64,000 nucleotides of DNA, taken from Hamiltosporidium tvaerminnensis (Eukaryota > Microsporidia > Dubosqiidae). Numbering within the stretch: the first letter of the stretch is position 1; each line of letters opens with the position of its first letter. The notes below the pieces were generated by a model that saw only the letters and a program-made list of their open reading frames with translations, did not search any database and was not told where the DNA came from. Shown here piece by piece: positions 1 through 64,000 of this stretch. The stretch spans positions 558,001 through 622,000 of the forward strand of contig JAKIMF020000007.1 in NCBI GenBank assembly GCA_022605425.2, given 5' to 3'. The position numbers and the translations under genes were made by a program.

Positions 1-1648
1 CAAAAACCTTAACTGAAATTTACTTTCTTAGAAATTAAAATAGTAAATATGAAACTATATGATAAATTAATAACCTATAAATTCAATTGGTTATTATATT
101 GATAATATCATATATCAAGCAATATATTTCATTGGACACAATAAATCTATAGATTTCAAAACTTTAAATTTTGCTTAAAAAACGAAGTAAAATATAAATA
201 TCTCATTAGGTTTGATTATATAAGATATGATTGCCTATAAATATCAAATTTAAATTTATTTTTCTTAAATGAAAAAAAGATTGAAACATATATTTGCAAA
301 TATAAAATATCAAATAACCAATGTTTAACAAATTCAAAAATGTATTCAAATATGAATTAAGAATCTGAACGAATCATTCGGTTTAAATCCATTAAATTTA
401 CCGTTTAAAATTTAAAAGCTCCGCTTGAGATACGAAGAGTGCTAATCTGCAGTTCCTAAGCCCGGATAAAGAAGGAGAGTTGAGCCTAAGGCAAGCATTT
501 CTATCTCACAAAACCACATTGTTACAAACCAAAACGAAATAATATAAATTAGAAAAATCACTAAAGAAGCTCGGGCTCTATAGGAGCCGTAGCGCCAATT
601 AGTAGTAGTAATTTAAAATTTAAAATGTATTAAATTATTTGAATATATAATTGATATAACAAGAATATTAAAAGTACAATTTTATAACGAACGGATTTTT
701 ATTTCCAATCTATTAATATTTATAACAAAACTTTTTTTTTTCAGACTTTTTAATCAAAGTTATAAAATATATGAATTACAATCTTGTATATTTAAAATAT
801 TACTTTTAGGATTAATATATTTAATAAATAATTGAGTAAAAAGTAAATTTATAATTTTTAGTACCACAGCATTTTCTTATGGCTAAGCTTATCAAAATAG
901 AAATGATTTTCTTAAAAAATCTTTTTATAAATATTTTCAAGAAAAATTTTTATTTGAATCAAAGACTAAATAATTTGGAAACACTTAAAAGGTTGATTAA
1001 ATCATCCGAACTAAAAATTTCTCTATAGTATAATTAAATATGTTTAATCGAAATTAATTAACTATCGAATATTTGGGATAAAAGTTACAAAATTATATGA
1101 AAATTAATTAAGATTTAGAGCAAAAACATAATAAATCTTTTTTTAAAAACACGTATAAATTGAATTAACAAGTCTATTCAAGCAATAATAAATTCGTAAA
1201 AAATATTCTGTAAGAAATTTAGAAAAAATGAATTTTCAAATTAACATAAGTTAAGAATCTCTATGTAATTAAGATTTTTAGAAAAAGAACTATTAAAAAT
1301 AAAGATATCAGGTTATTTTTATTCAATATTTAATAATTTAAATTTAACCTACAATAAAGCACAATACTTTATTTTAAATACAAATTGTTGGTTTCGAAAA
1401 ATTTTTAAATCTATAATAGTTACTTTTTTAATGTTTCGTTTGAATTTAATCAGTTCAACTTTAAACTTTTTATAAATTTCAAATTAAAAACTCCAAAATT
1501 AGAAAAATAATTTAAACAATAAAAATATTTTGTATTTTTTACTATTTTAAACCATGCTGAGATTTATATTTTTATGGAAAATAATTTATATAACTAAATT
1601 GAATGTCAAATGAATTTTTTTGATTCCAAAATTTGTATTTATAAATAT
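1..1648. other. AT-rich spacer with one GC-richer island
   Basis: No coding region or recognisable element is visible in most of this stretch. The exception is about 421-598, which is clearly richer in G and C. It holds a perfect 5-bp hairpin (GGCTC / GAGCC at 574-588) and a possible longer pairing between AGCCCG at 459-464 and CGGGCT at 572-577. It could be a small structured RNA, but it matches no RNA family I recognise. Confidence 0.4.
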
Positions 1649-2296
1649 ATGAATCCTTTTATTTTTATGAGTTTTGGTATGAATCCTTTTTTATCAATAG
1701 ATTGGGAAAAAGGCGAAAGTAACGGTAGGAGATTATAGATTTTTTAGAACAAAGCGACATCAATTTTTGAAGAACAGAGCAAGATATTTAAAAACACATG
1801 CAATTATGACAGAAAGCCAATGAAAAACAGAATATATTTTATTAAGAATAGAAAGATATGTATATTTTAATGATAGAAATCCCGTAAGAAAATTAAGTAT
1901 ACTTTCTGAAAAACCTAAATTTTCCCTGGAATCCTATAATTCAAGTATTCAAAACAATTATTTTACACACGAGATAATAAAACAAGGAAATACAGTAGAA
2001 AATAATGCCTTTATAATTTCATTTTTCTGTTTAGATAAAAACGATGCACAAATATCAAAAGAATCCAATGATTTAAACAATGAACTAGGATTTAAAGAAA
2101 ATCGAAAAAAGTTTGAATGAATCATCTAAATTGTAATAAAAGTTATAAAAATCAAAATGGTCTGGTTTATCATCTCAAATATGGCCATCCACTTTTTCAA
2201 ATTGCCAAAAAATATAAGTGTGGTTTTCCAGATTGTAATAAGAAGTATAAAAATTCTAACGGGTTAAAATATCATAGAATTCATGGCCATAAATGA
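1649..2296 (+). pseudogene. decayed C2H2 zinc-finger gene, SFP1-like
   Basis: The 3' end encodes two fungal-type zinc fingers of the form C-x4-C-x12-H-x4-H. The second finger is intact (CGFPDC ... NGLKYHRIHGH) and is followed directly by a TGA stop at 2294-2296. This spacing and the NGLKYH core are typical of SFP1-type fungal transcription factors that bind DNA in the nucleus. The first finger (NCNKSYKNQNGLVYH) is in frame with the second, but its first cysteine codon near 2118 has lost one base, giving an in-frame TGA. Upstream, a different frame is open from about 1824 to 2117, with a stop at 1821-1823 and a further open stretch back to about 1701. A plausible N-terminus starting at the ATG at 1649 lies in a third frame. 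At least two frameshifts and one nonsense codon therefore break it. The zinc-finger identity is secure; SFP1 orthology is inference. Confidence 0.72.
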
Positions 2297-2344
2297 AAAA
2301 TTATAATATAAACCACAAAAAGATATTATTTTATAGGTTATAAT

Positions 2345-2900
2345 CCAGGGCGGAACATAACAACATCAAATGCTTTCTGCTGGTAATAACTATGTTAAAA
2401 TCATTATTTGTAATTTTTATAAACTATAAACCATATTACATTTTTGGCTCTTCTATTGGGATTTATAAAAGGAGAAGATAGTCCTACAAAATAGAAAACT
2501 TTTTCTACAACTTAGCTTGTTAATTTTTATGTAACTAGATTACAAACACCTATGAATATGTGTGTAATTGTCATGTAAAATCACTGAAACCTAGTCTTGC
2601 TCTTTGGTAGAAGATATAGCCTAAGAGATAAGAAAAAAACAAAGCTTTAAAAAAACCAGGAATGTTAACTAACACTTTATACCTATTGGTGTGACTTCAC
2701 AATGTCTAGCTAGATCCTATCTGAGTCACAGGGCTTTTCTTAGCCTGAGGTCTATTATTTAAGGAAAATTACTGAGAAATCAAAAGGGCTTTTTGTCTAG
2801 TAAATCCTGTAATATTTTAAGATCTACGACACACCTTCGTTGACAAATAAACCTTAATCTAGAAATATTTCGCCAATTAAATGATCATTACATACTTTTT
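2345..2900 (+). repeat. element A, decayed copy
   Basis: Degenerate copy of the 720-bp element A. Shared landmarks in order are a CTTTCTGCTGG head, AAAACTTTTTCTACAA, a TTTTTATGTAACTAGAT block, an AAATCACTGAAACCTAGTC block and a TATACCTATTGGTGTGAC block. The 3' third is not recognisable. Confidence 0.65.
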
Positions 2901-3850
2901 AGAGAAAAACCTAGGAGAAGGAGGCATTTAAAGATACAAACAGTATAATGTGGTAGTTTTCTATGTTTAACCAATAAGTGTGTTAATTTCATACAAAAAT
3001 ATTGAAGATATATTTATAAATGATTTAAATTTAACAAATAAAATTTGAATTCTATTTGTTTTGCTTTTAAGACAAAAGTATTTATATTGGTCATTATAGT
3101 TTTTCGAAATCCAGAATATTTTTGCCGTAAAATAATCATATATTATATCTTTTGAATTAAAACTATAAATTATAAATTTATTGTTCTCATTTGTTGATTT
3201 CGATTTATCTGGAATATTTTTTTTTCAATAACATTGTAAGAGTTTAGTTTTATTTTCTTGAGATGCGTACAATAGTAAGAATATAAATTATGAAGTTGAT
3301 CTTGTAAGAACGCATGTTAGTTAAAAAAGTTTAATAAAGTTTTCTCTGTAATAGCCATTCTAGTATTTTTATATCATACGTAAATATTCGAATGTATTGA
3401 TTTTATTAGTATTGCTTAATAGAAAAATTTTAAGGAAACAATGATTTAAAATGTAAATTTGATAACTCAGAACATGATCACATATAAAGAATAAGCTTAG
3501 GCTAACTTTTCAAACAATTGTAAAAAAATAAAAGTAATTTTATTATAACATCTTATTTAATAAGCTTGGAAGAGACATAGAAGACGTATAAATGTCTACA
3601 TTCCTCATTGAAATTTTATTATTTATAAGTTATTTTTGTGACCAATTTGTATTTTATAGTCAAGATTATCGTAATACTGAGTAAAAATAGTTGTAATACG
3701 AACTTATATCTTTATAAAAATAACAGAATGATTATTGAGAAATTTGAAAAGAAATGAAAGAATGCGGAATTTTCTAAGAATTTAAAAAAAGCGATTCTAG
3801 AAAATTCTAATTTTTGAAGCGAATAAATTATTTGATGGAATGTATATTAG
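2901..3850. other. AT-rich spacer, nothing recognised
   Basis: No open reading frame with a convincing product, RNA gene or repeat seen. Confidence 0.5.
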
Positions 3851-6172
3851 ATGCCCCTGATGCGCTTACTAAATTTAATTCTTTGTACAAATTCAAGTTG
3901 GAAACATAAATATAGTTTACTTCGAATATTAATAGTATTTCCAAGTATGATCGCGGTAACGAATGTCATATTTTTATTCACAGAAGAAGATCATGATTTT
4001 GATTCGTTAAAAGTGAATTCATGGACTAATGAAAACTGTTCCGTTGGTAAAAAAACATGAAAAAGATTCTATGGAAGAAAAGCAAAACAAAAAATTTAAC
4101 CCAAAAGAGAGTTATAATATATTTGTTGTTGAGAACATAGAAAAATATCCAATAATATTTAAAAGAATCACAGAAAAGATAGACAAAACACAATCAGATA
4201 TAGTTATTGTGTTAAAAAATACAAAATATTCCGAGTTTAAAATTTTTGACAATTTTCTGAAAACTTGCTATTTGCCTCAAGAAACGTTTTCGATAAATCA
4301 TTTTGGTTTGATTTTATATTTTTTAGAATCATTAAAGGTTGTATTCAATATCAATTTTACGAAAATAATCAATTGTCTCTTTTACAATTTAAATATATTT
4401 TGTAAAAATGAAATGAATATTCAAATGAAGTTTTGGATTGATTTTTTGGTTTCAAACGAAGATTCTTTGGATTTTTTTAATATGGTTTTTGACATTTATC
4501 TCGCTTATTTCGGTATCAATAATGCTTATATTTTAAATGATTATATAAATTTTGAAAGTTATTTATCGTTCGAAACATACGATTTTCTTTTGACAAATAA
4601 AAAATATCGAATATTAAAAATCGACGAGACATTTTTAAATATAATATTAGCTAGGGAGATCGACAATTTTTTTATTACAGTTTTCCTTGCATTATTTAAT
4701 GCTGAAGTAATATTTATAGAGAATTATAATTTATTGGATACAAAGGCTTTAGATAAATGCTTATTTATGATTACTAATAGTGTTAACACGATCGTATTTT
4801 ATGATATTTCTATAGAAGATAGTGTTATTAGCTTCATAAATAGCAATAATATTTTTAAAAAGATAACCAATCTATACTTTTATTGCTATAGTTTCACTGA
4901 AATAACTGATGTTTTAAATAAATCGCTTGGTATAAAAAAGGTTTTTTTGGTTGATTGGTTGGAGAATCAAAACTTACAATACCTTTCTTCCGAATCATCA
5001 GAATCTATAGACAAGCTAAAGCTTTTAATAAATGAAAAATCATTGAATATTTGAATTATCGAAAAGAATTTTTCCGAGGATTCCGAGTTAAAATCCCCAG
5101 AATATTATCTCATTGAAAATTTTAATCAAAATAAGCATGTTTTGCTACAAAAAGATAAAATGTCAAAAATTAAAGTACTAGCAAGATTTGATTTTAAATA
5201 TTCTTACTGCAGCTGCTTCGGATTTTTAACAGATAAAAATGAAGTTAAATATTTATCTATCGAATATAGAATGCAAAAATCGAAAACTTATGTACCTTAA
5301 AAAATCATGTCATTATGAATTAAAATCATTAAAAATATTCCAATCTGAGGTAACTTTTGAAGATTTGATAAATATAGTAGATTTTCCGTGTATAAAAGAA
5401 CTGGAGTTAAATGAGGTAGAAATTATTCAGATAATTGAAAACTTTGAAATAAGATAAAAACAACCAGTCTCTACTAAATTTAAAAATAATTGCACCAAAA
5501 ATTTCCATGAAAACTAAAATCTATGATTTTATACATTGTTTCAATAAGTTAGAAAGTTTGAATTTATATTTAGATGAAGATTTAATTGGATAAGAAAAAT
5601 GTTCTACTGTTTTATTTAGAAGTGCTAAGGATCTAAATCTTCTAACCTTTGTATGTACTAAGGTTACAATTATGGCTATAACTGAGCTATCTTATTTCAA
5701 GAATACAAAAAAAAATAGAATTCCGAGAAATAAAACGTGAAAGTTTCTTTTCGGGTCTTTTTTTAAATCATGAACTTTTACGACTAGCTACTTTGATTTT
5801 TAAGAGCTTGATTTTTATGAAACTGATAGATTTTGCTTTAATTTTATGCATTTAGAAAACATATAATTTGAAAAATGTAAATTTAAAGATATTGAATTCA
5901 ATCAACTATTTTACAGAGTGAAAGAATATAATATAAAGTCTATTTCTCCGATAGACTGCAGTTTAACTGATATAGATATAATTTTTATTTTTGAATTGAA
6001 AAGTTTAACGTTTTTCAATATATATGGATTTTATTTAAAAAATAGTAGTATTTTAAGATTCAAAAGAAATAATTTTTTAGCTCTTAAATTATTCAATATT
6101 TCTTTAAGTTGTGATAAAAAATTAAATTCTAACCTCGCAATTTTAAATGAAGAGTTTAGTTCGATACTTTAG
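3851..6172 (+). pseudogene. decayed BTB-like/LRR family gene
   Basis: This resembles the intact LRR gene at 8760 in layout. A short N-terminal ORF (3851-4060) carries a hydrophobic segment (IVFPSMIAVTNVIFLF) and then an acidic stretch. After a frameshift in an A-run near 4050, a 341-codon ORF (4029-5054) continues with a BTB-like helical core. Reading through its TGA stays open to about 5299. LRR-like pieces follow in other frames at 5239-5457 (ELKSLKIFQSEVTFEDL) and 5918-6172 (IFELKSLTFFNIYGF). At least three breaks are visible, so it is unlikely to make a full product. The family role is unknown; microsporidian LRR proteins of this kind are usually thought to be secreted or surface exposed. 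The 341-codon ORF could still be expressed alone. BTB-like is a judgement from pattern, not a search result. Confidence 0.6.
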
Positions 6173-8759
6173 AAATAGACTATATAAGATACTCAGTTAC
6201 TCTTAAAATAAAAATAACTTATGTGATATATTTTTAATTTCCCCTATAATATAATGTGTGTGTAGAAGGAACTTGTTGTAAATTCTTTGCAAAAAAAAGT
6301 CTAAACCATATTTTGTAAACTATATTATATCTGAAATGCCAGTTTTTTTTGTTTTTGAGGCAATATAAATATAAAAATCATATAAAAATCTTATAAAAAA
6401 AGATGATCAACATTGTGGTGCCCTTCTTATATTTTCGATTGTTCATTTTTTTTATTTCTCATTATTTTGCTTATAGTTTAAGCTTAAGCCTTTTTATATT
6501 CCGAGCCTATGAATCATTTTTTTGTTTTTTATGTGCAATCAGGGTTAGATAGTTTATTTGCTTTGATTAGCATGTTCACGCTAGGAGAAAAAGTTGAATT
6601 ATATAAATAAAGTACACTTGTATTTTCACCTAAGCTATAAAAATTCATAATATTTTTCTTGCCTCTTCTAGCCATCTTTCTTACAAATAATTGCTTTCAT
6701 AGATCAAGGTAAAAGGTTTCTTACTATTTTTCGAGCAATTTCGAGTTAATATTCTGCTCTCCAATTTCTGGAAATGAATGCATGCTGAGTTATATATTAT
6801 GATATTTGTTATAACACCCGCAAATTATATCAAATAATAACAATTACTTACTTTTCCGTTCTCTTCTACCTTTCGGTTTTGAGAATTAACAAATGAAAGT
6901 TTTAATTTTACTTCTTTTAAATTGTTGCAACTCGGAATATCGGAAGATCAGCATATAGATCTCATGTGGTTTATCTTTCACCGCAATCGCAGCACTTATT
7001 TTTACCTGAATCGTACACACATCGGTAGCAGATCGTTTTTATTTTTGGTTATTCTTTCTCTACATTATGCGATTAAAAATATCCTGAAATTTTATTAGCA
7101 AATTTCTGAAAAAATGCGAGAAATATAGATTTGGAAGACTAAAAAAATATAAGAATGAACATATCCGGTACGCTATATAGAGCCAGGAAAAAATATTTAG
7201 AAATGATGCCCAATATATGTGTGTATGAAAGAAAATTCTGCTTCTTCCTTTATTTTTGTTGCTTGTAAACCCAATTTTTATATACAGGCTTAACGGCTAT
7301 TTTTGTTACAGAAGGGTGTAGAAGGCTTATTTTATGTTCTTAGCTTTGAGTTTCTAGGATGATTTTTGTAATTTTTAATAAGGAGTTTAGATATATAACA
7401 TATAAATTACAATTAAGAATCCACAAAATCTTACATTTAATAACAGTAATAGTATTCAAACAATTATATTTTTAAGAATTTTAGAAATAAAAAATAACCT
7501 CGGCATTTTAAATACGTGATTATCGATAATATTTTTTGTAATAATTCAAAATTTAATAGATTTTCAAAAATCGTTTACATTATTCTGAAATAATTTTAGC
7601 AATGTTTAAAAAATCCAAGAAATAAACTACCTTTCTTTTTATATAAAATATCGCCATGAACTAATTTAAACTCCAATGATTTATATAATTAGAATCCAAA
7701 CCAAAAACATTCTTTATTGGATGTATCTCAAGCAAGTCAAAGCCTATTAAAATCAAGAAACTGAAATAGTAGAGAAAGCAATAAAAACATAGAAAACAAT
7801 AATTTTTAATTTAATAGAGAATCTATGACCAAGGAATAATTATATTTGGTAATAGAAATAATACAGATAACAAAACCAACTGTGTTTTAATGCATTCCAA
7901 ATCAATTAAAACAAGACGATTAAAATGAACACTATTAGCAAATATACAAATTATTGCTAAGAGCACTAAATACAACTTAAGCCTAGAAGACCTATTAAAA
8001 ATTACTTCGAAGCAAATTAAAATGAAGTTAAAATGAAATTAACACCAGTTTACTCTTTTTATAAAGATTTGAATGTTTTGAACCAGTCTTTCATAAATTT
8101 TAAATCCGAATATATCTAAAAAGATAATCAAACCAAGCCAAGAAATTAAAAAACGCATTCAATTGAATTTTTATATTTTATTTTTACCAATTTAAAATCT
8201 ATTTTCATTTAAAACATATACTGAGTAAATTAAAAAGCCGTAAAGAACTGGAATGGAACATAATATAATAGAAATAAGAATTATAGACATGCTTAAATAA
8301 AATATAATTTCTAAGACTATTATAATACATAAAATTTTAATAGAAGCGAAACAGTATTAAATTTCGATGAAACAAAATATAAATGTAATATAGATTAAAA
8401 ACCAATTAAAGATTAAAACAAATTTAAATGAAATTTTTTAAAAAAAATACTTTAATATTGATCGAAAGGAGTAATTAAATAAATTGATTTAAAACATTAA
8501 AAGAGTCTATATTTGCATATATTTTGGGTAGGACTATCCTAAGAATTTTAAACAAATAAAAATTTCTATTCACACTAAACTAAACATTTTAGTTGCAAAA
8601 CATTACTCAAAAATCTTGAATTTATTAAATAAATAAAAAAGTTTTTAATCAGAAATATTAGTATATAATGATTTATTCGCAAAAAATGAACATTCTAATC
8701 ATTTTTATGATCAATTTTACAACTTTGAAACTATATAAAGAAAAGAAAAGTTAACCCGC
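6173..8759. other. AT-rich spacer with one B element
   Basis: Apart from the B element at 6846-7068, no gene or repeat was recognised. The stretch 7600-8750 is A-rich on the plus strand and contains stops in all frames. Confidence 0.5.
6846..7068 (-). repeat. element B, decayed copy
   Basis: On the minus strand this follows the B consensus. It has a degraded GATAACC-type head near 7060, the GTGGTTTAT block (reverse complement) near 6970, CGGAAGATC near 6950, and the CTCTTTTAC/AAGTAAGT tail at 6846-6860. Confidence 0.55.
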
Positions 8760-11519
8760 ATGAGTAAAATAAATTATTGCAGAATACCAAATGAAGCTAA
8801 AAGATCTATGGAATTGAAGATTGCAAACAATGAGTATTTTAGGCCAAAGTTGTTATCTATATATATTAGAATTGCTTTTTTGCTTACCTTTGTGGTAAAA
8901 TGCAACAAATGTATTAAAGTAACTGTGCAATTTAAAAATGAATCTGATGTTGATACCTTTACCGAATATGTAGACTTTGAATGTGGGCACATTCCAGGTA
9001 TAACAAATGAACCATCTAATGAGATTGTCCCGATGTTACAACCACAGCCACATGCGTCTTATTCGCTAGGTAGAGAATCCTGGAATAGACGAAGCTATGA
9101 ACAAATGCGTTATCACGAACATACCATGTCAGAGCGAGATTTTGAACGATTTCTTAGAGGAGAGATGAGAAATCTCGGGGAATTTGAAGATGTTTCAAGC
9201 GAAGGGTTCGATGAGCAGAATCTTGGAAATAGATTGCGAAGAACATTCCCTGCAGACGCACAGGCCATTGTTCCATTTGGAGAAGAATCATCAAGGAATT
9301 CTCAAAGAAACCCCTTAACGAGCTCTTCTATTGATTTTCGAGGTTACAATCCCGGTGAAAACAGATACACAGCAGATTACGATAGTCAGAACACAGTAGT
9401 GGTAAGAATGGGCCGTAATGTAGTTAGGCATAAAATTCCAGCAATATCCTTTGAATATTCTTCTGTTTCTATGATCAGACTAGGTTTTTTTGATCAGCTC
9501 ATCGATTCCGGAGAAACTGAGATTAGTCTGGATATTGAAGACATAACAAAGGAAATAGTAGATAGAAACATGTTCTGTTTATTTCTCAGAACATGTTTTA
9601 ACGGTTTAGATCCAAAAATAATGGGATTAAAGAAAGAAAACGTGTTGAATTTTGTTGGACTTATTCAAGATTTTCGTTGCTATTCAAGTTCAAGTGCTCT
9701 GAATAAATTATATTTATATTTGCTTCCTTTTTTGCTCGAACAAAAGAATGCAATCACAAAATCTTCTACAATTGGAATGTCAGATACGGATATAATTAGG
9801 TATAATAAACTCTTTATACCCTTTTTAAATACAATTTTTGAAACAATTGATATATCCTTTGATTCTTTAACTGAAGAGTTGATTCTTTTGAAAACAAACA
9901 CGCCTAATAAATCGAAATCGCTTGATTTTTCGTATCAAAAAGAAATTAAATTTCGAATTTCTATTGAAGCGCTATGTATTTTAAATGATAATGATTTTAA
10001 ATACAGAACCGAAACTTTCTTTTGGCTAATTCGTATGTATAGAATCAAAGGGATTAAAATATCTGCTGATAACATATATTTTGACGAAATAAAGGATTCC
10101 GATAAAGCATGCGAAAGCTTGCTTAGAAACAATTTACAACCAGATTTTGAACATCAAACCAATGTATTGTTTAATATTTTTATAATGAATTCTTTGCATT
10201 TGTACGTAAAGAATCTTGAACTTGATAAGGTATCGCTGTCGGTTATGGATGTTGATTATTTAAAAGAATTTGTCAATTTGCAATCTTTAAGTTTGGTAAA
10301 ATGTATTTTGCCATCTTCTTCAAGGTTATTAGATGGAATTACAAAATTCTTCTTTAGATTAAAGCAGTTGAAGATTGTTTACTTTCCTCTGTCTGATAAC
10401 TTCTTTCGAGGAATAAAAAATTCTTTAATCGAAGCTTTGGATTTGTCTTGTTGTGAATATGTTGATATTGACGAATGGTTTGATTTAAAAGGTCCATTAT
10501 GTAACTTAAAAGAACTTAAGTTGGATTCTTCAAAGCTAAATGATCAAATATTTTCGTTCTTTTTAAAAAGTAAATACTTAAAGATTTTAAGTGCGAGAAA
10601 TGTCAATTTTAGAGAATTCAAAGATTTAGAAAATTTTGATGGATTTCAACGTATATTTGATTTTCTTGACATTTCAGGCTGCAATTTTTCTGAATCATAT
10701 TTGAATTTTTTTTCTACGAACTTAAGAGTCAGAACCTTGATTATGCAGAATGCAAAAGATGATGAAGCAGAGTATAGAATATTATCATCTAAAACATTAT
10801 ATCAATCAGTTGAAACATTAGATTTAAGAGGGAACATATTGACACCAGATATGTTAGCTCCGATTAAAAAGTTTTGTTCTGTGAATAATTTAAATCTTTC
10901 TGGATCTCTTACTGATTTATTAGATGATGCAAATGATTTTTATACATTTGAGGACTGCTTGAAAACTTTAAATATTTCCTGTAACCGTCTCAAAAAAAGC
11001 TTTTTATGCTTTTTGAATCGTTTTAAAAATCTAGAAGAATTTATAGCAGCTGATTGCAATTTCGATTCGGGTTTTATGAGTTATCTGGAGTCAGTTAAAC
11101 CCTTGAACAAATCCTTAAAAAAGATTGATATTACCGGGAATAGAGTTGACATATTTGACATTATTGGGCTAAGAGTGTTTGAGAATCTCGAAAGTATTGC
11201 TATTACATTAAACTCTAAAGTTGCTTCTGACTATTTAGAAGTAAACGTCTCACCTTTTTGTGTCAATCTAAAAGTTCTAACACTTGCTTCTGTCTATGTT
11301 GACGAGATTATTTTCAAGCTAATTATGCTTCATTCAAATATAGTTAATCTAAAGTTTGTGAATTGTAAGATTAAAGTAAATTCTTTTCCAAGAGAACTTC
11401 GAAAAGAGCTCAGGCTACTAAATTCTGTTACTTTATTTGAAACAAATGTTTCTTCGACGGACATGAAAACTTTAGAATATTTCAGAAGGAATGGTATTGG
11501 CGTATCTTTGAAATATTAA
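8760..11519 (+). CDS. membrane-anchored or secreted BTB-like/LRR protein, 919 aa
   Basis: This is the longest intact gene in the window. Residues about 32-48 are hydrophobic (IYIRIAFLLTFVV), fitting a signal peptide or signal anchor. Residues about 60-205 are polar, Arg/Glu/Ser-rich and probably disordered. Residues about 210-330 form a helical domain with BTB/POZ-like spacing (phenylalanine-rich start, then FCLFLRTCFNGLD). From about residue 490 to the end, degenerate leucine-rich repeats occur roughly every 25-45 residues, for example LQSLSLVKC, LKELKLDSSKL, VETLDLRGN, LKTLNISCNRL and LKVLTLASVYV. Its layout matches the decayed loci at 3851, 18241 and 53644. A CCC motif lies just before the ATG (TTAACCCGC then ATG), which supports this start; an in-frame Met at codon 17 is an alternative. 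LRR family membership is well supported; the BTB assignment and the role in host contact are inference. Confidence 0.88.
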   Translation: MSKINYCRIPNEAKRSMELKIANNEYFRPKLLSIYIRIAFLLTFVVKCNKCIKVTVQFKNESDVDTFTEYVDFECGHIPGITNEPSNEIVPMLQPQPHASYSLGRESWNRRSYEQMRYHEHTMSERDFERFLRGEMRNLGEFEDVSSEGFDEQNLGNRLRRTFPADAQAIVPFGEESSRNSQRNPLTSSSIDFRGYNPGENRYTADYDSQNTVVVRMGRNVVRHKIPAISFEYSSVSMIRLGFFDQLIDSGETEISLDIEDITKEIVDRNMFCLFLRTCFNGLDPKIMGLKKENVLNFVGLIQDFRCYSSSSALNKLYLYLLPFLLEQKNAITKSSTIGMSDTDIIRYNKLFIPFLNTIFETIDISFDSLTEELILLKTNTPNKSKSLDFSYQKEIKFRISIEALCILNDNDFKYRTETFFWLIRMYRIKGIKISADNIYFDEIKDSDKACESLLRNNLQPDFEHQTNVLFNIFIMNSLHLYVKNLELDKVSLSVMDVDYLKEFVNLQSLSLVKCILPSSSRLLDGITKFFFRLKQLKIVYFPLSDNFFRGIKNSLIEALDLSCCEYVDIDEWFDLKGPLCNLKELKLDSSKLNDQIFSFFLKSKYLKILSARNVNFREFKDLENFDGFQRIFDFLDISGCNFSESYLNFFSTNLRVRTLIMQNAKDDEAEYRILSSKTLYQSVETLDLRGNILTPDMLAPIKKFCSVNNLNLSGSLTDLLDDANDFYTFEDCLKTLNISCNRLKKSFLCFLNRFKNLEEFIAADCNFDSGFMSYLESVKPLNKSLKKIDITGNRVDIFDIIGLRVFENLESIAITLNSKVASDYLEVNVSPFCVNLKVLTLASVYVDEIIFKLIMLHSNIVNLKFVNCKIKVNSFPRELRKELRLLNSVTLFETNVSSTDMKTLEYFRRNGIGVSLKY

Positions 11520-14500
11520 AAGCGTTTATTTTTAAAATTCGATGCTATCTTATTATTTATTTTTTATATTACTTTTCGATATTGCATTTTTATTTAAAAT
11601 TCACTTTTATCTAATCCTTAACATTATGGTTTTTCATTGATGTAATTTCCTGGTCATAAATTAATATTCTATCAAAAAAACGGTATATGTTTCGAATTCA
11701 AAATTTAAATGTAAAATCTGTTATTTTTGCAAAATATTTTTTTTTGCTATAGATATTTATTCTATATAAAAAACCTTTTAACTTATGTAAACAACGCCTA
11801 GTTCACGCAACTATGTCGCTATTCTATACATACAATGATTATAATTTAATTTTTAAATAATTCGAAGTATATCCCTGATATATATTTTAAAGGTTGCATT
11901 TAGCATCTTTTCGTATTTACTATTTTTAAAAGTTTTCAATTTTATTATTAAAAAGCAAGCAATTTTACATTCATATATATTCCATTAAATGTTTAAAACA
12001 AAACATGGCACCATTTTCTACTATATTTCAATGCCAGGAATTTGTTTCAAAACTTTTCTATTCTAATTATATCTATTTATAAAGCCAATTAAAGATAAGT
12101 GAGGGTGTGTATAAACATACAAAAACGTTTTTTTGGGAACAAATTAGTTCATAAATGTAACATTTGAGTTTGCATCTTTTGGGATTGAACTCCCACATGT
12201 TTGGGTATGCCGTTCGAAGCTGTATAAAGCAGAAAACTACGTAAAGTTTAAAAAAAATTTCTCTTAATTTATTTGCTTTGTATGTAACTATATTAAAGAT
12301 TGTGTTTTAAACCGAGAAATAACATGCAAAAATGAAGCCCTAGCCGTGTTTTCTTGGCTAGATAACCTAGCGCCAGGGGTTAATATTAAATTATATTCTT
12401 AGAAAGCCAGGAGGGATAAGTAGCGGACTTATGTTGTATGACATTGCGCCCCAAGGTTAAACCTATGCAAATAATTTGTTTTTTTTGTTCCTATAAGTAT
12501 ATTCAGTGCTAAGCGTTCGGATTAGGGAGTTAATGTTGCTAAATCTTTGGTCACAGGGTGAAAGTCGACCTGCAATTCCACACATGGTATCCAATGTTGT
12601 CTATTTTAGGGCAATTATGTACGCTATTAAATAGATTATGCCGGCTTTTTATTTGAAATTATCAGAAAAATAGGTATCTTAAGGCTCAGATGAAGTTCTC
12701 TGAACCTATTTCTTAATGTAAAATCAGAATTTCGTAAATGTCATAAAAATTATAACCTATGCCAATTTCAAAAATATTTAATATTATACAATAAACTATC
12801 AAACTATAATTCTTTATAACAGGTTTTCATTGCTAAAGTATATTTATATACTATTAGCTCGAGCTGCGCGTTTTTAAAAGAAAGAAACTCCAAGGATCAG
12901 AAAATTAAGAAAGTAGGTGAATTTTTCCTTTAATATTTTTTATCAGTTCATTCAAGGACTTGAATATACAATATTTTTTAGGGGGTTTTTCTGGTCTGTA
13001 AACGAATAAATCGGCAAGTTAGTCTACGCATGAAGTGATACAAATAGTTTTCTACGCTTGACTTACATATTTATCAAATCTATCCAAATAATTCAACGAT
13101 TGAATGTTGATTTGATAATTTTCATTACAAAAGCTATACCAAGGGAAATAGTAAACGTGTAAATATGTATGTGAAATATGTTGAAACCATTAGATTGCGC
13201 AGTAACTGAACACTTCTTCTTTGAAATTCCATTCAACATTGAGGCCTCAATGAGATTTTTGAAATTATTTTTACTGAAAGTCTCGCATGATACAGATTTG
13301 TAGTGAATTTATGTCGTAGAAAAAATAATGGCACGTCATTTTAAAAAATCTAATTCGCAGGAATACCTGGGAAATCGGATGAAACTAAGGAAAGGGTTTT
13401 GTAAGCAACAACTTTTCTTATTTGATTATGGTATCGATGACCTATCTGTTTTCGCTTCGCTGGTATTCGAATTCGTATTTTAAATTTTATACTGCTAAAT
13501 TATCTTTAGCAGAAGCATGTATAAGACCTGCTATGTGTTTCTGCTTATTATCGTATTTTACAGTTATAATTTGCAAGAGGTTTGAAATAAATTTGTCTTA
13601 AATAAAGATATCATATCAAAAGTTTCTGGAAATGTGATAATATGTGCGAACGAATAATCTATCTTTATGCTTGTGACATCTAGCAGTGCTTTGTGAAACG
13701 TTGGTTAATGCGTTATTTTTTTACTCTCAGTCGCATTTTAGTGATTAAAGTCCATTCCTTACATTACTTCATAAAACGATTATTTTTGACATGCCTTAAG
13801 TTTATAAACATGTATAAAATGCGAATTACTGGCAGAAAATGGAAAAATCACACTACTCTAAAATTTATTGCCCATGAAAAAGGTGCAAATTTACTCTCAA
13901 TCTTGCATTGTATGATCAAACGCATCCAATGTTTTTTTTGTTATATTGTGTTTTTATTTCATATATTAAGTTATATATTTAGGAAACATTTAAGGCAAAG
14001 AAAAATTTTAGTGATCTTGTGGGTTGGCGCCCTAATGACTTGAAAATCCCATCTTATTTTAAGGCAAAATTTTTCTCCTTACCCTCTATATAAAATTTTT
14101 CCGCTTTCCTTGAAAAAGAAAGAAAGGAGATAGATTAAAGATTAAAAATAAATCATCGTTCCTTTAATATTACCTATATGTTTCTAACACCCATTTAAAC
14201 GATTACTTCCTCAGAAGTAATACCCCATTCCTATTTATTCATTTACTTATATCCCCTAATCTAGTATATTAATTTAATAACATTCTATAGAAGACTATTC
14301 CTATTTGCTGTCTTTAACGACTACGCTATATTTAACGGCCTTTAACGTACGCCTTTCTATCTTAAAACCTTTTTAAATCACCACACTGATTTCAACACTT
14401 TTTAGTAACAATAACTTAATAAACGCCTTTAGTTAATATACATTGATAATCAAAAATAGACTCCAATATTCCCATTCATGCAATATTCCCACATACATAT

Positions 14501-14679
14501 TTATATTTGTTATATATAGACATATAAAAAAACAAATCTAAACAAATAATAAAAATTTGAACTTTGGTTTTGGGTTAACAATTAATCAATCATTTTCCTT
14601 TGAATAGCTTCGATTTCAATGTATTACTGTTATTCATAGTTTTTTTTAATTGAATGTTTTGAATTCTTATTGAAATGAA
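11520..14679. other. long AT-rich spacer
   Basis: It contains the decayed A element at 12125-12640. The block 13000-14045 is less AT-rich and has a 116-codon open stretch (13693-14043) lacking an ATG start, with no recognisable domain. From about 14050 to 14500 the plus strand is C-rich with short ACACCC/CCCC motifs. No gene could be supported. Confidence 0.45.
12125..12640 (+). repeat. element A, decayed copy
   Basis: Recognised by the ordered blocks TATGTAACTA, AAGCCAGGAGGGATAAGTAG and TATGACATTGCGCCCC, which match the middle of element A. Both ends are badly degraded. Confidence 0.5.
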
Positions 14680-15110
14680 ATTCCAGTCCAAAATGTTCCC
14701 TCTGTCTAATACGCCTCATTATTTCAATATACTTTTTAATTTCAGTAACACTCTTTATTTTTATACATTTCTATTATTGCCATGCATTTATGTTCTATTT
14801 ATTACATTTTAATCCAATAAACTTCTTAAAATCACATTCTATTCTAATATTTGACTATAAATACCATCTTAATGATTTCTTTCTGTACGATAAATTAGGA
14901 TGTGTAAAATGAAATTAGTCTGATAAATTTACCAATAATCTTTCTACCTCTATTCTTTGCAGTTTTGTGTTTTTGCATTGCTAAATTTGCAAAATTAAAA
15001 TATATTGTTCCTCTGGATACCAGAACTGCAGATAATACACAATCTATAAATATTTTTATAGATTTCAGATTTCATTTCTTTCTTTGCTTTTTAAATATTC
15101 CTTTCATATA
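14680..15110 (+). mobile_element. possible decayed 5' end of a Ginger-like element
   Basis: The start (CCAGTCCAAAATGTTCCC, then CTCATTATTTCAATATAC) can be aligned with the left inverted end of the element at 48063. The following CACTCTTTATTTTTATA and TTAGGATGTGT blocks occur in the same order as in the 5' leader there. No coding part remains. Similarity was judged by eye only. Confidence 0.35.
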
Positions 15111-15419
15111 TAAATCAATCTATAGTATCTACAGGGCCAAAGAATGTAAATTCTAAAACAGAAAAGATAAAAACCGGAAACTATCCCCTGGTTGCATAGA
15201 TTTTGGATTAGAGATAAAAATGATTAGAATTGCTTAATTCTCAGTATAATCTAGACATACCCAAACATCTTTAGATTTTTGAATTACTGAAAAGATTAAA
15301 TAGTCTGTCGAACCTTTGCAAATTCTGGTGAAAAATTGAGTTCACAGCGGTAATGCCTTCTGATAGCGGTAGATGCTTGGAAATCTACTTTTTAAAACGT
15401 TTTGGCCGAGTTGATTATT

Positions 15420-16560
15420 AAGCTTATACAGAATGCTGGTTACATACTTACTTAATGCATTGCGGCTCATTAATATTTCTAATTTTATTAATAATAACTC
15501 CCATCTGTCACGATCAAGCGCCTATATTCTCTATTCGTTTATACCAAGTTACTGTAATCTTTTTTTATTACCGTTAAGCCAATAGTTTTGGGCGACTATG
15601 AAGCATTTGACCTTCTAGATCATACATATACTCTTTTCAATGCTTCGCTTTCATGCATTCGTTAAAAATGATTAGCTATCTGAGCCTATTTCTTTATTAT
15701 CGTTGAGAAATCTTGCATATCGATATAAATTTTAGAGCTCGAAGATGGTAAAATTTTTCATTCTCATTGCTAGTTTCTAGTTAATTTGTATATTCTCCGT
15801 AGAATTCTTCGTTCCTATGTGTCCAGTATCGCTTCATTTCTTTTGCAAATACCAGTATTTTCAGCTATACCTCCCCATAGGTCTAAGAATGGTTCTATAT
15901 GTTGTTTTCTTGCTCATCTTGGTCAAAGTAGGGATTTTAGGATCTCTTGCTAGTCAAATCGGCCATTATTTCCAGCTTTAATTCTCTCTTTATATTTCCG
16001 CATTATTGTCATTATTATTCATCAGAAGCAATCCTAGATGAGGAAAAGAGGCTATACTCGCATAGCCGTATCCTTTACTTGAAAACAAAGTGGAATATTT
16101 TCCTGCTTCCTCAAGGCCATCATATACTTTGTTTTATTTTCATTAATATAAAAACATGTTTTTCTCGTTTCCTGTTTGATCTTCCTGGCATGATCTCGAA
16201 GGTCGTCTACTTTTTTTATTATGATATCATGTCATCGGCATAGCCTAAAAAGTCTACTCCTCTGTTGTACAGATATTCTTGCGGAACATTATGTACTTTT
16301 ATTAAAGCCTTTTCGAGCGAATACAAAAAAACATACAAGAAACCGCACCTCTTTGTCACAAACACGACACATTTTGAACCCCCCCCCCCCGAAAATTTTC
16401 TTGCTCACAAATTCTACTCTTTGTCTTTCTTCAGATATTCAGATGAAGTTTACAATTTTCTTGAGAATCTGCAATTCTGATAATGTTTCATTAAGAAGGT
16501 TTCGATTAACACTATCATATGCTTGTCTATAGTCAACTAAAATCTGCAAAGGAATATACA
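15420..16560 (-). pseudogene. decayed LINE reverse transcriptase, animal type
   Basis: Read on the minus strand, fragments of a non-LTR reverse transcriptase appear in the right order but in different frames. They are VDYRQAYDSVNRNLL (catalytic block with the first Asp) near 16530, YSLEKALIKVHNVPQ near 16310, LGYADDMIS (YADD active site) near 16230, INENKTKYM near 16140, and a C-terminal piece with RIENIGA-like thumb/connection sequence near 15540. This order (DYRQAYDSV ... LEKAI ... LGYADD ... NENKTKYM) is typical of RTE/jockey-type LINEs common in arthropods. Many stops, several frameshifts and a run of 12 C at 16379-16390 show that it is dead. Transfer from an animal host is inference. Confidence 0.7.
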
Positions 16561-17504
16561 AAGCTTTAAAGAGTTTATTTTTTTAAAAAAAATGTATAAT
16601 CGTTATTAAGACCTAAAAAACTTTAAAAAATGCAACAGCAGTCATACTATTGCGAAAAAGAACGTTTGATGTGTTATAAAAGTTATTTCTACGCTCAAAT
16701 TTATTGGCACTAAGAATATGTTCTGCTAATATACAACGACTTAGGCTTTAAACAGGTTGCCTGGCTAGCAAACTGTAATCATGATTATAAGAATTATCTT
16801 TTATATTTTACTATTAATTTTGATTCCTTTACATCATTTAAATTTATTTTGTCTTTATGATAATTATTTTTTAATCAAAAAAATCGTAAGTTAGAAATAT
16901 GAAAATGAAATCATTTAATACATCTTATTGAATCTTTCTGATTCTTGATTTATTTTTAATGCCTTTTTCTTTTGTTTATTTGACCATTTATTTTATTTTT
17001 TATATTTTGAGTCAATGCATTGATTTCGATCTTTTTGTATATACTTTAGGGTTCATTATTTTTGTTATTTGCATCCTTGCCATTTCACACCTCAGAGCGC
17101 AGTTTTTGCTGTGAAAGAATGTATTTTGCGGCTTTTTTATTTAAATCGTTGACTTTCACAAATTCCCATTGGTATTTTTTTCAGGACTCTAAACGAATTC
17201 TTTAATTGTAAAAAAAAGTTCTGATTATTTTATTGTTTATTATAGACTATATGGATTCCTTTATTATTAGCAGATTTACAATCTATTATAAATATCGTAT
17301 ATTATTTAGATATATATCATCCCGGTTCATTATTTATGAGATTATATCCATTCCAAACGTATAAATACGACACAATTTATTTTGAAATAATTCGTCGATG
17401 GAAGTTATAAATATATATAACTTCAATATCGATAAAATTTTGATTATTAAAAATATATTTCTAATAAACAGGTTATTTACAATTTTTGGGTTATCTTGGT
17501 TTTT
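16561..17504. other. AT-rich spacer
   Basis: It may hold the missing 5' part of the LINE relic on the minus strand (16600-16800), but no motif is recognisable. Nothing else was seen. Confidence 0.4.
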
Positions 17505-17731
17505 CTTAATTTCTCATTATTTCATTTCTCTTTTAACTTTCAATGAGGAGAATACATAAATGAAAGTTTTCCATCTGTTTTCTTTTAATTTGTTGTAATT
17601 TGTAATAAAGGAGATCGACCTATAGATCCCGTGTGGTTTATATTCCACCAAAATGACCGCAATGATTTTTATACGAATTGCCTTTCCATTGCCAAGCAGT
17701 TATGTTTTAATATGGCTATCCTCACTTCATT
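17505..17731 (-). repeat. element B, decayed copy
   Basis: The minus strand shows the B order: GAGGATAGCC head at 17731, TTGGCAATGG, the GTGGAATATAAACCACA block, GGTCGATCTCC, and a degraded TAAAAGAGAAATG tail. Confidence 0.6.
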
Positions 17732-18240
17732 TTTAGGTTTTCTAAGGATTAATTATATGATTTTAAAAGAATAAAAATGTTACCTCAGACTTATCATTTA
17801 AATGAATTTTTAAATAAGATAAGAAATAGCCTTTCACAGTAAAATACAATTAAAATAAATTGTTCAAAATTTATTAGCAAAATTATTCATCATTGCTTTA
17901 AAAAATAAAGGTACTGTTTAATTTCTAGATTTGAAAACCTAGATTCCAATATTATTCTGCGAATAAACAAACCGAATCATTTAAAATTTTTCTAGAAATA
18001 TTATATTAGAGTCGGGATTTTACCATATTAGCTGCAGATACTTTATTTATTACCGAAATGTTATTTTGTGAATAAATATTTACTTAATTCGAGTAATTGA
18101 ATTATTTTCAAGAATTATTGAATATATGTTTAAATACATATGAACTGACCCAGTTATAACATTGTTAATGAAGTTAATATGTTATGTATTTAAATAAAAA
18201 ATTAAAAAATAAAAATAAATTTTAGATGAAATATAGAAGT
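17732..18240. other. AT-rich spacer, nothing recognised
   Basis: No gene or repeat was identified between the B element and the end of LRR pseudogene copy 1. Confidence 0.5.
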
Positions 18241-20578
18241 TTATATCCAATAATACCTTCTTATACCACGAATATAATTTTCAAGCACAAATCCCAATTC
18301 AAAAAAATACTTTTGCAAATTCTCAGAAAGATCATTTACCTCCGATTCATAATTATTAGTAATTTTCACTCTTATTTTACTTTCTTCAAAATCCGAAGCA
18401 GTGAAGCACAACATATCATCACCGAAAACACAATCGTCAAATGTAATTTGCTTTATGTTTTTAAGGAAAGTAAACACTCGAAATCGATCCTATTGATAAA
18501 AAATCTTTACAAACTATATTTTCAGGTATAATTTCATTTTTAAAGTTTGAAAAATCCAAAACACTCGGAAAAAAACTTATTGAGTGATTCTTAACAACCA
18601 AAGATTTGAAATTTTTTAGATTTTCAATCTAAAATTTTTCTGTGGATTCTTTTGTCAAATCAATTAATACGAGTTTCTCTGTGACTTACAAGAATCACTA
18701 GAAACAATCCTGTTTGCAAAAGCAAAATCAACGGTTGAAAAAATCAACAATTCCTCAGTTCTCCGTCGATGCTTCTAAGACATATTTCGCCATTAAAATT
18801 TTTATCGAAATTATTAAATATTTTCATAAAATCATTTTTAAAAATATGGTTTTCTATTTCCTCTATGAACGCCGTATAAATCTTAAAATTTATCAATATA
18901 TTTGTATTACACGAAAGAATATCTAAAATATTTAAAAACATCCCATTGTGCTCAAATTTATTATCAGTTAAATCAATATATGTTATAGCAGTTTCTCTGA
19001 TGTTTTTCAAGAGCTCACCATTAAATTGCAAACAATTATATTTCTCGTTTAAGGTTTTAAGATATGGCAATTAATGGCAACAATCAAGAATTTTCTCGGA
19101 AACTATTGACCGATGTATTTCTAAACATACAATTTTAAGACTTTTAGGAATGAATATAACTAATTCTCTTCTTTTACATTCACAAAATTAATACTTATCT
19201 CGATATTCTTAAATAAATTTTCTAAAGAATTAACAATGTCATCGGCTAAAACATATTTCTCAAGACAACAGATTTTTAAACTTTCAATATCATTTTGAAA
19301 CCTTAAAAAGTAAGGATGCGCGCAATCACTATAATCATAAAAATTATTGTTAAAATTTATCACTTCCGATGAAATAATTTTATTTACTTTCAGCTTCGAT
19401 GCTTGAATTCGTATTTTAGTATCCCACTTTTTGCAATATAAATGAATAAGTTGACAAATTGACAGATAATTAATGAAACAATATTCCATATTACTCGTAA
19501 AAACGAACTCTTATCCTCTTTGTAAACTACATTCAACAAAAGTAATTTTTTTTAGATTTGGAAATTGATCTCGATCTTCTAAAAGAGTAAGTTGATCTAG
19601 ATTATAGCCAGCATTTATAGAAGTAATTTCTTCAATAGAATGACTTATGAATTCAAAGAACGGAATCTCGGTGAAATTCTGTAAAATATAAGTATGTATG
19701 ATAACTTTTCGTATTTTTAGTATTCGAAAAAATACTCCAGAGATATTTTCCAAGAAAGTATTACCAACTATTCGTAGTATTTTACTAATTGGATCCGAAC
19801 ATGAAATATATAGAGATTCGGTAATACTTTCTTGGAAAATCTTTCGATGTTTTTGCAAAGTATCATCATAACTTATATCTTGTAAAAAAAGTCTTCTGTA
19901 TATTTCCTCTGCATTATATATTTTTAAAAAAACCTTGATATTATACTTCTTTAGATTTTGACTAATCTGATTTATTTTTTGGTTCGAAATAAAATCAAAA
20001 TTTAAATATATATCAATCAGGTCTTCCTTACATATTGAATAAATTAAGAACGTTTTTACCAATTTATAAAAATTTAAGTTGTAAATTGGTTCAACAAAAT
20101 CAATTATTCATAAAATGTCAATGAAATTTTCAAGTGTTAGTCCTACCTAATTAAAACCATGTTTACCTTGCAAAAAACCATAAAAAATTTTCCATTCGGC
20201 ATATTTAATATCTCCCATGTCTAGAAATCTCTGATTCTCCGATAATTCTATTGATTTCTCGATTTTTCGAAAAGTTGAAACCAAATTCAAAGTATTTTTA
20301 TTTATATAACCTATATCGGAAAATTCAGAACTGTGATACCGAGATATATATGTTGTACTATTAAAATATTCTCTGGATAGTGCAAAGCCTGATAGGTCAA
20401 GTTGAAAAAAATCATTCATATTCTCGGAAGTAGACATTTCATCCTTTTTAAAACAAAGATAAAGATCGGAAGTTGGTGGTACCATAGAACCATAGATTAG
20501 TGTAGATCTATATATCTTATAAAATATATATAGAATAGCGAAAAGATTGCTTGGTATTCTCATTATTATTAGATTCAT
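18241..20578 (-). pseudogene. BTB-like/LRR pseudogene, copy 1 of an inverted pair
   Basis: It reads from ATG at 20578 leftwards to a TAA at 18241. The N-terminus (MRIPSNLFAILYIFY) is hydrophobic and signal-like, followed by a BTB-like block (ending YAEWKIFYGFLQGKHGFN) and then LRR-like sequence. It is broken into open pieces at 20578-20147, 20062-19511, 19489-19160, 19070-18744 and 18477-18241. At 20147 a TAG stands where copy 2 has GAG, and a TGA follows soon after where copy 2 has TAT. Copy 2 lies at 53644-55945 in the opposite orientation and is about 90-97% identical by eye, except for 19274-19488. The breaks differ between the copies, so the ancestor was probably intact when it duplicated. 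Protein function is unknown. Confidence 0.8.
19274..19488 (-). other. divergent cassette inside LRR pseudogene copy 1
   Basis: Sequence on both sides is almost identical to copy 2, but this segment is not. The boundaries are abrupt: shared ATATGGAATATT on one side and shared TTTAAAAATCTGTTGTCTTG on the other. The encoded residues keep only scattered matches (for example HPYF and FQ-DI). Confidence 0.75.
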
Positions 20579-21594
20579 TTTTAAGAGATTTGGGGAAAAT
20601 GTTAATGAGTAGATAAATTAAATCTAAAATAGTTAATTTTTTTAATTTAAAGAAAAAATATCAATTGTGACAAGATTAAATGGATCAAAATCACGTAAAA
20701 CTTTGATCAAATAGATGAAAAAAAATATAAATGTCAAAAAAATCAAAGGTTTACTTTATCAAAAACATACAAAATTTTAGTAAAATAAATTCTACACAAT
20801 AAACGAATAATTTCTGATTCACTACATAAATTAACTTACTATGTTTTATTATAATTATGTATATATAAATTATAATATGATGCTAATATTTACATTCAGT
20901 GCTTAACGGTATATTAATTTTAATTTTTAGTATGTATTATATTGACTAGTTTTAGGAATTATATTGCAATTCGGATCACTAATAGCATTATTATGTAAAT
21001 AAGTGCTCGAATTAACAATTTTATTGAATAGGCATGGTGTTGCAATTATTTACATTAAGAAGTAAATAATTATTGACAAATGTTTGAATCACATGTCAAA
21101 ATCATCTAAAACCAGGTATTCGAACCACTAGAGTAATCAGTATTCGACAAAGTTTTTTAAACTAATATAAATTATTTGTTTCAATTTCATTAAATACTGA
21201 TATATTGTATTTCGAAAAATGATGCATTAGATTTATGAAAAAAACCAAATTCTTTTACTCACAAGTCTCTTTGTATTATTCTTTGAATAAACATGGTAGA
21301 TATTACATTGATACGATTATATTGGCTTACTTTGTAATACAACGAAAACTATGAAAAGAAAACATATACACTATCAAAAAAAATTCCCATAAATTTAATT
21401 TTGAAAACAGATTATATTTTCCTAAAAAAATGGATTTGATATCTATGGTAAGAGAAAATGGCTGTTATTCCCTCCCCCCATATTTACGTAATTATACAGA
21501 ATGAAACATCTTAGAATGCCTATCATAACCAAGTTTATTTTAGATATTTTTTAAATGCTAGGAATATTTTATTTAATAAAATTCTTGGGTAACA
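20579..21594. other. AT-rich spacer
   Basis: The first 50 bases or so still match the region just upstream of copy 2 (CTCATTAAC before the start codon). No other feature was recognised. Confidence 0.5.
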
Positions 21595-22040
21595 GATTCT
21601 CTCGCTTTTAAATAAGTTTTTCTTGCAATCTTAGCCATTACACTTCCTACGTCTAAATCCGATTCTTTATTCATGTATATTTTCGGTTCTTTATTGTGAT
21701 TAAGCTATCTAAAATAAGCAATAAAAAATGTTTTTCTATTTCTTATTAGGCACCATCTTCCTTGTTGTCTACTTGCTTGAAGGGGTTGTTTTTTATGAAC
21801 CTTGGCTAACTAATAAAACTCAATGAAGATCTCTCGCAGGAGCTCTTTTCGGAATTTGGTCTCGAATCAAGTCGTCTTCGTCGATCAAAGGAAATCGTTT
21901 TTACAGTCTTTTTAAGTACAAACGACTGAAGATAGGTCCTAACATTTATAGGTATTTGCAGTCTTTTGATGTATTACTTATGCTATTTTGTCATATAACT
22001 GCTCCGGATCTTCATATAAAGGATTATCTCAACATATTCA
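21595..22040 (-). mobile_element. 5'-truncated R4/Dong-like LINE fragment
   Basis: The minus strand encodes the C-terminal tail of the R4/Dong-like protein in broken frames. LQSFVLKKTVKTISFD is readable near 21900, followed by RRRRLDSRPNSEKSS. The same order is seen at 45105-45545. Only the 3' end is present, as expected for incomplete target-primed reverse transcription. It is not functional. Confidence 0.6.
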
Positions 22041-22434
22041 AAGATTCATAGACCTAAATTTATTAAAAATTAACAGATGACGAAATACCAAGATAAAAAG
22101 TAAATCATATGAATTCATAAACCTAATAAATGCAAAAAGCCTTTGAAATGAAGAAAACTGTATTAGGTGGATTACAAAAGACATTCATTCAAATTTTCAT
22201 GCACCCAAGCGAAAAAATATATTCGGTCGGGATGCAAAGCGGGCGCTGATTATTCCAAAGATAAATGATATGAATACTTCATAAGATTCGGCACTTGCCC
22301 TAGGCTTAATATAAGAAAATATTAAACAATATCTAATTAGCGAACCGATATTTATATTAGATATAGCAAATCTTATATATTCAATTAGAAAAAAACAAAT
22401 AATTCTATATAAACGCGTTAGGGTGTAGGGAGAA
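22041..22434. other. AT-rich spacer, nothing recognised
   Basis: Short stretch between a LINE fragment and an A element; no gene seen. Confidence 0.45.
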
Positions 22435-23075
22435 TAACAACATAAAAAAACATTTGCTTGGGACGGAATAAGTGAAATTGGTGTGGAAGATTATTGTTTG
22501 CATTTTTAGTGGGAATGAAAATACACTAGATTTTCGGCTGTTCCATGAAAGTTTGTAGAAGAAGAACGAGTTCAACGAAATGACGAAATCTTTTCTAAAT
22601 ATATTTTGATGTTTTTTTTAACTAGATCGCAGTTTGCAGGTGAAATTTGGAAATCGCCATGTAAAAGCACAGAAACCTGGTCTTTCTCATCCATTTAGAC
22701 AACATAGCGTCCAAGATAGAAAAATATAAACCATCAATGCTGGAAAACCTAGGTTGAAAAATATTACCTTTTGGTATGGCTTTGCAAATTCCGGTTTATT
22801 CATGTAAGATGCCAAAATAAATCTTATGTAGAAGTTTATTAAGATCAGAAAGTGTTGAATAAGCAGGTATGATGCATAGTTTTGCAGGTGTCCAAGATGG
22901 ATTCGACCTACGATAACACGCTATGCAACTGGTATAAACGAACTTCGGGAAATATCTTCGCTTATTAATTGAGTTATATCCACCTTTTAGATGAAATTAT
23001 TAGAGATCTAGGCTGCGTCGTAAAAGGCACCTATGGGATGTTGGGGAGAAGTATTTTTTGTAAAACTTGAACAGC
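22435..23075 (+). repeat. element A, moderately decayed copy
   Basis: Nearly the whole element can be followed. Landmarks are GGGAGAATAACAACATAAAA (head), AAATTGGTGTGGAAGATTAT, CTAGATTTTCGGCTGTTCCA, ATGTAAAAGCACAGAAACCT, ATAAACGAACTTCGGG, TATTAATTGAGTTATATCCA and GGGATGTTGGGG. Its 77-codon reading frame seen at 38768-39001 is not kept open here. Confidence 0.75.
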
Positions 23076-26000
23076 TTTAATATTACAAAAAAAATAAAAA
23101 CTCGCAACTATTTCAAATAGATGTTAGATTTTTAAATCAAACCTCTAAATAATCGTTAGAAAGAGCGATTAGAATAACTATCGATCAAAATAGAGATATG
23201 TAATTATATTAGTTTACAAAAAATACAAGTCAAGTATAAAAATATGCCAGCGTATATAATAGTAAAGATTAGGTTTAAATCGCAAGCATTTATATTTTTC
23301 TTTAATTTCCTGAAATAAAATTTTAGCTGGTATAAATATTTTTTGTTCAATTTTAAGTTAATACTTAAGCTTAGTCAAAAGTCAAAATCTTTAATATTAT
23401 AATTAAAATAGTGAACATTACAATATATTCAGCACTTTTCTATAAAGAAAGTATCATATATAGCGTTTAGAACAGAGCAAAGGTACTAAGAATATGGACC
23501 ATGAGTTGTATTTTTTTCGGCAGTGCAAATTCTATACTATCTCGCGGCTGGTCTTTTTCCCGGACATTATTATTCAGTACACTCTGATATAAGTTATCTT
23601 GTGAGTATTTGGCTCCTTCTCATGTATGTTGTTCTCGTATATAGTTCTTTTCTGTATTGTAAAGTAAGGAATTTCCTTTTTTCGTTGGGAAATATTTGCA
23701 ATTATCAAAAAACTACTCTAAATTCTATGATGAGTAAAAAATATGCTTTTTGATTTAATTTTTTTATTCAAAATTTGAGTAGGTGCAGGCGTCTTAACAC
23801 AGAAATAAGGCAATTTTTTGTATGTAAAGTAATAATGTAGAACAACTTAGCTTTCCCATGCCTTTCCGATTCGAAATTTCATATTTTCGCTCTATCTCTA
23901 AATTGAAAAAAAACATCCTTGTAACAGCTATTGTCAGGTTTAAGAAAAGGGAAATGCGAAACTTGAAAATTTAAATAGATTCATAAAACAGAGTTTTTTG
24001 CTTTTCTTTAAAAAAATAACCTAGAAAAACATTTCATTGAGTTTGATAGATCCTGAAAACAGCGAAACAGCTCTATATGGTTACATCAAATATCAACTCC
24101 TACTAAAATTTTCTTCTACATTTGAGTAAATTTCATTGCGAGCAGAGTTTTTTTCAAGAACTTCGCAATGAGATATAGACCATTAAGTTTCCTTCTATTC
24201 AAACGAAACGTATTATCTTACCATGGTAAAATTCTGTAAAATACTTTCTATAAGTTTCTTCGAAGTATTTACGTATTATGCCGGTGTTTAATTTAAACAA
24301 AAAGGGAATTTTTTCGAAATGAATGTCTTTTACGACAGTTATTCGTAAAGATGAAACTAGGCTTCTGTCTTAATAGGCGATCAAACATCGTTGTTTTAAA
24401 AATTTTCTATAGCGCGAAAGATTTTTCGCTCAATAAAGCTTTTCTTTTTACTAATTTGGGATCTGAGAGTTCTTAAGAAAATAAACAAAGTTGCTGCTTT
24501 TAGACTTAATGTACAAAAAAATGTCAATAGTTGAGATTCTGGCTTTTTTTGAGTTACAGAGTACTTTATTTTATAGTCAAGTTTGATTCCAAGAAGTATG
24601 GACAAAAATTTGGCATATTTTTGTTGCTTAACTATAATATATCATACGGAATATTTAGCATTCGATAACAAAGGGAACAACTTTTTTATTCAGAATATTA
24701 AATTCATAATTCAACGCAATCAAGATCTCATCGGGCTTTAAAATGACGTATTTGCAAAGAACTTTAATAGCCAGTCAAAACCAAAATCAGCAAAAACCCT
24801 TTTTAAGATGCAATTCTGACATAATTATTTTATCAAAATCTGTCCGAAACACATCAAGACTGATTTACAAGAAATATTCACAGATCAAGATAAATACAAC
24901 TTAAATAAGCTGTTAGTGCAGAATTCCTCAAATCAAAAGAATGATCTCAAAAAAAGGTCAGAAACTCTGCGAAGGATAAAACCCAAGACTACTATAATAT
25001 CAAAAAAAAAATAGGATATAAACTTTATGACATATTGGAAAATTTCGAGACTTCAGATTCTGATGATATGCGAATTTGATGAACAAACCAAGTCTGAATA
25101 TCCAGAGAAGAAAAAAAACTCACAATGGTTCATGGGAATAATATTAGATAGGTTTCTTATTAGCTTTTCTAAAAATTTAAAAGACTAAGTAAATCTAGAT
25201 AAGATTTAGCATGCCATCTTCGATAGAACAGGTACTACAGTTTTCGAATTCCTCTGTTTAAGCAGTCAGTTTCAAATGACTTTCATCATCACATGCAAGA
25301 ATGCAGCCGGCAAACACTAAAACACAACGTATCTAATACGTGCCCTTAGAAATTCTGTTAAATCCGACCTTTCAAGCTAAAGCCAGCGAAATACTACCGC
25401 GGTACATTTTTAAGTCATTTCATAAATTTTTAATGCCAAAAAAAAGATTTTAATGTTTAAATTGTTATAGACACTGTAAATCAGATAATATTTAACCAAC
25501 AAATGATAATTATAACTTCCAATATGGTTCATTTTCTTTATTTTACCTAGAAATATAGAATATGGGTGGAATGGTAGCCATGTGGTTTTTTGAGTTTAAG
25601 AAAGTACAAAAATAATAAAAATGTATTTAAAATTTGTAAATAGCTTAATATGCTTAAAGAAAAAAATTTCCCATTTCGTGGTAATTTAAGGAACCAACTC
25701 ATTTATCAACTAAAGTTACTGATATTAACGAATTTTAGTCATATAAAACACTTTTTATGAATTTCCTAGATTAAATCTTCCATATTTCTCATAAAAAGGC
25801 CGATTTACAAAAAAAATCTATCCAATAAATTTGATTTCAAAGGCAATATTACGCATTAAGATTTTTGTTTTCAAAATTTTTATTCCTAAGTCAGAATGCT
25901 ACATCTTTTGTATCACCACTTACTCATTAAACTTTTATGTATATTAGAAACAGAATTTCTAGATTATTTTATTCTTCCAACTCTTTTCGGTAATAAAACG

Positions 26001-26541
26001 TAGCAAGAACGTGCCTATAACTTTACTCTACAAATATTAAGATTTGATAGTATCACTATCAATTTAGTTTTATAAGGCTAAAGTAAATAAAAGAAACTAG
26101 GATTGGTTTTAAGATTTTAATGTATATATATTTGTAGAAGAATGATATATTTCATTAAAAATATGATTTTAAGTTCATAATAAATATATCGTTTTAGTTA
26201 TACATCTAGAGTGTTTTGAACTTAAAAAATTGGAATTAAATGTGGTTTTTTGTACTTTCCTGTACAAAAGGTTAATACTATTTTTATCTGGTCTATTTTC
26301 ATTTTTCTACTGTGTGTCTCTAATAATTCATTTTACATAAAATTCAAAGGCTAACAATTGAAAAAAAGCCAGAAAACTCATAAGAAATGAAAAAATCGCA
26401 AAATCTAATGAAAAAAAATCATAAAACATTTAATGAACTAAAAAAAGCCTTAAAAACGAGCATTTCCTAAACTAATCATAAAAATATATTAAGATTTTTT
26501 ATAGACCTAAAACAACAATAAATTACATTTTTTTAAAAAAA
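23076..26541. other. long AT-rich spacer with possible decayed coding traces
   Basis: Open stretches at 23523-23753 and 24396-24605 show no domain. The block 24740-25470 is less AT-rich than its surroundings and may be a heavily decayed coding region, but frames change too often to identify it. No repeat of the A or B type was found. Confidence 0.4.
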
Positions 26542-28605
26542 CTAAACCTCTTTAATATTCTTAATAACCATTTTTATATCCTCAATAGAGTCCAGATTAC
26601 CGCACGCAGTAATATCACCTAAGCACTCACCATTCAAAAGACATTTCAAAACTCTTCGCATAATTTTACCCGTTCTTGTTTTAGGAAGTTCATTACAAAT
26701 AATTACATGTCTTACATTACACAGTGTACCGATCGTATTTCTAACAGTCTTCTTCACACATTCTTTTATCTTCTCACAAATACTATAATCATATTTCACT
26801 ACAAATGCTACTATGCACTGTCCTGTAAGTTCATCGTTCATAGGTACTACTGCTGCTTCTACTACACCTTCACTACTACATACAACACTTTCAATCTGCA
26901 TCGTACTTAGTCTATGTCCACTCACATTCATCACATCATCTGCTCGCCCCACTATATGATAATATCCTTTGGAATCCATATAACACTCATCACCAGTATA
27001 ATAATAACCAGGATATTTTGTATAATATTTTAAATATCTAGAATGGTCATTTAATATTGTAAAAGCCATAGAAGGAAATCTACCTTTAAGTAATAATAAA
27101 CCTATTTCACCAACACCAGCTCTAACGAAAATTTCTTTGTCTTCGTTGAGATTTTGGTTGAGAGTTTTACTTTCTTGTTTTTCAGATTCCTGTCTTTCAA
27201 TTTCAGAAAAAATTCTTTTTTCGTCTCTAATTTCGAATTCATTAAAATTTTCATTTTCTTCAACTTTTTTTGCTATAAAAGGTTCCACACCGTAAAAGGG
27301 AACACCAACACATTCTGGTCCACAATCTACGCCATTTTCAGGTGCAAGTATGACAGAACCCTGTTTCTGTCTGCCAATATGTATCAATAATAGGCAATTT
27401 ATCGCTGCCAAATATATTCTTGAACCAATGCATACGCTTCTTTATTTAAAGGTTCTCCCATACATGCTATACCTTTCAATCTACTCATATTATAGGCATT
27501 TTTACCCACCAAATCTTCTTTTTTCACGACTTTTTGTAGCATTCGAACAACAGTAGGTGCAGTAGAATAATGAGTAACTTTACATTTATCAATAATTTTA
27601 AGCATAATGAAATTATCTGGAAATAAAGGCATCCCTCCGAATATAACAGTGCATCCACCTACCAATAAGGGTCCATACAAAGTAAGAGAATGAGCAGCTG
27701 CCCATCCCAAATCAGCCGTACAGAAAAATACATCGCTTCTTCCAAAACAAAACACGTCAGAAACCGACAACGCAGATCCCAACAAGTATCCCGCAGTTGA
27801 ATGTGCTATACCTTTCGGTTTACCTGTAGAACCACTTGTATACAAGTAAAACAACGGATGCGTCGAATCCACAGAAACGCACGGCACATTATCACCTGCA
27901 AGATCTATATCATAAAATTTATCCACCTTCGTTTCACCCACACACGATTCCACGATATCTTCGCACTGATCATAAATCAGAATGCGTTCAACTTTTATAT
28001 TTCTTACCAATTTTACTGCATTTTTTACATTTTCAAAATAATTAATAGAATTCTTCCCTCTTCTTCCCCTCATCACAGTAACAACAATTTTACTCTTCGT
28101 TTCTTCTAATTCTCATCGCCAAACTATCTACACTAAATCCACCAAACACCACATTATGAGGTATTCCTAATCTAGCACATCCTAGCATCGCAAATACCGT
28201 CTCGGGCATATTGGGCATATAAATAGTTATCGCATCCATCTTCGTAATATCTACCACCGACATAATATATTCACAGTATTTATTGATTTCCTTTTTAAGT
28301 GAATTATATGTATAGCTTAAGTATTTGCACCCTCATTGCTTACATATACCAATGCCTTCTTATCTCCATATTTTAAACAGTGTCTATCCACACAATTATA
28401 ACATGCATTTATTTTACCACCCACAAACCATCCATCTTTGTTGTAAACACTGTCATATTTCTTATCAAATGTCAAATATTTTGTAGCTGATAAGTCAAAA
28501 AAAATCATCTGTATTTCTTATACTCATTATATATTTACTTTTAAAATCTAATGGCATTTCATCAGGGTAAAATAACATTCTTAAGCAATCTCTTTCCACC
28601 CTCAT
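26542..28605 (-). pseudogene. acs: acetyl-CoA synthetase with five frameshifts
   Basis: This family makes acetyl-CoA from acetate, ATP and CoA. All family landmarks are present in order on the minus strand: WFVGGKINACYNCVDRH (28420), NVVFGGFSVDSLAMRI (28120), the ATP-binding loop YTSGSTGKPKGIAHST (27820), WQTETG (27375), YYTGDE (27000), and the catalytic lysine motif KTRTGKIMRR near the C-terminus (26660). The reading frame changes five times, each by one base: in a run of 8 T near 28500, near 28318, near 28094, near 27417 and in GGG near 27363. Net length from the ATG at 28605 is about 687 residues, close to the normal 650-670, and no key residue is lost. Either the gene died recently or the assembly has homopolymer errors. 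An ATG at 28795 opens a repetitive 77-codon frame that I do not think belongs to the enzyme. Confidence 0.9.
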
Positions 28606-28624
28606 TATATTCTTTAACATCGTA

Positions 28625-28795
28625 TTGAGTATTCTTTTCTTTGTTCCCTCTAATATTCTTTTCTATATCCAATCCTCCTCCATTTTCCTTCTCACCATAT
28701 TCACCTACATCATAACACTTCTCACTATACTCACCTACATCATACTCACCTTCACTATACTCCTTACTTCTCTTTATCTTGTTCTGTTCCACCAT
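28625..28795 (-). repeat. short tandem repeat upstream of acetyl-CoA synthetase
   Basis: A unit of about 30 bp (reading TATGATGTAGGTGA on the minus strand) occurs at least twice at 28685-28755, with looser GAATATA/GAGTAT variants around it. It lies in an open 77-codon frame (28562-28795) with YDVGEYSEK-type repeats. This is more likely a spacer minisatellite than protein. Confidence 0.5.
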
Positions 28796-29194
28796 AAAGG
28801 TCTCTCATTTTTTTTTATATTTATATTTTTTTATAAATTATTTGATCTATAAAATCGCCATATTTTGCTATTTAAGGAAATATAATTTGACGTTTATGAA
28901 AATTTAATTTAAAAGAGCTGATAAATTAATATAATCGATCAATATAACAGAAAGAAGTAAAATAATAAATTAAAAGACTTAAGTATTGAAAGTTATGTGT
29001 ATGTATACTATTGTATATGTATATTGGGAATGGATAGAAATGGTCAGGTTACGATAGAAAAGATTGATCCAACTTATAAGATAACCAGTAGAAGTAATAA
29101 ATATTTTAAATTATAGGATAAGGGATGGATGTTAAATTAATGGATATTTTATTTTATAAATATAACTGTTATGTTTGTTATAAAAGCACAATAC
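28796..29194. other. AT-rich spacer, nothing recognised
   Basis: No gene or repeat found between the upstream region of acetyl-CoA synthetase and the ACACCC minisatellite. Confidence 0.5.
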
Positions 29195-29420
29195 TAACAC
29201 CTCTTACTTAGTACTTAGTATTATTTTATAATTAACACCCATTATTTACTACTATTATATATAACACCCCTTTATCATACTACTTATATTTAACACCCCT
29301 TTATCTAACCTCCCTTTATCATACTCTATTTGTTTAACACCCACTTACTGATACCTATAACACTTAGTCGTCTGTAAGTAAAAACCTTTATCATACTCTT
29401 ATATTTAACACCCACCTACA
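29195..29420. repeat. degenerate ACACCC minisatellite
   Basis: About six to seven imperfect copies of a unit of roughly 30 bp with the core TTTAACACCC followed by CTTTATCATACT. The last unit supplies the TAA stop (read as GGGTGTTAA on the minus strand) of the cyclin-like gene. Confidence 0.65.
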
Positions 29421-30020
29421 GGTATGTCTAGGACCCAGTCTTCTGTAAGTAATTCATAAACAATTTCATCCAAATATTTAACATCTTTTTTATTACTACA
29501 ATTAATTACTGTTATTTTACGATAATCATTTAAAAAAATATTTATATTTATTGGTTGATTAGATAGTTTTATATAGAAGAGTAATAATATTAACGTGTAC
29601 TTATTAACAGGAGATATATAGGGTGATGTTTTGGGTGTATCGAGGGATGTGTTAGATGTATATGTGTTATATACGTTAATATTAGATCTATCAATAATAC
29701 CTTTATCACCATTATCATCTTTATCTTTATTATTACTGCTATAATTCCCCACACTCTTTACTTTCCATCATTTGTTTGATCTTTAAAAGACACAAAATTG
29801 TTTCTTTTGATGGTTTAAATCTGTGTAAAAAGTAAAGACAAATAAGAAACGGATGCACATCATCGTATATAAAGGAACCTATAGATGTAAGTGTAGAAGA
29901 GTATTGTAATAAAGAATTTAGTGTAGGAAAAGAGTACTTAGTGGGTGAAGTAGTTAATTTGTGTTGTATTTTTTGTGATATTGATTTCGGAAATAAAGAA
30001 GTGTGTTTTGTGTCTTTCAT
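29405..30020 (-). pseudogene. cyclin-like (PHO80-type?) gene with one frameshift
   Basis: The ATG at 30020 opens 93 codons that end at 29739. The next frame continues to 29405, and the two overlap at a GGGG run near 29745, so one extra base is the simplest break. The joined length would be about 205 residues. The first part has IYDDVHPFLICLYFLHRF. A Ser/Asn/Asp-rich linker follows, then KYTLILLLFYIKLSNQPIN and DEIVYELLTEDWVLDI. This order resembles the cyclin box of PHO80/PCL cyclins, which bind and activate a cyclin-dependent kinase: a helix ending in IDR-like residues, then VHR...LLLA, then LE...LLDW. The match is weak and by eye. The gene runs into the ACACCC minisatellite. It could be functional if the shift is an assembly error. 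Confidence 0.4.
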
Positions 30021-31089
30021 TTGAAGGATTAAAAATACAGTGTTTTAAAAGCGGTAGAATTGATCGATATAAAGGAATATATTTTAAAAGCTGTTTTAAG
30101 ATTTGATTGAAGATGCTCTATAATTGTTAAAAATGGTTATATTGGTTATTTAAAATATTTTTAATGGTAAAAACAGAATATTTGGCGGGAAATATAAAAA
30201 AATATAGAAAACTAGGAAATAGAAATGTAGGAACTATTTTTTAATGTGTAATGAATATGTTAAACAATTTGTTAACAAGAAATGGCTATTCAAATAATTT
30301 TTTATTATGAAAGTTATATTTAAATTTAATTTTTACAGAATATTTAATATATTTAATTATCTACTATATAACTACTTAAGAATAAAATACAAAATATTTG
30401 TTTATAAATATCTGAAGTGATGAATTCTTTCAAATTACATAATTACAAAGGAAAAATACAGCGTTTTATCAAAATGGTGTTCAATTTTTATGTTCTGTAA
30501 TGATTTAAAAAGAGTAAATTTTATATAAATTGCTTAACTACCTTATAAGGAAATATAAAAATTAAAAAGTGGGAAATTAAATCGTATTTTTTTCTGTTGG
30601 TTTATAAGAAATATAATAATTTGAAACGAAAAAAGTAAAATTTATTTTTAAAGTTTTTTTACAACTAAAAAGGGAAAAATAGAGGAATAAAAAATGTATT
30701 TTTTATTCGTTAGTTTTTAATGAAGAGAAATAATATAGGAATATAAAAGGAAGGAAGTCAATTATACATATGGAAATCAACATTTATATTTAATAAAATC
30801 CTATTTAAATATAAAGAGAGGATTGCCTAGATTTTCTGGAAATCAGCTAAGTTTGAAGTACGTCTCTAACAAGGAGATCGTCTTGCTGCTCACCGTTCCT
30901 TTGTTATTATAAAATGGATTGTTTTCATAAAATAAATAATTGTCTTTATTGGTTTTATTCATCTTGGCACACCTTTTCTTTATTTTAAAATATAAAATAA
31001 AAATATTATATCTTTGTGATATAAATATATCACAAGGATTTCAATGCTAAAACTTTCTGCTTAGAAATAAATGTGTCAAATTGGTGGTA
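30021..31089. other. AT-rich spacer with a small GC-richer block
   Basis: No gene seen. About 30833-30905 is less AT-rich and contains a possible imperfect hairpin (ACGTCTC and GAGATCGT). It does not fit a tRNA or any spliceosomal RNA I recognise. Confidence 0.4.
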
Positions 31090-31590
31090 AATATTTTTTT
31101 CGGTTTTAGGTGGACAAAAAAGCTCACCACATTTTCGCATATTCCTAGGATTTTGATATGAAAAAGAATGTGAACAAGTAGTATAACCTTTTTTCACAGA
31201 CTTAGATAATGGTTTTTAATGTAATTAGATTCTGATCGTTGCCGAAAATGTTAGGTATTGCCATGCAAAAGCATCGAGACCAGTGCTTACTCACCTCGGT
31301 TTGAAGACCTTGCGTTTGGAAGATAAAACAACTATTATTTAGAAACCCAGAAAGCTAAGGAGCAGCTTATATTTGTTGGTGTGACATTGTAATGTTTAGG
31401 CAAATCTCATAAAAATGCGAGTCTATATTTTAGAGAGAATATACTCGGAGCTTTAAGTTCAGAGAAAGTGGGAGTGCTGCTGTATGTGGGGTTTCTCTAG
31501 GCAAACTTAAACTTGCAATTAAACTGATTGAAACGAACAGTAAGGCCCTCGATGTATTTGTTCCGCAAAATTTAATGAGTTCTTCTCAAC
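31090..31590 (+). repeat. element A, decayed copy
   Basis: Shared blocks in order: GCCATGCAAAAGCATCGAGA, CTTACTCACCTCGG, AGAAAGCTAAGGAGCAGC, TTGTTGGTGTGACATTG, AGTTCAGAGAAAGTGGGAGT and GAAACGAACAG. The head and the last part are poorly preserved. Confidence 0.6.
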
Positions 31591-34500
31591 TTTTAAATGA
31601 AAAACTTTCATATTTAGGTATCCTGGAGCATGAATTCTATGTGAAGAAAAGGAGGCACTTATCTATGTATACTTCGAATTGCCTTTATGCTAGCTAAACG
31701 ATATATCACATACTTTAAAAAAGATGAGATTTTAATAAATTATTTTATAGTCTGTATGATATATTCAACTCAAATTCAATTACAAAACTGTTAATTATAG
31801 AAGTTTTTGGTTATTTTAAGGATTCTATAAACAATTTAAATAATAAAATCTATTTTAAGTTTTTCTCCTCTCGATTCTAAATTATTAATTAGATTTCAGA
31901 CAAATTTTAATTTTGATTTATTAAGCTTATTATTAATACAATATCCTATTTGTAAGTTAATGAATTATACTTCTTTTGTATATCTAAAATCGCAAGCGCA
32001 CTTCCACCAAGACATTTAAACTATTACCTTGTATAATCTTGAATTCTACGGCTTAATATGTAATTATGAATTGATAAAGATGGTTGTCTAGTAGTTCTCT
32101 GCTTCTGATCTATACAATAAATACTATTTTTAGCGCAATGAATGTAAAATATATGATGTTTTTCTATAAAGGAAAAAGTTAAATTTCACAAATCATGTTA
32201 ATTTGAATTAATAGTGTGTGAATTTTATACCCAAACAACATAAAAATAGAAAAAATGATTAAGTTTTTGGATCGAACGTTTTTTTAACATTGAATTATAG
32301 AAAGAATAAATCTGGATTAATATTAGAGTTAAAAAAAAAGAAAAACTGATAGATGAATAGCATCTTCTAGAGAGTCTTTTATTTATTAAAATAGTTTATG
32401 AATGTAATGAAATGCAAATTGAACTCGATTCTGATTCAATTTCAATTAAAAACTTCAAGTTATTTAACGTATGATCGAAATTTTATGAGATTCGCAATAT
32501 TAGTCATACAAATTTATAAAAATTTCGTTTAAGAAACTTAAATCGTATATAAAAAGATCCATATTTTTATTAGAACATTATTTTCCAGTAAATAGCGAAG
32601 ATTATATAAGGCTTTTTTTTAGATTTATATTTTATACATTTAAATTTTGATCAAGATTTTAAAAAAAATTCAACTACGAAATTTATTAAATTATATGAAT
32701 GCAATCGAACACATATTTTATACTAATTGCTTGATTATTCCTTATGATTTAATTTATGTTAAATAGTGAGTTTAAGCAGAATAGATTTTTTTAAAAAAGC
32801 ACCAAAGTTGAGCCTTTGAATATTTGACCAAATTTAGTATTCTTTTCACCAATTGACATGCTATGAAACATTAAATATTTTGAAAAAAAAATAAATATGT
32901 AAAATTGTGGTTCTAAGATCCTTTTTTAGAAATTTGATAAGGTTATTAAAGTGAATACGTGTTCTTTTTGGAAAACCAATTTTATTAGATTATAACGTTT
33001 TTAAATTATTAATAGAAAAAAATACAACTTTTAAAACACTTGTTTAAATCTTTAAAAATTTATAAATGCATTTTTGTACATTTATAGATTAAAACTAGAG
33101 ATTTATATTCTAAAAACATATATTTTTAATGTATATTTTGGTACATGTCATCTTAGAATTTTTTCTTTAGTTCGAAAACATTTTCAACGTTTTTTCTTTT
33201 ATAACTATAAAACTTCATAAAATGATGGTTTTAGATCTTAATACAGTATTTTAAAGATAAAAATTTAGTAATGAGAAATATTTCATAGCAGAAGTAACTT
33301 TCTCTATATTTTAAATGGTGATATAACGATAATTGAAAGCCCGGAAACAAAAATATTTCCACGGAATGCTGTGAATAATTTATATGAAGGCGCCCCTGTG
33401 AACTTCACGCAAAGAAAACATTATAATACATGTATAAAGGATTTAAAATTTTACAAATCCCGGTATAATAAAGGTGTGAAGGCACTGTGCATTATCGATA
33501 AAATCTTTATAAAATCACCCTCATCATTTATTATAAGATCAAAGAGAATCCGAATTAATTAAATTCCTACGTTTATATTGAAATGTGTTGAGTTTTAGAA
33601 AATTATACTTCGAAAAATGCCTAAATTTAAAACCATATTGATTTATATTAAAAATATTTCCATTATAAAACGAATTTACACTTTTTCTAAATCAAATAAA
33701 TTACGAATTATGATTTTTAGTCAACAGAATCAAGATTTAAGATGAAGTTATTAAAGAGCAATCTAAAAAAAATTTAATTGAATTTTTTTTTTACATTTTT
33801 CAAATTTTATTTTTTTGTTTATAATTTACTGTTCTCGAGCTCGTTGAAACGAACTTTATTTTACATGTAACAAAACTAAATAAAAAAGATTTATGGTTAA
33901 TCTTAAACTTAATCCGAGCAACAGTTTCTCAATATTTCTAATAAGAATGTATATTCTTGCTAGTTTGTTTTTCGTATATTTTTATAGTCTTTCATTTTCG
34001 AATTATCAGCAGCTTCTGAGCAATTTCTTAATATAAAATTTAAGTTTTTTTTACCTGTATATTTCTTTCTCTTTGTTTTATCTACTTGGAATTTTTCGGA
34101 GCCTAAGCTAAGTATATTAATTTTTGTCTTTTCAGTTTAACATCTATTTATATTCCATCTTGTTTTTTTCCCGATGTAATATTTTTAGTATGAAGAGTTT
34201 TTTTGTCTGAAAAAACCGTGCTTTTTAACTATGCTGAAGAGATTAATTTATTTTTTGTTCTAACTCATAGTCATTTTTATTAAAAATCTTTTAATTTGAT
34301 GAGGTATAAAATTTCATGAATAATCCAAGCGGAAATTGTTTTATACCGATATTATTGAAGGTTTAAATAAATTAATTACACAGAGGAATAGCAAAAAAAC
34401 ATCAATCATATTGTACAATCTGTTATGTATTAGTCAAAAACCAAAAAAAAACCCTCGGCAAAAGCAATTTAAATTATTTTTTACAAAATGAACACGATAG

Positions 34501-34929
34501 GAAAATAGAAAAAAATCTATTTATTGTGTCATTCTTGCCACAAAAAAAAGATTTTTATAACAGATATTTAAATATATTTTTAAACAATAAAATCTTTCTA
34601 AGTGTTTCCTACTCACTTCTTCTTACTATTATTGGTTGGGTAAAGTTTATGAACAAATAGAAAGAAACATATCTTAATTGGAGCACTCATATCGGTGTCT
34701 TGTATTTTTTTAACTAATTAAGTATTTCGAGGTGGGTCGTCTTCAAGGTATTAATGATTATATGCCAATTTTTAACGTATAACGAAACTTTTAGAGGATT
34801 ATCTTTTAATATTAATAATATATTTTTTCTTCGTTTTTATTTTTCAAAAAATATATTTCTAAAAAGCAAGTTTAGTTTTAATAAATTCTAGATTAAAATC
34901 TTTTTCCTTTTTAAATATTTAATTCTACT
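31591..34929. other. long AT-rich spacer, possible LRR traces
   Basis: No intact gene. At about 32400-32560 the plus strand can be read as KNFKLFNV and LRNLNRI in different frames, which might be an old LRR relic, but this is too weak to call. A 63-codon open stretch at 33371-33562 starts with GTG and has no recognisable domain. Confidence 0.35.
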
Positions 34930-35200
34930 CTTTAAACCTTTTCTTCTTACTCAGACACTTCATGTATGGTTAATTTTGGTTCTCCGATTTAAAAAAAAAG
35001 AGACAAAATATTTTTTTATATTTACTTGTTCCACATCTGCTTACCTGTACTCGTTTGTTTTAAAGTTTTTTTGTTCATTACGCCTCTCAGCTCTTTTAGT
35101 AACAACTATTTGCACTCTTTTCCAGCTGTATTTTGCATTTCGTCGTGACTCAAGTTCTTCGGGTAGAATATTGCAAGAAATCCACTGGTTTGTGCTTTTA
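34930..35200 (-). mobile_element. probable R4/Dong-like LINE 3' fragment
   Basis: The block CTCTCAGCTCTTTTAGTAAC (35082-35101) and the region after it match the LINE fragment at 45105-45545 (CTCAGCTCTCTTAATAAC) in the same orientation. It also carries a direct repeat of 21 bp (TGCTTTTACACATCCTATTC, twice at 35190-35235) not present in the other fragment. The protein motifs used for the other copies are not clear here. Confidence 0.4.
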
Positions 35201-35395
35201 CACATCCTATTCGGTGCTTTTACACATCCTATTCCACTACATTTATCTTTATTTAATTTATCGGTGTCGTATATATAGCTCTTTAGTTATCTATTTTAGA
35301 ATGCAGACTTTTTTCTTAATTCACAAAAATAATTTTTTTCCATGAATCTATGTTATAGTTAAAATCACAAATATTTTAATTGGTTTTTTAATTTT

Positions 35396-35622
35396 GGGTG
35401 GAGAGAGGATAACCACATTAAAAACTATCTGCTTGGCAATGTGTGCCTAGAATTAGTGGAAAATCATTGTAAAGATTTTTGGTAGGATATAAACCACGCT
35501 GGATCTATAGGCAGAAGATCTCCTATAATCCTGAGTTATACCGATTAAAAGAAGCAAATGGGAATTTTCATTTGTTCATCCTCGATACGAGAAGTAAAAG
35601 AGAACAGGAGTAAGTAAGTAAG
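35396..35622 (+). repeat. element B, best preserved copy
   Basis: It starts GGGTGGAGAGAGGATAACCA, passes CTGCTTGGCAATGTGTG and TTTTTGGTAGGATATAAACC, and ends AAGAGAACAGGAG followed by TAAGTAAGTAAG. The first 100 bases or so match the head of element A (GGATAACCACAT, CTGCTTGGCAATG). The rest differs. No ORF, no inverted ends and no target duplication were seen. Confidence 0.75.
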
Positions 35623-36740
35623 TTTTTAATTTTACCAAGAAATAAAAAAATTAAAGATCGATGATATGAAAGCAAAAAAACCTTCTTCCTAAAAAAAATG
35701 TTTCACTGTTTGATATTTATTAAAATTATCAAAAGCTTTAAAAATATCAAGAAATTCTGATAGTGTTTTGACATAATTAGAAAAGTCTTGAGAATTGATT
35801 TTTTAAAAGTCGTACATTATTACTTTTAGATTTACTACATTGGATGGTATCAGACAAAATATATCTTTTTTGAGGCGTGATTATGTGCCTAAGGCCGTTC
35901 TCTATATTTTTATGTAGATCATTTTCACGTCATTGAATGGTTTTGAAGCGGTAAATAAATGTAAGAACATATGGGAAGTTCTCGATCAAGTTTTTCTTGT
36001 AACTTTTCTCAACTTTTTGAGGATTTTTTCAAAACTGTATTATACTTTAAAATAGTCTAGGCTATTCTTGCTGGAGCTTCCATAAAACTACATGGTATAA
36101 ATATTCGCTATTGGGTAGTGTCTTTCGAGAAGGAGTTTATTGTATCTAATTCCCTTTTAACGGCTATACGCTCCATACTTAAACTAAACATTAATATGTA
36201 ACCTCGATGTAAAAGATAAAAACTCGGTATATAAGTGAAAAACATTCTATGTTTATATCAGTTCTCTTCTAGTATATCAGCATCTAAGGTTTTAACACAA
36301 TAAGCCGCTGGGTTTTGCACAGAAAAGTTTAATTTCATGAGTTTTATATTTATTTTGCCTTTTTCCGAGCTGTTACCTATATTTTTCTAGATTTTTTAAA
36401 CGTATTTCATTTTGACTTTTCATTTTCATCAATTTTTATGGATTCCTTTAAGTTCTTAAAACAATAAAAAGTATTTTCTATTTTATAAAAAAAAGGCTGT
36501 CTTTTTGATTTTACATTTTTTTGAAGTGCAATTTACCCAAAAATATAATTTTATATGTCAAAAGTCAATCAAAGACGTCAAAATATCATTTTTGCTATTT
36601 TCAGCTAGATTTCGCTCCTATTAAAGAAAATTTTACATCTAAATTTAGATTGCATTTTTTTTACTTTCAAATAAATCGAAAAAATTACTATTTAAGTTAA
36701 ATTATAAAACTATAAATACGTTTTTTTTTCTCCTTTTAGT
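35623..36740. other. AT-rich spacer, nothing recognised
   Basis: No gene or repeat recognised before the membrane-anchored protein gene. Confidence 0.5.
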
Positions 36741-38226
36741 ATGAACAAGAAAAAAAAACAGGTGATATTCGTTATTGGTGGTAGTATTCTGATATTTCTT
36801 ATACTGGGTCTTGTTATGGCTATTCTGAACGCGAATCGCTTGTGTAAAAATCTACAAAAAGAATTTATAGAATTTGAAAACTCAGAAGTAGGTGCTCAAG
36901 TTTTGAAAACATGTCAAGGAAGTGATAAGATTTCTCTTGGTTTTGCTGTATTAGAGAATTCTAAAAAAATATTATTTCCTCTGGGTGTTTGTTTTAAAAA
37001 TTATAAGGCAGTTAATGAAACAATTCGAATATTATTTGAAAAACTCTATAAATGTTTAACAAAAGAAGAAGAAAATAACGTTAGAAAATTGAGTGCCGAT
37101 ACCAGTTTAATTTTTATACCATGGGTTTTTGAAATGGAATCATTAAAAGAATTCTGTAAAAAATATAACCCGAATTTATTTCAACGGATCGGACTTTTCT
37201 TTTTAAAAAATAAAAATTTACTTCTATTTATACCAAAGTATGTAGAAAGCTTTGATCAAGCTTTTCAAAAAAAACCAATAAGTTTTGGGTCTTTGGAACA
37301 ATATATCTTTGAAAAAACAGTGAAATTCAAAATAAAATCTATTGAAGGTACTTTTCCTTGTCCTGGGTCTTCTTCTCAAGATATGTCAGCAGGAACTGAT
37401 ATTGATTTTAGAAGTGATAGAAAACTAGACTGGCTGTTATTTTTTATGTATAAATCATATAAAAATAATCCAGAGGAAATTTTCGAAGAAATTTTAAATT
37501 TACTAGGAGAGAATGTTCTATCTTGGTTCTCTGGAAATATAGTTAGACTGGTATACTTCTTTACAGTAAAAGAAGTGTCAAATCCAGAAATCGAAGATTT
37601 TATTTCAAAATTAAAAGATAAAACGGAAAATGATTGTGTTAGAATTGTAAAGGAATACAACCAATCTAAAAACTTTAAATGTTTGTATAGGCTTGGATAA
37701 ATTGATTTCGGACTTTGCAATTGAAATCTTATGGGAATCTTTTCTTAATGATGAAAATGATGTCTCAATTCATTTAAATAATTCGAACGCATTTTTCGAG
37801 TGGATTCGAAATAAATATTATGGGGAGTTTCCTCGCTGTGAAAACGAAGATAATTTATATGGACCCAGTGCAGAACTCATGATGAAAGTAAAAAAGCTTA
37901 TAGAAGAATACGAGGACATATTAAAATATGTAGACAAAACTTTAAAAACCGCATTAAAAGATTATAAAGAAAGAGAAAATATGTCTGCAATTACAAGAGA
38001 AACGAATATTGAAGTGGCAGTTTCTTTCCTTAGAAAAACATTATTAGATGGATTTTTAACATCTGAAAAACAAAATATGAGGGCTCTTAAGTTTTTTGTC
38101 AAAATATTTGGCTTGATATTACACGTTTACTCAGATGCAGTTCATACTATTGATTTCATTGAAGATTTTGCATTTAAACTTATTTTACCAAATTTGGAAA
38201 TTCTAAGGAGCGTCATTTTCAAATAA
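36741..38226 (+). pseudogene. membrane-anchored protein of unknown function, one frameshift
   Basis: Two overlapping frames probably form one gene. The first (36741-37700, 319 codons) starts MNKKKKQ and has one strong transmembrane segment at residues about 8-30 (VIFVIGGSILIFLILGLVMA), so it is a type II or signal-anchored protein. The second frame is open from about 37651 to 38226 and has no ATG near the overlap; it continues the same charged, helical, Lys/Glu/Phe-rich character. The shift must lie between 37651 and 37698. The joined length would be about 490 residues. No domain is recognised and it does not look like the LRR family. Upstream there is only a T-rich tract (TTTTTTTTTCTCCTTTTAGT) and no CCC motif. 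A sequencing error, a young pseudogene or programmed shifting are all possible; the first two are more likely. Confidence 0.65.
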
Positions 38227-38330
38227 AAAAGTCTTTGATTTAAATAAGTTCTGTTGAATATTTTCTAACTTAAAATCTCTAGGTTTCAATATTTTTGAAT
38301 AAAAAATTTTTGTTTTCAATTTTTATTTAA

Positions 38331-39046
38331 AAGTATCACATCTTTTTTAAAAAGTGGCAAGTGTTATATTTTTTTCATGACATTAACGCAGTTCTAGGTT
38401 TAACATAAATGACTGCTACCCAACACCCCATCGGTAACCCCTGCGATACCTACGTCCCAAAGCCTTTCATCTACCAGGTGTGTAGAACCTAATTAATAGG
38501 CGAGGCAGTTGCCCGGAGTTCGTTAATGTCCGTTGCATGGAGTGTGATCGAAGGCCGAAGCCCCCCCTGGGCTCCCCCAAGACTATGCAGCATTCCCACT
38601 TACTCTACACTTTCTGAACCCAATAAACTTCTAGCTAAGATATATTTCAGAGACTTACATGGGGTCTACCTAGACAGTGCAATGTCATACCAACAGGTAT
38701 AACCTGCTACTTAGCTCTCCCGGCTTTTAATGGTTTTGATTTTTATATATCGCAGGCGCTAAGTCTTCTAACCCGAGTGAGCAAGGCTAGGTTTCCATGC
38801 TTTTACATGGCAATTACCTACATGTTCAGCTGCGGTCTGCAATCTGGTAACATAAAAAACTATAAATAAATTTGTAGAAAAAGTTTCTCCATTTCTTAGA
38901 CCTCTCCCCTTCATAACAACTCCCATGGAACAACCAAAGATGTAGTGTGGTTTTATTCCCACCAAAAATCCAAACAATGACCTCACACCAGTTTCACACA
39001 CTCATTGCCAAGCAGAAAGTTTTTTGTGTGGTTATCCTCCCTCCAC
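38331..39046 (-). repeat. element A, well preserved copy
   Basis: On the minus strand it runs from GGAGGATAACCAC near 39046 to GATGTGATACTT at 38331, about 716 bp. By eye it is about 97% identical to the copy at 63616 and slightly less to the one at 52862. It is much richer in G and C than its surroundings. A 77-codon frame (39001-38768) is open here but not in the other copies, so I treat the element as non-coding. It has no inverted ends. Confidence 0.85.
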
Positions 39047-40979
39047 ATTTTGTTTTCAATAATATAAGTTTTTTTTTTATTAAAGCACTGTGTGTTGTAT
39101 TGTTACTATGACATGAATGGGGTTTTATGTTTTGGATAAGAGAATACTCTTCCCATTTTATTTATATTCTATATATACCCATATTCGATGGGTTTTCATC
39201 TAACTAATGTATCTCCAAACTCGGCCGCTGAAATTTTTTTTGTAGAGTAGGTGTTTTTAAATAAGCTAATAAATTATACAAAAAAATACAATTATAAATA
39301 ATTTTTATTGTGAATTTGCAATATCAAAAAATTTTATTTGTCTTATAACATTTTTTTCAACCATTACTCATATTTTTTTATACTAAAAAACTAAAAAGAA
39401 TAGCAAAAAATTAGTGTCAGAATTTATTAGTAATCCGATTGATGTATTTAAAATTTTTAATTTTAATGTGTTTAAAACCTGGGTTATGTTTACAGATAGA
39501 GACTAACAATAAAGACTTCAAGTACTTATCTGTTAATTTTAATCTGTAAACATTTTTGTGTATTTCATTTTAAAAATTTTTCTTCGTCTCACAAGATAAA
39601 GCTGAAGCAAATTAACCCTCCTGTAAATTTATGAAGTTTTAGAATTCTGAGGCTGGAAAACTTTTAATAAATTCTACAAATTAGCTTTAATATTTTTCTT
39701 TAAAATCTTGTGGAGATTTAATGGGTGGAAAGAAATAGTTAGCAGCTAAAATATACAAAATGAAAACCCAAAGGCTGTAAACGACATGGAAAATAGTTTA
39801 AGAGAGATAAAATTATGTGATATAGACGTAATAAAAATATACGAAAGACTTCTACTACAACCGACAATCCATCACCAAACCCACTTACCGTCAAACAATG
39901 CTCGCCAGACTACTCATTCTTCTCGCTCGTAACCATACCTCGTCTCTTTGTCCCAATTCATCTGCATTTAGACTAGCAAACACCATTAAAACCTCAACAC
40001 AGCTGCTATTTTAGGAAGAAACCTACTGATAGTATTACATTCAATACTTTATTCTGTCAGAACAGTGAAAAAGCAATAGCCTAGATCTGCTATTCTAACA
40101 GTGCAAACCAAATTTGAGATGGATGCCTATAAATCACTGGTCTGCAATTCTTATGTACTACAATGGGAAAGTTGGCTGTACTGTTAATATCGATGTGTTA
40201 AAAAAATTGACAAAAAATGAGGCAGACAGGCAAATGGCGCAATAAAAAGTGAAGACCAATGTAGTATCGCAATTTTTTTTGCTGGCTCATGTTCTTTGAC
40301 AGATTATTACTCTATATTAGTCTGAGAGAGAGCTTTTTTCTAATCCCAAAAAACGTTGGAGAAGGAATTTGGGGATGATGTGGTTCGAACTAAAAAATTT
40401 CAAAGTAAGTTAGTTACGATACAATTTTAAACCCCATCAATCAAATCGCGTTGTAATTTTATGACTCTTCTATAACAAATACTGCTAATGATGCAGCTCA
40501 CATAATCAAGGAGGCTCGGACATGCTATGAAAAAGTAGCACGGTTTATTAAACCTAGATACGCATAGAAGGCGAATATGGAAACTATAATTTCTTAGGCA
40601 TAATTTTCAAATATTTTTCGAAAAAATTAATACGCAAAAAAAGCTCTTCTCTTCAACAGTGAAAGGCCTTCAGAAATCATGCGATTCTTAAAATAAAACA
40701 TTAGCGATAACTGGTTTTTCGGAGGCTTTAGTTTATAAAAATGAAACTTAGAATGTCTACAAGAAAATTGGTGTATGAAAGTAAAAAGCGATTACGAAAA
40801 GAGAATTTTATGTTTGAGTTATGCCTCAGTCGATTTTATTCTGCGTTATTCAAGCGCATTGAGTTTGAACATGTAGTAAATCGTGGCGAAATTTTTTTAC
40901 TTGGTCTACAATGTAGGACCAAAATGATAAAATGGTTTTGCACAATAATTATTAAATAAATATCGTGTCAGATACTTAT
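39047..40979. other. spacer, perhaps 5' part of an R4/Dong-like LINE
   Basis: From about 39700 the sequence becomes less AT-rich and may be the decayed 5' portion of the LINE that follows. A 72-codon open stretch at 40741-40959 carries no known motif. Nothing else could be named. Confidence 0.4.
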
Positions 40980-43330
40980 CAGACCATGCTTTCTTAACTT
41001 GATGAGTTTATAGTATCATAACTTGGGTACTAAACAGGAAAGCTGCTAGGATTGAAAGTATTAACAATTTTTACATTAAGAACCTTACGAGTCTTCATGA
41101 ATATCTTTACGAATTTGTAAAAGCCATATGTTCAAAAATAAAGCCTCAATTCAATTGGTATTATTATCGACTTAGTTATCTGATACCTCAATAAACACGC
41201 CAAACCGATTTTAATTACAAGTCAATAGGCTTTATCCTAAACTTGTATAAGCTAACAACAAAATGTGTTATAAGGTGTACAGATTGAGGTTAAAAGACGA
41301 GGTTTATTTTCAGATAATCAGTTAGGAGCGTTTATAAATATGAACTAAAGCGAAATCTAAACTCTAACAAATTTTGTTCATTATATGGCTAAAGAAACAA
41401 TCTTAAGACATCGATCTACGATGTCTTAAGGGCATATTCCTAAATATATGAAGCTTATTTAACTTAATGCATCGAAAATCTGAGTTTACCTCATTGGTTT
41501 ATGTAATTTATTAAGTGAAAATATCAAAACGGAAAAATGATATTTCGGTAAGACCTCCAAAAAACATGAACGAGAAGGTTGATAAAGATACTTTGCAGAA
41601 GGATTGTCTTTCGATATTATTGTTTGTGTTGTGTATGGATTTATAAAGCCGAAAGCTGAATAAGAAATACGCAAAAGTAACAAAAAAGACAGAATTATCA
41701 CACTATACCAATAATATCTTGGTTATTGATGATATCGAGCTTCTGGCTAAAGATGAACAAATACTAGAATAGATGACTGAGAAAGTAAAAATTTTATGAA
41801 CAATATTAATATAAGATCAACAAAGAAAATCGGCGACAAATTATATGTGTTGTTAAGTAAAGGAACTTTTAATGAAGGCATAAGCGTTATAAATGCCTTA
41901 GCAGTATAGAAAATAGCAGAGGAATTCCAATACATAAGGCATTTAAGGAGGTATAGATTCTTTTGGTAGCACGAGTAGAAAGACTTTGCTGAATGAGATT
42001 AAATGCAAGAATCTTATTTCAAGTCATGCTTAACATGCCCATTCCTATTAACCATCCCATAGGTGTAGTCTTAATTTAACCAGCTGACTTCTATAAGTTG
42101 TATGATACAAGGTCTGCTGTTTTAGTAAAGAAAAAAATACATATACCTCAAGGATGTAAAGAACTTCGATATCTTTTTCGTAAAAAACTTAAAAAATGTT
42201 TACATAGTGCCGAGTTATAATGCGAACATTTGCTTGTGCCACTCTTTAAGTTTCTAGAAAAGACAAAAGTTCCATCAACAAAAAGAGCACCAATCTTTTA
42301 AAAGAAAAATGACAATGCTACCCATCTCGCATTGATAAAAGATTTTAACAAGTAAATAGGGTTAAAAGATTGGTCTACTAAGAAGAAATACGAAGAATTC
42401 CCCTAGCTACTTTTATATAAAATGGAAAAACAAAAACTACATTTAAAGTTATTTAATGTTATAACTAACTAACTGTTGTGTAAACAACTCCTCACGACGG
42501 TTAGAAAAAAAAAGTCTAAGACAATGTGATGAAGTAGTGTTCTGCTATTACCAAGATTGAAATGTATTCCTGGAATCATAAGGTATATGTCAATACTGCA
42601 ACACGTCTAGAAAAACAGTGGCTATTCCGCAATTAGATTTGTAAAAAAGGCTTGGTCATGACTATACGAGAAGACATAATGAAGTAGTACGATGCAGCAT
42701 TTACACTTACTAAATAGATATGAATTTAAGTCTTCAAGACGAAGTAGAAACCACTTAGTTCAATAAATTCATTATAAAAAGTAAAAAATGATATCAATAG
42801 ATATTAGGCTAAAACTACTGTCAAAATTTGGAATAATAAGCTGGATACATTCATTTAAGTCAAAAGACAAGAATGAAATAACCCTCATTGAAGTAGGAAT
42901 CACACTCCAAAGCCCTCTTTAAGTAGTGTAACCAGAGAAGCTTTAGAACTATGACGTATTATCAAATCAGCCAGGTGTTATTTATAGATATGGTGTGTGG
43001 ATAATTCCTTATGTGATAACCTGAACGATATTGTGACATAACAAAATACTTATCTTAAAAGATTTCAAATACTCATGAATGTAGAGCCATACACTCAGTC
43101 GATAGTATTTAAGAAAATGTCAAATCAATTGTATTTGATGAAAAAAAAATCTCGATTCGAGATCAAATGTTAAAGAAAGCTGCTAGGAAAGAACTTTATT
43201 ATCTGTAGTTAAAGAGGTGAGTTGCATAAAAAACCAAAAATCTTTATAAGCAAGTAGATAATGAGGCAGATGTTGTTCAAACAGTACATACAAATACAAT
43301 TTATAGCTTATTTTAGATGGCGTAATTACA
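40980..43330 (+). pseudogene. decayed R4/Dong-like non-LTR retrotransposon
   Basis: Plus-strand fragments in many frames follow the order of a LINE with a reverse transcriptase and a C-terminal restriction-like endonuclease. They are NNFYIKNLTSLHEYLYEFVK with AICSKIKP near 41060, TTKCVI near 41260, an active-site block VIDDIELLAKDEQ (normally Y-x-D-D) near 41722, then MPIPINHPIGVV near 42040. The endonuclease part follows with HDYTRRHNEVVRC near 42660, IEVGIT near 42888, IPYVIT near 43005 and EPYTQSIVFKK near 43100. HxEVVR, EVGI and the following tail are features of the R4/Dong group known from Nosema and other microsporidia. Dozens of stops and shifts show it is old. The 5' end is uncertain and may reach 39700. 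Confidence 0.7.
41402..41430. other. perfect 12-bp hairpin
   Basis: CTTAAGACATCG, then ATCTA, then CGATGTCTTAAG. It lies within the R4/Dong-like relic. Function unknown. Confidence 0.6.
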
Positions 43331-43759
43331 GATTAAGAACCTATAAGCTACCATAAATATGATTAAAGAGTTGGATTTAGATGAAGGGTGTAAAGTGGTA
43401 TAAAAAACGAAAAAAAAAATTTTAACCGAGAATTTTATTAAATTAAGTAAAATATTTTAGGGATTTTTTTACAATTAATTCAAATGAATTTAAAAATATC
43501 ATAAATAAAAGATTACTTTAATATCGATTTTGTACTAATTTATACATCGACAATAAAAAAATTCAAGTTAAAAAATCAAATTTGTGCAGCAAAGGGAAAT
43601 GCAAAGAATAACTAAAAATCTTTGCCGGTACTAGATTATAAAATAAGTATTTTTATTTTTTGAATATAGTTTCTTAAAAACCAATATAAATAACTATTCT
43701 TAAGAAATACACCAATTTCAAATAATAAGTACAAATTCTTAAAAGGGGTAAAAAAAGAT
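43331..43759. other. upstream region of the acyltransferase gene
   Basis: AT-rich. A GGGG motif lies about 13 bases before the ATG at 43760 (AAAAGGGGTAAAAAAAGAT), like the GGG-type start-proximal motifs of microsporidian genes. Confidence 0.4.
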
Positions 43760-45010
43760 ATGGAAGGAAGCAAGATTTTAGTAAATAAAAATATTAAAAA
43801 AAGAAAAATAGATGGCTTGAAAAACTTATCAATAATAATTTCATTCATAGCTTGTATTAGATTTATGTTTGCTAATTATAAGAAACATGGAATACTCATT
43901 ACATTACCTCTACAGTCACTTCTATTCAAAGATATACAAGGATTATTTTACATTTTAATCATGAATTTTTTTAAATGTTTATTTGCATTTTGTAACGAAT
44001 ATTATCTTAATAATTTGATTTTCAAACTTATATTTCTTCTTTCTTTTGAGATTTTTATTGGATATTTAAATGTTAAATATATTCAGAATGTATATTTTTC
44101 ACTGTCTTTACTCATTCTTAGTGTCTCATTTCTAATGAAAACGATATCTTTTCATATATATTTTTATAGAATTTTAACTTTTGGCGGAGGTAATGAAAAA
44201 TTTAATGATGCATCTAAAAAAGTAACTCATAAAACATGTAGCATAGAAAATACTAAGACAAAACACTTTGCATCAAGATATACAAAGCTAAGCTTTTCCT
44301 ATTATTTATATTTCATTTGTATACCAACTTTGTGTTTCAGAAAAAAATATAAAATTCGTAAAAATAGAAATTGGATTTCGATTTTAAATTTATTTTTGAA
44401 ATTTTTAATAAGTATACTTCTAATTATGTTTATAATGGATCAGTATGCAGTACCTTGTATTTACAATATAGAAAACTCACGAGATATTATTTCTTTGATA
44501 GAAAATGTATTGGACTTATCTATCAGTACAACATTTTTATGGTTAATATTTTTTTATAGTTGTTTTTATTGCTTTCTTAATATATTGGCACGTATAACAA
44601 AATATAAAAATGATAAATTTTATAAAAAATGGTGGAATGTCAGTTCTATACGCCAGTTTTGGTCATGTTGGAATATTCCTGTGCATGAATGGTTCAAGGA
44701 AGTAGTATATATTCCTTTGGTACAGAATAACTATTCGAAGTCGCATGCTTCGTGTTTTATATTTTTTTTATCTGCCATTTTACATGAATATGTAATTGGC
44801 GCTTCTACAAAAATGTTCAAAGGTTGGATTTTTCTTAGCATTTTTTCTCAGATATTTCTTATCAAGATATCAGATTATACGTGTTGTTTTCCAAATTTGG
44901 GAAATTATCTTTTTTGGTGTTCATTTTGTATCATTGGACAACCAATGTGCATGTTTTTATATTATAGAGCTTTATATCTTAAAAACGTACCATTAGAAAT
45001 GTCAATGTAA
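43760..45010 (+). CDS. DGAT1: DGAT1/ACAT-type O-acyltransferase, 416 aa
   Basis: This is a membrane-bound O-acyltransferase (MBOAT) of the sterol/diacylglycerol acyltransferase branch. Such enzymes sit in the ER membrane and move a fatty acyl group from acyl-CoA to diacylglycerol (triacylglycerol synthesis) or to a sterol. The hallmark FYxxWWN motif is FYKKWWN at residues 287-293, followed by SIRQFWSCWNIPVHEWF, which is highly typical of this branch. The presumed catalytic histidine is His342 in AILHEYVIG. Several hydrophobic segments precede and follow (residues about 25-130, 205-275 and 325-405), as expected. The length is shorter than the roughly 490-550 residues of animal DGAT1, mostly by a short N-terminus, as is usual in microsporidia. 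The ATG at 43760 follows a GGGG motif. DGAT is favoured over ACAT only weakly. Confidence 0.85.
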   Translation: MEGSKILVNKNIKKRKIDGLKNLSIIISFIACIRFMFANYKKHGILITLPLQSLLFKDIQGLFYILIMNFFKCLFAFCNEYYLNNLIFKLIFLLSFEIFIGYLNVKYIQNVYFSLSLLILSVSFLMKTISFHIYFYRILTFGGGNEKFNDASKKVTHKTCSIENTKTKHFASRYTKLSFSYYLYFICIPTLCFRKKYKIRKNRNWISILNLFLKFLISILLIMFIMDQYAVPCIYNIENSRDIISLIENVLDLSISTTFLWLIFFYSCFYCFLNILARITKYKNDKFYKKWWNVSSIRQFWSCWNIPVHEWFKEVVYIPLVQNNYSKSHASCFIFFLSAILHEYVIGASTKMFKGWIFLSIFSQIFLIKISDYTCCFPNLGNYLFWCSFCIIGQPMCMFLYYRALYLKNVPLEMSM

Positions 45011-45104
45011 TAATTGGAATTTAATTTTTTTAAGATTTATTCGATCTTAGATTATTAATTTATTAAAACTTTTATTTAATAAAATTCTGGTTAAAAATTT
45101 TTTA

Positions 45105-45545
45105 TGACTTTTATAAATTTCCTTCTATCTCTTTGACCGTTATCGTTTCTTCTTCTAAATTTGATTCTTTATTTATGTTTATCGTCAGTTCCTTAATCGT
45201 GGTTCCTCCTATTGAAATAGGGAGTGTAATATTTTTTGTCTTTAAATGTTCCACCCCATCTTCATCTCTAATACCTGTTTTAAAGGATATGTTGATTCTC
45301 TATGCACCTCAGCTCTCTTAATAACACCCATTGATGTTATTTCGCAGCTCTCTTCGGCACCAGATCAGGCCCTGATTCAAGTCCTTTTGTCGATCAAAAG
45401 AAATTGTTTTGATTGTCTTCTTGATCACCATTGAATGAATCTATGTCTCTATATTAGGAGGTATTTGCTGTCTTTTAAGATGTGACTTGTGGTATTTTGT
45501 CAAAATACCGTCCCAAGTCATCTCATACCGAATTAAATAAACACT
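45105..45545 (-). mobile_element. 5'-truncated R4/Dong-like LINE fragment
   Basis: The minus strand encodes the endonuclease tail almost in one frame: MTWDGILTKYHKSHLKRQQ, PPNIET, one TAG, then IHSMVIKKTIKTISFDRQK, ending at a stop after RNNINGCY. A second open part reads NITLPISIGGTTIKELTINI towards 45110. Only the 3' end of the element is present. It is better preserved than the other copies. Confidence 0.7.
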
Positions 45546-48062
45546 AGGCTTATAATTAATTGATTAAAATGTTAGAAGTAAAATATATTTACTTAGGAAA
45601 GATTTTCGAAACCAAAAATACGTATTTATTAAATAAAACCATTTCATAGAATTTTAAACTACTTCAAGATTATTCTTTGTTTTAAAATAAATCGAAACAA
45701 AATTTTTTTTATTATGTTTTGTCTGTATAGATCAAATTTTTGAAGAATACAAGGCGTTGTAAATTACTTGAATGTATTAAATTTTGACATTCCTTGTATC
45801 CTGATAAAAAATAAAGAAATATCCATCGGAAAACCAGCAATCTTAAATACTACGTAATTTTATAAACTTATATAAGCCAGTGTAGGATTTTCGTAGGCCA
45901 AATATTAAGTAGAAACTGAAATTAATATCAAATAAGACAAATACAACCTGCAAGTTTTAAAAGCAGAATAGAAATACAAGAAAACTTATAAGACGTAATA
46001 AATTTTTAACTCACCGGTGCTATTACCTCATTGGAATAAATATAAGAAACTAACAAATCAGATTATAAAGTATATTGGTATATCAGAAAAGAAGTGTATT
46101 CTGATTCCCATTAGAATATTTTGATAAGTAATTATTTTAGGCACTAGCATAGTATTTGCGATAAGATATCGATATTATATTTAGAAAATAGCATACTCAT
46201 TTATAAAATGGTTTTACTGTGCTTGTTTATTTCCATTAATAAATATAACTTTGACTCTAAAAAATGAATCAATTCAAAAGTATAAAAAATTGTCAATACA
46301 AGTATGCTACAAGAAAAACGCGATTATAAAGTAAAGCGAAAAATTCTAAACAACAGATAATTTGTTTTAAATAAAATTAAATTAGATACTGTTTTTAAAA
46401 TCAGAATAATGTAAAAGCTTTCAATAAATTATTGAAGCCAAAAATATGATTAGATAAAACACTCAGTATATATATTAAGTACAATTTGAAATTTAGTGTT
46501 TTGTTAATTGTGATCTAATAACCGTTATTATACCATAGAAAATACCATATGAGTACAAATATTAACCTTTCCGCACCAAGAATAGAGTGATCCTTAATTT
46601 TATTGTTCTTTAAAAATACTTTCAAAGCTATTTCTGCCAGTGTGGAATGGAAGTGAAAATAGAAGTAAAAAGTCTTAATAATCTAACAAAAACTTCAAAC
46701 CGGAAGCATATTCTTATTCCTCGTATGTATCAACGAAAATGAGGGTTTTAAACGAAAAGCGTCAAAACCATCACAGTCTACTTTTGGAAAAAAGAGCAAA
46801 TAAAAAACATTGATTAAAACCGTAGAAGAAACAAATACAAAAAACTCTAATAAAATAATAAAAAGAATAAGAAGTACCCGAAAACAAAAGGAACTTTTCT
46901 AATAATAGAACTTTATATTATTTAATAAATTTTAAACACAAGATTATATTTTTTATCTTTGCGCACGAAGGTGCGGTTTTACTACTTAGATCTATTTTTT
47001 ATATTTTTTTAAGTTAAGACATTGTTTAGTTTATTCTGTCAAAATAAATTCCAAATTTTCTAAAATATCCTCTGTTTAAAGGCGAATAAAAAGCTTATAC
47101 TGTAAAATTAAAATTAGTTACCTGCTTAGAAAATTTTTATTAACTTTAAAAACAGCTATAATTACCAAAATGAATATCCAAAATTACAACCGAAGTTATT
47201 AAAGAGCCTTTCTAAACTAATTAAATGTTATTGATTACGTTTTCAAGACAAATGAAACATTAAAACAAAAGGTTAAACAAAGCTGGTAACAATTACTCAT
47301 CCTTAAAAATCCATAGTCTGATGATAATATAAAAAATCAGTGTCTCTATAACCAAAAACCTTGGTAATTAAAGGAAATGACAATGGTGTCAAAGAAAATG
47401 GTAGGGATACAGCTTGCCTATTTAGATCTTGTAATCTTCCAGCTAAACAAGGTATATTATAACAGTCACCTAATCAGCAAAGTTTTTATCGTACCAACCT
47501 TAAGAAGAGGCTTAAAAAAACATTATATATCCAATAAAAATCATAAATGAATTATGAATTCACAATAATATACTGATATTTTATAAAATAAACAATTTTA
47601 TATATTAGCTGAAGGTATAACAAATATTTGAGAACGATTTATTAAATTATATTAAAATTGAATGAAGAATAACAGAAAAAGAACAATTTATGTGATAAAT
47701 AATTTCGCAATTGTTTTTTCTTTTTAATTAAATCTCAGATATTTTTTTCAATATATTTTATTCTTCGTATATTGCTTCATTTTGATTCTTCTACAAAGCT
47801 TTATCCACGTCAACTATATTCTCCAATCCATTTTAAAAATTTACCGAATATTGTGATTTTTGTGAAATAACAAATGTTCATAGAAAAGAGATGGAAATTT
47901 GAGTTGGATTAGAATTTATATTGGTATCGAAAATTTTTAGATAAATATTTTTTTATTTTGGTTGCAATTTGAATGTAATTTTAAATTAAAAAGAAAGTCA
48001 TAATCTTAATTTCAACGAGTAGCAAAATCGAAAAGAGTGTTAGAAGATAAAGTAATAATATT
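45546..48062. other. long AT-rich spacer, nothing recognised
   Basis: No gene, RNA or member of the A and B repeat families was found. Short Lys/Asn-rich open stretches near 46700-46900 and 47300-47500 have no recognisable domain. Confidence 0.45.
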
Positions 48063-50198
48063 TGTCACGGGCCAATAAACCCCCCCATGCCCAATAGAAC
48101 CCCCGTTATTTCCTATACATTTTTAATCTTGATAACACCCTTTATTTTTTGATATAGCCTTTTAATTTCTATATCCTTATAACTCATTTATTCCCCTTAT
48201 TTTAAACATCTTCTTATTTTAATTTCCTTTCCAATATTTCTTATCCATACTTTTTTAACATTTCTTTTGTATAAACAATAGGATGTGTTAATTATAAATA
48301 AAATATCCAATAAAATTTATATTTTGCTTTTCCGTTCCTTGTTTGCTTTTTTTCACTTATTTGCATTTGTTGGTATTTATAAGGCGAAATTTCGTTGTAG
48401 AATTCGATACAGGCACTAAACAACATAAAATTGTACAAACATTTATTTAAAGCTTTCATATAATTTTTTATTTTCTAAGTATTCATTCTAAATATATAAA
48501 AATATAATGTAACCAAAATGCCAAAGATTGTAAGTTGTAAAAATAGGCAAGAAAAAAAAATTCTTACTGCATATTTAAAAACCTGTCAGTATCCAGCTAT
48601 GTATTCCAAAGAAGAAAAGAGGTTGTTGAGGCAGAAGGTAGAATATTTTACTTTGTTCAGAGATGAGATTTGTTTTAAAAGACGCGATCATCTAATAAGA
48701 GCCTTTTTTGGATTTGAAACTGCCTTGATTCAACAAATTACTCAAATAGAGCATTCTGTTGCACATATCTGCGTAAATAAAAGGATTGCTTTGATTATAA
48801 AAAAATACTATGGAATTCTCAAGGCATACATAAAAGAGTATGTAAAAGACTGTGAAGCATGTAGTCGATTAAATTCTCTAAAAACAATTCAGCCAATATA
48901 TATAAATCATATTATCAAAAAATATGATCTTTTTATGATGGATTGTGTAGATTTTAGGAGATACAGCGATCAAAATGATCAATGTAGCTAGATTCTTAAT
49001 GTAATCGACACATACATAAAACATCTCTAGCTTTAAGCTGATTAATAAAACTTCGGAATTAGTAAGAGATTGATTAGAATTTTTATTTGACAACTTCGGT
49101 ATCCCGGTGGCAATACAATCTGATAATGGTCGAGAGTTTAAAATGCACTACTTGAAGCCTTTTTAACAGATCTTAACATCAAAATTATACTTGTAAGACC
49201 ACGCAATCTAAAGGCGCAGGGTCAAGTGGAACGTGTAAATCAGACCTTAAAAAGATGGCTAGCGACTAAATTGCATGAAACAGGTGGGAAAGGGTGGATT
49301 GAACATCTTGTAATGTTGTTTGTGCATATAACAGAACAATACACAAGGCAACAAACAAATCACCATTTATGCTTTTCTTTGAACAACCAGGTTTAAACAA
49401 TCTACTTTCTAGAAGCATAATAGTTGAAAACGAAGCCGGTAAGATAGTGCCTGCTATTGATATAGATCCTGATATAGTTTCAGCAGAAGAAAATGCAGCG
49501 GATACACAATGGATCCTGGAAATCGCCTCGGATCTACATGAAGAAGTTGCTGAAACGGTAACCACAATAACCACTATAATAGCTGATGATCATGAAAGTG
49601 ATGGTAATATACGTTCGGATTTTGCTAAGCACTTTAAAAATTATAGAGAAGAAAATATAAGAAGCAACAATTTAAATAGACTAAACATGGATTTATCTAT
49701 TTGAGATCAAGTTTTGATGAAAAAAAACTTCGATATGAATAATAAAACTAAAAGAGCGCTCTTTGACCCTTTTTACGATAATTCGGTTTTTAAGTTACCG
49801 CTACTTCGATGACCAACATGATTGAAGTAAAAAAACAATAAAGATGAGACAAGAACAGTTTTTAGAGGCGTAATAAAATGTATTTAATTTAATTTAGTTT
49901 ACAATTTTTATAGGCATTTTTTATTATTTAAGTATTACCATTAAATCTTTTATTTTTATTCTGGCAAAACTTGAAATATTTTTTTTGACGGGAATTTCAA
50001 GTTGAAAATTATATAAGTATTTTTTAAACAGACCCCATATTAAATTTAAGGAAAAAATCACTTCCTTTTTCAAATACAAGGCCCTTGGGTCAAATATATG
50101 AAAATAACAGGTTCTATAAATCATTAGAAACTAAGGGGGGTATATAGGAAATTTCATCGGTTCTATTGGACATGAGGGAGGTTTATTAGTCCTTGACA
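48063..50198 (+). mobile_element. Ginger-like DNA transposon with inverted ends
   Basis: The left end (TGTCACGGGCCAATAAACC, continuing to about 48118) and the reverse complement of the right end (TGTCAAGGACTAATAAACC, about 50143-50198) match over about 56 bp with some differences, including the CCAATAGAACC block. They start with TGTCA, as expected for integrase-type cut-and-paste elements of the Ginger group. Inside is one integrase gene on the plus strand. No clear target-site duplication is visible. At about 2.1 kb it appears complete in outline but inactive. Confidence 0.8.
48518..49704 (+). pseudogene. DDE integrase of the Ginger-like element
   Basis: The ATG at 48518 opens 157 codons with an integrase zinc-binding domain of the H2C2 type (HSVAH ... 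CEACSR), then the start of the catalytic core with its first Asp (MMDCVDF). A TAG ends this frame; two TAG codons stand where TGG would fit, suggesting G-to-A changes. In other frames follow FDNFGIPVAIQSDNGREFK (second Asp) near 49100, GQVERVNQTLKRWLATKLHE (Glu) near 49215, and VCAYNRTIHKATNKSPF near 49320. The C-terminal tail is open at 49369-49704. The protein would cut and join DNA at the element ends. Similar integrases in databases are often labelled KRAB-A domain protein 2-like. It is clearly dead. Confidence 0.85.
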
Positions 50199-51469
50199 TT
50201 TATTAACAGTGGAAATCTAATATCGACGCTTTTCTGTGTTGTTAAAAATTTTTCTTAAAAAAAATCCTTTGGATAATTCTAAGGAATAAAAGTTTTTCTT
50301 TATCAGACGGTATTTTTACCATTACTTGCAAGATTATACAATTTAAATAGGTTTTTTCTTAGTTTTTTTATTAAAAAACCTAATATGCATATAATTCTCT
50401 TTAAATAAAGACTATACCTTTGTAAATAAGCATCAAGAAGCTATATAATTGGTTCAAAAATAACACAATTGCTTCATGAGATTATCTACATCAAATTATC
50501 TTACATTGATGATTTATGATAATTATTATAAGTTATATTATTGGTCACGTATAAATATAAATATACTTAAGTTTTAAATAAATATGTCTTTTTATGATAA
50601 TGTGTTATTTACTATGAAAGAAATAATTGGTAGGGAACGCAAATCCAACTATACCTATATAGGAATCTAATTGTTTTTTAGTAATAATTTAGATCCTTAT
50701 GTAACAAATGCAGACAACTATAACATTTTTAATTACCAGAATGAAACTGTAAAAATTTAACAACTGTGTAACCCATAATTGTTCTATATCAACTAATTCT
50801 AAAATTTTTAAAATTTTGTAGAACCTCTGAAAGAGTTTATACAAATGAACTTCTGAGAATTTGGAATAATAAAAAAACATTATTTAATAACCACTTTCTA
50901 GCAATTTTATATTATAAAATTCAAAAAAAAGCTGGAATAAAGTTTTAAGTATAATTTTTAAAAATACCTAAAAAAATAGAGTCATTCCTAAGAAATTCCA
51001 AGTCTATTTGTTCTTAAAACAGTTAAACTATGAAATTTTGTTTTCTATTTAGAAATTCTAGTTGATTTCGTTCTCAAGCTGATTTAAATGTCGTTTTATT
51101 CCTAAAGTGCATCGAAATAGATTTTAGCATGAATATGTAATAAGCAGAGCAATAATATTTTAATGGCTCGCATTGGTATGGAAGATATTTGTGTTCAATT
51201 ATACCTGATATCATATCAAAAAAATTCTTTCATTAAAATTTAAATATTAATCTTGATACAATTAATTTATCACTTCCGTTCTACAATGAGTCTTATTATA
51301 TACGTGATAACGTCCTTAATCCTCGCTTTATTTTCACAGTTCTCTTTTTAAGAACGATATTCAAATTTTTCGATTTTCATTAACCGTTTCGTCAGCGGAT
51401 TCTTTTATAAACTCTATATTTATGACCGATTCCTTCTCGAATAAAAATATATTTAGTATTTTGAAAAGG
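50199..51469. other. AT-rich spacer, nothing recognised
   Basis: No gene or known repeat was seen. Confidence 0.45.
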
Positions 51470-52850
51470 AAATTTACTTGTTTCACTTAAAATTTATTCA
51501 ATACGATTTCAACAGCAACCTATATAAGATTAAATTGAATCTCCATAATGTGAATATTATACTTAGATTTAATTTATCTCATTGTGGCATAAGAAAAAAA
51601 ATATATTCGGTAACGAGATTACCTTTTCAAGACCATTTAAACCATATGTCTTCAAAATATGTGTGATAATGTTTACTTTAAAACAAACGTTCTTACCACA
51701 TATATATTATCGATTTAAGATATTTTCACCAAGGATTAGCAGATTTTTGTATGCAATACTAAATTATAATGAACCGAATGGCTTTTTAAATTACGAGTTC
51801 AATAAATAGAAAAATAACCTTCACAAACATATTTTTAATTCGCGCCAATTCTTAGACGTATTTGCCATTTCACGAGATACTTTTTAAAATAATTTTTCTT
51901 ATATATAATTGAAATTTTGAATATAGAGTTACATTTAAATAATGAACTTGCCTGCCATTTTGGAGTCTATATGTACTCGCCTTCATTCAAAATTAAATAT
52001 GCGCCCTTAAATTTAATTGGTTTTTCCGATAATAGAATTAGCATATTATATTTTTCTTCTCAGGTATCAATAATAAGAATTTTGAGAAAAGTATATCTTT
52101 TTTACAGATAAGGAAAAAAATTGTTTATATGTCAGGGAATAATTACATTCTGCAATATATTTGAATTATTACCAAACACGTTAAAAAGAATAGGGCGACG
52201 ATTTTAGAGGATTTATGAAATATTTTGTAGCTGATTTAATTTCTTTGATTTTTTTAACCGTAATTATGAATACTAAAATATTTTATAGATTCTTAAAATC
52301 ATTATCCCTAAATACATGGTATTATATCCTAAACACTGGGATTATTAATTTCCTTAAGTTAAGTAAATTACTTATTATTCTGAAATACGATACCGATAGA
52401 AATTGAATCCTAAAGTGATCTACGTCGTTCAAAGATATTTGTTAGAAAAAAATAATTTTTAAAGAAATGGAACATCTGATGATTAAATATTCAAACGCTC
52501 AACCACTAATACTTAATATGTTGTTTCGGGCATACAGGAAAATTATAAGTGATACAAGAAATTGTTAGATATTATCCTTTACATATTAAAAAAAACACTG
52601 TTTGTTTATTTGAATCGTTAAAACTATTAAATCTAAATTGCGAATAATTTTCCTCATGTTATTTTTATAAATGGCAAAGTGATTCAATATTTATTTGTAA
52701 TGAATTCATATAGACTTTTTGCTGCGATTAAATATATTTGTTGTAGTTATTATCTCATAAATATCTTAAAAATCATACTTTGTATTGTTTTTAAGAAATT
52801 TTGTCCATAAAAGTTGCAAATTATAGAAAATATATTTTTTTATAATTAAT
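51470..52850 (+). pseudogene. strongly decayed LRR-like relic
   Basis: Short LRR-like runs appear in different frames along the plus strand: YKIKLNLHNVNIIL near 51525, ILNIELHLNNELACHF near 51915, FYRFLKSLSLNTWYYIL near 52280, INFLKLSKLLIILKYD near 52350, and LFESLKLLNLNCE near 52610. The spacing and Leu/Asn pattern resemble the LRR region of the paralogues at 8760 and 53644. No N-terminal part was found. This is a judgement by eye and could be chance in AT-rich DNA. Confidence 0.35.
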
Positions 52851-52861
52851 TTAGAAACGTA

Positions 52862-53583
52862 GTGGAGGAAGGATAACCACATAAAAAACTTTCTGCTTGG
52901 CAATGAGTGTGTGAAACTGGTGTGAAGATCATTTTTTGGATTTTTGGTGGGAATAAAACCATACTAGATTTTCGGTTGTTCCATGGGAGTTGTTATGAAG
53001 AGGAGAGGTCTAAGAAATGGAGAAACTTTTTCTACAAATTTATTTGTAGTTTTTTATGTAACCAGAGTGCAGACCGCAGCTGAACATGTAGATAATTGCC
53101 AGGTAAATCATAGAAACCTAGCCTTTCTCACCGGGAATAGAAGACTTAGCCCCTGGGAGATATAAAAATCAAAACCATTAAAAGCCGGGAGAGCTAAGTA
53201 GCAGGTTATACCTGTTGGTATGACATTGCACTGTTTAGGTAGACCCCATGTAAATCTCTGAAATAAATCTTAGCTAGAAGTTTATGGGGTTCAGAAAGTG
53301 TAGAGTAAGTGGGAATGCTGCATAGTCTTGGGGGAGCCCAGGGGGGGGGGCTTCGGCCTTCGATCACACTCCATGCAACGGACATAAACGAACTCCGGGC
53401 AACTGCCTCGCCTATTAATTAGGTTCTACACACCTGGTAGATGAAAGGCTTTGGAACGTAGGTATCGCAGGGATTACCGATGGAGTGTTGGGGTATCAGT
53501 TATTTATGTTAAACCTAGAACTACGTTAATGTCATAAAAACGAATATAACATCTTGCCACTGTTTTAAAAAGATGTGATACTT
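52862..53583 (+). repeat. element A, well preserved copy
   Basis: Full-length copy of about 722 bp, from GTGGAGGAAGGATAACCACA to AGATGTGATACTT. It carries a run of 10 G in the GC-rich centre (about 53341-53350), where the other good copies have 7 C on the opposite strand. Its end lies 60 bp before the start codon of LRR pseudogene copy 2. The matching place upstream of copy 1 has no element A, so this insertion may be younger than the duplication. Confidence 0.85.
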
Positions 53584-53643
53584 TGTAATAGAGTAAAAAT
53601 TTAATTAATATACTCATTAACAATTTTCCAAAATCCCTTAAAA

Positions 53644-55945
53644 ATGAATCTAATAATAATGAGAATACCAAGCAATCTTTTCGCTATTCTATATCTATTT
53701 TATAAGATATATAGATCCAAACTAATCTATGGTTCTATGGTACCACCAACTTCCAATATTTATCTTTGTTTTAAAAAGGATGAAATGTCTACTTCCGAGA
53801 ATATGAATGATTTGTTTCAACTTGACCTATCAGGCTTTGCACTATCCAGAGAATATTTTAATAGTCCAACATATATATCTCGGTATCACAGTTCTGAATT
53901 TTCCGATATAGGTTATATAAATAAAAATACTTTGAATTTGGTTTCAACTTTTCGAAAAATCGAGAAATCAATAGAATTATCGGAGAATCAGAGATTTCTA
54001 AACAAGAGAGATATTAAATATGCCAAATGGAAAATTTTTATGGTTTTTTGCAAGGTAAACATAGTTTTAATGAGGTAGGACTAACATTGGAAAATTTCAT
54101 TGACATTTTATATATAATTGATTTCCTTGAACCAATTTACAACTTAAATTTTTATAAATTGGTACAAACGTTCTTAATTAATTCAATATGTAAGGAAGAC
54201 CTGATTGATATATATTTAAACTTTGGTTTTAGTTCGAACCAAAAAATAAATCAGATTAGTCAAAATCTAAAGAAGTATATTATCAAGGTTTTTTTAAAAA
54301 TATATAATGCAGAGGAATATACAGAAGACTTTTTTCACAAGATATAAGTTATGATGATACTTTGCAAAAACATCGAAAGATTTTCCAAGAAAGTATTACC
54401 GAATCTCTATATATTTCATGTTCGGATCCAATTAATAAAATACTACGAATAGTTGGTAATACTTTCTTGGAAAATATCTCTCGAGTATTTTTTCGAATAC
54501 TAAAAATACGAAAAGTTATCATACATACTTATATTTTACAGAATTTCACCGAGATTCCGTTCTTTGAATTCATAAGTCATTCTATTGAAGAAATTACTTC
54601 TATAAATGCTGGCTATAATCTACATCAACTTACTCTTTTAGAAATCGAGATCAATTTCCAAATCTAAAAAAAAATATTTTTGTTTGATTGTAGTTTACAA
54701 AGAGGAGAAGAGTTTGTTTTTGCAAGCAATATGGAATATTCTTTTAAGAATTTATACTTCATTCAAGCTTTTGTTGGTTTTGATAGGTGGAAAATATATT
54801 CTCAACTACAAATTAAAGCTTCCAATATGAAATATAGCGGGTATTTATCGCCAAAAATTCTAAATTTCGCTAGGAATTTTCAAAATGGCGGTAAGCATTT
54901 ACATCCTTATTTTTCGGAGTTTCAAACCGATATTATAAATTTAAAAATCTGTTGTCTTGAAAAATATGTTTTAGCCGATCACATTGTTAATTCTTTAGAA
55001 AATTTATTTAAGAATATCGAGATAAGTATTGATTTTGTGAATGTAAAAGAAGAGAATATAGCTATTTTCATTCCTAAAAGTCTTAAAATTGTATGTTTAG
55101 AAATACATCGGTCAATAGTTTCCGAGAAAATTCTTGATTGTTGCCTACAATTGCCATATCTTAAAACATTAAACTTGAAATATAATTGTTTGCAATTTAA
55201 TGGTGGGCTCTTGAAAAACATCAGAGAAACTGCGGTAACATATATTGATTAAACTGATAATAAACTTGAGAACAATGGGATGTTTTTAAATATTTTAGAT
55301 ATTCTTTCGAGTAATACAAATATATTGATAAATTTTAAGATTGATACGGCGTTCATAGAGGAAATAGAAAACCATATTTTTAAAAATGATTTTATGAAAA
55401 TATTTAATAATTTCGGTAAAAATTTTAATGGCGGAATATGTCTTAGAAGCATCGACGGATGAAGTTAGGGAATTGTTGATTTTTTCAACCGTTGATTTTG
55501 CTTTTCCAAACAGGATTATTTCTAGCGATTCTTGTAAGTCGCTAGAGAAACGCGAGTAGTTAGTTTGAAAAAAGAATCTACAGAAAAATTATTGATTGAA
55601 AATCTAAAAAATTTCAAATCTTTGGTTGTAAGAATCACTCAATAAGTTTTTTTCAGAGTGTTTTGGATTTTTCAACATTAAAAAGGAAATTATACCTGAA
55701 AATATAGTTTGTATAGATTTTTATATCAATAGGATCGATTCTAGAGTGTTTACTTTCCCTGAAAAAACATAAAGCAAATTACATTTGACGATTGCTGTAT
55801 TCAGTGATGATATGTTGCTCTTCACTGCTTCTGATTTTGAAGAAAGTAAAATAAGAGTGACAAATTATTAGTGATTATGATTCGGAGGTAAATGATCTTT
55901 CTGAGCATCTGCAAAATTATTTTCGAAGAGTTGTGATTTGTAGTC
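53644..55945 (+). pseudogene. BTB-like/LRR pseudogene, copy 2 of an inverted pair
   Basis: It starts with the same ATG and hydrophobic N-terminus as copy 1 (MRIPSNLFAILYLFYKIYRS). Open pieces are 53644-54078, 54027-54347, 54362-54667, 54680-55252 and 55280-55462, in shifting frames. The BTB-like block runs to about codon 175 and LRR-like sequence follows (LPYLKTLNLKYNCLQF). Copy 1 has a 183-codon stretch open where this copy is broken, and this copy has a 190-codon stretch open where copy 1 is broken. Similarity to copy 1 fades after about 55945, so the original C-terminus is missing or replaced here. A CCC motif (AATCCCTTAAAA then ATG) stands before the start; copy 1 has CTCT instead. Confidence 0.8.
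54731..54946 (+). other. divergent cassette inside LRR pseudogene copy 2
   Basis: Counterpart of 19274-19488 (minus). It is still open here, whereas most of its neighbours are not. It encodes FVGFDRWKIYSQLQIKASN and onward, which shares little with copy 1, while both flanks are nearly identical in the two copies. Confidence 0.75.
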
Positions 55946-57249
55946 AGCATTCATGGGCATTTTATAATAAACTATTGGCTATAAAGGGATTATTGAGTTT
56001 TTATACAGTTAACTATCGTTTATTACTGTTAATTAGTTTCCTATCGACCGTAATGAATGAATTAGCGAAGGAAAACTCTTTTTTTATAATTAAATTTATT
56101 CTTAGTGTGGCTGTATAAAATTTACTTAGATCCTTCTAAATATCTTTTTAGACTTCCTTGGACATGAAAAAAATTTTGGTCTCTATTTCTTGCGTATTGT
56201 ATTACCTGATTTATAATAAAATAAAGAAAGTAAAATTTAAAGCGTAATCTTCATATATTATTTTTATTTTAGTAATTTCACATGGTAATGTTATATTTAA
56301 CATATTACTATACATGCCTTGTAAAATTCTAAAAATTGATGTAAATCTTGAGTAATAAACTAAGGAGTTAATCTACAGAGTTTTATTCATAATGAGCGAA
56401 TTAAAGCGAGGTTTTTAGGTTACTCGTGTAAGAAATTATACTCGGTAGTTCCCCGAAGAATCTTTTAATTTTCTAAAGAGGTTTTCGTAGGTCATATTGC
56501 ATTATTGAAGATATTCTGAAACAGTAATGCGCAATTCTTTTCTGGTCTCCTTTGTTTAATTTTGTTCCAAATCCATATCCTTGTTTTATAATTCGACAGA
56601 GGAATTCAGGAGGATAAAAACTCTTGAAAAGATATCCTCGCTACCCTTAACTGCTATTATGTCTCTTCTTCACTTTTTCGTTTACATATTTCAGTCAAAA
56701 TTTTATTACTTTAAGGATTAGAAAAAGAATATCGATAAATACCATTATAAGACTTGTATACGCATTCTTAAAAATCGAAATCAATTACTTTAAATGCAAT
56801 TCTTTATTTTTAGATGCAAAAAGGCAAATATGAGAAAAACAGGGGTGGCCGGGCCTATCAGTGGCTTTAATACAAAGCACGAACTTTTACAAAAAAACAA
56901 ACGAAAAAATTTCAGATATCGAAGGTTTAAAGATTTCCAACCTTTCCTTCTATTCAATTTACTTCTTTCGATTTTTTTTCTTCTAAATAATGCTTACCTA
57001 TAATTAAATGAACACCATGCTTTGTTTAATAATTAAATATATGCATTAGAATCGAGAAAATATCTTATTGAAATATATTAAGACTTTATTACGGTCAGGT
57101 ATTTTATTTGTACTTTTCAATTTAATTGGTGGTTTAGATTTATCGTTTAGAGCATATAACCCATGAACCTTACGCAATAACAACAAAATATAAATTTAAA
57201 AACGATTTCATTTGAAAAATTATTTTTTTCACGTTTAAATTATATAATG
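55946..57249. other. AT-rich spacer
   Basis: An open stretch at 55933-56118 runs on from the end of LRR copy 2 and may be a different C-terminal tail. A 69-codon ATG-started frame at 56794-57003 (with KKANMRKTGVAGPISGF) has no recognisable domain. No repeat was identified. Confidence 0.4.
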
Positions 57250-57960
57250 TCAGAAAAAATTATCTTGTGTCTGTTAATGGCTTTTGAGATGGTTAAAAGG
57301 AGAAAATACAAGGTCAAGCGAGGAACAGTGTTCTGCTATATCCAGTATAGAAATTGCTTTGAGCAAAAAAAATTTGACCACGTTGCAATAAGTCTGATAA
57401 AACAATAAGGCAGAAGTAACTTGATATGAGAAAATGCTCCGACATGACTATACCGACAGCATAATGATATGGTTAGATGTCTAATTTTTCCTTCTTAACC
57501 CATATACGTTTAAGTCTACAAACTGAATTAGGTGTAACTCAGTTCAAGAAATTCTTCAAAAAAAGTATGTGTAGATAAGAGTGCATACCAGAATAAGAAC
57601 TCATCTAAATTCGGAATGATAGACCAGATATTTTTCTTTAGATAAGAATTAAAGCTGATAACACTTATTAAAGTAGGAATTACTTCCTATGATTCCCTTC
57701 AAATAGTTTAAACTGAAAAGGTGTGAATTATGACTTCCTATCCAATGTGTTTAGTCTTATTTTAATTGTAGTGTTGATATAATTTCTTATGTGATAAATT
57801 GGCACAATGATGTGACAAAATTATAATGGTACCGTTAAAAAATTGCAAACACGCATGAATATAGTGGCCTACATTCAGTGTATAGTACTCAAAAAGACAT
57901 TTGGAAAAAAAAATTGATCAACAGGTTAGCTTGAGTTGGTACCAACTGCCAAGAAAGCTG
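57250..57960 (+). mobile_element. R4/Dong-like LINE fragment, endonuclease end
   Basis: The plus strand shows HDYTDSIMIW near 57443, LIKVGITSYDSLQIV near 57663 and ISYVINWHNDVTKL near 57785. They are in the same order as the endonuclease part of the relic at 40980-43330 (HDYTRRHNEVVRC, IEVGIT, IPYVIT). It lacks the reverse transcriptase, so it is 5' truncated, and it has many stops. Confidence 0.6.
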
Positions 57961-58953
57961 GAAAGAACGTCAACGGGTGTTAATAAAAAGCCGAGTTGGA
58001 TATAGAACCAACCATTCTTTCAAAACAAGCAAATTACCAGGAAGATAGTGTTAAACATGCTAAAACAAAAACAATACACTCTTTACTTCAGTTAGCGAAA
58101 CCCCACCATATGATCTGATAATAGATAAAAGAAGCTTCAGGTTGCGAAAAAGAAAAGCAAAGTGGCTAAAAAGTTAGAAGAAAATATATAAAAGTGTGAA
58201 AAAAAAATTAATCTAATATTATATTAAAGTTATCCCTACAAAGGAAAATCAAAACCACAATTTTATAAATTTTTTTCTTTCTTTGTATATAATTTTTTAA
58301 TTTATAAACCTTGGACAGAAAACAGCAAGCTTTAGAAAATATTTCGTTACCTAAATTAGCTTTTTTTTACACGAATTTTCGTATTAATTATACAATTTCA
58401 ATAAATTGATTCACAAGATATTTTTGCGTCACAAACTAGGATTAAGTACTCATTTGCAATTGTTTGATTTTTTTCATTTCAAATTGAATTCATTTTTGAG
58501 TTTTTCTCATAAATTTAATCCTATAAAATTTAAAATTTAAAAGATCAATGAAAATTCTTCACTCTTTTTAAGAAATATTTTCTTGATCAAATGCTTATTT
58601 TATAATTTAATCTAAAATATTCGTGATGAATATTCTTATATATGTCTTATTCGGTGTTTAGTATTTGAAGAAAAGAACTTCTATATACATTCATATCTTC
58701 AAAGACATATAATAATTGCATAACTGTGGAAATATATATCGAAATACATTATTTGGTATTTTCGCACTATTTTAGATACCAAAATATTCGGTATTCATAT
58801 AATTATTTGGGTTTTCTTTGATAATAAATTATAAAGTTTTTTTTCATTAGATCTAACTTCAAACGTTTTTATAAAATATAGAATTTAGTTTGATATATAT
58901 TATTGCTAAATTAAAAGAATATTTTATATAAACTTTCAAATGTGGAAAAAGAT
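57961..58953. other. AT-rich spacer
   Basis: The first 250 bases may be the 3' tail of the LINE fragment. The rest shows no gene. Confidence 0.4.
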
Positions 58954-59181
58954 ACTTACTTACATATTATGTTCTTCTTCTATCTTACGGTGTCGAGGAT
59001 GACCGAATAAAAATTTCCTATTTGTTTCTTTTAATCTGTTATAACTCGGAATTATAGAAGATCGGCCTATAATTCAGTGGGTTTTATATCCCACAAAAAT
59101 GGCAATAATTAATTTCACACCAATTCTACGCACTCATTTCCAACCAGATAGTTTTTAATGTGGATATCCTCTCTTCACCCT
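58954..59181 (-). repeat. element B copy, head-to-head with an A element
   Basis: The minus strand runs from GGTGAAGAGAGGATATCCAC at about 59181 through GTGGGATATAAAACCCAC to the GTAAGTAAGT tail at 58954-58963. Its head abuts the head of the A element starting at about 59183. Confidence 0.7.
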
Positions 59182-59182
59182 G

Positions 59183-59890
59183 TAAAAGAATACCCGCATT
59201 AAAGCCTTTTGCTTATTAATGTGTATGTGAAATAGGTGTGAAAATCATTTTTTGCATGTTTGGTATAAAGAAAACTACAGTATATTTTCGGTGCTTTTCT
59301 GGGATGATAATATAATTAGGAAAGGTATACAAAATGATGAAACTTTTTCTAGAAAGAATGTTTATAATTTTTATGTAACTAGATTAAAGCCTACCTGCCG
59401 TAATGATAAATGATTGACATTAAAACCTAGGAAGTCCTGGCTTTTCTCAATTTAGTTGGAGACTTGGAGCCCGGGCATTTAAGAATAAAACTCTTTAAAG
59501 CTAGGAAAGCAAAGTAGCAGGATATTTATTGGTGTGTCGTTTCGGCATCTAGGTGGACCATATTTAAGGCATAGAGATATACCTTGGCTTGGTGTTCATT
59601 TGGTTCAGAAATTGTAAAGAAATATAAATACAGTGGTCCTGGGTAGCTAAATGTCGATTTTGGCGAGCGATCACACTTCAAACAGCGGATATAAACGAAC
59701 TCAAATTAATGCCATCTATCGATTAGCTTCTACATAATTTTAGATGAAAGGCTTTGGGATGTAGGTATCTGAAGGGATACCGATGTAGTGTTGAAGAAAA
59801 TGTTATCGATGTTAAACCCAAAATGATGAAAACAATAAAAAACGCGTCACTTTTATGAAAAGATATGAAATTCAATATATAGAAATGTTT
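59183..59890 (+). repeat. element A, moderately decayed copy
   Basis: Followable over nearly its whole length: AATACCCGCATTAAAG head, GTGAAATAGGTGTGAAAATC, CTTTTTCTAGAAAG, AAAGCTAGGAAAGCAAAGTA, ATAAACGAACTC, AGATGAAAGGCTTTGGGATG and GATACCGATGTAGTGTTG. The GC-rich centre is eroded. Confidence 0.75.
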
Positions 59891-61439
59891 TTATCAAAAG
59901 TATAAAAACGAATTTGATAAAAGTCAGTTAGTCACTAGCAAGGTAAATACCTTTTTTTTCAAAACTTTTAATGTCTACAAATACTTTGAATGATATAAAT
60001 TATATAGAGAATAATATTTATGACTAAAAATTAAGAAATCTTAATTTTTAGTTGGCGAGAAACTTCTCCGAAAATATAATACAACGAAATATTTCATTGC
60101 GTTTTAGATATTTATTTTTTTGCTAATCTTTGAAAGTATAAAAATAATAGATTAAACAAATTATTTTATGTTTGCCATAGTTTTCTCATTCATTTTGTTT
60201 GTTTAGACAAGTTTGATATTATGCGGAGTTATCTAATAGTTCTATTTTACTTGAATACATGTATTTAATAATCAGATAACATGAAAGTATAAAGTTTATA
60301 ATAATTCATTTAATAAAGTTAACGACACAAAAAGTGCAGCACTTATCCATAATTTTTAAGTCTTATACAATAAAGAACTACACCAAACACGAGTAAATAC
60401 TGTATATAATCCGTTATATCTCTAAAATAGGCATCATCTTATCAAAGAACAAGATTACAAAAATAATTTGCTATATGATGCTAGAAATATTTCTATATAT
60501 TTTAATCAGTAGTATTCACGGTATTAGGTAAAATTAACTACTGAACGAGCAAATCTATTTCATATTTATTTATTATAAAGACGCACGCACATGTTACCAA
60601 AATTCGTTTGAGAAATACAAGCACGGTAGCCCTTTTAAATTGGTTCAATGTAATTTTTAAGGGCATGGGGTGATTTAAGATGGGATATATAGTATTAAAT
60701 CAGATTAAAACAATCTCCAATATAAATTAAAAGTATCAATGCTTAGATTATAAATATCATATCTATCTTGATGAATTATATCAAATAAAAATGAATATAA
60801 AATAAATAATTCATTGTTGATAAAAAAACTCAAAATCGATCTAATAAAAAGTATAAAAGCTAATGTCTATAGTACACAAAGTATTAAGATCCTATCTAGG
60901 AATATTCAAAAACACTTGGGTTTTTTCACATGATTATAAAAATCTAACTTTAAGAATCTCTTTTCCGTAAAGAAATATTATTATAAAAAGTACTCAAATA
61001 CCTTAAAATTTCTCATTTGTACATCGAAAATTGTATCATGAACAGAATAAACGTAATCTAAAGTATCATTATAATATATCTTCTGAGCTTACCTATTTCT
61101 TCTAGATTAATTACCTTATAATTATTAGAAATAGAATATCAATTATATAATTTCCTAATATGGAAGAATCATTAGATTTATAGAACTTATTGAACCAAGA
61201 AAACTACGTAAAAAAATCACACATAATAAAATACTGAAAAACAAAACATCATTGATAACAAAACAGTAAAAATTAGAGAATTCCCGTATAAAATATAAAA
61301 TATGAAAGATTAAAAAATAACTATCACTCATAATGAGAAATCAAAGTAAAAGATATAAAATATGATTTTAGCAAGAAACACATTCTTAAAAACAATTCAA
61401 AAATATAAATTATGTATAATATTGACATTAAAACAAATT
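59891..61439. other. AT-rich spacer
   Basis: Contains a perfect 13-bp hairpin at 60023-60052 (ACTAAAAATTAAG, loop AAAT, CTTAATTTTTAGT). No gene recognised. An open frame at 61362-61664 is the shadow of the gene on the other strand. Confidence 0.45.
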
Positions 61440-62510
61440 TTATTTTTTAGACCGTTGAAACGCATAATTATTCTTCTTTCCTTTATCCTTAACCATCTCT
61501 TCCAACACATCTTGTTTATTACTAAAAACAAGCGATTTTTCCATAAAATTATTTTCATCCAAACTTTTAGCAAACTCTGTTTCTTCGATATCACACACTT
61601 TTTCATGACTAATTTCACTCTCGAATTCATTAATTGCGCTGTAAAGAAACCCATCCTCACTTGAAGACACATCAATACCACTTTCATCTTCATCTTTAAA
61701 TTCCCGTTTACTAAATATCTTTTTATATTTAAAATCTATCTTTTTCGACCCATATTTTTCTTTAAGTTTATTTAATTTCTCAACATCCATTACTTCCATC
61801 TCCTCGCCATGTTTAGAAAGCCCTTCAAAATAATCGTCTTTAACTTTCTTTGTTGAAATAAATTTTGACTTTTTCAGATCTTCAAATATTTCTTTCTCAT
61901 CCACCACCGAATCACTCGATCCAGACCCAGAAAGCTCTGCTTCATCTTCTATATAATCTAGATTTACTTCATTCTGTTCCAAAAAGTCATCTTCGTTTAG
62001 TGTATCACTACTAACTGAGTCATCTTTAATATCTTCAAATTTTCCAGTATTTAATTTATTTTCATTATCAATATTACCATCAAATATATCTCTATTCAAC
62101 CCATTTTCTACACCAATATTATTATCAATTTCCCTAATATTCTCTACACAACTATTATTCTCTACAATATTATTATCTCCTACTTCATCATTACCTTCTA
62201 CTTCCCTAATATCCTCTACAATATTATTATCTCCTACATCACTCAACAAACTATCAATACTATCTTCAATACTACTATCACCGACACATTTACTCTTATA
62301 AAACAACAACTCTATCTCATCATTATCGATACTCAATAACTTATTTTTAATTCGTTTCTGTGTCTCATTAATTCTCAACTCAGTAAAAATACCATTTCTT
62401 ATCTTTTCATAATTACACAAACATAAATCAATATCGTATGATTGTAACGGTTTAGTTAATTCTAAATCTACTGAAGAATATATAAAACTTTTTTGTTTTT
62501 CTTTTTTCAT
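61440..62510 (-). CDS. acidic, low-complexity protein of unknown function, 356 aa
   Basis: An intact gene on the minus strand. Residues 1-85 are mixed and probably folded (VDLELTKPLQSYDIDLCLCN). Residues about 85-235 are very rich in Asp, Glu, Asn and Ser, with an internal repeat of VGDNNIVE (three looser copies with IRE and ENN linkers). Residues about 235-300 are basic/acidic and helical (EKLNKLKEKYGSKKIDFKYK). No signal peptide or membrane segment is visible. The composition suggests a nuclear or nucleolar factor, for example in ribosome assembly or chromatin, but no family is recognised. A CCC motif lies about 10 bases before the ATG (CAACCCTATAAAAAT), supporting the start. The neighbouring short ORF at 63114 is divergently placed. 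Confidence 0.75.
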   Translation of the reverse strand: MKKEKQKSFIYSSVDLELTKPLQSYDIDLCLCNYEKIRNGIFTELRINETQKRIKNKLLSIDNDEIELLFYKSKCVGDSSIEDSIDSLLSDVGDNNIVEDIREVEGNDEVGDNNIVENNSCVENIREIDNNIGVENGLNRDIFDGNIDNENKLNTGKFEDIKDDSVSSDTLNEDDFLEQNEVNLDYIEDEAELSGSGSSDSVVDEKEIFEDLKKSKFISTKKVKDDYFEGLSKHGEEMEVMDVEKLNKLKEKYGSKKIDFKYKKIFSKREFKDEDESGIDVSSSEDGFLYSAINEFESEISHEKVCDIEETEFAKSLDENNFMEKSLVFSNKQDVLEEMVKDKGKKNNYAFQRSKK

Positions 62511-62539
62511 ATTTTTATAGGGTTGTCATATAAGATTGG

Positions 62540-62940
62540 TTTACATATTAAAATTTCTCTTTTTTTAAAGAATTATTTCTCATTTTTTAAAGAATTATTT
62601 CTTAGTAAAAACGATTCTTTTTTTTTAAGAATTAATTCTCGTTTTTTACACAATTATTTCTATTTTATAAACGATTCTTTTATTTATGAATTATGTCTCA
62701 TTTTTTAAAGAATTATTTCTATTTTTTTAAATATTCTCCGCCATTTTTTTAAATATTCCTCCCATTGTTTTTTTAAATATTCCTCCCTGTTTTTGTAAAT
62801 ATTCCTCCCTGTTTTTGTAAATATTCCTCCCAGTTTTTATAAATATTCTACCCATTGTTTTTATAAATATTCTACCCATTGTTTTTTTTAAATATTCCTC
62901 CCAGTTTTTTTAAATATTCTCACCATTGTTTTTAAATAGA
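62540..62940. repeat. two adjoining AT-rich minisatellites
   Basis: At 62540-62730 units of about 22 bp with the core TTTTTTAAAGAATTATTTCT recur five or more times. At about 62720-62935 a second unit of 22-26 bp with the core TAAATATTCCTCCC / TTGTTTTT recurs about eight times. Both lie in the spacer between two divergent genes. The remaining spacer to 63113 has a direct repeat of TTTATTTCCTCTAAATTTTT (about 42-bp unit, twice). Confidence 0.75.
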
Positions 62941-63113
62941 TTTCGTTTATTAAACACCCCCTATCCTTTATTTTACCTTTTTTTTAAAATCACTCTCATT
63001 TTAATTTCTCCATATTCTTTTATTTCCTCTAAATTTTTAAAATTACCAATTTTCTATTTTTATTTCCTCTAAATTTTTAAAATTACCAATTTTCTATTTT
63101 TATTTCCCCACAA

Positions 63114-63248
63114 ATGAATCTAAAAAATTATTATTTAGAATCCAGAAAGCATTTTTATGAATGTGAAAGTGAAGAAGAAAGTGATAATTTAGAAGATTTA
63201 GAAGAAATAAAAAAATGGAAAGAAAGAAGTGAAAGAAGGAAATTTTAG
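63114..63248 (+). CDS. possible small acidic protein, 44 aa
   Basis: The ATG at 63114 follows a CCCC motif (TTTCCCCACAA), the same start-proximal signal seen at other genes here. The 44 codons end in TAG at 63248. The product is charged and helical (ESEEESDNLEDLEEIKKW, then KERSERRKF) with an aromatic start (NYYLESRKHFYE). The pattern would suit a small nuclear or RNA-binding factor, but no family is recognised. It may be the remnant of a larger gene or chance; the upstream motif is the main support. Confidence 0.4.
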   Translation: MNLKNYYLESRKHFYECESEEESDNLEDLEEIKKWKERSERRKF

Positions 63249-63615
63249 AATTAAAGAGTTTTAGAGTTAGAATGAAGGTGGTATTAAAGAATTATTATTT
63301 GTATGTAGAAAACCAATAGCAAATAAATAAAAATAAATTTCTTTAAAAATTCTCTACAAAATAGAAAATAACTTATCTATGATATTTTATTCAATTCATT
63401 TACTTAAAAAAATGCTCTTAAAAAATAAAAAATAACTTATCTAAAAAATATAAATAATAAAAATAAATTTCTTAAAAAAAATGCTCCAAAAAATAAAAAA
63501 TAACTTATCTAAGATATAAAATATAAATAATAAAAATAAAAATAAATTCCTTTAAAAAAATACTTCCAAAAAATAAAAACTACTAATCTAAAAAAGAAAG
63601 AAGTACTTTATTTAA
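63249..63615. repeat. imperfect AT-rich tandem repeat
   Basis: From about 63320 to 63600, three to four imperfect units of about 70-85 bp share TAAAAATAAATTTCTT, AAAAATGCTC and AAAAATAACTTATCTA. No gene is present. Confidence 0.6.
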
Positions 63616-64000
63616 AAGTATCACATCTTTTTTAAAACAGTGGCAAGTGTTATATTTGTTTTCATGACATTAACGCAGTTCTAGGTTTAACATAAATAAC
63701 TGCTACCCCAAAACTCCATCAGTAACCCCTGCGATACCTACGTCCCAAAGCCTTTCATCTACCAGGTGTGTAGAACCTAATTAATAGGCGAGGCAGTTGC
63801 CCGGAGTTCGTTAATGTCCGTTGCATGGAGTGTGATCGAAGGCCGAAGCCCCCCCTGGGCTCCCCCAAGACTATGCAGCATTCCCACTTACTCTACACTT
63901 TCTGAACCCAATAAACTTCTAGCTAAGATATATTTCAGAGGATTACATGGGGTCCACCTAGATAGTGCAATGTCATACCAACAGGTATAACCTGCTACTT
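63616..64000 (-). repeat. element A, well preserved, cut by the window end
   Basis: It matches 38331-38717 with about ten differences, including the GC-rich centre (GCCGAAGCCCCCCCTGGGC) and the AGGCGAGGCAGTTGCCCGG block. It continues past the end of the window. Confidence 0.85.

Follow-up and report, generated by a model that had tools for sequence, protein, structure and literature searches.

How can two copies of one gene in the microsporidian Hamiltosporidium tvaerminnensis, a parasite of Daphnia, be nearly identical over most of their length and yet differ deeply in one short block? Both copies lie in a stretch of 64,000 nucleotides that was analysed as a whole (the window, C15:558001-622000, with a GC content of 27.2%). 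The searched genome comprises 21,638,905 bases in 17 contigs, and the published assembly of this species is described with 21.64 Mb, 17 contigs and 26.60% GC (PMC10542269). A database protein under the same species name, P0001, corresponds to one encoded in this genome. A sequence-only reading of the window had attributed the block to a swap with a divergent paralogue. The analyses presented here trace how much of that proposal holds, and which other histories might leave the same pattern.

Two Inverted Copies of a Broken Gene

Copy 2 of the gene extends from 53599 to 55941 on the plus strand, its frame is broken, and it is near-identical to copy 1 save for the block. Copy 1 (18287-20623, minus strand) is inverted relative to copy 2 and situated about 35 kb away. 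A BLAST comparison of the window with itself aligns the two at 91.3% identity across 2359 columns, and a genome-wide DNA search found them as the sole two copies. Stops or frame breaks are present outside the block in copy 1 and in copy 2. If the block is set aside, identity amounts to 94.6%, the earlier estimate by eye being about 90-97%. Ahead of the block, the copy-2 stretches 53641-54000, 54001-54300, and 54301-54660 are 98.1%, 94.0%, and 98.9% identical to copy 1, and behind it the corresponding values for 55051-55450, 55451-55600, and 55601-55930 are 95.5%, 81.8%, and 92.9%.

Likelihood change-points place the block at 54741-54939 in copy 2 (plus strand, within the open frame 54680-55252) and at 19281-19479 in copy 1 (minus strand, within the open frame 19160-19489), so that the limits proposed beforehand (54731-54946 and 19274-19488) were correct to within about 10 bases. 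Inside these limits 92 of 199 positions differ and no gap is needed; the change-point statistic (2LLR) is 227.7, as compared with at most 18.2 in 10 shuffles. When the copies were aligned with MAFFT and their identity was profiled in windows of 30 columns, the flanks mostly gave 27-30 matches, the core of the block 12-21, and its right end climbing values of 23-26. The sliding-window check that the sequence-only reading had called for thus reveals an abrupt step and not a gradual loss of identity. Its statement that both flanks change abruptly applies fully to the right border. Identity is 55.8% for 54741-54948 and 97.1% over the first 102 columns (54949-55050) of the near-identical block to the right (54949-55935, plus strand). 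The left border, however, is preceded by a transition zone of 80 bases (54661-54740, plus strand) that is 89.9% identical over 79 ungapped columns. A second block marked at 55541-55563 (15 of 23 positions differing), which is contained in the dip at 55451-55600, was rejected; by eye it seems to be a small length difference that had been aligned without a gap.

Both copies also carry an inverted repeat in their coding sequence, about 260 bases ahead of the divergent block. It covers 54375-54480 in copy 2 (plus strand) and 19740-19845 in copy 1, with arms of 26 nt that are 92% complementary and 54 nt between them. The DNA fold of 54366-54500 in copy 2 has a z score of -5.6 against shuffles.

An Older Split Enclosed by Young Flanks

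The two blocks are homologous to each other. Placed side by side without gaps, 118 of 210 bases match (56%), whereas codon shuffles reach a mean of 31.8% and a maximum of 42.9% (n = 500), and 24 of 70 residues match between the two translations. Both blocks have the same length and an open frame. The earlier description of the segments as barely alike is therefore apt with regard to the number of differing positions and misses the homology. That blocks of equal length are homologous and open in frame also argues against a misassembly or a piece of foreign sequence in one of the copies, an explanation to which we give next to no probability. It is true that the genome is repeat-rich and that repeats blocked the full assembly of some chromosomes, but the assembly was built from two kinds of long reads and was polished with Illumina data (PMC10542269).

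Within the block, dS is 0.80-0.90 and dN is 0.63-0.67, whereas the flank stretches show a dS of 0-0.064 and a dN of 0.009-0.043, one stretch being counted in all three frames. Lineages of different age thus meet at the borders, which calls for recombination, and we consider it very likely that recombination of some kind between diverged lineages has taken place. The contention that ordinary decay would not be so local is borne out by the abrupt step and by a block dS far above that of the flanks. Bootstrapping of the block gives a dS of 0.80 (0.45-1.63) and a dN/dS of about 0.78 (0.37-1.47). Among the 24 identical residues, 17 use the same codon, and 13.4 would be expected at saturation, as derived from the codon use of one frame in the window (P = 0.10). 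Judged from these substitutions, the split between the blocks is old and perhaps near saturation.

Could the block instead have changed fast on a recent duplicate, through diversifying selection or a mutation burst confined to it? The range of dN/dS would permit weak constraint or some positive selection. However, synonymous and nonsynonymous change are raised to about the same extent, which selection on the protein does not bring about. In simulations with an equal number of random base changes, the frame was broken in about 99% of runs (it stayed open in 0.9% and 1.1% of 20,000 runs, starting from either copy), and none of the open runs matched the observed protein similarity of the blocks. 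Random change so rarely keeps frame or protein similarity that the blocks must have diverged as translated sequence, and fast local change is a very improbable explanation.

An old polymorphism of the block, of which one allele became fixed in each copy after duplication, seems improbable as well. The species is said to be asexual in the sampled habitat and to display high shared heterozygosity (PMC12376958), conditions under which old alleles could persist. Against this, 46% of positions differing is far above ordinary allelic divergence, and neither type of block occurs among the database proteins reached by our searches, which were limited by protein length.

Search for a Donor

If the block had been swapped in from a paralogue, its donor might still be encoded elsewhere in the genome, and the sequence-only reading had expected each cassette inside another paralogue. 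Searches of the whole assembly with the block DNA (E ≤ 10) matched each block to itself alone. Protein searches of the assembly at the same threshold returned, for each block, itself and the other copy only; since just these two candidates came through the first pass, a donor of very remote similarity may have escaped. Over the 21.64 Mb assembly, then, neither block was recovered in another paralogue at the DNA or protein level. Of the proposed swap, recombination is upheld by the abrupt step and the contrast in dS, and the expected donor was not found.

Protein searches of the assembly with longer pieces detected the two copies and one weak match, and no donor. This extra match, C12:2671163 (L008, E = 0.05), appeared unrelated by eye and was dropped. 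Distant relatives of the subfamily are encoded by L048 on C1 (29% identity, E = 5.8e-6) and by L049 on C3 (29%, E = 0.013). When block plus flank was compared with L048, shuffles did as well in 204 of 300 cases for copy 2 and in 252 of 300 for copy 1. A database search with the copy-2 piece yielded 43 candidates and 0 scored matches among eligible proteins of about 105-332 amino acids, a range in which a full-length relative could be missed. With an alignment of the open pieces, four Hamiltosporidium proteins were reached. One of them, P0003 (765 amino acids, from the same species), is distantly related and shows 28% identity over 170 residues to a copy-1 piece (E = 7e-5); the blocks themselves have no significant alignment with P0003. 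An attempt to polarise the difference against P0003 (shuffles as good in 7 of 300 cases for copy 2 and in 150 of 300 for copy 1) was not used, as the alignments put the larger part of the block beyond the slot.

Proposed Origin of the Block

We tentatively regard the locus as a mosaic that arose when diverged members of a single small gene subfamily recombined, with import into one copy as the likeliest form. The gene would have been duplicated in inverted orientation, and about 200 bases between conserved ends of one copy would then have been overwritten with the corresponding, homologous sequence from a divergent relative, either through non-allelic gene conversion or through template switching. 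Such an overwriting would have kept length and frame, and the donor relative, or its stretch, may since have been lost or may be absent from the assembly. The sequence outside the block agrees with this proposal in one respect, namely that the divergence of the flanks is compatible with a single age. With 54661-54948 and 55445-55570 left out, 295 of 2000 shuffles were equally or more uneven, and such even divergence, as after one duplication, would count for import.

A different history, which we hold to be less likely, starts from two old paralogues. Gene conversion to the left and to the right of the block would recently have homogenised their gene bodies, and the block, too diverged to pair, would have survived as a remnant island. 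With no donor found, import into one copy is inseparable from an old difference between homogenised flanks, and each block being the other's only relative found would suit such a remnant. The 80 bases at 90% to the left of the block are compatible with either form. The evenness of the flanks may speak against the remnant, the unevenness not being significant in the shuffles given above. Conversion would furthermore have had to pair sequences with a likeness of no more than about 55%, unless conservation was already higher in the flanks.

The extent of near-identity favours the homogenised paralogues. In copies 1 and 2 it ends near both ends of the gene, whereas the near-identical pair formed by L053 and a locus in the window extends more than 1 kb into the flank, and the pair on C1, unlike copies 1 and 2, is alike over nearly all of the flank compared. 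Beyond the 3′ end there is a faint signal of divergent homology. Segments 3′ of the near-identity were equalled by 15, 18, 125, 18, and 14 of 2000 random segments at lengths of 50, 60, 80, 100, and 130, respectively. A BLAST match reaches about 95 bases beyond the 3′ border (E = 1.8e-8) but takes in near-identical bases, and a local alignment test restricted to the sequence beyond this border detected nothing (73 of 300). This weak sign would count against import, as two divergent patches would suit two old paralogues better. Beyond the 5′ end no divergent homology was detected (598 to 1582 of 2000 random segments were as good).

The 5′ end proves little for either history. A dispersed repeat of about 730 bp (52862-53595, plus strand) ends 4 bases ahead of the start of homology in copy 2, and the near-identity of another pair, L039/L040, stops likewise. 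As repeats adjoin the 5′ ends of both copy 2 and L039, this end decides nothing. In L039/L040 (C5/C7), near-identity ends at the start of the open frame of L040 (L039 about 4753, L040 about 1472), a different dispersed repeat starts in L039 at that end, and the likeness extends past the 3′ end.

Pairs and Islands Elsewhere in the Genome

A search for the larger LRR-like family gave 71 candidates, of which 50 matches were scored. The scan for similar patterns covered 3 near-identical pairs, 5 diverged pairs, and 190 pairs of open reading frames; the latter came from 20 of 21 sequences, L039 being omitted with a longest frame of 400 amino acids. The three other near-identical LRR-like pairs are L039/L040 (97.0%), L053 with its partner in the window (96.5%), and L048/L050 (98.8%). 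L039 and L040 belong to the larger family, and the pair of L053 is tied only weakly to the subfamily of the two copies (E = 0.115). No comparable block was detected in any of these three pairs, the top 2LLR being 43.9 as compared with 225.7 for copies 1 and 2 in the same scan. In the C1 pair, the remaining half takes in the slot equated by eye with the block; it is 98.6% identical and shows no dip. The block thus stands as a single event among few pairs and no visible habit of the family.

In each of three near-identical LRR-like pairs, the two members are inverted and share a contig at a distance of about 35-40 kb, i.e., 2411-5763 with L053 (C15:520782-524132), 53599-55941 with 18287-20623, and L048/L050 on C1. 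A related gene on C1 (L058, L059, and L060, at about 1472-1479 kb and 1512-1517 kb) forms an inverted pair at 98.5% identity. One of its copies is split by an insert near the slot equivalent by eye to the block, and the overlap of 13 bases at this insert resembles a target-site duplication.

The clearest trace of a comparable process comes from L030/L035 on C9, with open frames of 893 and 901 amino acids. These two are 75% identical overall and contain an island of 83 codons at 96% (786-868 of the L030 frame), within which 71 of 77 shared residues keep their codon, as compared with 342 of 466 outside (Fisher P = 1.5e-4, about 0.03 allowing for 190 pairs). The pair ranks top of the 190 and has the only island of near-identity. 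Codon sharing suggests that this island is probably a gene-conversion tract, and such a tract makes the process plausible in this genome. Milder forms appear in L028/L032 (118 of 156 vs 133 of 244) and in L027/L041 (68 of 91 vs 162 of 276). In many of the 30 top pairs among the frames from L025 to L044, divergence is highest ahead of the repeats, at about residues 65-190, most strongly between L025 and the 919-aa frame of the window (41% vs 64.5% overall, 2LLR 60.8).

The LRR Label and a Possible Function

The gene had been labelled as encoding a leucine-rich repeat (LRR) protein. Neither of the two pieces spanning the block is matched by a Pfam LRR model, and relatives reach sub-threshold scores only, i.e., 17.4 bits for LRR_14 as the best match of P0002 (cut-off 40) and 7.7 bits for LRR_1 in P0003 (cut-off 20.6). 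In a structural model of P0003, strands and helices alternate from about residue 295, at a mean pLDDT of 45.8, which is low confidence. The label is thus hinted at by these matches, while the curated cut-offs are not reached, and "LRR-like" is the wording employed here.

Among the lineage-specific gene families of microsporidia are large ones, in part with LRR domains, that have been described as host-exposed (PMC5423893). The start of the encoded protein is hydrophobic by eye, and by analogy the gene may once have been host-exposed. The suggestion that a swap would be a way to vary one part of a secreted LRR protein finds no backing here, both copies being broken and the other near-identical pairs lacking such a block; with stops or frame breaks in both copies, a present role is not likely. 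We find it decidedly improbable that the block represents a slot in which about 70 residues vary, refilled by recombination with old and divergent types as the remainder of the gene is kept alike. Were this true, recombination would diversify a possibly host-exposed protein, and the donors would reside in other isolates or no longer exist.

Comparison with Known Mosaics

The mosaic is real and of a known kind, similar ones having been published for the wtf genes and the GOT1 paralogues. In the wtf genes of Schizosaccharomyces pombe, divergent segments are shaped by non-allelic gene conversion, and, as at our locus, family genes and pseudogenes mix similar parts with segments of an older split and are adjoined by repeats (PMC11497594). 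For wtf, however, each divergent segment occurs as two clades spread over many genes, and BLASTN was used to look for the donors of recent conversions (PMC11497594), whereas here each block type was found once and its donor was not found. The likeness concerns the pattern, and no kinship in sequence is claimed. GOT1 paralogues contain islands of high divergence within sequences kept alike by gene conversion (PMC3728101), an arrangement that resembles ours and provides a published precedent for a remnant between homogenised flanks. They were studied in several populations with a discussion of selection (PMC3728101), whereas the present case consists of two broken copies in one genome.

Among microsporidia, the LRR families treated in PMC5423893 are likewise lineage-restricted and have a hydrophobic start; the word "recombination" is absent from the main text of that article, and, unlike those families, the members tested here stay below the Pfam LRR cut-offs. 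In Spraguea, LRR and lineage-specific proteins are overrepresented among duplicates with both copies turned into pseudogenes (PMC4948709), and here too both copies of an LRR-like, lineage-specific pair are broken. The Spraguea duplicates, in contrast, stem from a whole-genome duplication, and a mosaic block is not described in the sections of that report available to us. Within the open-licence PMC literature on LRR proteins and gene conversion in Hamiltosporidium and other microsporidia, judged by titles and the opening of abstracts, no such mosaic in this family was found.

For a microsporidian that is said to be asexual in the habitat sampled (PMC12376958), the locus gives plain evidence that diverged family members have recombined. 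One such event, in genes both of which are broken, carries little weight alone; several such mosaics, if found, would show how lineage-specific families diversify or escape decay.

Repeats and Other Features of the Window

Copies of the dispersed repeat that precedes copy 2 are located at 2357-2756, 22423-23141, 31049-31480, 38322-39046, 52862-53595, 59186-59818, and 63604-64000, and the repeat also occurs at the LRR-like loci L028, L042, L049, and L053. A search of the window against Rfam at gathering scores gave no match. An AMP-binding enzyme is encoded at 26542-28076 on the minus strand in two overlapping frames and is probably broken or frame-shifted.
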